The position numbers were made by a program, and so were the translations under genes. DNA of 46,355 nucleotides, from contig PXFS01000029.1 in NCBI GenBank assembly GCA_003564185.1, positions 1 to 46,355 of the forward strand, written 5' to 3'. Position 1 is the stretch's first letter. Every line of letters starts with the position of its first letter. The notes below the pieces were generated by a model. The model did not search any database and was not told the origin of the DNA. It saw only the letters and a list, made by a program, of their open reading frames with translations. Shown piece by piece: positions 1 through 46,355 of this stretch. This DNA is from Flavobacteriaceae bacterium. GTDB taxonomy: Bacteria; Bacteroidota; Bacteroidia; Flavobacteriales; Flavobacteriaceae.

Positions 1-1598
1 ATGACGATGAGTTTAGTATAGGCGAAGTAGTAGCTCCAACGAATATTCAAATTGATGCAGAGATAGAAGGGGCAAGCGAGGATTTTCCGTTTGGTGACGG
101 TTCTGGTTTTGTTGACTTTACGGTAACTGCAGATAATGCTATTAATTTTAGCTTTGATTTTGGAGATGGAGCTACGCAAAGACAGTCCTCTGGTCAACAT
201 AGACATAGGTATACTAGAAACGGTGTAAATGATTATTTAGTTACTGTAACCGCTAGTGGTACTGGTGGAGCAAAAAGTGTTTCAACTATTGAAATATCTG
301 TTGAAAGTCAATTTGATGACCCTGAAACTTTTGAATTTTTAACAGGAGGAGAAGGTCAATCAAAAACTTGGTCAATTGCAAGGAATGAACCAGGACACTT
401 AGGGGTAGGACCTTTAGATAGCTTTAGTCCAGACTTTTTTGCTGCTGCACCAAATCAACTGGCACAATGCTTATATGATGATGAAATTACATTAAGTGCT
501 GGACCAAATAACACCATTTCTTTTGAACATGATAATGTAGATCCAGATGGTGTAGGTGTTACTTTCTTCAATGGTGAATTTAATACTATTGGAGGTGGCG
601 GTGGTCCAGATGACCAATGTCTACCTTTTGATGTATCTGGTCAGAAAAATGTATCTTTAGCTCCTGCTGGATTTGGAACTCCTGAAGATGTGACTACTGG
701 AACCGAATTTACTATTGGTGATGATGGATTCATGGCATATTACATCAACACAAGTACTTACGAGATTCTTGAAATTACCGATGACTTTTTATATGTAAGA
801 GCACTATCAGGTTCAGCTAGTAATCAATTAGCATGGTACCTTAAATTTACTACTGATGCTGAAGGAGAGCAAGACAATACCTTAGAAACACAATTTGAAG
901 ATTTGGTATGGTCTGATGAATTTGATGTAGATGGAATGCCAGATTCAAGCATTTGGAATTTTGAAATAGGTAATGGAGCAGATCAAGGTATTCCAGGATG
1001 GGGTAACCAAGAGCTTCAATATTACACAGATGAAAATGCTATTGTTGATGATGGTAAATTAGTAATTAATCTTGTTGCAGAGCCAACTTTTGGTTTCGAT
1101 TATTCTTCTGCTAGATTAAATACATTAAACAATTTCGGTTTCCAATACGGTAGAATTGAGGTGAGAGCTAAACTACCAGAAGGAGGAGGTACTTGGCCAG
1201 CAATTTGGATGATGGGAACCAACTTCCCGGATATTGGATGGCCAGAATGTGGTGAAATTGATATCATGGAACATAGTGGTAATGCACAAGATGAAATTCA
1301 TGGTACGGTACATTTTCCCGGTAATTTTGGAGGAAACGCTATAGGACAAACCACAGTTCAAGAGGACGTTTCAAACGAATTTAATAACTATACCGTTGAG
1401 TGGGATGAAAATCAAATTCAGTGGGCAATAAATGATCAGGTTTTCTTTACTTTCCAAAATAACGGAGACCTTCCCTTTAACAATGACTTCTTTATATTAC
1501 TTAATGTAGCCATGGGAGGTACATTTGTTGGCAATACTGTAGACCCTAACTTTGAAGAAAGTGCAATGGAAATTGAATACGTAAGAGTATTTCAATAA
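1..1598 (+). CDS. GH16 beta-1,3-glucanase (laminarinase) with PKD domain, 5' truncated by window edge
   Basis: The reading frame is open from base 3 to the stop at 1598, so the gene starts left of the window. In order I see a PKD-like domain (about nt 40-310, with FDFGDGA), a middle module (about nt 320-890, with KTWSIARNEPGHLGVGP) of the kind found in Bacteroidetes surface glycan-binding proteins, and a GH16 catalytic domain from about nt 900. The GH16 signature GEIDIMEHSG gives the nucleophile Glu at nt 1254, the helper Asp at 1260 and the acid/base Glu at 1269. The Met between Asp and the second Glu fits the beta-bulge laminarinase type. The protein ends right after the GH16 fold with no T9SS tail, so it is probably an outer-membrane lipoprotein whose signal lies outside the window. 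Likely role: endo-cleavage of beta-1,3-glucan at the cell surface. A GTG at 690 is internal and is not the start. Confidence 0.9.
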   Translation, partial: DDEFSIGEVVAPTNIQIDAEIEGASEDFPFGDGSGFVDFTVTADNAINFSFDFGDGATQRQSSGQHRHRYTRNGVNDYLVTVTASGTGGAKSVSTIEISVESQFDDPETFEFLTGGEGQSKTWSIARNEPGHLGVGPLDSFSPDFFAAAPNQLAQCLYDDEITLSAGPNNTISFEHDNVDPDGVGVTFFNGEFNTIGGGGGPDDQCLPFDVSGQKNVSLAPAGFGTPEDVTTGTEFTIGDDGFMAYYINTSTYEILEITDDFLYVRALSGSASNQLAWYLKFTTDAEGEQDNTLETQFEDLVWSDEFDVDGMPDSSIWNFEIGNGADQGIPGWGNQELQYYTDENAIVDDGKLVINLVAEPTFGFDYSSARLNTLNNFGFQYGRIEVRAKLPEGGGTWPAIWMMGTNFPDIGWPECGEIDIMEHSGNAQDEIHGTVHFPGNFGGNAIGQTTVQEDVSNEFNNYTVEWDENQIQWAINDQVFFTFQNNGDLPFNNDFFILLNVAMGGTFVGNTVDPNFEESAMEIEYVRVFQ

Positions 1599-1609
1599 TA
1601 ATTAGCCTT

Positions 1610-1653
1610 ACTTACGTACCGGTAGATAACTGCTATCGGTGCGTAAGTTTTTT
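1610..1653 (+). terminator. Rho-independent terminator after GH16 gene
   Basis: A 16-bp stem (1610-1625 with 1633-1648) containing two G-U pairs, a 7-base loop and a run of six T (1648-1653) lies 12 bases after the GH16 stop. It separates the GH16 transcript from the operon that starts at 1729. Confidence 0.85.
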
Positions 1654-1728
1654 AAGTGAACCCTTAATTTGAGTATTAGTTCTTCTTCAAATTAATTCAA
1701 GCTTTTTTACATACCAAATTTTAATAAG

Positions 1729-3039
1729 ATGAATCAAGTTAACTTTCTACTTTTATTGATTGTTACATTGCTTTTTAGTTGTAACAATATGGAAGAGCAA
1801 TACAGCGTTGATATCCATAAGTCTGATGAGGGTTTTCAACTTCAAGTAAATGGAGAGGATTTTTTTGTTAATGGTATGAATTGGGATTACTTCCCCATAG
1901 GCACAAATTATGACTATTCACTTTGGAACCAATCTGAAGAAATAATTCAAAAGGCTCTAGACTACGAAATGCAGCTATTAGAAGACATGGGAGTAAATGC
2001 CATTAGAATTTACACAGGCATCCCACCTAAATGGATCAGTTATATTTATGAAAATTATGGAATCCACACCATGATTAATCATTCTTTTGGTAGATACGGT
2101 CTACAAATCAATGATGAATGGGTTGCTGAAACAGATTATGCAGACCCTAAAACACAAGAAATTTTGTTGGCAGAAATTGCAGAGATGGCCAACACCTACA
2201 ACAATACACCAGGTTTATTAATATATCTTATAGGAAATGAAAATAATTACGGCCTTTTTTGGCAAGGAGCAGAAACTGAAGATATACCTGATGAAGAAAC
2301 ACAAATTGAACAAGTTGGCGAATACCAAGCAAGACCAATGTATCAATTAATGAACCAAGCTAGCCAAAAAATTAAAGAAATTGACCCAAATATACCTACT
2401 GCTATTTGCAACGGTGATTTAATGTATATAGAGATTATTCAAGAAGAATGTCAAGAGGTAGATATATTTGGAACTAATATTTACCGCGGCAAATCTTTTG
2501 GCGACGCTTATAAAACGGTTAAACAGAAATATGATAAACCAGTTTTGTTTACAGAGTTTGGTGCTGATGCATACAATGCTATTTTAGAAGAAGAAGACGA
2601 GATAAGTCAAGCTTATTTCTTAATTCATAATTGGAAAGAGATTTATGCCAACGCTGCGGGACTAGAAAAAACAGGAAATTCAATTGGAGGCTTTACTTTC
2701 CAATTTAGCGATGGATGGTGGAAACACGGTCAAACCTATAATTTGGATGTGCAAGACACTACCGCATCATGGGTGAATGGGGGTTATTATCTTGACTACC
2801 AGCCTGGAGAAAACAACATGAACGAAGAATGGTTTGGCATATGTGCCAAGCAAAAACCTAATGACCAAGGTTTATATGAATTACAACCAAGGTTAGCATA
2901 TAAGAAATTGCAAAAGATGCACCAGATTAATCCATATCATAAGGATTGGGATTTAGAAGCTATTGAAGAGTTAAGTAATTCACTTTTGCAAAATATTCAT
3001 CCCGAAATAGAAGAAATAAAATTGAAAATAAAAAAATAA
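1729..3039 (+). CDS. Clan GH-A glycoside hydrolase lipoprotein (GH2 catalytic-domain-like)
   Basis: A 436-residue protein with a lipoprotein signal ending LLFSC (Cys18), so it is exported and lipid-anchored. The body is a TIM barrel related to the C-terminal catalytic domain of GH2, without the GH2 sugar-binding and immunoglobulin-like domains. The likely acid/base is Glu171 in IGNENNYG and the likely nucleophile Glu276 in LFTEFGADA. A short segment before the barrel (VNGEDFFVNGMNWDYFP) resembles the entry strand of GH2 and GH5 barrels. It is the first gene of the glucan operon and lies 4 bases before the phosphorylase gene. Its place in a laminarin-type locus suggests a beta-glucanase or beta-glucosidase. 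GH158 or another clan GH-A family is possible; I cannot fix the family or bond specificity by eye. Confidence 0.75.
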   Translation: MNQVNFLLLLIVTLLFSCNNMEEQYSVDIHKSDEGFQLQVNGEDFFVNGMNWDYFPIGTNYDYSLWNQSEEIIQKALDYEMQLLEDMGVNAIRIYTGIPPKWISYIYENYGIHTMINHSFGRYGLQINDEWVAETDYADPKTQEILLAEIAEMANTYNNTPGLLIYLIGNENNYGLFWQGAETEDIPDEETQIEQVGEYQARPMYQLMNQASQKIKEIDPNIPTAICNGDLMYIEIIQEECQEVDIFGTNIYRGKSFGDAYKTVKQKYDKPVLFTEFGADAYNAILEEEDEISQAYFLIHNWKEIYANAAGLEKTGNSIGGFTFQFSDGWWKHGQTYNLDVQDTTASWVNGGYYLDYQPGENNMNEEWFGICAKQKPNDQGLYELQPRLAYKKLQKMHQINPYHKDWDLEAIEELSNSLLQNIHPEIEEIKLKIKK

Positions 3040-3043
3040 AACT

Positions 3044-6000
3044 ATGACCCAGATGGAGGTTGATAAAAACAAATCTAATACGAGTGACTTAGAAAAAGTG
3101 ACGATTAATGGAGAGAAATTTTTGAAAATTACTCATTCCAACAATTTACGACCATTTTTTATGAGTATTGTGAGCAATTCTAACCATTGGATGTTTCTTT
3201 CAAGCAATGGTGGTGTAACAGCAGGCAGAAGAAACTCAGAATCGGCTTTATTTCCTTACTACACTGACGATAAAATCACAGAATCTTACCTCACTACAGG
3301 AAGTAAAACAATAATCAAAGTAAATACTGAATCAGAACGTATTTATTGGGAGCCTTTCACCAACAAATCCCTAGAAAAATTTAATGTAAGTAGACATCTT
3401 TACAAAAACATTTATGGTAATAAAGTGCTTTTCGAAGAGATTAATCATGATCTTCAAATTAGCTTTAAGTACCAATTGGCAACCAGTGATTTATTTGGAT
3501 TTGTAAAAGAATCAAGTATTCAAAACCTAGGCGTTTTAAGTGCTGATATTGAAGTTATTGATGGTTTTCAAAACATTTTGCCAGCAGGGGTAGAAAGTGA
3601 TCTTCAAAGACAAAGCAGTAATTTAGTAGACGCTTACAAACGCAATGAACTTGAATCCAAAACAGGTCTTGGTATATTTGCACTTAGTGCTGTTCCTGTT
3701 GATAAAGCAGAACCAAGTGAAGCCCTTCTTGCCAATGTAGCTTGGTCGCTCAGCGTTAAAAACCCTACTTACTTACTTTCCTCTTTACAATTAGCCAATT
3801 TTAGAAGAGGAGAATCTATACAACAGGAAGATGATGTTAAGGCAGAAAAAGGAGCCTACTTAATTCATCAATCCATGGATTTACCCGCTAATGAATACTC
3901 TTCTTGGAAAATTATTGCAGATGTAGATTATAATCATGCTCGTTTGATTGAATTACAGTCTAAAATTCAGAAAAACGATTTAGACCAAGTGATAAAAGAA
4001 GATATTGAATTGGGTACAACACGCTTAAAGCAATTAGTTGCTGGAGCAGATGGTATACAGCATTCAAATGATGATTTGCGAGATATTCGTCATTTTTCTA
4101 ATTCGCTTTTCAACATTATGCGAGGTGGAATTTTTGATGATAATTACAGCATAGATAAAGTAGATTTTACCAACTATCTTCAAAAAGCAAATAATGCACT
4201 TTATCAAGAGCTAAGTTCTTCGCTTAATAAACTTTCAAGAACTTTTTCTCATCAAACATTAATGGAACTTAGCAAAACCATAAATCATCCTGATTTTACC
4301 CGCTTATCCATTGAGTATTTGCCTTTAAAATTTAGCCGAAGACATGGTGATCCTAGTCGCCCGTGGAATCAATTTTCAATCAACACAAGAGATGAAGATG
4401 GTAAAAAGGTCTTAGATTATGAAGGAAACTGGAGAGACATTTTCCAAAATTGGGAAAGCTTAGCCCATTCATATCCCAACTTTATTGAGGGGATGATTTT
4501 CAAGTTTTTAAACGCCACTACATTTGATGGTTACAACCCTTACCGAGTAACTAAAGATGGTTTTGATTGGGAAATTATTGAACCTGATGATCCCTGGTCG
4601 TATATCGGCTATTGGGGAGACCACCAAATCATCTATTTGCTTAAATTTTTAGAATTTTATGAGGCTGCCAAGCCAGGGGCTATGCAATCTTGGTTTAATA
4701 AAAACGTATTTGTATATGCCAATGTTCCCTACCTTATTAAACCTTATGCAGAGATTCTTAAGGACCCAAAAGATACTATAGTTTTTGATCATGATTCAGA
4801 TGCAAAGATTAGGGCTAATAGAGATAAAATTGGTGCAGATGGGGCATTATTAAGAGGCCTTAAAAATGATGTGATCCAAGTAAATTTCATAGAAAAAATT
4901 CTGGCTACCACCTTGGCTAAATTGTCCAATTTTATCCCAGAAGCAGGTATTTGGATGAATACACAGCGTCCAGAATGGAATGACGCCAACAATGCTTTAG
5001 TTGGGAATGGAGTCTCTATGGTTACCTTAGCTTACCTAAGAAGATTCTTAGGCTTTTTTAAAGAAGTTTTCCATCCGCTTCCAGCCAATGAAAAGTATTC
5101 CATTTCAGCTGAATTAGGGACTACGTTTTACCAAATGAAAGCTACCTTTAGTCAGTACAAAGAACTACTTCATAATTCTTTTAACGACCAACAAAGAAAA
5201 CAGATTTTAGATGAACTAGGGGTTTCAGCAAGTGATTTTAGAACAAAGATATATCATTCAGGTTTTTCAGGAGAGTCAGTTCAAATTTCAGTAAGTGAAA
5301 TTAAGGATTTTATTACTACTACTTTGGCTTACCTTGACCATAGTATCATTGCCAATGAACGCCAAGATGCACTTTATCATGCCTATAATTTAGTTACTAT
5401 TTCAGAAGAAAAGGTGGAGATAAGCCGTTTAGATGAAATGCTGGAAGGTCAAGTTGCTATTCTTAGTTCAGGAACTTTAAATGGTGAACAATCCTTAAAC
5501 TTACTCAATGCACTTAAGTCTAGCGCGCTTTTTAGGCCTGATCAATACTCTTATTTATTATATCCAAATAAAGAATTAAAAGGCTTTTTAGATAGAAATC
5601 AAGTGCCTGAAAAGTTGGTGAAATCCTCTAAATTATTATCAGAAATGATTCAAAAAGAGGTGACTAGCATTATAGAAAAAGACATTGATGGGAATTACCA
5701 TTTTAATGCTAAATTTAACAATGCAAAAAAGCTTCAAAGCGCCTTAGAAAATCTGCCAACTCAATACCATAACTTGGTCAAAGAGGAAAAACAACTTATT
5801 TTAGCTATTTACGAACAAGTATTTAACCATAAATCGTTTACAGGAAGGTCAGGTACATTTTACGGCTATGAAGGTTTAGGTTCAATTTATTGGCATATGG
5901 TCTCTAAACTCCAGCTAGCGGTTCAAGAGACAAGCATAAAGGCTATTGAGGATAATGCTTCAGCAGAATTAATAGGGAAGTTATTAGAGCATTATTATGA

Positions 6001-6490
6001 AATTAATGCGGGAATTGGAGTTCATAAATCTCCTAAGTTGTATGGTGCATTCCCAACCGATCCGTATTCGCATACACCTTATGGAAAAGGAGCTCAACAG
6101 CCAGGAATGACAGGGCAGGTTAAGGAGGATGTTTTATCTAGATTTGGAGAACTAGGATTACAAGTCAAAAATGGGAAATTAATATTCTCTCCAGATTTAC
6201 TAAGAAAAGAAGAATTCTTGAAAGAAGAAGCTACCACAACTTATTTTGATTTAAGTAATCAAAGCCATGAATTAAAGTTAGCACCTAATTCACTCTTCTT
6301 TACTTATTGTCAAGTTCCAGTAGTTTATTATATGTCAAACAAAAATAAAATTTTGCTGACGTGGAATTCAGGAAAGAAAGAAGAAATTGAAGGCAATGAG
6401 CTATCAGAAAAAATAACTGACAGTTTATTTGGTAGAAAAGCTGAAATAAAGCTAATTCAAGTTCATTTAGCCAGTGAAATATTAAAATAA
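3044..6490 (+). CDS. Beta-1,3-oligoglucan phosphorylase, GH149-like
   Basis: A 1148-residue protein with no signal peptide or membrane segment, hence cytoplasmic. The length fits GH149 (or GH161) rather than the roughly 800-residue GH94 enzymes. Conserved stretches include SRRHGDPSRPWNQFSIN near residue 435, WRDIFQNWE near 463 and RPEWNDANNALVG near 642; Asp647 in EWND matches the catalytic Asp of the GH94 DWND motif. Family members split beta-1,3-gluco-oligosaccharides with phosphate to release alpha-glucose-1-phosphate, saving one ATP per glucose. It is packed between two exported glycosidases in the operon, 4 bases after one and overlapping the next by one base (TAATG). A second Met codon at 3053 is an alternative start. 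GH161 or a divergent GH94 are the main alternatives. Confidence 0.75.
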   Translation: MTQMEVDKNKSNTSDLEKVTINGEKFLKITHSNNLRPFFMSIVSNSNHWMFLSSNGGVTAGRRNSESALFPYYTDDKITESYLTTGSKTIIKVNTESERIYWEPFTNKSLEKFNVSRHLYKNIYGNKVLFEEINHDLQISFKYQLATSDLFGFVKESSIQNLGVLSADIEVIDGFQNILPAGVESDLQRQSSNLVDAYKRNELESKTGLGIFALSAVPVDKAEPSEALLANVAWSLSVKNPTYLLSSLQLANFRRGESIQQEDDVKAEKGAYLIHQSMDLPANEYSSWKIIADVDYNHARLIELQSKIQKNDLDQVIKEDIELGTTRLKQLVAGADGIQHSNDDLRDIRHFSNSLFNIMRGGIFDDNYSIDKVDFTNYLQKANNALYQELSSSLNKLSRTFSHQTLMELSKTINHPDFTRLSIEYLPLKFSRRHGDPSRPWNQFSINTRDEDGKKVLDYEGNWRDIFQNWESLAHSYPNFIEGMIFKFLNATTFDGYNPYRVTKDGFDWEIIEPDDPWSYIGYWGDHQIIYLLKFLEFYEAAKPGAMQSWFNKNVFVYANVPYLIKPYAEILKDPKDTIVFDHDSDAKIRANRDKIGADGALLRGLKNDVIQVNFIEKILATTLAKLSNFIPEAGIWMNTQRPEWNDANNALVGNGVSMVTLAYLRRFLGFFKEVFHPLPANEKYSISAELGTTFYQMKATFSQYKELLHNSFNDQQRKQILDELGVSASDFRTKIYHSGFSGESVQISVSEIKDFITTTLAYLDHSIIANERQDALYHAYNLVTISEEKVEISRLDEMLEGQVAILSSGTLNGEQSLNLLNALKSSALFRPDQYSYLLYPNKELKGFLDRNQVPEKLVKSSKLLSEMIQKEVTSIIEKDIDGNYHFNAKFNNAKKLQSALENLPTQYHNLVKEEKQLILAIYEQVFNHKSFTGRSGTFYGYEGLGSIYWHMVSKLQLAVQETSIKAIEDNASAELIGKLLEHYYEINAGIGVHKSPKLYGAFPTDPYSHTPYGKGAQQPGMTGQVKEDVLSRFGELGLQVKNGKLIFSPDLLRKEEFLKEEATTTYFDLSNQSHELKLAPNSLFFTYCQVPVVYYMSNKNKILLTWNSGKKEEIEGNELSEKITDSLFGRKAEIKLIQVHLASEILK

Positions 6491-7773
6491 TGCCTATGAA
6501 ACCAACTGCTTACATCGTATTAATTATAGGAATTGTGTTCATGATTTCCTGTGAGCAGAAGGATCAAAAATCAGAATCAATGCGTAAAGATTTAAATGCC
6601 GAAGAAATTCTAGGTAATCCTGATTACTTAGCTATTTCGTATGGAGGCTATAGAAGAGAAACAAGGGATATACAACCAACTGTTGATGAGTTGAAAGAGG
6701 ATTTAAAAATTCTCTATGCAATGAAGATTAGAATTTTGAGAACATACAACGTACGTTTACCACACGCTTCTAACGTGTTGAAGGCGATTAAAGAATTAAA
6801 GGATGAAAATCCGGAATTTGAAATGTATGTGATGCTTGGGGCTTGGATAGATTGTAAAAATGCTTGGACAGACCTTCCTTTAAATCATTATGAGGAAAGT
6901 GTTTACAACGAAGCTGAAATTGAACGTGCAGTTGAATTAGCACAACTTTACCCTGACATTGTTAAAGTAATTGCGGTTGGTAATGAGGCAATGGTAAAAT
7001 GGGCAACAGCTTATTTTGTTCAGCCTAATATAATTTTAAAATGGGTAAATCACTTACAGCATCTAAAACAAAACGGTGATTTAGATGAAAATCTTTGGGT
7101 AACCTCTTCAGATAATTTTGCTTCATGGGGTGGCGGTGGTGCGGAATACCACGTACCTGAGTTAAATGAATTAATTGAGGCCGTAGATTTTTTGTCAATC
7201 CATACCTATCCCATGCATGATACACATTACAACCCTGTATTTTGGGGGGTATCTCCAAAAGAAACAGACCTGAGTAATGTTCAAAAAATGGATCAAATTA
7301 TGAAGCGTTCTCTAAATTATGCAGTATCTCAATACGATAGTGTGATGAACTATATGAAGTCTCTGAAAATTGACAAACCTGTTCACATTGGAGAAACGGG
7401 TTGGGCAAGTATTTCTTCAGGATATTATGGACTTAATGGGTCTAAAGCTACTGATGAATATAAACAAGCACTGTATTACAGAAAGATGAGAGAATGGACA
7501 AATGAAAATAATATTGCTTGTTTTTATTTTGAAGCTTTTGATGAACCTTGGAAAGATGCGCAAAATCCTAGAGGGTCAGAAAATTTCTTTGGACTATTTA
7601 CGGTAGATGGTCAAGCTAAATATGCCCTTTGGGATTTAGTAGATCAAGGATTATTTGAAGGATTAGAAAGAGGTGGAAAACCTATTACAAAAACCTACAG
7701 AGGGAACGTTAAAAACCTTTTATTGGATGTTGTAATGCCACCAGAATTAAGAGAAGTTGTCGTAAATCATTAA
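6490..7773 (+). CDS. GH17 beta-1,3-glucanase lipoprotein
   Basis: A 427-residue enzyme. The lipoprotein signal ends FMISC, so it is exported and lipid-anchored. The GH17 barrel shows its acid/base Glu166 in AVGNEAMVKW and nucleophile Glu302 in IGETGWAS. GH17 enzymes are retaining beta-1,3-glucan hydrolases; in flavobacterial laminarin loci exported members act on laminarin or its oligosaccharides. The start at 6490 shares one base with the stop of the phosphorylase gene (TAATG), which favours translational coupling; an ATG two codons later (6496) would give the same signal peptide. This GH17 is clearly divergent from the two GH17 units downstream: its barrel is longer and it lacks their FYFSSFDESWK motif (it has FYFEAFDEPWK). 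Confidence 0.9.
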   Translation: MPMKPTAYIVLIIGIVFMISCEQKDQKSESMRKDLNAEEILGNPDYLAISYGGYRRETRDIQPTVDELKEDLKILYAMKIRILRTYNVRLPHASNVLKAIKELKDENPEFEMYVMLGAWIDCKNAWTDLPLNHYEESVYNEAEIERAVELAQLYPDIVKVIAVGNEAMVKWATAYFVQPNIILKWVNHLQHLKQNGDLDENLWVTSSDNFASWGGGGAEYHVPELNELIEAVDFLSIHTYPMHDTHYNPVFWGVSPKETDLSNVQKMDQIMKRSLNYAVSQYDSVMNYMKSLKIDKPVHIGETGWASISSGYYGLNGSKATDEYKQALYYRKMREWTNENNIACFYFEAFDEPWKDAQNPRGSENFFGLFTVDGQAKYALWDLVDQGLFEGLERGGKPITKTYRGNVKNLLLDVVMPPELREVVVNH

Positions 7774-7784
7774 AACAGAAAGCA

Positions 7785-9290
7785 ATGAAATTACACTATT
7801 TTTTCTCCCTAAAAATTTTATTACTTATGTTATTCAGCTCTTGTGAAGAAAACAAAGATAAATTACAGCTTGAAGTTTTTGAAACATCAAGGTCTGGTCA
7901 TCAGCTACAAAAGATAGAAAATGTTGATGAGGGTGTTGATAAACCTATTCAAATTCAAATCAATCCAGAAAAAACTTACCAAACTTTAATTGGTTTTGGG
8001 GGCTCATTTACAGAATCTTCAGCCTACTTGTTAAATCAATTAAGTAAAGAAAACAGAAAGAAAATAATTGATGCTTATTTTTCAGATCAAGGAGCTAAGT
8101 ACTCTTTAACTAGAACCCATATGAACTCCTGTGACTTTTCTTTAGGTCAATATAGTTATGCGCCTGTTGAAGGAGACCTAGAATTAGAACACTTTTCTGT
8201 AGAGGAAGATGAGGATGATATTATTCCTATGATTAAGGAGGCTATGAAAGCTTCATCAGAAGGTTTTAAAATACTTTCCTCTCCATGGACAGCTCCACCC
8301 TGGATGAAAGATAATAAGGATTGGGTAGGAGGAAAATTAAAAGAGGAATTTTATCCAACTTGGGCTTTATTTTTTTCTAAATACGTAGATGCGTATGCAA
8401 AACATGGAATTGATATTTGGGGTTTTACAGTAGAAAATGAACCTCATGGAAATGGTAATAATTGGGAAAGTATGCACTACACTCCCCAAGAGATGACTAA
8501 ATTTGTAAATAACCATTTAGGTCCACAGCTGGAAAAAGATGGGAAACAAAATGTTAAAATTTTAGGATACGACCAAAATAGAGAAGGCTTAAGAGAATGG
8601 GTGGATGAAATGTTTGACGAGCGTCATCAACCAAACTACTATGATGGTACCGCTGTCCATTGGTACGAAAGTACGTTTAAGGTGTTTTCTGAGGAATTGC
8701 AATACGCAAGAAAAAAAGCCTCGGAAAAAATATTGCTACAAACTGAAGCTTGTGTTGATGATCAAGTTCCTGTATGGCAGGAAGATGACTGGTATTGGAG
8801 GAAAGAAGCTACCGATTGGGGCTTCACTTGGGCACCTGAAGAACGAAAACACTTACACCCCAAATACCGTCCTGTTTATCGGTATGCTAGAGATATTATT
8901 GGATGCATCAATAATGAAGTTGAAGGGTGGATAGATTGGAATATGGTATTAGATAGACAAGGAGGGCCAAATTGGTTTGAAAATTGGTGTGTGGCTCCAG
9001 TCATTGTAGACCCTGATAAAGATGAGGTATATTTTACGCCATTGTATCATGTCATGGCTCATTTTAGTAAATTTATTCGTCCAGGAGCTAAGCGAATTGA
9101 CTACAAAATTAATGAAGATGCTGATCTTTTAGTTACTGCCGCTACTAATCCTGATGGTAGTCATATAGTAATTGTTTTTAATACTAGCAAAAAGCTTAAA
9201 AATTTTGAATTGCAACTGGGTAATCAATCTTCAGTGGTGAGCATTAGTCCACAAGCATTACAAAGTATTGTTATTCAAAATAAAACTTAA
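7785..9290 (+). CDS. GH30 beta-glucosidase or beta-1,6-glucanase lipoprotein
   Basis: A 501-residue lipoprotein (signal ending LLMLFSSC). GH30 landmarks are present in order: GFGGSFTESSAYLLNQLS, SPWTAPPWMKDN, the acid/base Glu219 in TVENEP and the nucleophile Glu321 in LLQTEACVD, followed by a C-terminal beta-domain. GH30 enzymes of laminarin loci in marine flavobacteria remove beta-1,6-linked glucose side chains, and I infer that role here. It follows the GH17 lipoprotein by 11 bases and precedes the transporter fusion by 5. The subfamily (GH30_1 against GH30_3) cannot be fixed from motifs alone, so exo or endo action is open. Confidence 0.9.
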   Translation: MKLHYFFSLKILLLMLFSSCEENKDKLQLEVFETSRSGHQLQKIENVDEGVDKPIQIQINPEKTYQTLIGFGGSFTESSAYLLNQLSKENRKKIIDAYFSDQGAKYSLTRTHMNSCDFSLGQYSYAPVEGDLELEHFSVEEDEDDIIPMIKEAMKASSEGFKILSSPWTAPPWMKDNKDWVGGKLKEEFYPTWALFFSKYVDAYAKHGIDIWGFTVENEPHGNGNNWESMHYTPQEMTKFVNNHLGPQLEKDGKQNVKILGYDQNREGLREWVDEMFDERHQPNYYDGTAVHWYESTFKVFSEELQYARKKASEKILLQTEACVDDQVPVWQEDDWYWRKEATDWGFTWAPEERKHLHPKYRPVYRYARDIIGCINNEVEGWIDWNMVLDRQGGPNWFENWCVAPVIVDPDKDEVYFTPLYHVMAHFSKFIRPGAKRIDYKINEDADLLVTAATNPDGSHIVIVFNTSKKLKNFELQLGNQSSVVSISPQALQSIVIQNKT

Positions 9291-9295
9291 GGAAT

Positions 9296-11863
9296 ATGTC
9301 TAATGAAAACATAAATAAAGCACATAAAGTTCCGGTAGGTCAAAAGGCTGCTTTTGGAGCAGGTCATTTAGTATTGAACTTGCTACCTGGTGCACTAGCA
9401 GTATTTATGTTTTTTTTAGTTACAGCTTTTGGAATGAATCCTTTTCTAGCAGGTCTGTTAGGAGGTATACCAAGAATTTTTGATGCACTTACAGACCCTA
9501 TTATGGGGTTTATTTCAGATAATACTAAATCTAAATTTGGAAGAAGAAGGCCCTACATTTTTATGGGGGCTTTATTAAGTGGTATTTTGTTCGCACTTTT
9601 ATTTCAATTAAATGAAGACAATTCAGTCCTGTTTAACTTTATCTACTTCTTGGTACTATCCTTATTCTTCTTGATTGGAAATACCATGTTTGCTACACCT
9701 TTAGTTGGTTTAGGTTATGAAATGACTCCCGATTATAATGAGCGTACTAGATTAATGGCATTTGCTAATACTATGGGGCAAATAGCTTGGATGTTAGTGC
9801 CTTGGTTTTGGGTGGTAATTGCAGACCCACTTGTTTTTCCAATTGACGAGGAGACTTTACGATATATAGCTGAATTAGGTCTTTCGGGCGAAGATTTACA
9901 AAAAATAACCGATGAAAAACTTCAAGCTACAGGAGTGAGGAATCTATCCTTGCTAGTTGGATTGGGCTGTGCTGTAATTGGTATACTACCAGCGTTATTC
10001 TGTAAAGGAATGGATCCTGGGGATATGGAAAACAGAAAGAAAATTACCCTAGGAACTTTAAAACAAACCTCTAAAGATTTATTTGATGGAATAAAGCAGG
10101 TTTCAGAAAATAAGCCTTTCATGAAGCTTTGTGGGGCTACCTTTTTAGTTTTCAATGGCTTTCAGATTGTTGCGTCTTTTAGTTTTTTTATAATTGTTTT
10201 CTACATCTATAATGGAGATTATGGATCAGCTGCCAATTGGCCCGCATGGTTTGCTTCACTTACCGCTTTTGTAACTGCTTTTTTAATCATTCCTATTATC
10301 TCTAAAATAGCAGATATCTTCGGTAAGAAAAAAGCTTTTATCATTTCTACCGTAATATCAATAATAGGATATTGCTTAAAATGGTGGGGGTTTGATAATG
10401 AGCTAAACGCAAGATTTAATGAAACTTCCGTTGGTCAGAACTTGAATTCATTTGTGATCTCTGTGTTTAATAAAATCGATCCTTTCTTAGATAGCATAGG
10501 AATGCATTGGTTTAGTATTGATGCTTCAAATGGAGGTCCTTGGCTGATGTTCCTTCCCATTCCACTAATGGCATTTGGATTGGGTGGTCTATTTACGTTA
10601 ATGATGAGTATGACCGCAGATGTTTGTGATTTAGACGAATTAGAAAACGGTAAGCCTAGAAAGGAAGGTACTTTTGGAGCCATATACTGGTGGATGGTAA
10701 AGTTAGGTCAAGCTATAGCTTTAGTTTTAGGAGGTGCCATTCTTTCACTGATTGGTTTTGATGAAAGTGCAGCCACTCAGACGGCAGAAAGTATGTTAAG
10801 GCTAAGAATAGCTGATATTATAATTCCAGCAGTAACCGCGGCTATTGCAATTTGGATCATATGGTCTTACAGTTTAGATGAAAAACGTGTGAAAAAAATT
10901 GGAGAAGAACTAAAGCGAAGAAATGCTGAACCAAAGAAAATAACTTCATCTGGATATTTAAGAGGCCTTAAAATAGATAACTTAAATAGTGAAAATGATC
11001 ATCGATATGATGTTGATTTTTCTAAAATGTCTCAAAAGGAAATACAAAATCTATTTATTACTAACCTGAATGAAGGATTGTATGGCATATGCTTTAGCCC
11101 ATATGAAGATGGGCAGGATCAAAACGATAAACTTTCCAAAGAACAAGTAAGAAGAAGAACAAAAATTATTCAGCCACATACCCAATGGGTACGTTCTTTT
11201 TCATGTACAAATGGTAATCAGTATATCCCTGAAATAGCTAAGGAAAACAACTTAAAAACAGTGGTTGGTGCATGGATAAGTGATGATGAGAAAAGAAACA
11301 AAGAAGAAATTAAAAATTTAATAAGTTTAGCCAAATCTGGTAATGTAGATGTTGCAGTTGTAGGAAATGAAGTTTTACTCAGAAATGAATTATCAGAAAA
11401 CGAATTGTTAAACTATATTAATCAAGTTGCTGAGAAAATTCCTAAAAATATTCCAGTAGGCTATGTAGATTCTTACTCAATTTATGATCAATACCCTAGT
11501 TTAATACAAGCTTGCGATATACTCCTTATTAACTGCTACCCCTTTTGGGAAGGTGTTGATGTTTCTAAATCAGCTGCCTACTTAAGGCATATGTATAAAA
11601 TCATTGCTGACCAATCCGGAGGTAAAGAGGTATGGATTTCAGAAACAGGATGGCCCAGTGATGGAGAATCAACTCATCTTTCAAAACCTTCCAACATCAA
11701 CGTAATGAAATATTTTATTAATGTAAATAAATGGGCCAAAAAAGAAGATATTAAGTTATTTTATTTTTCTTCTTTTGATGAATCTTGGAAAATTCATCAT
11801 GAAGGCGACGTTGGCCAACGTTGGGGAATTTGGGACAAACACGAAAAATTAAAATTTAGATAG
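9296..11863 (+). CDS. MFS (GPH-type) sugar symporter fused to a cytoplasmic GH17 domain
   Basis: An 855-residue single reading frame with two parts. Residues about 15-535 form a 12-helix transporter of the glycoside-pentoside-hexuronide:cation type, with ALTDPIMG near 64-71 and KFGRRRPYIF near 80-89. Residues about 570-855 form a full GH17 domain with acid/base Glu692 (VVGNEVLLRNE) and nucleophile Glu783 (ISETGWPS). Twelve helices put both ends in the cytoplasm, so the glycosidase sits at the exit of the transporter. Inferred role: uptake of beta-glucan oligosaccharides coupled to their hydrolysis. The next gene is a free copy of the same GH17 type, so the fusion probably arose by duplication followed by read-in of one copy. 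I see no stop or frameshift between the parts. Confidence 0.9.
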   Translation: MSNENINKAHKVPVGQKAAFGAGHLVLNLLPGALAVFMFFLVTAFGMNPFLAGLLGGIPRIFDALTDPIMGFISDNTKSKFGRRRPYIFMGALLSGILFALLFQLNEDNSVLFNFIYFLVLSLFFLIGNTMFATPLVGLGYEMTPDYNERTRLMAFANTMGQIAWMLVPWFWVVIADPLVFPIDEETLRYIAELGLSGEDLQKITDEKLQATGVRNLSLLVGLGCAVIGILPALFCKGMDPGDMENRKKITLGTLKQTSKDLFDGIKQVSENKPFMKLCGATFLVFNGFQIVASFSFFIIVFYIYNGDYGSAANWPAWFASLTAFVTAFLIIPIISKIADIFGKKKAFIISTVISIIGYCLKWWGFDNELNARFNETSVGQNLNSFVISVFNKIDPFLDSIGMHWFSIDASNGGPWLMFLPIPLMAFGLGGLFTLMMSMTADVCDLDELENGKPRKEGTFGAIYWWMVKLGQAIALVLGGAILSLIGFDESAATQTAESMLRLRIADIIIPAVTAAIAIWIIWSYSLDEKRVKKIGEELKRRNAEPKKITSSGYLRGLKIDNLNSENDHRYDVDFSKMSQKEIQNLFITNLNEGLYGICFSPYEDGQDQNDKLSKEQVRRRTKIIQPHTQWVRSFSCTNGNQYIPEIAKENNLKTVVGAWISDDEKRNKEEIKNLISLAKSGNVDVAVVGNEVLLRNELSENELLNYINQVAEKIPKNIPVGYVDSYSIYDQYPSLIQACDILLINCYPFWEGVDVSKSAAYLRHMYKIIADQSGGKEVWISETGWPSDGESTHLSKPSNINVMKYFINVNKWAKKEDIKLFYFSSFDESWKIHHEGDVGQRWGIWDKHEKLKFR

Positions 11864-11866
11864 GTT

Positions 11867-12787
11867 ATGACGTATAGAAAAGAACAAGAAATAAACGAAT
11901 TACAAGAGCGATTTTTAGCTTCTCTTGTGGCGAATAAAAGTTATCCGATTCAAGCTTCTGAAGAAGAACTTAAAAAGATATTTCACCAGTTGCTAAAAAC
12001 TAAGCTACACGGCTTGTGTTTTAGTATGTATGAAGATGGACAAGAGCCCGGTGATCACATTTCAGAAGAACAGGTGTTGAGGCGAATGAAAATTTTAAAG
12101 CCTCACATGAAATGGGTGCGTTCTTTTTCCTGTATAGAAGGGAATGAGTTTGTTCCAAAAGTAGCCAAGCAACTTGGAATTAAAACTTTGGTTGGGGCTT
12201 GGTTAAGTGATGATGAAGAAAAAAATAGAGAAGAGATTGATGCACTAATTCAAATGGCTAACCAAGGTCTTGTTGATATTGCAGCAGTAGGAAACGAGGT
12301 ATTATACCGTAATGAACTTACATTAGATCAATTAATTGGTTATATGCAAGAAGTACGAGCAAAAATACCAGCTGATATACCTATTGGCTACGTAGATGCG
12401 TATTATGAATTCTCTAGCCATCCAGAATTAGTTGAAAATTCAGATGTTATCTTAGCTAATTGTTATCCATTTTGGGAAAGTTGTCAATTTGATTATTCTT
12501 TGGCACATATGCAACAGATGTGCGGTCAAGCCTTAAGTGTTGCCAAAGGCAAAAAAGTTATTATTACTGAAACAGGATGGCCAAGCCAAGGAGAATCTCT
12601 AGGGGCTGCTCAGCCTTCTTATATCAATGCATTAAAATACTTTATCAATGCCCAATTATGGGCAAAAGAAGCACAAATTGAAATGTTTTATTTTTCTTCT
12701 TTTGACGAATCTTGGAAAGTTGGAGCTGAAGGAGATGTTGGTGCTTACTGGGGCCTTTGGGATAAAAATGAAAAATTGAAATATTAG
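11867..12787 (+). CDS. Cytoplasmic GH17 glycosidase, paralogue of the fused domain
   Basis: A 306-residue GH17 protein without signal peptide or membrane helix, beginning 3 bases after the fusion gene. Catalytic residues are Glu144 (AVGNEVLYRNE) and Glu235 (ITETGWPS). It aligns along nearly its whole length with the C-terminal domain of the preceding protein, sharing YEDGQ, WVRSFSC, GAW-SDDE, NCYPFWE, FYFSSFDESWK and a closing GLWDK-EKLK. An N-terminal helix of about 45 residues also has a counterpart in the linker of the fusion. Likely action: hydrolysis, or possibly transglycosylation, of short beta-1,3-gluco-oligosaccharides in the cytoplasm beside the phosphorylase. GH17 includes transglycosylases, so the reaction is not certain. 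Confidence 0.88.
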   Translation: MTYRKEQEINELQERFLASLVANKSYPIQASEEELKKIFHQLLKTKLHGLCFSMYEDGQEPGDHISEEQVLRRMKILKPHMKWVRSFSCIEGNEFVPKVAKQLGIKTLVGAWLSDDEEKNREEIDALIQMANQGLVDIAAVGNEVLYRNELTLDQLIGYMQEVRAKIPADIPIGYVDAYYEFSSHPELVENSDVILANCYPFWESCQFDYSLAHMQQMCGQALSVAKGKKVIITETGWPSQGESLGAAQPSYINALKYFINAQLWAKEAQIEMFYFSSFDESWKVGAEGDVGAYWGLWDKNEKLKY

Positions 12788-12800
12788 ATTATAGTCTATA

Positions 12801-15092
12801 ATGAAACAACTCAACATATATTTAATTTTAGTAATTATGGTTTTTGCCGGTGCTTGTAGTAGTGATCCGAATACGCCTAATAAGAATACCGATTTAATTG
12901 ATGCCAAAGTAGATTCTTTGATGTCATTAATGACTTTAGAAGAAAAAATTGGTCAAATGAATCAATATTCTGGATTTATGGATTTTACAGGCCCAAGACC
13001 TAAAGAAGGACAGCAGGCAAAAAAATTAGAACATTTAAAAAAAGGTTGGGTAGGCTCTATGCTTAACGTTCATGGTGTTGAAAATGTAATGGCCGTCCAA
13101 AAAATTGCAGTTGAGGAAAGTCGATTAGGTATTCCTTTAATAATGGGCTTTGATGTCATTCATGGCTACAAGACAATTAGCCCAATCCCTTTAGCAGAAA
13201 CGGCTAGTTGGAATTTGGAGGCCATACAGAAATCTGCTGAAATGGCTGCTGAAGAAGCTAGTGCTGCTGGAATTCATTGGACCTTTGCACCTATGGTAGA
13301 TATTTCCAGAGATGCTCGTTGGGGAAGAGTAATGGAAGGTGCTGGCGAAGATCCCTACTTGGGAAGTTTGGTAGCTAAAGCTAGAGTAAAAGGATTTCAA
13401 GGAGATGATTTATCAGCACCAAATACTTTAGCGGCAACTGCAAAACATTTTGCTGGATATGGATTTGCAGAATCTGGCAAAGATTACAATACTGTTGATA
13501 TTGGAACTTCAACATTGCATAACATGGTTAACCCTCCTTTTAAAGCAGCCGTAGAAGCGGATGTAAAAACTTTCATGAATGCTTTTAATGTACTTAATGG
13601 AATTCCTGCTACAGGGAACAAATATTTACAAAGAGATTTATTAAAAAACCAATGGGATTTTAAAGGCTTTGTTGTTTCTGATTGGGATTCGGTAGGCGAA
13701 ATGATAGCACATGGTTTTGCTAAAGATGGAAGAGCTGCTGCTAAATATGCTGTAAGTGCAGGAAGTGATATGGATATGGAATCCTATCATTATATAGAAC
13801 AATTAGCTAGCTTGGTTGAAGATGGTGAAGTTAGTGAAGACTTGATTAATGATGCCGTAAAACGGATTTTGAAAGTCAAATTTGAATTAGGACTCTTTGA
13901 TAACCCCTACCAATATTGTGATGAAAAACGAGAGAAGGAAGTTATAGGTCAACAAAAATTTCACGATCAAGTCTTTGATTTAGCAAAACAATCAATTGTC
14001 TTATTAAAAAATGAAAACAATTTGCTTCCGCTGAAAAAGTCAGGTCAAAAGATCGCTTTGATAGGTGAATTAGCAGCAGATAAAACTTCGCCGTTAGGAA
14101 ATTGGATCATTGCCGCAGAGGATAATTCAGCAGTGAGTGTTCTGGAAGGCTTAGAAAAATATGATGCCACAAATGAAATTACTTTTGAAAATGGTGTAAA
14201 GCTGGTGACAAGTCAACCTACATTTGCTCAAGAACTTAAAATAAATAATACTGATTCAGCTGGAATTGCAGAAGCTGTAGCCAGTGCTAAAAATGCAGAT
14301 GTGGTAGTGATGGTGTTGGGCGAACATGGCAGACAAAGTGGTGAAGGTAGAAGCAGAACTTCACTGGATTTACCAGGGTTACAACAACAAATGCTGGAAG
14401 CAGTTTATGAAGTAAACCCAAATATTGTTTTGGTACTTAATAACGGAAGACCACTTACCATTAATTGGGCTGACAAACACATACCCGCTATTGTTGAAGC
14501 TTGGCAGTTGGGCTCTCAAGCGGGAAATGCTATTGCAAGTGTGTTGTATGGAGATTACAATCCAAGTGGAAAGCTCCCTATGAGTTTTCCAAAAAATGTA
14601 GGTCAAATCCCACTGTATTATAATTATAAATCTACGGGAAGACCTGCTCCAAAGGGAGAAAATGAAGTATTTTGGTCAACTTATATAGACTCTTCAAATG
14701 ATCCTCTATATCCATTTGGTTACGGTTTAAGCTACACCAATTTTGATTATAAGAATTTGACTATTGATAATCGATATAAAGAAGAAGGGAAGGTATTGGT
14801 TAGTGTTGAGGTGCAAAATACAGGAAAACGAGAGGGAATTGAAACAGCTCAACTTTATTTACAAGACGAATATGCAAGTGTTACAAGGCCTGTAAGGGAG
14901 CTAAAAGGTTTTAAGCAAGTTGAGTTGGCGCCAGGAGAAATTAAAACTATAGAATTCGAATTAACTAATGCTGAATTAGGCTTTTATGATAATGATGGGG
15001 AGTGGTTGGTTGAGTCAGGAAGTTTTCATATTTATTTGGGAGGTGACTCTACTTCTCAATTAAAACAAAGCTTTCAAATTACAGTGAAATGA
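12801..15092 (+). CDS. GH3 beta-glucosidase lipoprotein (BglX-like)
   Basis: A 763-residue lipoprotein (signal ending FAGAC). It has the GH3 N-terminal barrel with nucleophile Asp294 in GFVVSDWDS, the KHFAGYG motif upstream of it, the second alpha/beta sandwich domain, and a C-terminal fibronectin III-like domain (TAQLYLQDEYASVTRPVREL). The length matches periplasmic BglX-type enzymes. Likely role: removal of terminal glucose from laminari-oligosaccharides in the periplasm or at the outer membrane. It is the last gene of the tightly packed operon, 13 bases after the GH17 gene; a 72-base gap follows. Confidence 0.92.
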   Translation: MKQLNIYLILVIMVFAGACSSDPNTPNKNTDLIDAKVDSLMSLMTLEEKIGQMNQYSGFMDFTGPRPKEGQQAKKLEHLKKGWVGSMLNVHGVENVMAVQKIAVEESRLGIPLIMGFDVIHGYKTISPIPLAETASWNLEAIQKSAEMAAEEASAAGIHWTFAPMVDISRDARWGRVMEGAGEDPYLGSLVAKARVKGFQGDDLSAPNTLAATAKHFAGYGFAESGKDYNTVDIGTSTLHNMVNPPFKAAVEADVKTFMNAFNVLNGIPATGNKYLQRDLLKNQWDFKGFVVSDWDSVGEMIAHGFAKDGRAAAKYAVSAGSDMDMESYHYIEQLASLVEDGEVSEDLINDAVKRILKVKFELGLFDNPYQYCDEKREKEVIGQQKFHDQVFDLAKQSIVLLKNENNLLPLKKSGQKIALIGELAADKTSPLGNWIIAAEDNSAVSVLEGLEKYDATNEITFENGVKLVTSQPTFAQELKINNTDSAGIAEAVASAKNADVVVMVLGEHGRQSGEGRSRTSLDLPGLQQQMLEAVYEVNPNIVLVLNNGRPLTINWADKHIPAIVEAWQLGSQAGNAIASVLYGDYNPSGKLPMSFPKNVGQIPLYYNYKSTGRPAPKGENEVFWSTYIDSSNDPLYPFGYGLSYTNFDYKNLTIDNRYKEEGKVLVSVEVQNTGKREGIETAQLYLQDEYASVTRPVRELKGFKQVELAPGEIKTIEFELTNAELGFYDNDGEWLVESGSFHIYLGGDSTSQLKQSFQITVK

Positions 15093-15164
15093 TAAATTAT
15101 ATATAAACCAACCTTTTAAAAACTTAATATTCAATATATTTATAATTAATTTAAATTAAACACT

Positions 15165-16022
15165 ATGAAAAAAAATTTTACAATTTTATGTTTTATGAGC
15201 TTTGCGCTAATCATGGCGCAAGAAGATGTTACCGTAGATGCAAGCGCAGATTGGATAGGGTTTGCCAATGTTTTTGATTTGCCAGAAGATGGAGGAGCAT
15301 TCGTATTTGGTTCAGATTGGGGTGTGCCTGATATTCGAACAGATATTGATGTGGAAGCTAATACATTAACTTTATTTCCTAATTTTAATACATATGCTGA
15401 CAACCCCGGAGATGATTTTTGGATCAATCCAGATACTGGTGAAGGAAATAAAACTTTTGAGGGAAACACCCTAATTGAAACTACTGAACTTGTTGGAAGT
15501 GTTGTAACTTTTACAGGAACTGTACAAAGTTTTACTTTGTCTGCTGATTATGAAGTTTTTGCATTTATTCGAGTATTTAATGAAGATTTTTCTTTCAATA
15601 AGCAAGAAGATGTTGTATTGACTTCTGAAGGAGATTTTGAAATTATTTTTGACGATGTAGATGAGGATAATGATGCGGTTGTTCAATATGGTTTTACGGT
15701 TGTAGGACCTAATGCTAATCCAGCAGATGAAGCATCTCTTGGAAATGTTGTTGTTACTTCAGACACTTTCTCCAATACAGATTTTGAAGCAGGTCAATTT
15801 ACAGTTTACCCAAACCCAACCAATGCAGGTTGGAATATTTCAGCCGGAAGTCAAGTTATAGAGCGTGTTGAATTATTCAATGTTGCTGGAAAATTTGTGA
15901 GAACTATTCAACCTAAGGATGAAAATGTTTTAATTAATTCTGATGATTTAAGTGCTGGAGTATACTTAGCAAAAATTTCTACAGCAAATGCAGTTAAGAC
16001 AATCAAATTGATTAAAAATTAA
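15165..16022 (+). CDS. Small T9SS-secreted protein, possible glucan-binding module
   Basis: A 285-residue protein with a signal peptide ending near Ala18-Gln19 and a T9SS type A sorting domain from about residue 207 (FTVYPNPTNAGWN) to the end (VKTIKLIKN). Residues about 20-200 form an acidic, aromatic-rich, beta-strand-rich domain (ADWIGFANVFDLP, FGSDWGVPDI, NFNTYADNPGDDFW) that I do not recognise as a catalytic fold. Its place between the GH3 gene and the terminator before the LacI gene ties it to the glucan locus. A secreted carbohydrate-binding protein is my best inference. No promoter match was found in the 72 bases before it, so it may be co-transcribed with the operon. Confidence 0.8.
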   Translation: MKKNFTILCFMSFALIMAQEDVTVDASADWIGFANVFDLPEDGGAFVFGSDWGVPDIRTDIDVEANTLTLFPNFNTYADNPGDDFWINPDTGEGNKTFEGNTLIETTELVGSVVTFTGTVQSFTLSADYEVFAFIRVFNEDFSFNKQEDVVLTSEGDFEIIFDDVDEDNDAVVQYGFTVVGPNANPADEASLGNVVVTSDTFSNTDFEAGQFTVYPNPTNAGWNISAGSQVIERVELFNVAGKFVRTIQPKDENVLINSDDLSAGVYLAKISTANAVKTIKLIKN

Positions 16023-16049
16023 TTAAGTTGAGTTGTTTTTTGTAATTTT

Positions 16050-16081
16050 AAAGCGCAATTTAAGTTAATTGCGCTTTTTTT
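16050..16081 (+). terminator. Rho-independent terminator closing the glucan operon
   Basis: A perfect 11-bp stem (16050-16060 with 16067-16077, core GCGCAATT), a 6-base loop and a T run follow the T9SS gene and precede the LacI-type gene. Confidence 0.9.
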
Positions 16082-16094
16082 AAAACCCTAAACT

Positions 16095-17087
16095 ATGGCC
16101 ACACTTAAAGAGTTAGCAAAATCATTAAATGTTTCAATTTCTACTGTTTCAAAAGCTTTAAATGACGCTGATGATATTGGCGAAGAAACTAAAAAAAGAG
16201 TAAAAGAATTGGCTGAAACACTCAATTATAAACCAAATAAATTTGCCCTGGGCTTAAAAACACGTAATTCAAGAACTATTGGAGTAGTGCTGCCAGATAT
16301 TCAAAATCCATATTTTGCAGAGGTTCTCTATGGTATTGAAAAAGAAGCTTTAGAGGCAGGTTATGACACTTTAATTTGTGTGAGTAATGAGTCCTATCAG
16401 CAAGAAGTAAAAAGTGTTAGAATGCTAACTGAAAATCTAGTTGACGGAATAATCATCTCAATTTCTAAAGAAACCCTTAGCCTTAAAGATTTTGCTCATT
16501 TATCTAGCTTAGCATCCAAAAAGATAGAGTTGCTGCAATTTGATCGTGTATCTCCAGATTTGGATTGTGATTCTGTACAGATAGATGATCAAGAAAGTGT
16601 TAGAAATGCAACACAACAGCTTATTGATTCAGGAAGAAAAAGAATTGCCTTAATCAGCGGCTTAGGAAATTTAAATGTTGCTAAAAATAGAATTCAAGGC
16701 TATAAAGCTGCCTTAAAACAAAATGAGATCTCAAAATTCATTAAAATATTAGAAGTTGATAGTTTAGAAAAAACACATTTTCAATTTAAAAACTTTATTG
16801 AACAAAATACTTTTGATGCAGTAATATCTATTGATAACAAGTCAGGTATTATCTTTCAAAACATAATGCAACATCATTTTCCAGAGCGAATAAAAGATGT
16901 TAAAATCATAAGTTTTGTTCATGAAAAGGATGCATTACTTACTTCACCACCTTTAAATTATATAAATCAAAGAGGAGCAGAAATAGGTTCGTTTTCATTT
17001 GGTCTTTTAAAAGATAGGATTAGCAATAAGCAACTTCAAAAACAGGCCATACACAAAAAATTAACAGCAAAAATAAATTTTAACTAA
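16095..17087 (+). CDS. LacI-family transcriptional regulator
   Basis: A 330-residue regulator with an N-terminal LacI helix-turn-helix (TLKELAKSLNVSISTVSKALN, then the hinge region NYKPNKFALGLKTRNSRTIG) and a periplasmic-binding-protein-like effector domain (VVLPDIQNPYFAEVLYGIE). It sits right after the glucan locus and most likely senses a sugar and controls that locus, but a strong terminator separates it from the operon. The two-residue-spaced STVSKAL recognition helix is intact. I found no convincing operator palindrome near 1729 or 15165. Its 3' end overlaps the convergent EamA gene by 8 bases. Confidence 0.9.
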   Translation: MATLKELAKSLNVSISTVSKALNDADDIGEETKKRVKELAETLNYKPNKFALGLKTRNSRTIGVVLPDIQNPYFAEVLYGIEKEALEAGYDTLICVSNESYQQEVKSVRMLTENLVDGIIISISKETLSLKDFAHLSSLASKKIELLQFDRVSPDLDCDSVQIDDQESVRNATQQLIDSGRKRIALISGLGNLNVAKNRIQGYKAALKQNEISKFIKILEVDSLEKTHFQFKNFIEQNTFDAVISIDNKSGIIFQNIMQHHFPERIKDVKIISFVHEKDALLTSPPLNYINQRGAEIGSFSFGLLKDRISNKQLQKQAIHKKLTAKINFN

Positions 17088-17970
17088 CTGGCTTTCTTTT
17101 CTTTTTGTTTGCTAGATATACACCAATTAAAATTACAGCTCCAGCAATAAGTTGAATAAATTCAAATTTTTCTCCATCAAGTATTCCCCAACCTAACGCA
17201 ACAACTGGGATTAAGTAGGTTACTGAAGTTGAGAATACAGCGTTTGATAATTGTATTAAACGGTTAAAAATGATTTTTGCCATTGCTGTACCCAAGATGG
17301 CTAAGACACTTATATATAATATAGAAGTTTGAACTTCTTCATTTGATAAGAATTCTTGATTGAAAAAACCAGTGTAAATTAAAACACCAAACGCTGGAAA
17401 TATAATGGCTATGAATGATGCGGTTGCAATACTTAAAGCGGGTAGTTTTTCGAGGTGAGTCTTTATAATATTAGCATTGAATGCGTACAATGTACTCGCA
17501 ATAATTGGCAGAAAGGCATACCAGTAATTTTGGTCTTGATTGATATTAGCTCCTGTTAAAATAAGCCCCGCAGAACCAACAAGACCAATACTTACACCAA
17601 TAAATTGTTTTTTATTGAAGGTTGTTTGAAAAAACAAAATACCAAGAATAAAAGCAATTAGTGGTACTGTTGAATTGATAATTGCAGCAATTGCTGAATC
17701 AATTTCGGTTTCAGCATAGGCAAATAAATAAGTGGGAAAAAATGAGCCAATAAAACCAGATAATATAATCCATGGCCAATGTTTTTTCTTTACTTCCTTT
17801 ATTTTATGAAATCCAATAAAAAGTAGAAAAAGTCCAGCTATCACATTTCTTAGAGACCCAAGCTGTAAGGGAGTTAAGCCGTTTAGGCCTCTTTTTATTA
17901 AAATGAATGAACTGCCCCAAAGCAGTGCAAGAATAAAAAGATATAACCACTTTAAATTTGAATTATTCAA
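17080..17970 (-). CDS. EamA/DMT-family membrane transporter
   Basis: A 296-residue protein of about ten hydrophobic helices. The first (LYLFILALLWGSSFILIKRGL) is typical of the drug/metabolite transporter superfamily, and the two EamA halves repeat the same layout. The substrate cannot be read from sequence. The C-terminus is basic (NKKKRKPVS) and its last codons overlap the end of the LacI-type gene. It is separated by 92 bases from gldD upstream and reads the same way, but that gap makes a shared transcript uncertain. Confidence 0.88.
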   Translation of the reverse strand: MNNSNLKWLYLFILALLWGSSFILIKRGLNGLTPLQLGSLRNVIAGLFLLFIGFHKIKEVKKKHWPWIILSGFIGSFFPTYLFAYAETEIDSAIAAIINSTVPLIAFILGILFFQTTFNKKQFIGVSIGLVGSAGLILTGANINQDQNYWYAFLPIIASTLYAFNANIIKTHLEKLPALSIATASFIAIIFPAFGVLIYTGFFNQEFLSNEEVQTSILYISVLAILGTAMAKIIFNRLIQLSNAVFSTSVTYLIPVVALGWGILDGEKFEFIQLIAGAVILIGVYLANKKKRKPVS

Positions 17971-18062
17971 TATTTTTTTTGCTACAAATTTTGATTAATT
18001 TATTGAGATAAGTACCTAAAAGACCTATAAATTTTAAGCTTATCTTTAGTAACATAAAAGCG

Positions 18063-18629
18063 CTAGTTTTCCCATTCTAAAGTTTCCATAATTTTTCGAA
18101 TATCTTTTTTTATGTATTCTGCTGCGGGTAGTATAGAATCATAATTAGGTCTTGCATCAAAATAAATAGAACCTGTTAAAAAGTGTTTGATGCTGTCTGT
18201 AGCGTAAAATTGGGCTTGAGAGGCAGCATCTCCTTTAACTTCGTAGAAAGTTCCGTAGGTGTTGGTTGTAGAATTTTCAAAGAGATTAGCTTCAATTTCA
18301 TCTGCCTTTACACTATGTTGAAGAGGTAATTTCTGAGCATCTTTAAGAAGTTCATTGAGATTATCCTCAATTTGATTATAGGTAATAAATAGAGTTGCTT
18401 TTTGCTTGGGATAACTTATGTTTAACCAACATTTTCTATTGCTTTTTGAGGGTAATATTTCGGCTTCACTGTTTTTTTTAAACTGATAAGGACATTCCAG
18501 ATCTATTAAATCATATTTAGCATCTTCATAATTTAGTGCTAGAAATGCTTTTGGTTTAGGTTGAATAGCTTCTTCTTTACAAGAGCAAAATAATCCAAGA
18601 ATGATGATGAATAGGAAATACTTATGCAT
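18063..18629 (-). CDS. gldD: Gliding motility lipoprotein GldD
   Basis: A 188-residue lipoprotein (signal ending GLFCSC, Cys17). The mature protein carries the GldD pattern: a Pro-Lys-Pro entry, CPYQF, CWLNISYPKQKATLFITY, and TYGTFYEVKGDAASQAQFYATDS split across the middle and end. GldD is one of the envelope lipoproteins needed for Flavobacterium-type gliding and T9SS function. Its 5' end overlaps the gldE stop by 8 bases, and gldE, ssb and mutY lie upstream in the order known from flavobacteria, which supports the name. Confidence 0.9.
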   Translation of the reverse strand: MHKYFLFIIILGLFCSCKEEAIQPKPKAFLALNYEDAKYDLIDLECPYQFKKNSEAEILPSKSNRKCWLNISYPKQKATLFITYNQIEDNLNELLKDAQKLPLQHSVKADEIEANLFENSTTNTYGTFYEVKGDAASQAQFYATDSIKHFLTGSIYFDARPNYDSILPAAEYIKKDIRKIMETLEWEN

Positions 18630-19950
18630 CTTTATTTATCTTTAATTTAATTTGTTTAATTCTTCTGTCAGCAATTGCTTCAACTATTAGTTGATATTGA
18701 GCAAAATTGATATGCTGGCCTATTTTTGGAAAATTCTTAAAAAGTTCTAAGGTGAAGCCAGCTAATGTTTCTGCTTCGCCTCTATGAGATTCAAATAACT
18801 CCTCGTCATCTATATTCAAGATATGATAAAAATCTTTCATAGGTGTTTTCCCTTCAAAAACGTAAGTGTTTTGGTCTAACTTAGAAAAAAATAAGTCCTC
18901 ATCATCAAATTCATCACTAATATCACCAACTATCTCTTCTATAATATCCTCTAAGGTTAGTAAGCCACTTGTTCCACCATATTCATCAACCACAATGGCC
19001 ATGTGAATTTTCAATTTTTTAAATTCATTGAGAAGGTCATCAAGTTTTTTATTTTCCGGAACAAAATACGCTTGTCTTAAGAGCTGTTTCCATTGAAATT
19101 CTTTTTTTTCAAGATGTGGTAGCAGGTCTTTAATGTATAAAATACCTTCAATATCATCTATATTGTCTTTGTAAACCGGTATTCTAGAATACCCATTTTC
19201 TACAATTTTTGTAACAACATTCTCAAAACTTTCGTCCAGTGATAAAGCAAAAATTTCCATACGGGGCTGCATCACTTCTTTGGTGTCTGTGTTTCCAAAG
19301 TTCACAATTCCTTCTAAAATTTTTTTCTCTTCTTTTGTGGTCTCACCTTGGTGTGTAAGCTCCAGTGCTTTAGAGAGTTGATCAATACTTAAATTGGTTT
19401 TTTGTTGTCCAAACCTAGCTTCAAGAAAGCGCGTTGTATTTCTCATAGGGAGGCTTATTGGCGAAAGTAATTTATCTAAGAAAGATAAAGGGTAAGACAT
19501 GGTAAGGGCAAATCCCATGTTATTTCTATTGGCGTAGACTTTGGGTAAAATTTCACCAAACATTAAAATTAAGAAAGTCACCAAAACAACGTCAATGAGG
19601 AAACTCATTGATACACCGCCTAATTCAAAATTGAATTGTTGATGAATAATTTCACTTAAATAACTGTAAGTTAGTACTATAGCAATATTGATAAAGTTGT
19701 TAGCTACTAATATGGTGGCTAATAACTTCTTTGGTCTATCCAGTAACCTAATCACAATTTTTTCCCGATCAGTTAGTTGCTCATGTTCATTGAAGTCACT
19801 TGGCTTCAAAGAAAATAATGCAACTTCTGAGCCTGAGATTAAAGCAGAAGTAGTTAGTAAAAGGATGAATAAAATAATACCAAATACCTGTGAAAAACCA
19901 AAGCCTAATAGGTAATATGGGAAAAAATGTAAATAGGGAACTATTTCCAA
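18622..19950 (-). CDS. gldE: Gliding motility-associated protein GldE (CorC/HlyC-like, CBS domains)
   Basis: A 442-residue membrane protein. Residues 1-180 form a DUF21/CNNM-type transmembrane domain (LLLTTSALISGSEVALFSLKP), followed by a CBS pair (about 205-330, with MQPRMEIFALSLDE and VVDEYGGTSGLLTLEDIIEE) and a C-terminal CorC/HlyC domain. Relatives are ion-transport-associated proteins; GldE works with GldD in gliding. The frame has no ATG near its 5' end: upstream is an in-frame stop, and TTG at 19950 is the most plausible start (ATT just upstream is the alternative). It lies 12 bases after ssb and overlaps gldD by 8. Confidence 0.88.
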   Translation of the reverse strand: MEIVPYLHFFPYYLLGFGFSQVFGIILFILLLTTSALISGSEVALFSLKPSDFNEHEQLTDREKIVIRLLDRPKKLLATILVANNFINIAIVLTYSYLSEIIHQQFNFELGGVSMSFLIDVVLVTFLILMFGEILPKVYANRNNMGFALTMSYPLSFLDKLLSPISLPMRNTTRFLEARFGQQKTNLSIDQLSKALELTHQGETTKEEKKILEGIVNFGNTDTKEVMQPRMEIFALSLDESFENVVTKIVENGYSRIPVYKDNIDDIEGILYIKDLLPHLEKKEFQWKQLLRQAYFVPENKKLDDLLNEFKKLKIHMAIVVDEYGGTSGLLTLEDIIEEIVGDISDEFDDEDLFFSKLDQNTYVFEGKTPMKDFYHILNIDDEELFESHRGEAETLAGFTLELFKNFPKIGQHINFAQYQLIVEAIADRRIKQIKLKINKDA

Positions 19951-19962
19951 TACAATTGATAT

Positions 19963-20433
19963 TTAAAATGGTAAATCATCTTCATCTTCCTCATTTGTAG
20001 TGATGCTTTTTGAAGTTGTGTTTTGAGAATTTGTAGTTGAAGCAGCAGTACTTTTTGCCGCCATAGAAGGCTGAGCAGAATTCTCACCACTTTTTTCTTT
20101 AGGTGTTAGAAACGTAAAGTCGGTACATTGTATTTCTGTGGTATACCTATCTAGTCCTTTATCATCTGTCCATTTTCTTGTTTTAATTCTACCTTCAATA
20201 TAAACTTTATCTCCTTTATTAAGGTATTTCTCACAAATCTCAGCTGCTTTATTTCTAACAACTATGTTGTGCCATTCTGTGTTAGATACACGTTCACCAG
20301 TACTTTTGTTAAGGTAGTCTTCATTAGTGGCAAGTGGAAATCTACCAATACACGATTTGTCATCAAAATAATGCATTTTAACTTGATCTCCAGTGTGTCC
20401 TATTAGCATCACTTTATTTAATGTCCCCGCCAT
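19963..20433 (-). CDS. ssb: Single-stranded DNA-binding protein
   Basis: A 156-residue protein with an N-terminal OB fold (NKVMLIGHTGDQVKM, WHNIVV, YLNKGDKVYIEGRIKTRKW), a low-complexity Ser/Thr/Asn linker and the acidic tail EEDEDDLPF that binds partner proteins in bacterial SSBs. It protects single-stranded DNA in replication and repair. It sits between mutY (29 bases upstream) and gldE (12 bases downstream), the usual flavobacterial order. Confidence 0.95.
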   Translation of the reverse strand: MAGTLNKVMLIGHTGDQVKMHYFDDKSCIGRFPLATNEDYLNKSTGERVSNTEWHNIVVRNKAAEICEKYLNKGDKVYIEGRIKTRKWTDDKGLDRYTTEIQCTDFTFLTPKEKSGENSAQPSMAAKSTAASTTNSQNTTSKSITTNEEDEDDLPF

Positions 20434-20462
20434 AAATTATTTTTTTGTAAAAGTAACAAAAA

Positions 20463-21527
20463 TCAATTATCTAGGAGATAAGCATGAATAAAATTTTGAA
20501 CTAAAACAGGAACCGGATAATTTTTAATATCATGATTATTAGTTATTTGATATATGTGAGTTTCTTGAATTTTTTCAAAATCTGCTTGGCTTAAATTTAC
20601 TTTCCAGAAATATGCTTGAATTTTTCTGTGGCTAAGTAGATGCTGTATTGGTTTATTTGAATAACGTTGCGCATCTAATTTTAATTTGAATTTAGATTTG
20701 AAGTCTAGACTCACTTGTTTCAATGTTGGCTTTTTTATATATTCTAAAGCGGGAAAAACATACATATTTTTCCAAATCCCATCAAAGTTTCTATGATGCA
20801 GTAATATGCTTTTTTGTTCATTTTCAAAAATAAAGTAATGAATGTACAAGTTCTTAACTTTTGTTTTTTTCAATTTTACTGGTAATTCACTTGTTTTATC
20901 TAATTGAAAAGAGACACATTTTTTTTGCAAAGGACAAAATAAGCAATTTGGTTTTTTGGGAGTACAATGCAAAGCACCAAACTCCATAATGGCTTGATTG
21001 TGTAAATCAGGTTGTTTTTGGTCGAGTAATTCTTGAGCATGAGAGGAGAATTTTTTTTCCCCTTCGGGCAAATTAATAGGAGTAGTAATACCTAAATATC
21101 TTGCTAAAACTCTATACACATTTCCATCTACTACGGCTACAGGTTTTTTAAATGCAAATGAAGCAATTGCACTGGCTGTATAATTACCAATTCCAGGTAA
21201 TTTCTTGATATCATTAAAATCGGTAGGAAATTTACCCCCTAATTCATAACATATTATTTTTGCTGCTTTATGCAAATTTCTTCCTCTTGAATAGTAACCA
21301 AGCCCTTGCCAAAGTTTAAGCACTTCATTTTCATCGGCTTTTGCCAAATCGCAAACTTTAGGGAAACGCTTGATAAAAGTATTATAATAAGGTAGAGCTT
21401 GGTTTACGCGAGTCTGCTGCAACATGACTTCACTAAGCCAAATAAAATAAGGATCAGTAGTTTTCCGCCACGGAAGGTCCCGTTTATTCTCATTATACCA
21501 TTCACAAATTATAGAAGAAAAAGACAT
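20463..21527 (-). CDS. mutY: Adenine DNA glycosylase MutY
   Basis: The enzyme removes adenine mispaired with 8-oxoguanine. The catalytic Glu is in WLSEVMLQQTRV; the helix-hairpin-helix LPGIGNYTASAIASF is followed by the conserved Asp in AVVDGNVYRVLARYLG; the iron-sulfur loop has four Cys in HCTPKKPNCLFCPLQKKC. A C-terminal NUDIX-like domain follows (about residues 225-350). I place the start at the ATG at 21527 (MSFSSIICEWYN), giving 354 residues; the open frame extends upstream to a TTG at 21548 but that adds only a weak basic extension. It heads the mutY-ssb-gldE-gldD group. Confidence 0.93.
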   Translation of the reverse strand: MSFSSIICEWYNENKRDLPWRKTTDPYFIWLSEVMLQQTRVNQALPYYNTFIKRFPKVCDLAKADENEVLKLWQGLGYYSRGRNLHKAAKIICYELGGKFPTDFNDIKKLPGIGNYTASAIASFAFKKPVAVVDGNVYRVLARYLGITTPINLPEGEKKFSSHAQELLDQKQPDLHNQAIMEFGALHCTPKKPNCLFCPLQKKCVSFQLDKTSELPVKLKKTKVKNLYIHYFIFENEQKSILLHHRNFDGIWKNMYVFPALEYIKKPTLKQVSLDFKSKFKLKLDAQRYSNKPIQHLLSHRKIQAYFWKVNLSQADFEKIQETHIYQITNNHDIKNYPVPVLVQNFIHAYLLDN

Positions 21528-21585
21528 CTTGAATTTCTTTTCCTGCAATGATAAATCATATTTGCCTACTATTTAGTTAATTGAA

Positions 21586-21617
21586 TTGAAATATTGAATA
21601 TTAATTCCCTATATTTG
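21586..21617 (+). promoter_or_regulatory. Bacteroidetes-type promoter for HU gene
   Basis: The -7 element TATATTTG (21610-21617) matches TAnnTTTG exactly, and a TTG (21586-21588) lies 21 bases upstream as the -33 element. The HU start codon follows 39 bases after the -7 element. Confidence 0.75.
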
Positions 21618-21656
21618 CGCACTTAAAAAAACAAAGATTTAAAATATATAAAAGTT

Positions 21657-21947
21657 ATGACAAAAGCCGACATAGTTTCTAACATTTCTGAAAAGTTAGG
21701 TTTAGAAAAAAATGACGTTCAAGCTACCGTTGAAAGCTTTATGGAAGAAGTAAAAAATTCCTTAGAAAGCGGAGATAATGTTTACTTAAGAGGATTTGGT
21801 AGTTTTATAGTTAAAACTAGAGCAGCAAAAACTGGAAGAAACATTTCTAAAAATACAACTATTCAAATACCTGCTCACAACATTCCAGCGTTTAAGCCTG
21901 CAAAAGTATTTTTAGAAGGGGTTAAAACTAAAGTAGAAGTAAAGTAA
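21657..21947 (+). CDS. HU-family nucleoid protein
   Basis: A 96-residue DNA-bending protein of the HU/IHF fold. It starts MTKADIVSNISEKLGL, carries the signature VYLRGFGSFIVKTRAAKTGRN and the DNA-intercalating region IPAHNIPAFKPAK. The length is normal. The promoter upstream is one of the clearest in the window. A 30-codon gene follows after 28 bases with no terminator between, so the two are probably co-transcribed. Confidence 0.95.
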   Translation: MTKADIVSNISEKLGLEKNDVQATVESFMEEVKNSLESGDNVYLRGFGSFIVKTRAAKTGRNISKNTTIQIPAHNIPAFKPAKVFLEGVKTKVEVK

Positions 21948-21975
21948 TAAAGTTTAATTTATAAAATAACACAAT

Positions 21976-22068
21976 ATGCCAAGTGGTAAAAAAAGGAAAA
22001 GACATAAAGTAGCTACTCATAAAAGAAAAAAGAGAAGTAGAGCTAATAGACACAAAAAGAAAAAGTAG
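21976..22068 (+). CDS. Small very basic 30-residue protein, putative ribosomal protein
   Basis: An ORF of 30 codons beginning MPSGKKRKRHKVATHK and ending in a Lys-rich tail. More than half of its residues are Lys, Arg or His, with no acidic residue, as in tiny rRNA-binding proteins. It lies between HU and the RNase E/G gene, and a terminator overlaps its stop codon. From memory, near-identical short proteins occur at this place in many flavobacteria, and a small extra ribosomal protein (called bL38) was reported in a Flavobacterium ribosome structure; whether this is that protein is an unverified guess. The coding call rests on composition, codon phase and the terminator right after it. Confidence 0.75.
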   Translation: MPSGKKRKRHKVATHKRKKRSRANRHKKKK

Positions 22069-22087
22069 TTTTTTCAACTACTTTTTT
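22061..22087 (+). terminator. Terminator overlapping the stop of the 30-residue gene
   Basis: A perfect 10-bp stem (22061-22070 with 22076-22085, AAAAGTAGTT) with a 5-base loop and a T run. Its left arm includes the TAG stop of the small gene. Confidence 0.8.
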
Positions 22088-22133
22088 CTGTTTTTTTGTG
22101 TAATTTTACATTAAGTTTAAGTTCTTTGACAGC

Positions 22134-22155
22134 GAAGCTTTTATGAAAAAGCTTC
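22134..22155 (+). promoter_or_regulatory. Inverted repeat in the leader of the RNase E/G gene
   Basis: A perfect 9-bp inverted repeat (GAAGCTTTT, ATGA loop, AAAAGCTTC) lies 78 bases before the RNase gene, in the stretch after the preceding terminator. There is no T run, so it is not a terminator. It could be a leader hairpin or a protein-binding palindrome; RNase E in other bacteria controls its own mRNA through its leader, which makes this a candidate. Confidence 0.5.
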
Positions 22156-22233
22156 TGAATCCCTAGCTTACAAGCAAATTGTTTAATCTACTAATGATTA
22201 AATATTTAATTATTAGTATAAAATAGAAATAGC

Positions 22234-23778
22234 ATGAACAAGGAATTAATTGTTAGATCAAGTTCCGATGCTGTAGATTTTGCTTTATTAAAAGAAGGGA
22301 GATTAATTGAGCTACATCAAGAAAGCAATGACCATAAATTTTCAGTTGGAGATGTTTACTTAGCAAAAATAAGAAAGGCTTTACCTGGATTAAATGCTGC
22401 TTTTGTAAATGTTGGCTATGAAAAAGATGGTTTTTTACATTACCATGACCTAGGACCACAGATGAAATCAATGATGAAATTTATCAAGGCAGTGGGTTCT
22501 GGTAAGTTGAAAAATTTTAGGTTGGATAAATTTTCTTTTGAAGATGATATCGAAAAAAATGGGGTCATCTCAGATGTTCTTCATTCCAATCAATCGGTTT
22601 TAGTACAAATTGTAAAAGAACCAATTTCTACAAAAGGACCAAGATTAAGCTCAGAGATATCCCTAGCAGGAAGGTATGTTGTTTTAGTCCCATTTTCTGA
22701 TCGAATTTCAGTTTCCCAAAAAATTGAGAGTAAAGAAGAAAAATCAAGATTAAAACGTCTTGTTAAAAGTATTCGGCCAAAAGGTTTTAGCGTTATTGTT
22801 AGGACTGTTGCCGAAGGAAAAAAAGTTGCCGACCTTGATAGTGACTTGCAAAATCTCCTAACCCGATGGGATAATATGTGTAAAAAAATCCCAAAAGCAA
22901 ATCCACCTTACAAAGTCTTAGGAGAAGTTAATAAAGCTTCTTCAATTTTAAGAGACATTTTTAATGATAGTTTTACTGGAATCACAGTTGATGATGATGA
23001 AATTTATAATCAAATTAAAGATTATATCAGTGAAATATCACCAAAAAAAGAATCTATAGTTTCTATGTACAATTCTAAAATTCCAATTTTTGAAAAATTT
23101 GGAATTGAGCGTCAAATTAAAACTTCATTTGGTAAAACCGTGACCATGAGAAAAGGCGCCTACCTAGTTATTGAACATACTGAAGCTATGCACGTTATAG
23201 ACGTAAATAGTGGCAACCGAAGCAATAAAGCAAAAAATCAAGAAGGTACCGCTTTAGAGGTAAACATGATTAGCGCAGCAGAAATTGCAAGACAATTGAG
23301 ATTAAGAGATATGGGTGGTATTATTGTAGTTGATTTTATTGACATGCACAATTCAGATAATCGTAAAAAACTCTATAATTTTTTAAGAGATGAAATGAGT
23401 GATGACCGTGCAAAACATAAAATCCTACCCCCTAGTAGGTTTGGGTTAATTCAAATTACAAGACAACGCGTAAGACCAGAAATCGACATAAAAACTCGAG
23501 AAGAAAATCCTAACAAAAACGGAGAAATTGAAGCGCCAATTGTTGTTGTAAATAAAATTAATACTGATTTACTAAAAGTGTTAAGTAAGAAAAAACACAA
23601 AAAAATAACCCTAGCTGCACACCCTTTTATTGCAGCATATCTTACAAGAGGATTTCCTTCACAAAGAAGTAAATGGTTTTTTGACCACAAAAAGTGGGTT
23701 AAAATTCAATCTCGAGACGCTTACAATTATTTAGAATACCACTTCCTTAATGGAGATGGAAATGAAATAAAAATTTAA
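22234..23778 (+). CDS. rng: Ribonuclease E/G family endoribonuclease
   Basis: A 514-residue RNase E/G. It has an S1-like RNA-binding domain near the N-terminus (VGDVYLAKIRKALPGLNAAFVNVG, about residues 35-125) and the catalytic DNase I-like domain with metal-binding Asp residues in IDVNSGNRS and VVDFIDMHNSDNR. It cuts single-stranded RNA in rRNA maturation and mRNA decay in the cytoplasm. The size matches RNase G rather than RNase E, since there is no long disordered scaffold tail. I do not see the CPxC zinc-link pair that proteobacterial enzymes carry after the RQR motif (here ITRQRVRPEIDIKTRE). It ends right at a strong terminator. Confidence 0.92.
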   Translation: MNKELIVRSSSDAVDFALLKEGRLIELHQESNDHKFSVGDVYLAKIRKALPGLNAAFVNVGYEKDGFLHYHDLGPQMKSMMKFIKAVGSGKLKNFRLDKFSFEDDIEKNGVISDVLHSNQSVLVQIVKEPISTKGPRLSSEISLAGRYVVLVPFSDRISVSQKIESKEEKSRLKRLVKSIRPKGFSVIVRTVAEGKKVADLDSDLQNLLTRWDNMCKKIPKANPPYKVLGEVNKASSILRDIFNDSFTGITVDDDEIYNQIKDYISEISPKKESIVSMYNSKIPIFEKFGIERQIKTSFGKTVTMRKGAYLVIEHTEAMHVIDVNSGNRSNKAKNQEGTALEVNMISAAEIARQLRLRDMGGIIVVDFIDMHNSDNRKKLYNFLRDEMSDDRAKHKILPPSRFGLIQITRQRVRPEIDIKTREENPNKNGEIEAPIVVVNKINTDLLKVLSKKKHKKITLAAHPFIAAYLTRGFPSQRSKWFFDHKKWVKIQSRDAYNYLEYHFLNGDGNEIKI

Positions 23779-23816
23779 AAAAACCCGAATCATTTGATAA
23801 TGATTCGGGTTTTTTG
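23778..23816. terminator. Bidirectional terminator between rng and the GT9 gene
   Basis: A perfect stem of at least 14 bp (23781-23794 with 23799-23812, core ACCCGAATCATT), a 4-base loop, and A/T runs on both sides. It lies between convergent genes and can serve both strands. Confidence 0.9.
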
Positions 23817-23835
23817 CTTTAGTATACCTTTCTAT

Positions 23836-24876
23836 TTACTCAACAATTTGTACTAGACGATTCACAATTGACTGTTCATCTATGTCATTCATAACATCTA
23901 TGTACCCTGGTACATTTTTCTTTCCATAGATTGAAGTTGGCAACCACGGATATTTATTTAAATCAGGAATAAATTGATTTTCTTTAGGTTGCTTAAAAGG
24001 AGCAAATCCAGCGTAGGGGTGAGTTGCTCCCCAAATAGTAATGACTGGAACTCCAAAAAGTGCTGCTAGATGTCCATTACCACTATCCATCGATATCATA
24101 AGCTGAAGTGATGAAATAATTTTTAATTCGGTAGGAAAATCAAATTTACCTGCAACAAGTATAACTTGATTGCTTATTCCTTGTAGCTTTTGTAGTTGTT
24201 CAATTTCTTCTTTTCCACCGCCAAAAAGCAATATTTTAAAGTTTGTTTGTTGGGTGATTAATTCAATAAGTTTTTTTGTTTTTTCAAATGGAAAAACCTT
24301 TGGTGAATGAGCTGCAAAAGGAGCAAAGCCTATTGAATTCTCTAGCTTCATTACACCTAATAAGTCTAAGGTCTCTTTTCTTAGTTGAAATTTTTTTGGT
24401 CTAATTTCTTTGTTTAGGTCTATAGGAAAACCTAATTTTTGAAAGACTTCAGCGTACCTTTCATGTGATGTTTTTAATGGCTTGATTTGCTTTGATGTTA
24501 ATTTGGTAAGTTGCTTTTTTTCTTTTCTACCTTTGTTAATTTTGGCAATACCTAAGCCTTTAAGGGCGAGGAATTTTCGTAAAACTTTAGACCGAAGAAC
24601 ATTATGAACATCAGCAACCGCATCAATATCATCAGGGAGTTCAGAAGATAATTTAAAAAGCCCAGCAATCCCTTTGTGCTTTCCTTTTACTTCAGCAATG
24701 TAGACCGTTACAAAATCTAGATGAGCAAATATATGACTAAAAAAAGCTTTAGTTAAAACACTAATTTTTAATTGCGGGTAGGTGGCGTGAACAATTTCTA
24801 ATACAGGCAAAAGCATAGCAACATCTCCCATAGCAGAGAGCCGAATTACAAGAATATGTTCAAGCTTTTGCTTCAA
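23836..24876 (-). CDS. Glycosyltransferase family 9 (heptosyltransferase-like)
   Basis: A 346-residue cytoplasmic protein with the GT9 N-terminus (ILVIRLSAMGDVAMLLPVL) and the nucleotide-sugar-binding C-terminal half (SMDSGNGHLAALFGVPVITIWGATHPYAG). GT9 enzymes add heptose or related sugars to lipopolysaccharide core. It begins 5 bases after the DUF4254 gene and is surely co-transcribed with it. Which sugar is moved is not readable from sequence. Confidence 0.9.
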   Translation of the reverse strand: MKQKLEHILVIRLSAMGDVAMLLPVLEIVHATYPQLKISVLTKAFFSHIFAHLDFVTVYIAEVKGKHKGIAGLFKLSSELPDDIDAVADVHNVLRSKVLRKFLALKGLGIAKINKGRKEKKQLTKLTSKQIKPLKTSHERYAEVFQKLGFPIDLNKEIRPKKFQLRKETLDLLGVMKLENSIGFAPFAAHSPKVFPFEKTKKLIELITQQTNFKILLFGGGKEEIEQLQKLQGISNQVILVAGKFDFPTELKIISSLQLMISMDSGNGHLAALFGVPVITIWGATHPYAGFAPFKQPKENQFIPDLNKYPWLPTSIYGKKNVPGYIDVMNDIDEQSIVNRLVQIVE

Positions 24877-24881
24877 AAGAA

Positions 24882-25490
24882 TTATTTTTTTACCCTCAAA
24901 ACGGGGTTAAGTTCATCATCGTTGTACATTTTCATTTGTTTGTAAACCTTCATATATTTATCTCCATTTTTAATGTCATTAAGTAACTGATCTATAGCTA
25001 AAGATAAATCTTTTTGTTGTTCTAATAATATATTTAATTTTGCCTTACAAGCCATTTGATGCTGTTGAGAAGCATCTTTTCTATTAGCCTCTTCATTCAT
25101 ATGGTAGACTTTTAACGCTAAAATGGATAGACGGTCAATTCCCCATGCTAGACTTTCAGTATTGATTTTAGCATCTTTTTTCACACAAACATCATTATAT
25201 TTTTCTAGAAAATAAGCATCAATATACTCAACAGTATCAGTTCTGTCTTGGTTAGAAGCATCAATTTTTCGTTTTAAAACTAGCGCGTCTTCAGGCGAGA
25301 TTTCAGGATCTCTAATTAAATCCTCAAAATGCCACTGTACAGTGTCTATCCAACATTTTCTATATAAAAGGTGTTCAATTAATTCGGCCTCTGCATCATA
25401 TGGATTTTGGAATTCCTGATCAACTTGATCCTTAATATGATACTTCTCAATAACCTCTATAAAAATTTTATTTGCAATTTCTGAAATCAT
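24882..25490 (-). CDS. DUF4254 protein
   Basis: A 202-residue soluble, mostly helical protein. The features I match to DUF4254 are a W-rich N-terminal half (YRKCWIDTVQWHFEDLIRDP), DASNQDRTDTVEYID in the middle, and NMEEAN-like spacing before LNILLEQQKDLSLAIDQLL. In Bacteroidetes the gene commonly sits directly before a GT9 glycosyltransferase, as here with 5 bases between. Its function is not known to me; the context points to lipopolysaccharide core assembly. Confidence 0.85.
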   Translation of the reverse strand: MISEIANKIFIEVIEKYHIKDQVDQEFQNPYDAEAELIEHLLYRKCWIDTVQWHFEDLIRDPEISPEDALVLKRKIDASNQDRTDTVEYIDAYFLEKYNDVCVKKDAKINTESLAWGIDRLSILALKVYHMNEEANRKDASQQHQMACKAKLNILLEQQKDLSLAIDQLLNDIKNGDKYMKVYKQMKMYNDDELNPVLRVKK

Positions 25491-25509
25491 AATTTTGTTG
25501 AATTTATTA

Positions 25510-25517
25510 CAAAAGTA
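25510..25517 (-). promoter_or_regulatory. -7 promoter element for DUF4254-GT9 operon
   Basis: On the minus strand this reads TACTTTTG, an exact match to TAnnTTTG, 20 bases upstream of the DUF4254 start codon. I did not find a clear -33 TTG. Confidence 0.55.
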
Positions 25518-25678
25518 ATTTTTTTATAGACTTTTATCTTGTTTTATGCGGCTAATACTATTTATCAATTGATATTACCGTAATAAAACGCCCTTTTTTC
25601 CTCTCTGTTTCATTACAAAAAGAAACCATAGCTTAGACTATGCTTGATTTTTCTAATTCACATAAAGAAAAAAATCAT

Positions 25679-25695
25679 TCCCGAAACGGTCGGGA
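25679..25695. repeat. Short REP-like hairpin in a 314-base intergenic stretch
   Basis: The region 25491-25804 holds no gene that I can see. Beyond the promoter at 25510 it contains TCCCGA-AACGG-TCGGGA, a GC-rich 6-bp stem that stands out from AT-rich surroundings, and a weaker CATAG/CTATG pair at 25627-25642. Similar short C/G-rich hairpins are scattered between genes in many flavobacteria. This window holds only one copy, so the repeat status is inferred. Confidence 0.4.
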
Positions 25696-25804
25696 CAGGC
25701 TGTTTTCTTTTCCACTAATTTCAAATAATAACTGGTAATAAATGAATTAACCTTTTTTACTCTATTGTATTAATATTAAAAATAACTAGTATTGTAAAGA
25801 CTAC

Positions 25805-26716
25805 CTAAATTAATTTAGTTATAAAACAGAAAAGAGATAAAGCAATAAAAACCCACCACAGGGACTCTTTAAGCCAGTGTTTGATTTTTAGCTGAAAAAA
25901 CTCTCCACCTAAAGGCACTAGAGGATAAAGTGATATTATATAAAGAGAATTTGAGAAAACTTCAAAAAAACTTATTAGTAGAAGCACAAAAAGGCTTGAA
26001 ATTATAAGTAGATTGAGTTGAATTTTTTTCAGTACTTGAGCTCTCCGTAAGAAGCCTGGGAAACTAAAAAAACTCAATACAACCAAACATAAAATAAACA
26101 TGAAACTCAGGTCAAATTCCCAACTTAAATCTAACTGAATCTGAAGAATATAATCATATAAATTAAACCACTTGTTATCTTTTAGAATAGTTACAGCATT
26201 AGCAATTAAGAGTGTGGCAGCAAATGAAATTATTGGAATAAGATAATTAGCCAATTGATTTACCGATATAATTATGTTAGCTAACCAAATTAAAACAATT
26301 AAAAGGATTAAATTAGGTTCAAAAAAACTTGCCAAGATAAGCCAAAAGGAGGCTTCAAAAGTTTTTTTCTTAAGCATTGTTTCATTTAGCATGCTTATTA
26401 CACGTCTAAAAAACAACCCTACAAATAGAAGAACAAGCCAAGTAGTAAAAGAATCAATTAAGGGAAGCAAAGAGATTATTCCAAATACAAACAAAGTTAA
26501 TCCAAAAGAATTCTGTTTATTAATCTTATTTTTTGAAATTATAAACCTCTCCAAAAAAATGATAAAAGACACACATACAGCAGCGGCTACAAGATAATAC
26601 CATGTGAAATTATCACTTGGATGATAAAAATAAGTGAAGCCAAGTGCAATCCAACTAAATACAATTAAAAAAAATAAAACAATAGGCTTGGATTGTGAAA
26701 AAAACTTGGTCAACAT
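25805..26716 (-). CDS. DUF6427-type integral membrane protein
   Basis: A 303-residue protein that is nearly all hydrophobic, with about eight to nine helices and few polar loops. It begins MLTKFFSQSKPIVLFFLI and includes LLPLIDSFTTWLVLLFVGLFFRRV and NETMLKKKTFEASFWLILASFF, which I match to DUF6427, a family found in flavobacteria. No catalytic motif is visible. It is divergent from the small DUF6341 gene, with only 117 bases between start codons, an arrangement I recall as conserved. The function is unknown to me. Confidence 0.8.
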   Translation of the reverse strand: MLTKFFSQSKPIVLFFLIVFSWIALGFTYFYHPSDNFTWYYLVAAAVCVSFIIFLERFIISKNKINKQNSFGLTLFVFGIISLLPLIDSFTTWLVLLFVGLFFRRVISMLNETMLKKKTFEASFWLILASFFEPNLILLIVLIWLANIIISVNQLANYLIPIISFAATLLIANAVTILKDNKWFNLYDYILQIQLDLSWEFDLSFMFILCLVVLSFFSFPGFLRRAQVLKKIQLNLLIISSLFVLLLISFFEVFSNSLYIISLYPLVPLGGEFFQLKIKHWLKESLWWVFIALSLFCFITKLI

Positions 26717-26736
26717 AAATTATATCATTATTTTTG
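26706..26736 (+). promoter_or_regulatory. Promoter for the DUF6341 gene, overlapping the DUF6427 start
   Basis: TTG (26706-26708), a 20-base spacer and TATTTTTG (26729-26736) give a full -33/-7 match on the plus strand. The -33 element lies inside the first codons of the divergent DUF6427 gene. The leader to the DUF6341 start is about 90 bases. Confidence 0.65.
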
Positions 26737-26833
26737 CAATATAAACAATTAGGTAAATGAAAATCTACCTTAATTTTATATTCCTAATTATATAGGTAAA
26801 GTTAAAAGATAAGATTTTATAAATATTATACAG

Positions 26834-27064
26834 ATGAAGGATTTTTTCGAAGGAATTGCAGATTTACATCAAGAGGTACTTTTTTTACCCTTTCACGCTT
26901 TAAGAGATTTGCAAGCCGAATCTTGGTGGGCTGCAAACGCCCTAAATTGGGTATTTATGCTCATTTGTTTTGCGGCATTTTTTTATTGGATGAAGCAATT
27001 GAAAGAATATGATAAGGAAGGTACGGAAAGAACTGATGTAAAGTCACACGAATTCTTAGGATAA
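26834..27064 (+). CDS. DUF6341 small membrane protein
   Basis: A 76-residue protein with one clear transmembrane helix (AANALNWVFMLICFAAFFYWM, about residues 33-53), an N-terminal amphipathic part (DFFEGIADLHQEVLFLPFHALRDLQAESWW) and a charged tail. I match it to DUF6341, a flavobacterial family next to DUF6427. Length and motifs are normal for it. A partner role with the DUF6427 protein in the inner membrane is inferred from the divergent pairing only. A terminator follows after 42 bases. Confidence 0.8.
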   Translation: MKDFFEGIADLHQEVLFLPFHALRDLQAESWWAANALNWVFMLICFAAFFYWMKQLKEYDKEGTERTDVKSHEFLG

Positions 27065-27106
27065 AAATAATTAATCCTTTTTTAAATATTTTTTTAAAAT
27101 AAATCC

Positions 27107-27141
27107 AAAACACTCACTTTTTAAAGTGAGTGTTTTTTTTT
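27107..27141 (+). terminator. Terminator after the DUF6341 gene
   Basis: A perfect 14-bp inverted repeat (27107-27120 with 27123-27136, core CACTCACTTT) followed by a long T run to 27141. Confidence 0.9.
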
Positions 27142-27235
27142 ATGTCAAACTATCTTTTGATTTCTAAAATTTACCATTGCTTTAAAATAAACAAACTCTA
27201 ATTTTATTAGCTTTAAATAATTGAAAAATATAAAT

Positions 27236-28591
27236 ATGATATTTCAGAGCGTAAATCCATTTAACGGGCAACATTTAGCCACCTATTCTGCATTAAATAA
27301 TGATAAATTAGAAGAAAGCATTCATGATGCTAATGAGGCTTTTTTATTATGGAGGAAACAGTCAATTATGGATAGAGTTCAATACATTAAAAATGCTGGT
27401 GAAATACTATTAAAAAATAAAAAGGAGTTTGCTGAAACCATCACTTTAGAAATGGGTAAGCCAATTAATGAGTCTTTGTCTGAAATTGAAAAGTGTGCTT
27501 GGGTATGTGATTATTACGCAGCACATGCTGAAGAATTTCTAGCCGTGGAAAAAATTGAAACAGATGCTTCCAAAAGCTATGTTCGTCATGATCCAATAGG
27601 CGTGATTTTTGGTATTATGCCATGGAATTTTCCATTTTGGCAAGTCTTTAGATTTGTTATTCCAACTTTAGCTGCTGGGAACACTGTAATACTTAAGTTG
27701 GCGCCTAATGTTTTTGGATGTGCACAAAAAATTCAACGTATTTTTGATGAAGCAGGTTTTCCTAAATCGGTTTTTCAACATATAATTATTCATCATGACC
27801 AAGCAGAACACATAATTTCTCATCCAGCAGTAAAAGCTGTTACACTTACAGGAAGTGAAAAAGCAGGTGCTGCAGTTTCTCAATTAGCCAGTAAATACAT
27901 AAAAAAAAGTGTTTTAGAACTGGGTGGGAGTAATGCTTTTATTGTGTTAGATGATGCCGATTTAGACCTAGCGGTAAATGTTGCTGTAAAAGCAAGAATG
28001 ATGAATACAGGACAAAGTTGTATAGCGGCCAAACGTTTGATTTTGCACGACTCAATTTATGATGATTTTGTTGAAATGTTTCTTGAAAAGATAAAATCTT
28101 TGAAAATTGGAGATCCTTTAAATAAAGAAACCGAAATAGGTCCAATGGCACGTAAAGATCTTGCCAATCAACTTCAAGAGCAAATAAAATCCTCTATAAA
28201 TTTAGGTGCAGAACTTCTTTTAGGGGGGCAGCAAAATGAATGCTTTCATGAGCCAACTGTATTAGGAAAAGTAACCCATAAAATGCCTGTTTTTAAGGAA
28301 GAAACTTTTGGTCCATTAGCGGTTTTAATTCGAGTTGATAGCGCTAAAAAGGCATTCGATTTAGCTGAAGATTCTAAATTTGGACTTGGCTTAAGTGTAT
28401 TTACAAAAGATGTTAAAAAAGTTCTTGAGTATGCTCATTTAGTAAGTGATGGTGCATTTTTTATAAATGAGTTAGTAAAATCTGATCCACGACTTCCGTT
28501 TGGAGGCACAAAGACTTCTGGCTACGGTAGAGAACTTAGCAAAGATGGTATACTAGAATTTGTTAATCGCAAAGTTGTCTATATCAAATAA
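27236..28591 (+). CDS. NAD(P)-dependent aldehyde dehydrogenase, succinate-semialdehyde type
   Basis: A 451-residue soluble enzyme of the aldehyde dehydrogenase superfamily. The catalytic Cys262 is in MNTGQSCIAAKRL, the general base Glu228 in VLELGGSNAF, and the cofactor site includes GIMPWNFPFWQVFRF and LTGSEKAGAAV. The C-terminal KSDPRLPFGGTKTSGYGREL is typical of the shorter succinate-semialdehyde dehydrogenases, whose reaction is oxidation of succinate semialdehyde to succinate. I chose the ATG at 27236 (MIFQSVNPFNG) over a TTG at 27221 because it lines up with the usual N-terminus. The exact substrate is not proven by sequence. It stands alone between a terminator and a convergent porin gene only 3 bases away. 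Confidence 0.88.
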   Translation: MIFQSVNPFNGQHLATYSALNNDKLEESIHDANEAFLLWRKQSIMDRVQYIKNAGEILLKNKKEFAETITLEMGKPINESLSEIEKCAWVCDYYAAHAEEFLAVEKIETDASKSYVRHDPIGVIFGIMPWNFPFWQVFRFVIPTLAAGNTVILKLAPNVFGCAQKIQRIFDEAGFPKSVFQHIIIHHDQAEHIISHPAVKAVTLTGSEKAGAAVSQLASKYIKKSVLELGGSNAFIVLDDADLDLAVNVAVKARMMNTGQSCIAAKRLILHDSIYDDFVEMFLEKIKSLKIGDPLNKETEIGPMARKDLANQLQEQIKSSINLGAELLLGGQQNECFHEPTVLGKVTHKMPVFKEETFGPLAVLIRVDSAKKAFDLAEDSKFGLGLSVFTKDVKKVLEYAHLVSDGAFFINELVKSDPRLPFGGTKTSGYGRELSKDGILEFVNRKVVYIK

Positions 28592-28594
28592 AAA

Positions 28595-29776
28595 TTATTT
28601 GAAGTTAAGTGTAAAACCAATTCTCCATTGTTCTGTCCAGCGCATGGAATCTAAGGCTTCTTCTTCATCTATGATATAAAAGTATTGAAACTTAAGCATC
28701 GCATCAAACCCACTAAATTGGTAGGCCAAAGCTGGAGAAAAACGTTTTGCGTTTCCAGGAGATAAATCGTTTATATTAAATTCTTCATATCTAACTGAAA
28801 ATATAGATTTTGCTCTTTTCCAAAAATAGTTAGCTTGAGTAACAAATCCACCTGCATAAAATCTACCATCGGTCTGTTCAGGTGTAAATCCTAAAAAATT
28901 TGGATCTAAAGGGTTGGCTGGTTTGGCTAACATTTGATGCATCTCAAATTGTGCCGAAAAGCCTTTATACTGCATAGCTAAATCAAATCCATATACATAC
29001 CTTTCGCCATCAATAGCACGAAGACCATAACGGCTTCCTAAGTCTTCCGGAAACTCTCTACCTTCTGGTAGTGTACGGTCTGTGTAACGTCCATTAACTC
29101 CCAAAACAAACATGGGAACGGGAGAAACAAAATAGTCTATATCTCTGTAACGATAACGAGATGGATAGGCAATTTCAACTCTACTTACATATTCTAGATT
29201 TCCAGTAGCGTCATTGTCACCTCTCAAACTAAATTCACCTAAACCTGTATAAATTCCTGCATACGCTTTAATACGCTGTTTCCAGGTAGATGTGCTCAAT
29301 GTAAGTCCAGCATCCCTCCTAGAGAAAAATTCTCCACGAGTTAATTGAGCTCTTTGCCAATACGGCGAATAAATAAAAGGTACAAGCGAGTTTCTTGAAT
29401 AAGGGAGTTTTCCATAACCTGCTTGAATTTCTATAAATTCTAAGCCTTTGTATTTCACCCAAGCATCCATTAATCCGGGGTTTTCTGGGTCAATATCACC
29501 AGTACCAGCAACTGCTAAGTCAACAAAATCTACCTGAAGTTCATAGGCCCAGTCATTACGAATTCTTCCTTCTAATTGAATTTGAGCATCTCTTAACCTA
29601 AAACGGTCTTTATTCCTGTTGTTGTTTGTTGGTTTTAAATTTCGCTCATTATAATACGTAGATACTCTTCCAGAAATTTCTAAAACATGCTCTCCATTAG
29701 ATAAAGTTAATTGAGACCAACCATATTGAGTAAAACAACATATAATACTTAAAAATAGGATTTGATGTGTTTTCAT
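28595..29776 (-). CDS. OprO/OprP-like outer-membrane porin
   Basis: A 393-residue protein with a signal peptide (cleavage likely after the WS of QYGWSQ) and a beta-barrel composition. Patterns such as RLRDAQIQLEGRIRNDWAYELQVDF, EIQAGYGKLPYSRNSLVPF and FSRRDAGLTLS, and the end WRIGFTLNFK, fit the phosphate-selective porin O/P family. It begins 1 base after the SdiA-regulated-like gene. Family members pass phosphate or polyphosphate, but many Bacteroidetes relatives have no known substrate. Confidence 0.82.
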   Translation of the reverse strand: MKTHQILFLSIICCFTQYGWSQLTLSNGEHVLEISGRVSTYYNERNLKPTNNNRNKDRFRLRDAQIQLEGRIRNDWAYELQVDFVDLAVAGTGDIDPENPGLMDAWVKYKGLEFIEIQAGYGKLPYSRNSLVPFIYSPYWQRAQLTRGEFFSRRDAGLTLSTSTWKQRIKAYAGIYTGLGEFSLRGDNDATGNLEYVSRVEIAYPSRYRYRDIDYFVSPVPMFVLGVNGRYTDRTLPEGREFPEDLGSRYGLRAIDGERYVYGFDLAMQYKGFSAQFEMHQMLAKPANPLDPNFLGFTPEQTDGRFYAGGFVTQANYFWKRAKSIFSVRYEEFNINDLSPGNAKRFSPALAYQFSGFDAMLKFQYFYIIDEEEALDSMRWTEQWRIGFTLNFK

Positions 29777-29777
29777 T

Positions 29778-30515
29778 TTAGTCTTCTAAGGGGTTAAAAT
29801 AATACAGCTTTTCTCGGTCATCTGAAACGATTAAAACATGACCATCTTCATCAAATGCCATTCCCTCTGGGTTGACTACAGGTACATACCATGTTTTTTC
29901 GACTTCATAAGAAGAAGGATCTAGTCTAAAAATTAATTTGTCTTCATCGCTAAGCAAATACAGTTTGCCTTTATAAAAAGTAGCAGCAGAAATATCTCTA
30001 GCAATTTTTCCCATATTGATTTCATTGTGAATCTTTAAATCAGTGGTAAGTTCAAATAGGTAAATTGGAGACATTTCAGTAAGTAGTATAAATTTATCCT
30101 TCACAGGATTATAGGTAAAAGCTTCATAAGAACGATTTCTTCCACCTCCATAAGCAATAGTGATTTTTCTTTCTACTTCTAAATCATGATTTAATACCGT
30201 AATACTTCTTGAAAATTCATCTACTACATAGATGTTTTCTTCGTTGGCGTAAACAGCTTCTGCATCATAGATAGGAAGTTCTTTAATTCTCGTAACCTCC
30301 CCACTTCTATCTATTTCAGCAAGATAACCATCATCACTTGCAACAAAGAAATGGTTTGGCTTAATCGGGTTGATACAAATGTCTGAAGGTTCGCTTACCT
30401 TTAAATTAATACTATTATTAGGTTTAATTTTAACACTGTCATAGCTTACTGCACAGGCATTCAAAATAAGACTTAATGAACACAGGGTTAGTAGTTGTAA
30501 AAATTTTTCTTTCAT
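29778..30515 (-). CDS. SdiA-regulated-like beta-propeller lipoprotein
   Basis: A 245-residue lipoprotein (signal ending LILNAC, Cys22). The mature part is a run of propeller-like repeats (FVASDDGYLAEIDRSGEV, LLTEMSPIYLFELTTDL, LYLLSDEDKLIFRLDPSS, NPEGMAFDEDGHVLIVSDD), matching the SdiA-regulated family. It has no enzyme motif that I can name; related propellers bind small ligands or metals, and some phytases share the fold. It lies between the duplicated-module lipoprotein (12 bases) and the porin (1 base), so the three are one operon. Confidence 0.78.
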   Translation of the reverse strand: MKEKFLQLLTLCSLSLILNACAVSYDSVKIKPNNSINLKVSEPSDICINPIKPNHFFVASDDGYLAEIDRSGEVTRIKELPIYDAEAVYANEENIYVVDEFSRSITVLNHDLEVERKITIAYGGGRNRSYEAFTYNPVKDKFILLTEMSPIYLFELTTDLKIHNEINMGKIARDISAATFYKGKLYLLSDEDKLIFRLDPSSYEVEKTWYVPVVNPEGMAFDEDGHVLIVSDDREKLYYFNPLED

Positions 30516-30527
30516 GAGTTAATTTAG

Positions 30528-31718
30528 TTACAATGAAGTTCCTTCAATTACAAGATTATCAAATCTATTATTACCGCTATCATTGTCTGCGCCTAAGTCA
30601 AAGTTAATCTGCAACTGAAAGTCTGGATTATTTTGTACTTCTTCAATAGAAGATAAATCAATTTCAAAAAGTTCAAATTCTTCTTCATCACCACCTGTGG
30701 AGATATTAAAAACCAGTGTTTCTAAGCCTTCAGTACTAAAGTTTTGACCTGCATCCACACTATAACTTATCAGTTGTTGTTGTGCCCCGTTATTTGTTCG
30801 TCTAGCAGCATATGAAATCTTCACATTTTCATAATTTTCTGTTGATGCACTTATAGTAAAAGGTCCAGCTGGATTTCTAAGCCGAAGTCCATCTCCCGCT
30901 GGATCATCATTTCTTGCATTTATAGTTGAGCCGTCTGTATCATCAAAGAAGTTGCCTTCATAATTCAAATTGGCAGAAGAGAAACTAAAAGTAGGCGAGA
31001 TTAAATCTTCTTCTGAAGAGGAATTATTAAAATTCCAATAATGCATTAATAAAAAATTTAAGTCTTCTTCTCCCTCCTCTTCTTCCTCTTCCTCTTCTTC
31101 AAAACTTTCTAATGCAACGGCATCAATGCTAATGTTGTCAAATCTAGAATTACCGCTTTCACCTTCAGCATTTACATCAAAATCGATTTTTACGCTGAAG
31201 TTTTCGTTGTTATTTACAGCCTCAATTGAAGAAAAATCAAACTGTCTTAAGGTGAAATCTGTAGCTACCCCATAGTCTGGATTCACCAGCCCGTCTTGCG
31301 TATAGTTAACTCCATCTGTAGAATAGGAAAGGCGCTGAATCTGAGGCCCGTTGTTGGTTCTCATTACGGCATAGCTAAAGAGAATATCTTTAAATCCTTC
31401 TGTAGAAGCCTGAATGATAAAATCACCAGACGGATTTCTTAAGCGAAGAGCATCTCCAGGTACTTCGTTTAACCTTAAATTTAAATCACTGCCTTCATCT
31501 ACACGATCTGATCTATCTCCCAAATAAACTAAAGAAGCATTTTGGTTTAAACTAACATTAGGTTCTTTTTGATTTGATTCATTAAAATTCCAATAATGCA
31601 ATAGCTCAAGATTCTCGTTTTCGTTAGGATCAATAACATCCACAAATTCTAAATCCCTATCTGTTGTACAACTTAGATGGATGCATAATATGAACAATAA
31701 AAAGGTATTAAACTTCAT
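30528..31718 (-). CDS. Lipoprotein with two tandem jelly-roll-like modules
   Basis: A 396-residue lipoprotein (signal ending CIHLSC, Cys17). The mature protein is a duplication: each half has LLHYWNFN at its start, then a GD-LRLRNP motif, SYA-RTNNG, LS-ID/FDFSSIE, and SGN-RFDN near its end. The halves (about 38-208 and 222-396) are joined by a run of nearly pure Glu (EEEEEEEEEGEEDLN). Such beta-rich modules occur in secreted flavobacterial proteins as adhesive or binding parts; no catalytic residues are evident. It heads the operon with the propeller and the porin. Confidence 0.72.
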   Translation of the reverse strand: MKFNTFLLFILCIHLSCTTDRDLEFVDVIDPNENENLELLHYWNFNESNQKEPNVSLNQNASLVYLGDRSDRVDEGSDLNLRLNEVPGDALRLRNPSGDFIIQASTEGFKDILFSYAVMRTNNGPQIQRLSYSTDGVNYTQDGLVNPDYGVATDFTLRQFDFSSIEAVNNNENFSVKIDFDVNAEGESGNSRFDNISIDAVALESFEEEEEEEEEGEEDLNFLLMHYWNFNNSSSEEDLISPTFSFSSANLNYEGNFFDDTDGSTINARNDDPAGDGLRLRNPAGPFTISASTENYENVKISYAARRTNNGAQQQLISYSVDAGQNFSTEGLETLVFNISTGGDEEEFELFEIDLSSIEEVQNNPDFQLQINFDLGADNDSGNNRFDNLVIEGTSL

Positions 31719-31729
31719 TATTTTTTATG

Positions 31730-31737
31730 CAAAATTA
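31730..31737 (-). promoter_or_regulatory. -7 promoter element for the lipoprotein-propeller-porin operon
   Basis: On the minus strand this reads TAATTTTG, an exact match to TAnnTTTG, 12 bases before the ATG at 31718. No -33 TTG is visible at the usual distance. Confidence 0.55.
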
Positions 31738-31847
31738 CCTAGCCTATCAGTTTTAATGTTTCTTAAAGGTTAACAAGTACGCCTTAAACTTTAACTTTAA
31801 GTTACCTGCGTTAATATAGTGTAAATAAAGTCAAAGAAACCTTCAAT

Positions 31848-31888
31848 AAAAAAATCTCCAATGAGCATATATTTTCTCATCGGAGATT
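31848..31888 (-). terminator. Terminator after the 890-residue T9SS gene
   Basis: On the minus strand a 13-bp stem with one mismatch (31876-31888 with 31855-31865 and flanking bases, core GGAGATT) is followed by seven T. It lies 34 bases past the stop of the T9SS gene. Confidence 0.8.
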
Positions 31889-31921
31889 CTAAAATGTTTA
31901 TTAGAAAACTTTATTAAGTAA

Positions 31922-34594
31922 TTAGTTTTTAATTATTTTTTTGGTAAGAATTTGGTTGCCGTCAATCACTTGCATAAGGTAAATGCCTTTATTCAAACTC
32001 TGTATATTTAGAGAGTTGTTGTTACCTACTGCTTTTTGCTGAAAAACTTGCTTTCCTGTAGCATCATAAATAAGTACATCTACTTGATTGATTGTTGAGG
32101 GTAGTGCCACATGAACAAATTCTTTAACTGGATTAGGGTATATGCTCAATCCTTCAAAATTTTGATTTTCTACGCGCATAGTTTCTTCTAGTGCAAGAAT
32201 GAAAAAACCTAAATCAGTAAACTCTTCGGATGTACTGATTTCACCTAAAGGGAAACCACTGATGTCTCCACCTAGATTGATCCATGTGCCTGACTGTTCT
32301 TTTGCAATTCTTATGAATTCACTATCTGTTTCAGAATCAATTGCAATATCATCTTCCCCTAAAGTTAAGGTTAATACAGCAGAGACTAATTCATTTTCAG
32401 AAAGTTGACCAAGCTCATAGTACCTTATTTGAGAAACTTCTTCTAAGCCACTTCCAAGCGTAAAATCTATAGGCTCACCATCAATAACTTCTGCAAAATA
32501 CCAGGTATCTTCAGCGTTATTTTGAGTTGCAGTTAGAGTAACAGGTCTGTATGCTCCAGCTTTTCCAACAGGAAAATTTAATTCGGTTTCTTCTGTATTA
32601 GAAATTTGAACAAAAAACGGACCTTCAACATAACTTAGCTCACTAGCCAATAAAGCTCCAGCAGGATTATTTAAGTATAAACCAGCATCCATTGAAGTGA
32701 AAACTAGACCTTCAATAAATAAAATTGCATTACCTGATTGCAAATCCGTATTTAAGCTTAAGCCGTTGGGATTATTGATTTCAACTTCATTTACTTCTAA
32801 ATCGGCTGCGTGGTTGGTAAATTCTTGGTTTTCAGTGCCTACAAACTGTAATGACGTAATTTCATTTGTAAAAGTTCCTTCAAAACCTTCTTCAACAATA
32901 AAGTCGCCTCCAATTTCTATAGCATTATCGTAAAAACGTACACCTCCTTTAACTTGACTCTCAACAATAAAATCACCTTTTATTTTAAATATATCTGAGC
33001 TTCCATCTCTAAACCTAAATTGTCCATCTTCATTCACAGCTCTAATAATAATATTATTAAAGGCAGCAACGGCGTTGTCATTACTTCCTTCTCTTATATT
33101 AAAGTTGTTGTCATCTCCAGCACCATTAATAATACCTTCTTCAAAGTCGGCTAAAATAAGCGTTCCTGTAAAATTATAACTGGTTTCTTCACCCGCTACA
33201 TTAACAGAATTACCCGCAAAAATAGTATTTCCATTATCGCTTAATAGTGCAGCTCCTGAAACGTTAAAAGTAAGTTGTGAATCGGTTGAAATATCTCCTT
33301 CTAAATCAAATGTTCCTGCTGTTTTTTCTACATTAATTTCGTAAGCTCTAAATGTATTATCATTAGTAATGATACTCTGGTCAAAATTACCAATAAAAAA
33401 TACCTCATATTCATCTGCATCTCTAGAATCTGGCATATTTACAGTTCCATCAAGAACAATATTTCCTGTAATGTTCAAATTACCATCACCATTAAATTCA
33501 GGATCAATACCATCAAAAGTTAGGTGGTGATAATTTCCGTAGGGTATTTCAGTAGCTTCACCTGTAAAGATCACACTAGAACCTTCTGTGGTTGTGATTG
33601 AAGTTGGAATTACCGTGTTTTGAAGTTGTAGAGTAGCTTCGTTTTCAATAAGCAAATCAGCTTGTAATTCTGCATCGACAATTAATGTGATTTCTTCATT
33701 TTCTTTACCTAGAGTGACCAACGAATTGTTTCCGCTTACCGCCCAATCGTTTTCTAAGGTTACTGTAGATGTATTTGAAACAATATATACTACATCATCA
33801 TTAGTAAAATTAGCTGGGTTAGCTCCACCAACACCATTTTCGTTTGTACTCCAGTTATTAACCTCATTTAAGTTGCCCGAACCGCTGTAGTAAAATGTAT
33901 TCAAATCCAACTCATCCCCAAATGCCTCTAAATTATCAATAGCAAAACTAGGTCTTGAATTGTTCCCAGAGTCACCTGAAATTTCTCTTTTCACCCATCT
34001 AAGCTGAACCTCCGCTTGATTTTCAACTTCCTCTGGAAGTGTGATGCTGATATTTTGAATATCCTGTCCTGTAGTTCCAGAAGTTTGAACCAAATCATCT
34101 GGATTTTGATAAGCCGTATTAGGAATATTAGTAAAATCTCCAGAAGTTCCTACTCTATATTGTAAACCAACTTCTTTCACCCAGTTATCGGGGTCATCAC
34201 CAGCTAAATTTCTAATGGTCATAATATCAAAAGAAAATGTGATGTTTTCAAAGCCTAGGGTGTTTAGCGCTAAAGCTATAAAGTTATTTCCTCCTGTAGT
34301 ACTTCTAAAACCAATTTTTTGATCAAAATTATATACATCATTTCCTGTATCATCTGCAGTTGCATTTCCAGAGAGTCCACGATCTTGTTCTGCTGGAATT
34401 AGGAAGAATTCATCACTAGGGCCAACATTATTAATACGCCAGCCTTGAATACCATCAGGCCATACTTCACTAGAATGAACTAAATCATCAAAATCCTCAC
34501 TGTAGGGTAAGCTTTGAGGAATAGGGTTTGTTTGAGCATTTCCTAAGTATACAGAAAGGAATAGAATAATTAATAAATGTAGTTGAATTTTCAT
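31922..34594 (-). CDS. Large T9SS-secreted surface protein
   Basis: An 890-residue protein with a signal peptide (cleavage near GNAQ) and a C-terminal T9SS type A sorting domain (GLSIYPNPVKEFVHV to the final KKIIKN). Residues about 25-230 form a jelly-roll-like module (YSEDFDDL, GGNNFIALALN, VQLRWVKREISGDSGNNSRPSFAIDNLEAF). Residues about 240-650 are long beta-strand repeats of the kind seen in beta-helix adhesins (TVTLENDWAVSGNNSLVTLG, VEKTAGTFDLEGDISTDSQL). No enzyme motif is seen. Likely a cell-surface or secreted adhesion or structural protein; pectate-lyase-like activity cannot be excluded. It is followed by its own terminator. Confidence 0.8.
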   Translation of the reverse strand: MKIQLHLLIILFLSVYLGNAQTNPIPQSLPYSEDFDDLVHSSEVWPDGIQGWRINNVGPSDEFFLIPAEQDRGLSGNATADDTGNDVYNFDQKIGFRSTTGGNNFIALALNTLGFENITFSFDIMTIRNLAGDDPDNWVKEVGLQYRVGTSGDFTNIPNTAYQNPDDLVQTSGTTGQDIQNISITLPEEVENQAEVQLRWVKREISGDSGNNSRPSFAIDNLEAFGDELDLNTFYYSGSGNLNEVNNWSTNENGVGGANPANFTNDDVVYIVSNTSTVTLENDWAVSGNNSLVTLGKENEEITLIVDAELQADLLIENEATLQLQNTVIPTSITTTEGSSVIFTGEATEIPYGNYHHLTFDGIDPEFNGDGNLNITGNIVLDGTVNMPDSRDADEYEVFFIGNFDQSIITNDNTFRAYEINVEKTAGTFDLEGDISTDSQLTFNVSGAALLSDNGNTIFAGNSVNVAGEETSYNFTGTLILADFEEGIINGAGDDNNFNIREGSNDNAVAAFNNIIIRAVNEDGQFRFRDGSSDIFKIKGDFIVESQVKGGVRFYDNAIEIGGDFIVEEGFEGTFTNEITSLQFVGTENQEFTNHAADLEVNEVEINNPNGLSLNTDLQSGNAILFIEGLVFTSMDAGLYLNNPAGALLASELSYVEGPFFVQISNTEETELNFPVGKAGAYRPVTLTATQNNAEDTWYFAEVIDGEPIDFTLGSGLEEVSQIRYYELGQLSENELVSAVLTLTLGEDDIAIDSETDSEFIRIAKEQSGTWINLGGDISGFPLGEISTSEEFTDLGFFILALEETMRVENQNFEGLSIYPNPVKEFVHVALPSTINQVDVLIYDATGKQVFQQKAVGNNNSLNIQSLNKGIYLMQVIDGNQILTKKIIKN

Positions 34595-34701
34595 TTTATA
34601 GTATTTATAATTAATACAAAATTCGAATTAAATATTTTTGAACATGAAAAATTAACATTAATTCAATGTTATCATATTATTAATTCAAAATTAAATCGGG
34701 A

Positions 34702-35619
34702 TTATTCTTCAAACCTAGTTTCTACTATAGATAAAAATCTAGTTTCAAAGTTTTCTTTACCCTCCCAATTTTGATATTCTGGTTTTACTGCATTTTCAAT
34801 AAAACTTTTAGCGTCCTCAAAAGAATGCATTGTGTTTAATTGAGATAGAACGCGGTTGTAGTCTTCCACATTTCCATCAAACAGTTGTCTTGTAAAGGCT
34901 AGTCTGTCATTAAGCCCAATTTTAATCCCTTTTTTAAGTTGATCATTTAAAGATTTTTTATCTTGAGAAAATAAATCGGCTGTGGTGGTTGGTTTTGTTG
35001 GACTCTCTTCAACCTCAGCTTCATTATTTTCAGTAGCTTCAGATTTAGGGTAAGGAAGTTTTGCTTCTTCTTTGTCTACTTCAGATACTTTAGGCTCGTC
35101 TATTTTGGTTTCAAACAACGGAAGATCATCAAAATGGACACCAAAATCCTCTTCTTTTAGATTGTGAACTTGAGGTTCTTCATTTTTTACAGTAGTAGGA
35201 GTATCTTCAGTTTGAAGATCAGGGTTTATTTGATTTTCAATGTCTTCTTCATAATCTTCTAGCAAAGATTCACTTTCTTTTTTAGCTTCAATTTTTTCTG
35301 ATGCTGCTTTTGAGGTTTCAATTAAAGTTTCACCTTCAAGACTTTCGCTATTTACATCTTCTGGTATCATTTTTTTATTTGAAGCTTTTTCAACAGCTGG
35401 TTTTAAGTCATCAAATTCATTGTAAAAAGCTTCAATAAATTCTTTTCTTCCTATGCTTGGTTGATTACCTTCAAAATGTTTTTCAGCAAAAGATAAAAGG
35501 CTTAATTTTTGAAATAGTTGTTCAGCTTGCATTTTTAATTCATGCACATTAGAACGGTCTTTCATTTTTAAAATGCTGTGTGCCATGCTCATTAATTCGG
35601 CTTCTAATATTTTCTTCAT
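34702..35619 (-). CDS. Conserved acidic hypothetical protein
   Basis: A 305-residue cytoplasmic protein of three parts: a helical N-terminal segment (MAHSILKMKDRSNVHELKMQAEQLFQKLSLLSF), a long, very acidic and low-complexity middle (about 80-210, many Glu and Lys), and a helical C-terminal segment (IGLNDRLAFTRQLFDG, SFEDAKSFIE) that looks conserved. No signal peptide or catalytic motif is present. I recognise the architecture as a recurring flavobacterial hypothetical next to the thymidine kinase gene, divergent with it here (99 bases between starts), but know no function. Confidence 0.7.
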   Translation of the reverse strand: MKKILEAELMSMAHSILKMKDRSNVHELKMQAEQLFQKLSLLSFAEKHFEGNQPSIGRKEFIEAFYNEFDDLKPAVEKASNKKMIPEDVNSESLEGETLIETSKAASEKIEAKKESESLLEDYEEDIENQINPDLQTEDTPTTVKNEEPQVHNLKEEDFGVHFDDLPLFETKIDEPKVSEVDKEEAKLPYPKSEATENNEAEVEESPTKPTTTADLFSQDKKSLNDQLKKGIKIGLNDRLAFTRQLFDGNVEDYNRVLSQLNTMHSFEDAKSFIENAVKPEYQNWEGKENFETRFLSIVETRFEE

Positions 35620-35718
35620 AACTTTATGACTTACTTTTTTTGTAGCTTTTATTTTTTGCTAATTTTACTGATTTAAAATTTTAATAGAGATAAATTTAAT
35701 AAGCGACTAAATTACAAA

Positions 35719-36363
35719 ATGTTTCTCGAAAATACAGTTAATCAACAAGAGCAATTTGGATGGATTGAAGTGATTTGTGGAAGTATGTTCTCTGGAAAGA
35801 CGGAAGAGCTCATTCGCCGCTTAAAGCGTGCGAAGTTTGCTAAACAGAAAGTAGAGATTTTTAAGCCTCAAATAGATACCCGTTATGATGATATGGAAGT
35901 AGTATCTCATGATGATAATCATATTCGTTCAACTCCAGTTCCTGCGGCGGCAAATATTAGATTATTGGCAGACGGTTGCGATGTTATTGGAATAGATGAA
36001 GCTCAATTTTTTGACCAAGAAATAATTACAGTTTGTAACTATTTGGCTAATCAAGGAATACGAGTTATTGTGGCAGGTTTGGATATGGACTTTAAAGGGA
36101 ATCCCTTTGGACCTATGCCTTATTTGATGGCCACAGCAGAATATGTTACTAAAGTGCATGCAGTTTGTACTAGAACAGGCAATTTAGCTCAATATAGTTT
36201 TAGAAAATCTACTAAAGATGAATTGGTGCTACTTGGAGAAACAGATACGTATGAACCTCTGAGCAGAGCTGCTTTTTTTAAAGCACTTAAAGAAGATAAA
36301 GTGAAAGAGATTGAGGTAAAAGATGCTGAAGAAGTGCAACCGGATATGAAAAAAAATGCCTAA
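35719..36363 (+). CDS. tdk: Thymidine kinase (type II)
   Basis: A 214-residue enzyme that phosphorylates thymidine with ATP in the nucleotide salvage pathway. It has the Walker A loop GSMFSGKT (about residues 22-29), the Walker B-like IGIDEAQFF containing the catalytic Glu, and the lasso region [22 protein letters not shown] split around the substrate site. In many type II kinases the corresponding position reads CxxC for a zinc ribbon; here it is CTRT, so the second Cys is missing. The gene overlaps alr by 8 bases. Confidence 0.94.
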
Positions 36364-37462
36364 ACTAAAAGAGACCAATTTGACTATTGATTTAACCGCA
36401 TTAAAACACAATTTTAATGTAATAAAAAGTCATGTCTCCCCTTCAACTCAAATCATGGGAGTGGTAAAAGCCTTTGCTTATGGTACTGACTCTATTGTAA
36501 TTGGCGAAAAGTTGATTGAACTGGGAGTGTCTCATTTAGCTGTGGCTTATATTGAAGAAGGAATGCGATTTAGACGTAGAGGAATTAATACTCCAATATT
36601 GGTTTTTTATCCTCAATTAGAAGATTTGCCAAAACTGATTAAATATAACCTGACTCCAAGCATTTATAATTTTCGGTTTTTAGAAAAATTAATCAAAGGT
36701 TTAAAAAGAAGAAAAATTCAAAAATTTCCTGTACATATCAAAATGAATACCGGAATGAATAGGTTGGGTTTTGATTTGTCTGATTTAGCATCTTTAAAAT
36801 CGATACTAACTAATCAAGTAAATGTTGAGGTTGTAGGATTATTTTCTCATTTGTCATCTGCTGGAAATAGCGAGGAAGTGGATTTTACAAAGGAACAGAT
36901 CAAAAAATTTAATACCGCTAGACACTTTTTCAAAAAAGAAATAACTTCAAATTTTATAGCTCATTTAGCCAATTCAAGTGGCACTCTATCGCATCCAGAA
37001 GCCACCTTTGATATGGTTAGGGCGGGTATTGCTCTATACGGATATGGCAACAATAGCCAAGAGCAATTACTTCTTAAACCAGTAGCAAGCTTAACCACAG
37101 TAATTACACAATTGAGAGAAATTTCTCCTAGAGCTAGCGTGGGGTATGATAGAAATTTTAAAGCTCAAAAAGATACTACTATTGCTACTCTGCCACTGGG
37201 GTATGCTGATGGTATTTCAAGAATTTATGGAAACGGAAATGCACAGGTTATAATTCAAGGACAAAAAGCTCCAATTGTTGGAAATGTGTGTATGGATACT
37301 TTGATGGTTGATGTGACAGGAATAAATTGTAAAGAAGGTGATGTGGTTGAGGTTTTTGGAAAACAACAGTCGGCAATTGAATTTGACATAAAAGCACAAA
37401 GCATACCTTATGAGTTAATCACCAGAATATCAAGACGCGTTAGTCGTGTTTTTACAGAATAG
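36356..37462 (+). CDS. alr: Alanine racemase
   Basis: A 368-residue PLP enzyme that interconverts L- and D-alanine for peptidoglycan. The PLP-binding Lys38 sits in VVKAFAYG, the catalytic Tyr264 in SVGYDRNF, and the C-terminal [10 protein letters not shown] is the usual substrate-site motif. Length and layout are normal (N-terminal TIM barrel, C-terminal beta domain). The ATG lies inside the end of tdk, which predicts translational coupling. The Phe at position 40 replaces the common Asn of VKANAYG; such changes occur in other Bacteroidetes members as far as I recall. Confidence 0.93.
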
Positions 37463-37487
37463 AAAAGTCTAATCTTAAAAAATAATT

Positions 37488-37495
37488 TATTTTTG
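37488..37495 (+). promoter_or_regulatory. -7 promoter element for the hydrolase-PagL operon
   Basis: TATTTTTG matches TAnnTTTG exactly and lies 16 bases before the ATG at 37512, giving a short leader. This also argues against the upstream TTG at 37506 as the start. Confidence 0.6.
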
Positions 37496-37511
37496 CGCCA
37501 ATTTATTGCAA

Positions 37512-38291
37512 ATGAAGTTATTCAAACACAAACAAACACCAGTTTATTATACTCTAGAAGGTAAAGGGTTTCCAGTTTTGTTAATTCATGGTTTTTTGGA
37601 AAACTCCTCCATGTGGAATGATATCACCAATCAATTAAGTAAAAATTATAAAGTCATCCGAATAGATTTACCAGGGCATGGGCTAACACCTGCTCATGGA
37701 TATGTGCACAGTATGTATCTTTATGCTGAAATCTGTGCTGAGCTTATGTCCATCCTTAATTTAAGTCAAGTAAAAGTTGTTGGACATTCCATGGGAGGTT
37801 ATGTAGGAATGGAATTAATCAATTTGCTTCCGCAAACTGTTGAACAGCTAATTTTACTTAATTCTACATCTTTACCAGATTCTGAAGAACGTAAAGTAGA
37901 AAGAAATAGAGCTATACAGGCCATACAAAAGTTTCCTGAAGCATTTGTGAGTATGGCGGTTAAAAACTTGTTTTTGCCAGAAAATCATCATCAACTTTCT
38001 AAAGAAATTAACCATGCAATACAAGAAGCTAATAAATGCAGCAAGCAAGGAATTATTGCTACTTTAGAAGGATTAAAAAGCAGAAGAGACCATCAAAAAA
38101 CAATGACTGATTTTAACAGTAAGATAACCTTAATAGCTGGAAAAAAGGATCAAGTCATAAAATATCCACCTACAAAAGAACTTGCAAGAACAACTAAAAC
38201 AAGATTGGTGACTTTACCTAGTGGGCATATGAGTCATCTTGAATACCCTTCTGAAACACTTGAAATAATCATTAATTTAATGGCTGGATGA
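37512..38291 (+). CDS. Alpha/beta-fold hydrolase
   Basis: A 259-residue protein of the alpha/beta hydrolase fold. Visible parts are the oxyanion stretch HGFLENSSMW, the nucleophile elbow GHSMGGYVG (Ser), the Asp in AGKKDQVIKY and the His in SGHMSHLE, so the triad is intact. No signal peptide: cytoplasmic. I chose ATG 37512 (MKLFKHKQ) over the TTG two codons upstream. Its stop overlaps the start of the deacylase gene (ATGA). The substrate is unknown; an esterase or lipase-like role is the general inference. Confidence 0.88.
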   Translation: MKLFKHKQTPVYYTLEGKGFPVLLIHGFLENSSMWNDITNQLSKNYKVIRIDLPGHGLTPAHGYVHSMYLYAEICAELMSILNLSQVKVVGHSMGGYVGMELINLLPQTVEQLILLNSTSLPDSEERKVERNRAIQAIQKFPEAFVSMAVKNLFLPENHHQLSKEINHAIQEANKCSKQGIIATLEGLKSRRDHQKTMTDFNSKITLIAGKKDQVIKYPPTKELARTTKTRLVTLPSGHMSHLEYPSETLEIIINLMAG

Positions 38292-39397
38292 GGAAGAAAA
38301 TTACAAGCATATTAGTTTTCTTCATAGCCATTGGTCTTGGCTTTTCTCAGGAGCAAAAAAAGTATTCGCATACGTTTAGTACTTCTTATTTATTTGGACA
38401 AATCATGCCACACCGGCCCAATATTGTTCATCTTATGCAAGGACCTACCAATGGATTTGTCCTTAATTGGGAAAGACAAACTTATGGGTTGAAAGAGTGG
38501 GAGCAAAGATATAATTACCCGTCAGTAGGTGCTTCATTTATGTATCAAAATATGGGTAACAGCACTTTAGGAGATGCGTATAGCTTACAAGCCGATTACC
38601 GTTTCTTTTTTTTCAAAAGAAATTTAGTACTAAGAGTGGGAAGTGGGTTAGCTTACATGACAAACCCCTTTGATATTCATCAAAACCCTAAAAATACAGC
38701 CTACGGATCTACTATTTTAGGAAGTTTTTTAGTAGGCTTAAATTACCAACAACAAAACCTGTGGGATTCGCCTTTTGGTTTTAGACTTGGAGGTTTTTTA
38801 ATGCATTATTCCAACGGGAGAACAAGATCACCAAACACCAGTACTAATAATTATGGTGTAGATTTTACTTTAACTTACGATTTAAACCATAAAGAAAAAC
38901 CTTCGTATCAACCAAAAAATTATACGAATGAATACAGTGAACCTATACGTTTTAATTTGTTATTCTCTTCAGGAATGAACGATGCGGGTGTGGTTAGGGA
39001 AAGCAATAAGCCATTTGTTGTTTTAACTGCCTATGCAGATAAACGATTAAATGCTAAATCTGCTATACAATTAGGCGTTGAGGGTTTTTTTACAACCTCT
39101 ATAAGAAATTATATTCGTCATGAGCAATCCTTATTTCCCAATAATGAAGACGTTCAGTCCTTAGATGATTGGAGAAGAATAGGGATTTTTGTTGGGCATG
39201 AGCTTTTTGTAGGAAAACTAAGTTTAGTTACCCAAGTTGGGTATTATATTTACGAACCCATAAAATTTGCAAAACCTTATTACACAAGAGTTGGATTAAA
39301 GCGTTATTTTAATGATTGGATTTACGCATCAGTGATGTTAAAAACGCATATGGCAAGAGCAGAGGCAATGGAATATGGAATTGGGGTAAGATTTTAA
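38288..39397 (+). CDS. Acyloxyacyl hydrolase / PagL-like lipid A deacylase
   Basis: A 369-residue outer-membrane protein with a signal peptide (cleavage after GLGFSQ). The composition is beta-barrel-like and the segment FLMHYSNGRTRSPNTSTNNYG holds the His-x-Ser pair of PagL-type enzymes, which remove a 3-O-linked acyl chain from lipid A. The protein is longer than PagL itself (about 170 residues), with an extended C-terminal barrel half seen in Bacteroidetes relatives. It overlaps the upstream hydrolase gene by 4 bases. A role in lipopolysaccharide remodelling is inferred from the motif. Confidence 0.8.
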   Translation: MRKKITSILVFFIAIGLGFSQEQKKYSHTFSTSYLFGQIMPHRPNIVHLMQGPTNGFVLNWERQTYGLKEWEQRYNYPSVGASFMYQNMGNSTLGDAYSLQADYRFFFFKRNLVLRVGSGLAYMTNPFDIHQNPKNTAYGSTILGSFLVGLNYQQQNLWDSPFGFRLGGFLMHYSNGRTRSPNTSTNNYGVDFTLTYDLNHKEKPSYQPKNYTNEYSEPIRFNLLFSSGMNDAGVVRESNKPFVVLTAYADKRLNAKSAIQLGVEGFFTTSIRNYIRHEQSLFPNNEDVQSLDDWRRIGIFVGHELFVGKLSLVTQVGYYIYEPIKFAKPYYTRVGLKRYFNDWIYASVMLKTHMARAEAMEYGIGVRF

Positions 39398-39406
39398 AGG
39401 CATACC

Positions 39407-40174
39407 ATGATAAAATTAATTAAAATATTTAGTTGGGCTGTGATTTTATCACATTTGACTTCTTGCAGTGATTTGAATGATTGCTTTTCTAGCAGTGGTG
39501 CTTCTCAAACACAAATCTTTGAAGTTGATTTTTTTGATAAATTGGTTGTACGTCAAAATGTTAGTTTAGAAATTATACAAAGTGAAGAAGAATTTGTTGA
39601 AATTAAAGCTGGAAGTAATAGAATAGACGAAGTATATGTTTTTGTTCAAGATTCTACATTGTTTATAGAAACAGGTGATTTGTGTACGGCTGGATTTTCA
39701 TCAGCACCTGTTCAAGCAGTTGTTTCAACTGCAAGTTTACGGGAAATTAGAAACTCTTCTCAGTTTGCAATTAAAGGTAAGGGAGTGTTGACTTACCCTA
39801 GGCTTGCACTTTTGTCGAATCGAGATTTTGGTGGACCTACAATAAATGTCGGTGATTTTGACCTTGAAGTTGATAATGAATTTGTTTGGATAAACACCAG
39901 TGGTGCTTCTATGTTTCATATTAAAGGTAAAACACAACGTTTTGATTTTGGAATTTATACTGCAACCGGTAAAATTGAAGCTAGAAATTTGTTAGCAGAT
40001 ACTATCTGGACAAGTCACAGAGGGTATTCTGAAGTGCATGTGTCTCCAAAAAATGTATTAAAAGGAGAAATTAGATCTACAGGAAATATTACATTGCATA
40101 GAATTCCAGAAATAATTGACCTTGAAGAAACTTTTTCAGGTCAGTTATTAATTGACGAAAATGCTATTGAATAA
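39407..40174 (+). CDS. Head GIN domain (DUF2807) lipoprotein
   Basis: A 255-residue protein with a short lipoprotein-like signal (HLTSC, Cys20) and a body of repeated beta-strands in the DUF2807 manner: FDKLVVRQNVSLEIIQSEEE, LREIRNSSQFAIKGKG, FDLEVDNEFVWINTSGAS, and ARNLLADTIWTSHRG. Such proteins form right-handed beta-helices in the envelope; the function is not established. It lies 9 bases after the deacylase gene and 15 before the next hydrolase, so it belongs to the same operon. Confidence 0.82.
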   Translation: MIKLIKIFSWAVILSHLTSCSDLNDCFSSSGASQTQIFEVDFFDKLVVRQNVSLEIIQSEEEFVEIKAGSNRIDEVYVFVQDSTLFIETGDLCTAGFSSAPVQAVVSTASLREIRNSSQFAIKGKGVLTYPRLALLSNRDFGGPTINVGDFDLEVDNEFVWINTSGASMFHIKGKTQRFDFGIYTATGKIEARNLLADTIWTSHRGYSEVHVSPKNVLKGEIRSTGNITLHRIPEIIDLEETFSGQLLIDENAIE

Positions 40175-40189
40175 TCGAATTAAATTTTT

Positions 40190-41035
40190 ATGAAACAGAA
40201 AAATTTTCACCTTAACGGGAAACACAACAAGCCAATTTTGGTAGATATAACCTATGATTCTTCTCAGAAAAATTTACCCGTTGTAGTATTTTGTCATGGC
40301 TATAAAGGATTTAAAGATTGGGGAGCATGGAATTTAATAGCTAATGAATTTGCCAAAGCTGGATTCTTTTTTCTGAAATTTAATTTCTCGCATAATGGTG
40401 GAACATTACAACAACCTGTAGACTTCCCAGACTTGGAAGCTTTCGGTAAAGATAATTATTCCAAGCAATTGGATGACCTTGGAACTGTTTTAGATTGGGT
40501 AGAGTCTACTCATGAATATTCAAAAAATATTGATGTACATCAAATTTCATTAATTGGACACAGTAGAGGAGGAGGAATTAGTCTTTTGAAAACAAATGAA
40601 GACAAGCGTATTAAAAAGTTAGTTACCTGGGCGGGTGTTTCAAATTTTCATTATAGATTTCCTAAGGGAAAAGCGCTAGAAGAGTGGAAAGAAAAAGGAG
40701 TTTATTACGTAAAAAATGGAAGAACAAAACAAGATATGCCTCACTACTATCAATTCTACGAAGATTATTTAACCAACAAAAAAAGATTTGATTTCAAGGA
40801 AGCACTTCAACAATTAGAAATTCCGTATTTAATTATACATGGAACAGTAGATGAAACAGTAAGTAATAAGGAAGCTGAATTTTTATTTGATAATTCAACT
40901 ACATCTACATTAAAATGGATTGCAGGTGCCAATCATGTTTTTTCAATGAAGCATCCTTGGAGTGAATCAAGTTTGCCCGAAGAAGCTATTGAGCTGGTGG
41001 AAAAAAGTATAGATTTCTTAAATAAAAAAGACTAA
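40190..41035 (+). CDS. Alpha/beta hydrolase, dienelactone-hydrolase-like
   Basis: A 281-residue cytoplasmic alpha/beta hydrolase. It shows an oxyanion segment FCHGYKGFKDWGAW, the nucleophile elbow GHSRGGGISL (Ser), the acid in IHGTVDETVSN (Asp), and a His in GANHVFSMKHPW. The layout matches the S9/dienelactone hydrolase-like group. No signal peptide. It closes the operon that starts at 37512, and its stop codon lies in the left arm of the terminator. The substrate is unknown. Confidence 0.85.
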   Translation: MKQKNFHLNGKHNKPILVDITYDSSQKNLPVVVFCHGYKGFKDWGAWNLIANEFAKAGFFFLKFNFSHNGGTLQQPVDFPDLEAFGKDNYSKQLDDLGTVLDWVESTHEYSKNIDVHQISLIGHSRGGGISLLKTNEDKRIKKLVTWAGVSNFHYRFPKGKALEEWKEKGVYYVKNGRTKQDMPHYYQFYEDYLTNKKRFDFKEALQQLEIPYLIIHGTVDETVSNKEAEFLFDNSTTSTLKWIAGANHVFSMKHPWSESSLPEEAIELVEKSIDFLNKKD

Positions 41036-41062
41036 TTCTTAATACTGAATTAGTCTTTTTTT
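41024..41062. terminator. Bidirectional terminator between hydrolase and lipocalin-like gene
   Basis: A perfect 15-bp inverted repeat (41024-41038 with 41047-41061, core GACTAATTC) with an 8-base loop and A/T runs on both sides. It lies between convergent genes and overlaps the end of the hydrolase gene. Confidence 0.9.
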
Positions 41063-41078
41063 ATTTATCGTTATAAAA

Positions 41079-41534
41079 CTAAATTTTGTTTCCTCTATAC
41101 TCCAAAGTTCCACCAAAAAACTCTTCATCTAAAGTGATAAAAATTTGACTTCCACTTGTTCTAATTTGAGCATCTTCTGTATCTCCGTCTATAACTAACC
41201 TAAATTGACCATCACCTAAGTCTTCCCAAGTTCCATCTAATTCTCCGTCAATGAAACACTCTTCATTGTCATCAAAATCAAAATCAACTTCAAAGTCTGT
41301 TAGGCTTAAGCTTCCTTCAGCTCCAAAAGAAACTACCGGAGTACTACTACAGCTATCAGTAGAAATAGTTTCTTCAACCGTACCAAAACCTTCAAATTCA
41401 AACTGAGAGTAAACTTCATAAATTTCCCATGAACCAACCACGCTTTCAGCATCAGCAGAGCCTGCGCTGTCATCATCACTTGAACAGCTGAAAATTGCTA
41501 TAGATATAGCTAACATACATAAAATTTTTTTCAT
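41079..41534 (-). CDS. Lipocalin-like lipoprotein
   Basis: A 151-residue lipoprotein with signal ending AIFSC (Cys17) followed by an SSDDDS stretch typical of Bacteroidetes surface-export lipoproteins. The body has the lipocalin pattern: GSWEIYEVYS near the start, an F-G-EGSLSL strand, GTWEDLGDGQFRL, and a final LEYRGNKI. It is strongly acidic, with two Cys (DSC and EEC) that may form a disulfide. The ligand is unknown. Its operon seems to be a single gene. Confidence 0.75.
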   Translation of the reverse strand: MKKILCMLAISIAIFSCSSDDDSAGSADAESVVGSWEIYEVYSQFEFEGFGTVEETISTDSCSSTPVVSFGAEGSLSLTDFEVDFDFDDNEECFIDGELDGTWEDLGDGQFRLVIDGDTEDAQIRTSGSQIFITLDEEFFGGTLEYRGNKI

Positions 41535-41658
41535 AATATTTAATTTAAAATTTTTGGTTAAGATGACTTAAATTATCATTTTGAAAATCTTAAAATGTAT
41601 AAATGGTTGGTTTTTGTTGATAATTGGTAAGTTTTTTCTTTTTTTCAACAGTAAAGGA

Positions 41659-43164
41659 TTAAATTTTAAGTTCCATCCCAGGCTGAAGTCTAACCGATTT
41701 AAGATTGTTGTTTTTCTTAATATCCTCAATACTTACATGCGGATATTTTTGAGCTATTTTCCATAGGGAATCTCCTTCTTTTACTTGGTAAACTTCAAAT
41801 GAATCTTTTTTTGAAATTTCTTCATCGTTTTTTTTATGACTTGAGGTCTCTATTTGATTTAGAGAATCTGGGTTTTTAGGGTAAATTAACAATTTTTGTC
41901 CAATTTTTAATCGATCAGAAGATAGCTTATTCCATCGTTTTAAATCACTTACTCCTACCTTATGCTTTTCAGCTATTTTTCCTAGAAAATCTCCAGATTT
42001 TACTCGGTAAGAAATAGCTTCATTCATTTTTTTGTTTTCTGGTAAAACCTCCTTTGAATGCTGAATTTTAAACTGAGTAAAACCATAAATTTCTTCTTCG
42101 TTAGCAACAAATAATTGTGTGTGCGAGTAAGGTAACTTTAGGTAATGATTCTTATCCTTCTCAAATGGAATAATACCTAACTTATAGTGAGGATTTAAAG
42201 TTTTTAAAAATTCTTCATCAAGTTTTAAAACTTCAGCTATATGTTCAATTTTTAGTAGTTCTTTCACTTGTATGGTATCGGTATAAAGGGTGAAGTCATT
42301 TTGCTCTGAAGAAACAAGTTGATGTTCTTCAGCATATTCAAATAGATACATAATAGCTATAAATGAAGGCACATAGCCGGCGGTTTCTCTGGGTAAATAT
42401 CTTCTTAATTCCCAATAATTTGTATTTCCACCACTTCTCCTAATAGCTTTGTTAACATTTCCAGGGCCAGAATTATAAGCAGCTAAAGCCAAGTCCCAAT
42501 CTTCAAACATGCTGTATAGTAAATTGAGGTATTGCGCAGCTGCCTCAGTTGATTTGATTGGGTCCATGCGTTCATCAACGTAGCTACTTACCTCTAAATC
42601 ATACATTAGCCCTGTAGGATACATGAACTGCCAAAGACCAGTAGCCCCAACAGGCGACTTAGCTCTGGGGTTTAGGGCAGATTCAACAACTGCTAAATAC
42701 TTCATCTCTAAGGGAATATTGTGCTTATCAAAAGTCTCTTCAAATAAAGGAAAGTAAAGTTTACTCAAGCGAAAAAGCCGTTGTATAAATTCGGGATTTC
42801 GCTGTAGGTACAATCGAATCACTTTTTCTAAACTTTCATTATACTCGATGTCAAAAGGAGTTTTTTGGTTTAATTTCACAAGCCTTTCAATAAGTACTTC
42901 AGTATTCAATTCACTATCAAGTTGAATTCCTTCTACATCTTTTTTTAAAAAATCTCTCATTTCTTCATAAAGTACCTGATTTCCAATTTCTGCTTGCCAG
43001 ATAGAATCAATAGCCCTTGTTTTTTGGTAATCATAAAGCACAAGTTCTAGAGAATCTGTAAGCTTTTTATCAAGATGTATGGGGGTCAATGATTTAGATT
43101 TTTCTTGTTGAGCATATATGTTACACACTAGAAAAATAGTTAAAAATACAATTTTGATTTTCAT
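41659..43164 (-). CDS. MltD-like lytic transglycosylase with two LysM domains
   Basis: A 501-residue exported protein that cleaves peptidoglycan by a non-hydrolytic route. A signal peptide (FLVCNIYAQ) is followed by a helical segment, a GH23 lysozyme-like domain with the catalytic Glu161 in AVVESALNP, and the motifs GATGLWQFM and ALAAYNSGPGNV. Two LysM domains close the protein (residues 386-429, YRVKSGDFLGKIAEKHKV; and 459-501, YQVKEGDSLWKIAQKY) and bind peptidoglycan. Length and order match MltD-type proteins. It is transcribed alone, convergent with nothing close on the left. Confidence 0.92.
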   Translation of the reverse strand: MKIKIVFLTIFLVCNIYAQQEKSKSLTPIHLDKKLTDSLELVLYDYQKTRAIDSIWQAEIGNQVLYEEMRDFLKKDVEGIQLDSELNTEVLIERLVKLNQKTPFDIEYNESLEKVIRLYLQRNPEFIQRLFRLSKLYFPLFEETFDKHNIPLEMKYLAVVESALNPRAKSPVGATGLWQFMYPTGLMYDLEVSSYVDERMDPIKSTEAAAQYLNLLYSMFEDWDLALAAYNSGPGNVNKAIRRSGGNTNYWELRRYLPRETAGYVPSFIAIMYLFEYAEEHQLVSSEQNDFTLYTDTIQVKELLKIEHIAEVLKLDEEFLKTLNPHYKLGIIPFEKDKNHYLKLPYSHTQLFVANEEEIYGFTQFKIQHSKEVLPENKKMNEAISYRVKSGDFLGKIAEKHKVGVSDLKRWNKLSSDRLKIGQKLLIYPKNPDSLNQIETSSHKKNDEEISKKDSFEVYQVKEGDSLWKIAQKYPHVSIEDIKKNNNLKSVRLQPGMELKI

Positions 43165-43290
43165 TTTTATTTTCTGCTAACTGAAATTTTTAACCTGCAA
43201 TTATATGACAATAATCAGTTTCCTTCACTTCAAGTCGGTTAATCTTTTCAGAAAAATTGTCTTTAATAAAGTATTTCTTTTTGGAAGTTT

Positions 43291-43298
43291 TAATTTTG
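43291..43298 (+). promoter_or_regulatory. -7 promoter element for ferredoxin reductase gene
   Basis: TAATTTTG matches TAnnTTTG exactly and lies 17 bases before the ATG at 43316. No TTG is seen at the usual -33 distance. Confidence 0.55.
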
Positions 43299-43315
43299 CT
43301 TGAAATTTTATAAAA

Positions 43316-44356
43316 ATGAATTCATTTCCACTTAAAATTAAAGATACTGTTCAGTTAACACCTAATTCTGTACAACTGAAATTTGATGTACCTGAAGCTT
43401 TGCGAAATAGTTTTGAGTTTTCGCCAGGTCAATACTTGAGTTTAGAAGTTGAGGTTAACGGTGAAAAAGTTAGACGCTCCTATTCCATTTGCTCATCGCC
43501 AGATGAGGATTTAGCCGTCGCTGTAAAGGCTATAGAGCATGGAGTTTTTTCCAATTATGCTAATGCCATGCTAAAGCCCGGAAATGAGCTTGAAGTTTTT
43601 ACCCCAGAAGGAGTTTTTGTGATGGATGCAGATGTAAGCGATAAAAATTATATTGCTTTTGTTGCGGGTAGTGGGATAACACCTCTAATGTCTATGATTA
43701 AGTCTTTTTTGAATACAAATAAGTCTGGTCAATTTGTTTTGGTTTATGGGAACCAAAGCAAAGAAGAAGCAATGTTTTTAGAAGAATTACAAGCACTTCA
43801 AACAAAATATTCTAATCGATTTTATTTGGAATTAGTATATAGCAGAGAACAAAACGAAGGAGCTAAGTTTGGCCGAATAGAACGCTCTTTATTGAATTTT
43901 TTTGTAAGTAACAAGTATCAAGATATAAACTTCGATAGCTACTTTTTATGCGGGCCGGAAGAAATGATTAAGAATTTGACTTCTGTTTTGAAAGAAAACG
44001 GTGTTGATGAAAAAGCCATTAAATTTGAGTTGTTTTATTCAGAAGAAGATGGGGAGGTGAGTGAAAATGTAGAAGGACAAACCAAAATTAAAATTATACT
44101 AGATGAGGAGGAATTTGAGTTTAGCATGCCACAGAAAGAAAGAATTTTAGATGCAGCTTTAGATCAAGATTTAGATGCTCCTTACTCCTGTCAAGGTGGT
44201 ATTTGTAGTAGTTGTGTAGGAAAAGTAAAGCAAGGAAAAGCTAGTATGGTAAAAAATCAGATTTTAACTGACGAAGAAGTTGAAGAAGGTTTAATTTTAA
44301 CCTGTCAGGCTCATCCTATATCTTCTTCAATTGTTGTTGATTATGATGATGTCTAA
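43316..44356 (+). CDS. Flavin/2Fe-2S oxidoreductase (PaaE-type ferredoxin reductase)
   Basis: A 346-residue cytoplasmic protein of three parts: an FAD-binding ferredoxin reductase domain (VRRSYSICSSP), a nucleotide domain (AGSGITPLMSM near 120, FLCGPEEMIKNLTSVL), and a C-terminal plant-type 2Fe-2S domain with Cys292, Cys297, Cys300 and Cys330 (YSCQGGICSSCVGKV, LTCQAHP). It passes electrons from NAD(P)H through FAD to the cluster, as in PaaE of phenylacetyl-CoA oxygenase and in related reductases. No paa genes lie nearby, so the electron acceptor here is unknown. It has its own promoter and stands as a single gene. Confidence 0.88.
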   Translation: MNSFPLKIKDTVQLTPNSVQLKFDVPEALRNSFEFSPGQYLSLEVEVNGEKVRRSYSICSSPDEDLAVAVKAIEHGVFSNYANAMLKPGNELEVFTPEGVFVMDADVSDKNYIAFVAGSGITPLMSMIKSFLNTNKSGQFVLVYGNQSKEEAMFLEELQALQTKYSNRFYLELVYSREQNEGAKFGRIERSLLNFFVSNKYQDINFDSYFLCGPEEMIKNLTSVLKENGVDEKAIKFELFYSEEDGEVSENVEGQTKIKIILDEEEFEFSMPQKERILDAALDQDLDAPYSCQGGICSSCVGKVKQGKASMVKNQILTDEEVEEGLILTCQAHPISSSIVVDYDDV

Positions 44357-44425
44357 TTTTATTTGAAAATAGTATAAATTAATAAATTCGCCACAACTAG
44401 CGTAATACTTTGATACGAATAAGCT

Positions 44426-44433
44426 TATTTTTG
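44426..44433 (+). promoter_or_regulatory. -7 promoter element for the VTT-domain gene
   Basis: TATTTTTG matches TAnnTTTG exactly and lies 26 bases before the ATG at 44460. It rules against the TTG at 44436 as the start, since transcription would begin at or after it. Confidence 0.6.
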
Positions 44434-44459
44434 CGTTGCTTTTTCAGATGATATTCAAT

Positions 44460-45083
44460 ATGCCAAAAAAAAATAAGAATCAGCATAAGAAACCACGTTG
44501 GAAATTACTCCATCAATATTATTCATATACTGGTTTTTATAGCTTCATTGGTAGAAGTTTGATGAGAGCAACAGTTCCTATTCTTCTATTTGTAGGAGTA
44601 GTATTGGGAATTCATTTTTTTGTAATTGACATTAATGATATACTGATTTATGTTACAGAAAATTTTCCCCCCATCGGTGTTTTTGGAGTTTTCTTTGCAT
44701 CCGAGTCAATTTTAGGACTTATTCCTCCAGAGATATTTATTGCTTGGTCAGGTAAATCGGACTATCCTTGGCCATTTTTAACCATACTAGCCTTTTTGTC
44801 TTATTTGGGAGGGGTAATATCTTATTTTGTAGGAAGAGGTGTAGCAAGTATTCCATCGGTTTTTGTCTTCTTAGAAATAAAAATGGCGAAGCACATTAAA
44901 AACATGCGTAAGTGGGGCGGTTTATTGATTATTGCTGGTGCTATGCTTCCATTACCTTTTGCTATTTCAAGTATAGCAGCAGGAATTATTAAATTTCCTT
45001 TTGGTAGCTTTTTAATCTTTGGACTACTTCGACTATTGCGTTTTGCCATCTATGGCTTTATTATTTTTGGCGCAGTAAGCTAA
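44460..45083 (+). CDS. VTT-domain (YqaA/DedA-related) membrane protein
   Basis: A protein of about 207 residues with a basic N-terminus (MPKKNKNQHKKPRWK) and several hydrophobic helices (TVPILLFVGVVLGIHFFVI, IGVFGVFFASESILGLIPPEI, FGLLRLLRFAIYGFIIFG). The motif FASESILGLIPPEIFIAWSGK and the later GAMLPLPFAISSIAAG are those of the VTT/SNARE-associated family. DedA-like relatives are lipid carriers or scramblases. ATG 44460 is my choice; an in-frame ATG at 44448 (MIFNMPKKN) is equally possible. A palindrome follows at its stop codon. Confidence 0.82.
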   Translation: MPKKNKNQHKKPRWKLLHQYYSYTGFYSFIGRSLMRATVPILLFVGVVLGIHFFVIDINDILIYVTENFPPIGVFGVFFASESILGLIPPEIFIAWSGKSDYPWPFLTILAFLSYLGGVISYFVGRGVASIPSVFVFLEIKMAKHIKNMRKWGGLLIIAGAMLPLPFAISSIAAGIIKFPFGSFLIFGLLRLLRFAIYGFIIFGAVS

Positions 45084-45108
45084 TTTTGTAGTAAAAATAC
45101 TACAAAAT
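45083..45108. repeat. Palindrome at the end of the VTT-domain gene
   Basis: A perfect 11-bp inverted repeat (ATTTTGTAGTA and TACTACAAAAT) with a 4-base AAAA loop starts at the last base of the stop codon. There is no T run, so it is a weak terminator at best; it could equally stabilise the mRNA end or be a binding site upstream of the next gene. Confidence 0.5.
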
Positions 45109-45135
45109 ATATGTGACTCATAACTAAATACTTAT

Positions 45136-45143
45136 GTATTTTT
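45136..45143 (+). promoter_or_regulatory. -7 promoter element for the C1q-like surface gene
   Basis: TATTTTTG matches TAnnTTTG exactly and lies 20 bases before the ATG at 45164. It would sit inside any protein that began at the upstream ATG (45134), which supports the later start. Confidence 0.6.
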
Positions 45144-45163
45144 GTAAATTAAATTATTTAGTT

Positions 45164-45922
45164 ATGAAAAAAATTATTTTACTAAATTTAATATTTACAA
45201 TATTTAGTTTATCAACAGCAAATGCTCAAGTAGGGATTGGAACCGACGACCCTCAATTGACTTTGGATGTTACGGGTGTTCCTAGTTCAACCGATGTTCC
45301 AGATGGGGTTAGAGCTCCTAGACTTACTCTTGCAGATTTAAATGCTAAGACGTCCTATTCTTCTGATCAAGAAGGGGCTATAGTTTACGTTACAGATGTC
45401 ACGGGTGGTTCTACAGTTAATGCTACTGAGCTAGTGTCGGGTGAAGGTTATTACTATTTTGACGGTTCTCTTTGGCAGAGCATGAAATCAACTGCAGGTT
45501 CAATTTTGTTTACAGCATCAATAGGTGAAGGTGCAGGGTCTCAAGTTAACCTCACTCTTAACCAAGATTCATTTGAAACTATTGTTCTAGCTGATGTTGA
45601 GCAAAATTTAGGTGGTGGTAATTGGGATGCGACACAAGGTACTTATGAAGTGCCTATTAGTGGTACTTATTTGATTAAATCTTCAGTAAGGTTAACTGAC
45701 AACAGTTCCTCAAGAAACTTTTTCCAATGTGTTGATGTTACTAATGCAGACAACCCGCAGGGATTATGGCAATCTAATTCAGGGATGAGATGGACAATGC
45801 TTTATACAAGAATTGCTTTTTTTGATCAAGGAGATTTGTTAAGGTTGTATATTTATTCAGACGGTGCTGATGCTGACATATCAGATGCCTCACTTGATAT
45901 AGTTCTTTTGAGTCAAAATTAA
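45164..45922 (+). CDS. Secreted surface protein with C1q-like C-terminal domain
   Basis: A 252-residue protein. I start it at ATG 45164 (MKKIILLNLIFTIF), which opens a normal signal peptide cut near ANAQ; a frame extension to 45134 is unlikely. The mature N-terminus QVGIGTDDPQLTLDVTG is a recurring opening of flavobacterial surface proteins. The C-terminal half (about 120-250) looks like a C1q/TNF-type jelly roll (GTYLIKSSVRLTDNSSSR, WTMLYTRIAFFDQGDLLRLYIYSDG). No T9SS sorting domain is present. Role unknown; adhesion or binding is the general guess. Confidence 0.75.
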   Translation: MKKIILLNLIFTIFSLSTANAQVGIGTDDPQLTLDVTGVPSSTDVPDGVRAPRLTLADLNAKTSYSSDQEGAIVYVTDVTGGSTVNATELVSGEGYYYFDGSLWQSMKSTAGSILFTASIGEGAGSQVNLTLNQDSFETIVLADVEQNLGGGNWDATQGTYEVPISGTYLIKSSVRLTDNSSSRNFFQCVDVTNADNPQGLWQSNSGMRWTMLYTRIAFFDQGDLLRLYIYSDGADADISDASLDIVLLSQN

Positions 45923-45940
45923 ACTAAACGCTTTTATTCT

Positions 45941-45970
45941 GATAAATTTTTGATTATATCATAATTTATC
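45941..45970. repeat. Inverted repeat downstream of the C1q-like gene, in a 424-base stretch without a gene
   Basis: GATAAATT (45941-45948) and AATTTATC (45963-45970) form a perfect 8-bp pair with a 14-base loop that itself contains a TGAT/ATCA pair. It may end the upstream transcript weakly. Elsewhere in 45923-46346 I see only AT-rich sequence with no ORF and no exact TAnnTTTG match; it is probably the leader of the gene starting at 46347. Confidence 0.35.
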
Positions 45971-46346
45971 AATTTAGGATTGTTATAAAATATTTCTGAT
46001 GCTAGATTTTTGATTTCTTGTTTAAATATTATTTTATGCAGTATGCATTGTTTTTTATTTTTAATAAAATTGATTCTAAATTGAAAACAATCTCAGAAAT
46101 AAATTAAATAAAGTCTGAATCTTATAAATTGGAATGGTAAACCTTAATTATACTTTAAAAAATATAAGATTATGTCCTTTAGGTTGTGGTGTTTTGATAT
46201 AAAAAGTTATAAACTTAATAAAAAATAAATAGCAAATCTGTTGAATTTTCTAGTGTTTGTAGTCTTAAGTTGTTTTGCTTAAAGAAGATCAAATCTACGG
46301 ATGAATTTAAAATCTGTTTTTATTTAAAATCATAAATTCAATTCTT

Positions 46347-46355
46347 ATGAAAAAA
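46347..46355 (+). CDS. Start of a further gene, cut by the window edge
   Basis: The final nine bases read ATG followed by two Lys codons, the opening of many signal peptides in this genome (compare the genes at 15165 and 45164). Only three codons are present, so nothing can be said about the product. Confidence 0.35.

Follow-up and report, generated by a model that had tools for sequence, protein, structure and literature searches.

Laminarin is a major marine carbon store, and the closest described counterpart of the gene analyzed here lies in a laminarin locus of Formosa strain B (Unfried et al. 2018, PMC6246565). There, FORMB_24740 joins an N-terminal 12-helix MFS transporter and a C-terminal GH17 in one gene. 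The enzyme part, FbGH17B, hydrolyzes only debranched laminarin, releases glucose, and is described as an exo-beta-1,3-glucosidase. The same paper calls the fusion common in marine Flavobacteriia, offers coupling of uptake to hydrolysis as a possibility, and states that the authors knew at the time of no other bacterial transporter–CAZyme fusion. The MFS–GH17 pairing has thus been known since 2018, and novelty of the pairing, of which a sequence-only reading of our locus knew no described case, is not supported; the coupling idea is also in print (PMC6246565).

A second set of relatives consists of free enzymes. MlGH17B of Muricauda lutaonensis, a transglycosylase, is a free GH17 that shares 53% identity with FbGH17B; its Tyr136 is replaced by Met in FbGH17B, and a transglycosylase activity of the latter may have been overlooked (PMC11005184). 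In Muricauda loci, a GH30 and an MFS gene lie between two GH17 genes (PMC13188888), and the accessible portion of PMC11345257 reports GH17 with one MFS gene and does not mention a fusion. What is new here is the split of fused and free GH17 by paralogue and residue and the apparent exchange of transporters within a genus.

The fused gene and its laminarin-type locus

The window, the whole stretch of DNA that was analyzed, comprises 46,355 nucleotides from a Flavobacteriaceae bacterium (contig PXFS01000029.1). It carries a laminarin-type cluster in the order GH16, GH2-like, GH149, GH17A-like, GH30, fusion, free GH17, GH3, a protein with a type IX sorting tail, and LacI:

3–1598, plus strand: GH16 with a PKD domain, truncated by the window start (profile match)
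1729–3039, plus strand: GH2-like TIM-barrel protein (Pfam Glyco_hydro_2_C, E 2.7e-5)
3044–6490, plus strand: GH149 beta-1,3-glucan phosphorylase (NF058639, 1735 bits vs. cut-off 1150)
6490–7773, plus strand: GH17A-like endo-laminarinase with a lipoprotein-like N-terminus (Pfam 26.7 bits, just below the cut-off of 28.2; role taken from gene order in PMC6246565 and similarity among loci)
7785–9290, plus strand: GH30, probable beta-1,6-glucosidase with a lipoprotein-like N-terminus (Pfam; role from PMC6246565)
9296–11863, plus strand: fused MFS(MelB-like)–GH17 gene, 855 aa (ORF, Pfam, NCBIfam)
9296–10927, plus strand: transporter half, residues 1–544, 12 helices and a tail helix at 529–544 (AlphaFold, Pfam MFS_2, MelB 4m64)
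10795–10915, plus strand: zone of the transporter/GH17 recombination border, helix 12 and tail, gene nt 1500–1620 (sliding windows)
10928–11005, plus strand: linker, residues 545–570, of low model confidence (pLDDT)
11006–11860, plus strand: GH17 domain, residues 571–855 (Pfam, AlphaFold, RmBgt17A 4wtp, Foldseek)
11369–11371, plus strand: Glu692, proton donor by alignment
11378–11380, plus strand: Leu695, aligned with Tyr136 of MlGH17B and Tyr102 of RmBgt17A (transglycosylation)
11642–11644, plus strand: Glu783, nucleophile by alignment
11867–12787, plus strand: free GH17, 306 aa, MlGH17B-like, with the Tyr kept (GNEVLYRN; Pfam, motif)
12801–15092, plus strand: GH3 beta-glucosidase with a lipoprotein-like N-terminus (Pfam, NCBIfam)
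16095–17087, plus strand: LacI-type regulator downstream of the cluster (profile match)

The five genes from GH17A-like through GH3 are spaced by 3–13 bases. Judged by eye, the GH17A-like, GH30, and GH3 proteins have lipoprotein-like starts, and no signal sequence is visible in GH149 or the free GH17. As in FORMB_24720–24740, the fusion follows GH17A and GH30 (PMC6246565), and the window protein shares with FORMB_24740 the design of a 12-helix MFS followed by GH17 in one gene of a laminarin locus. The two differ in that residue 695 is Met in FbGH17B and Leu here, and in the transporter clade, for which the fusion of a Formosa MAG (L109) was compared as stand-in. The assignment to beta-1,3-gluco-oligosaccharides in the sequence-only reading fits the locus (GH16, GH149, GH17A-like, GH30, and GH3) and the characterized homologue FbGH17B.

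The fused gene reads as a single ORF without internal stop, as that reading had proposed. Pfam MFS_2 (PF13347) covers residues 20–529 (E 2.3e-56, 191.6 bits vs. cut-off 27), and Glyco_hydro_17 (PF00332) scores 52.5 bits against a gathering cut-off of 28.2 (E 7.6e-14), with the best stretch at 770–854. The GPH model TIGR00792 stays below its curated NCBIfam cut-off (170.8 vs. 231.35 bits), though with E 3.9e-50. Of the claimed 12-helix GPH-type symporter, the symporter-like fold, the 12 helices, and the MFS_2 match stand, but the GPH assignment falls short of its cut-off.

An AlphaFold model built with 39 homologues (mean pLDDT 83.9, pTM 0.63) shows 12 long membrane-type helices and then a C-terminal alpha/beta domain. 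The helices span residues 14–43, 49–75, 85–104, 111–142, 147–175, 198–229, 273–304, 315–342, 344–365, 422–451, 459–485, and 497–522; we grouped the helix pieces into 12 by our own reading of the model and used them in place of hydropathy, whose 15 overlapping peaks left one helix undetected. The transporter half resembles MelB (4m64, E 9.3e-14), with an MFSD2A chain (8d2s) scoring higher (1.3e-15), and the enzyme half resembles RmBgt17A (4wtp, E 1.9e-32); the top 11 Foldseek matches were chains of MFSD2A, MelB, and RmBgt17A (4wtr, 4wtp). The model is least confident at residues 541–570 (pLDDT of 46, 43, and 57 in 10-residue blocks, followed by 89 at 571–580), and segment 545–579 is the least alike in six of the eight genus pairs compared. 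Taken together, the two observations favor loose tethering over a rigid channel.

MelB-type symporters (PF13347) share the fold and the 12 helices, and both termini of MelB are cytoplasmic; MelB is not known to carry a C-terminal enzyme, unlike the window protein. If the latter is oriented like MelB, its C-terminal GH17 would lie on the cytoplasmic side, as the sequence-only reading suggested, and the positively charged tail after helix 12 agrees with this placement. Two transporter loops, 176–197 (9821–9886) and 366–421 (10391–10558), are longer, contain helices, and face away from the C-terminus, and would be periplasmic in that orientation. Most of both is absent from the aligned fusion of another genome (G038, L024).

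Fused and free GH17 domains as two paralogues

Our alignment held 184 distinct GH17 domains, 55 fused (21 from the genus of the window) and 129 free, taken from 140 loci; domains scoring below 300 bits with a custom GH17 profile are not in the counts. Both catalytic residues named in the sequence-only reading, Glu692 and Glu783, are present and invariant across all 184. The Tyr/Trp/Glu set on the aglycone side of GH17 beta-1,3-glucanosyltransferases is incomplete in the fused domain, which has Leu695, Trp751, and Glu752 and so lacks the Tyr. MlGH17B and RmBgt17A (4wtp) have the GH17 fold, the catalytic Glu pair, and the aglycone-side Trp and Glu in common with it, but they are free transglycosylases with Tyr where the window protein has Leu695. 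Their counterpart in the window is the free GH17 at 11867–12787, which is 52% identical to the fused domain.

The difference at position 695 runs through the whole alignment, from which the residue counts come (the motif of L019, for instance, being GNETLMR). Fused domains have Leu in 41 cases, Met in 6, His in 4, Gln in 3, and Tyr in 1; free domains have Tyr in 125 and Leu in 4. The Tyr that a studied relative requires for transglycosylation is thus replaced in 54 of the 55 fused domains. The exceptions are one fused domain with Tyr (L074) and four free domains with Leu (L036, L116, L085, and L110). Positions 834, 835, and 842 likewise separate fused from free domains, L074 and L110 being left out. 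In a tree thinned at 82% identity, from which rows with fewer than 230 aligned residues were dropped (49 fused and 78 free rows), every fused row except L074 falls outside the free clade (support 100), and the domain of the window belongs to the fused group together with that of the Formosa MAG (L109), our stand-in for FbGH17B. Judging from the trees and residues, the fused GH17 and the adjoining free GH17 are different paralogues, and the split leads us to predict that the former is a hydrolase and the latter a transglycosylase. We rejected the notion that the Tyr difference arose in many independent events, as on the tree it mostly marks one old division. We also rejected, for this family, an origin in which the free GH17 downstream had just been joined to the transporter, because the two are separate paralogues and because 31 of the 34 fused loci in named genomes keep a free GH17 as well, one of them (L110) on the opposite strand. 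Two of the remaining three (L088, L109) end at a contig end right after the fusion, and L091 has sequence beyond. These named-genome loci, the best 80 out of 561 confirmed stretches, are no even sample; the 46 without fusion include 43 with one free GH17, two with two, and one with none.

L074 (4980–7427, Paucihalobacter ruber) encodes an 815-aa transporter–GH17 that keeps the Tyr, sits on a very long branch, and adjoins a free GH17; its placement in the tree is unsure, and it may be a separate, independent fusion.

The fusion is widespread in the genus, which by its sequences is probably Psychroflexus: G018 and P. maritimus (L104) have identical transporters, and the loci of P. curvus (L031) and P. 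montanilacus (L032) agree in lengths and profile scores with G012 and G007, respectively. The whole fused frame is found in 20 of the 27 genus genomes, with a single fused copy in each. In one more (G005) it is interrupted by contig ends, two (G018, G023) have the locus with unfused transporters, and four (G002, G006, G009, and G016) gave no match. We considered G032 and G023 as a second kind of fusion and rejected them on account of a stop between the genes. Psychroflexus maritimus (G018; L025/L104) retains the locus with the free GH17 alone and with an unfused transporter that belongs to yet another lineage, so the fusion can be absent.

More widely, a match to the whole protein was found in 29 of 60 relatives, the window's own genome among them. 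Matching GH17 occurs in 33 of 395 genomes of an order-wide sample, in six of them in a frame of at least 780 aa, and in 37 of 395 genomes of a phylum-wide sample, in 15 of them in such a frame; these long frames were counted by length alone, and the two samples overlap in genomes. The spread that the sequence-only reading had proposed to search for extends over Flavobacteriaceae, Cyclobacteriaceae, Lewinellaceae, Saprospiraceae, and Microscillaceae. A Rubrivivax MAG (Pseudomonadota; L110) has a fusion (4935–7343) and, on the opposite strand, a 453-aa GH17 (7429–8790) with Leu at the Tyr position; this fused locus reflects either transfer or misbinning. One locus (G386:C63:78539-80296, L125) has a tandem pair of free GH17 matches and no fused frame among its matches, and two distant matches of 31–33% identity (G505:C16:75968-76765 and G551:C10:118343-119128) lie in frames that, at 543 and 552 aa, exceed the length of a GH17 alone.

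Apparent exchange of transporter halves within the genus

The two halves of the gene give conflicting trees. All 20 complete fused GH17 domains of the genus form one clade (100/99) within the wider fused group, in a tree with 21 other fused and 11 free rows picked by hand. The transporters of the same 20 fusions fall into three clades, A (the window and L002–L005), B (10 rows), and C (5 rows), each grouping with good support with unfused transporters of other genera (29 unfused rows, hand-picked). Constraining the 20 transporters to one clade costs 309 log units and is rejected (p-AU 1.6e-8). On the GH17 tree, the transporter type switches at least seven times, and monophyly is rejected for each of types A, B, and C (p-AU 7e-47, 4e-6, and 7e-59, respectively), the tested groups having been defined after inspection of the trees. 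In a thinned tree with 52 of 127 transporters, the fused transporters from outside the genus, except L074, are on a different main branch; the transporter half of the window is not in their clade but sits among unfused transporters. Its identity is 81% to the unfused L064, 57% to L074, the nearest fused one outside the genus, 48% to the next, and 45% to that of the Formosa MAG fusion (L109).

The position of the change was localized with sliding windows over 19 of the 20 loci; L002 was omitted because little sequence flanks it downstream. DNA distance correlates with transporter type at 0.09–0.30 in windows wholly within GH30, up to the start codon, at 0.50–0.82 in windows from nt 5 to 1621 of the gene, at 0.37 in nt 1502–1671, and at 0.02–0.28 in the windows that follow, across GH17 and the free GH17. 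As the type labels derive from the transporter tree, a rise within the transporter is to be expected, and the fall outside is the informative part. The pairs L003/L018 and L016/L015, the further basis of the border zone, differ in opposite directions. In L003/L018, protein identity is 69% in the transporter (residues 1–496) and 90% in GH17 (580–855), with upstream DNA identity of 86–91% dropping to 74–81% in the last windows before the gene; in L016/L015, it is 94% in the transporter and 64% in GH17, with 86–93% in the DNA of the free GH17. A third pair of different types, L006/L015, shows little contrast (80% and 79%). The windows place the exchange borders at the ATG and in the last helix and tail (around nt 1500–1620). 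The inspected unfused relatives of types A–C end in ERRGEL-like tails, and the fused proteins continue past this point.

Within the genus, GH17 seems to have stayed attached through several replacements of the transporter half, a result that we have not found in print in the open-access literature; the papers retrieved there on domain shuffling, by their titles and the starts of their abstracts, include none on transporter–GH17 exchange, and for laminarin and GH17 in Psychroflexus that literature yielded a paper on Gramella. The conflict between the two trees is probably caused by recombination. Mantel correlations are 0.67 for GH30 and free GH17, 0.55 for GH30 and fused GH17, 0.40 for GH30 and transporter, and 0.33 for transporter and fused GH17. 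Of 2,000 label permutations, none reached the observed difference for the transporter, whereas GH30 had 58 such permutations, GH17 had 22, and the free GH17 had 9; this weak same-type signal in the flanks and GH17 indicates that some common descent remains. The signal would also fit a conflict created by hidden paralogy or uneven rates, but the block-shaped identity profiles in both directions, the presence of just one fused copy per genome in all 20, and the well-supported nesting with unfused genes of other genera make such an origin very improbable.

Proposed role of the fusion

We consider it likely that the protein is a tethered importer-hydrolase, an inner-membrane importer of laminari-oligosaccharides with a cytoplasmic exo-GH17, whose transporter is exchangeable. 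In such a system, GH30 and the GH17A-like enzyme, lipoproteins by their N-termini, would remove branches from laminarin and cleave it outside the inner membrane, and the symporter half would take in the short debranched oligosaccharides. GH17, held at the cytoplasmic end by a loose linker, would trim the chains to glucose, an exo activity presumed from a single homologue, FbGH17B, and the remaining chains would pass to the free GH17, a probable transglycosylase, and the phosphorylase GH149. In Psychroflexus, recombination at the start codon and at helix 12 and the tail would have replaced the transporter, involving at least three transporter lineages with unfused genes in other genera, and the fused-type GH17 would have stayed.

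The window comes from a draft assembly of 173 contigs, and an assembly artefact could in principle have joined two genes. We rejected this explanation, to which we assign a negligible probability, as the joined frame is conserved in the genus, including the single-contig assemblies G019 and G025, and as a published homologue, FORMB_24740, exists (PMC6246565); the sequencing error that the sequence-only reading had named as a refutation is not borne out. What the join does is less clear-cut. It could be neutral, or merely set stoichiometry or place, with GH17 acting as any cytoplasmic enzyme would; the low confidence at residues 541–570 and a model from which no docking can be read (pTM 0.63) suit this, as do the 46 unfused loci among the best 80 of 561 in named genomes and the unfused G018 and G023, but the frame stayed joined despite repeated transporter exchange and fusions occur in five families. 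Alternatively, the tethered exo-hydrolase could catch the oligosaccharide at the transporter exit and so pull import. The predicted cytoplasmic side, the homologue's exo activity, and the repeated retention of the join would fit such coupling; against it, the linker is loose and poorly conserved, and GH149 and the free GH17 could lower the free oligosaccharide untethered. Within the tethered importer-hydrolase reading, we regard coupling and mere tethering as about equally likely, and neither on its own as the probable answer. The retention of the join through repeated exchange suggests that it has some value, while the loose linker and the unfused members of the genus suggest that it is not essential.

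More tentatively, the gene may be a two-slot cassette selected for the join itself and, with its neighbors, a cytoplasmic beta-1,3 counterpart of the maltodextrin system. Importers would then pass between genera like cartridges, with the exo-GH17 remaining attached. In this analogy, which is our own assumption, the fused GH17 presumably corresponds to the exo-hydrolase MalZ, the free GH17 to the transferase MalQ, and GH149 to the phosphorylase MalP; we found no open-access paper joining MalQ, MalP, or MalZ with laminarin. The apparent natural half-exchange has left nearly identical GH17 domains joined to different transporters, as well as the converse, and L003/L018 and L016/L015 are ready-made pairs for probing the importance of the join and the contribution of the transporter half.
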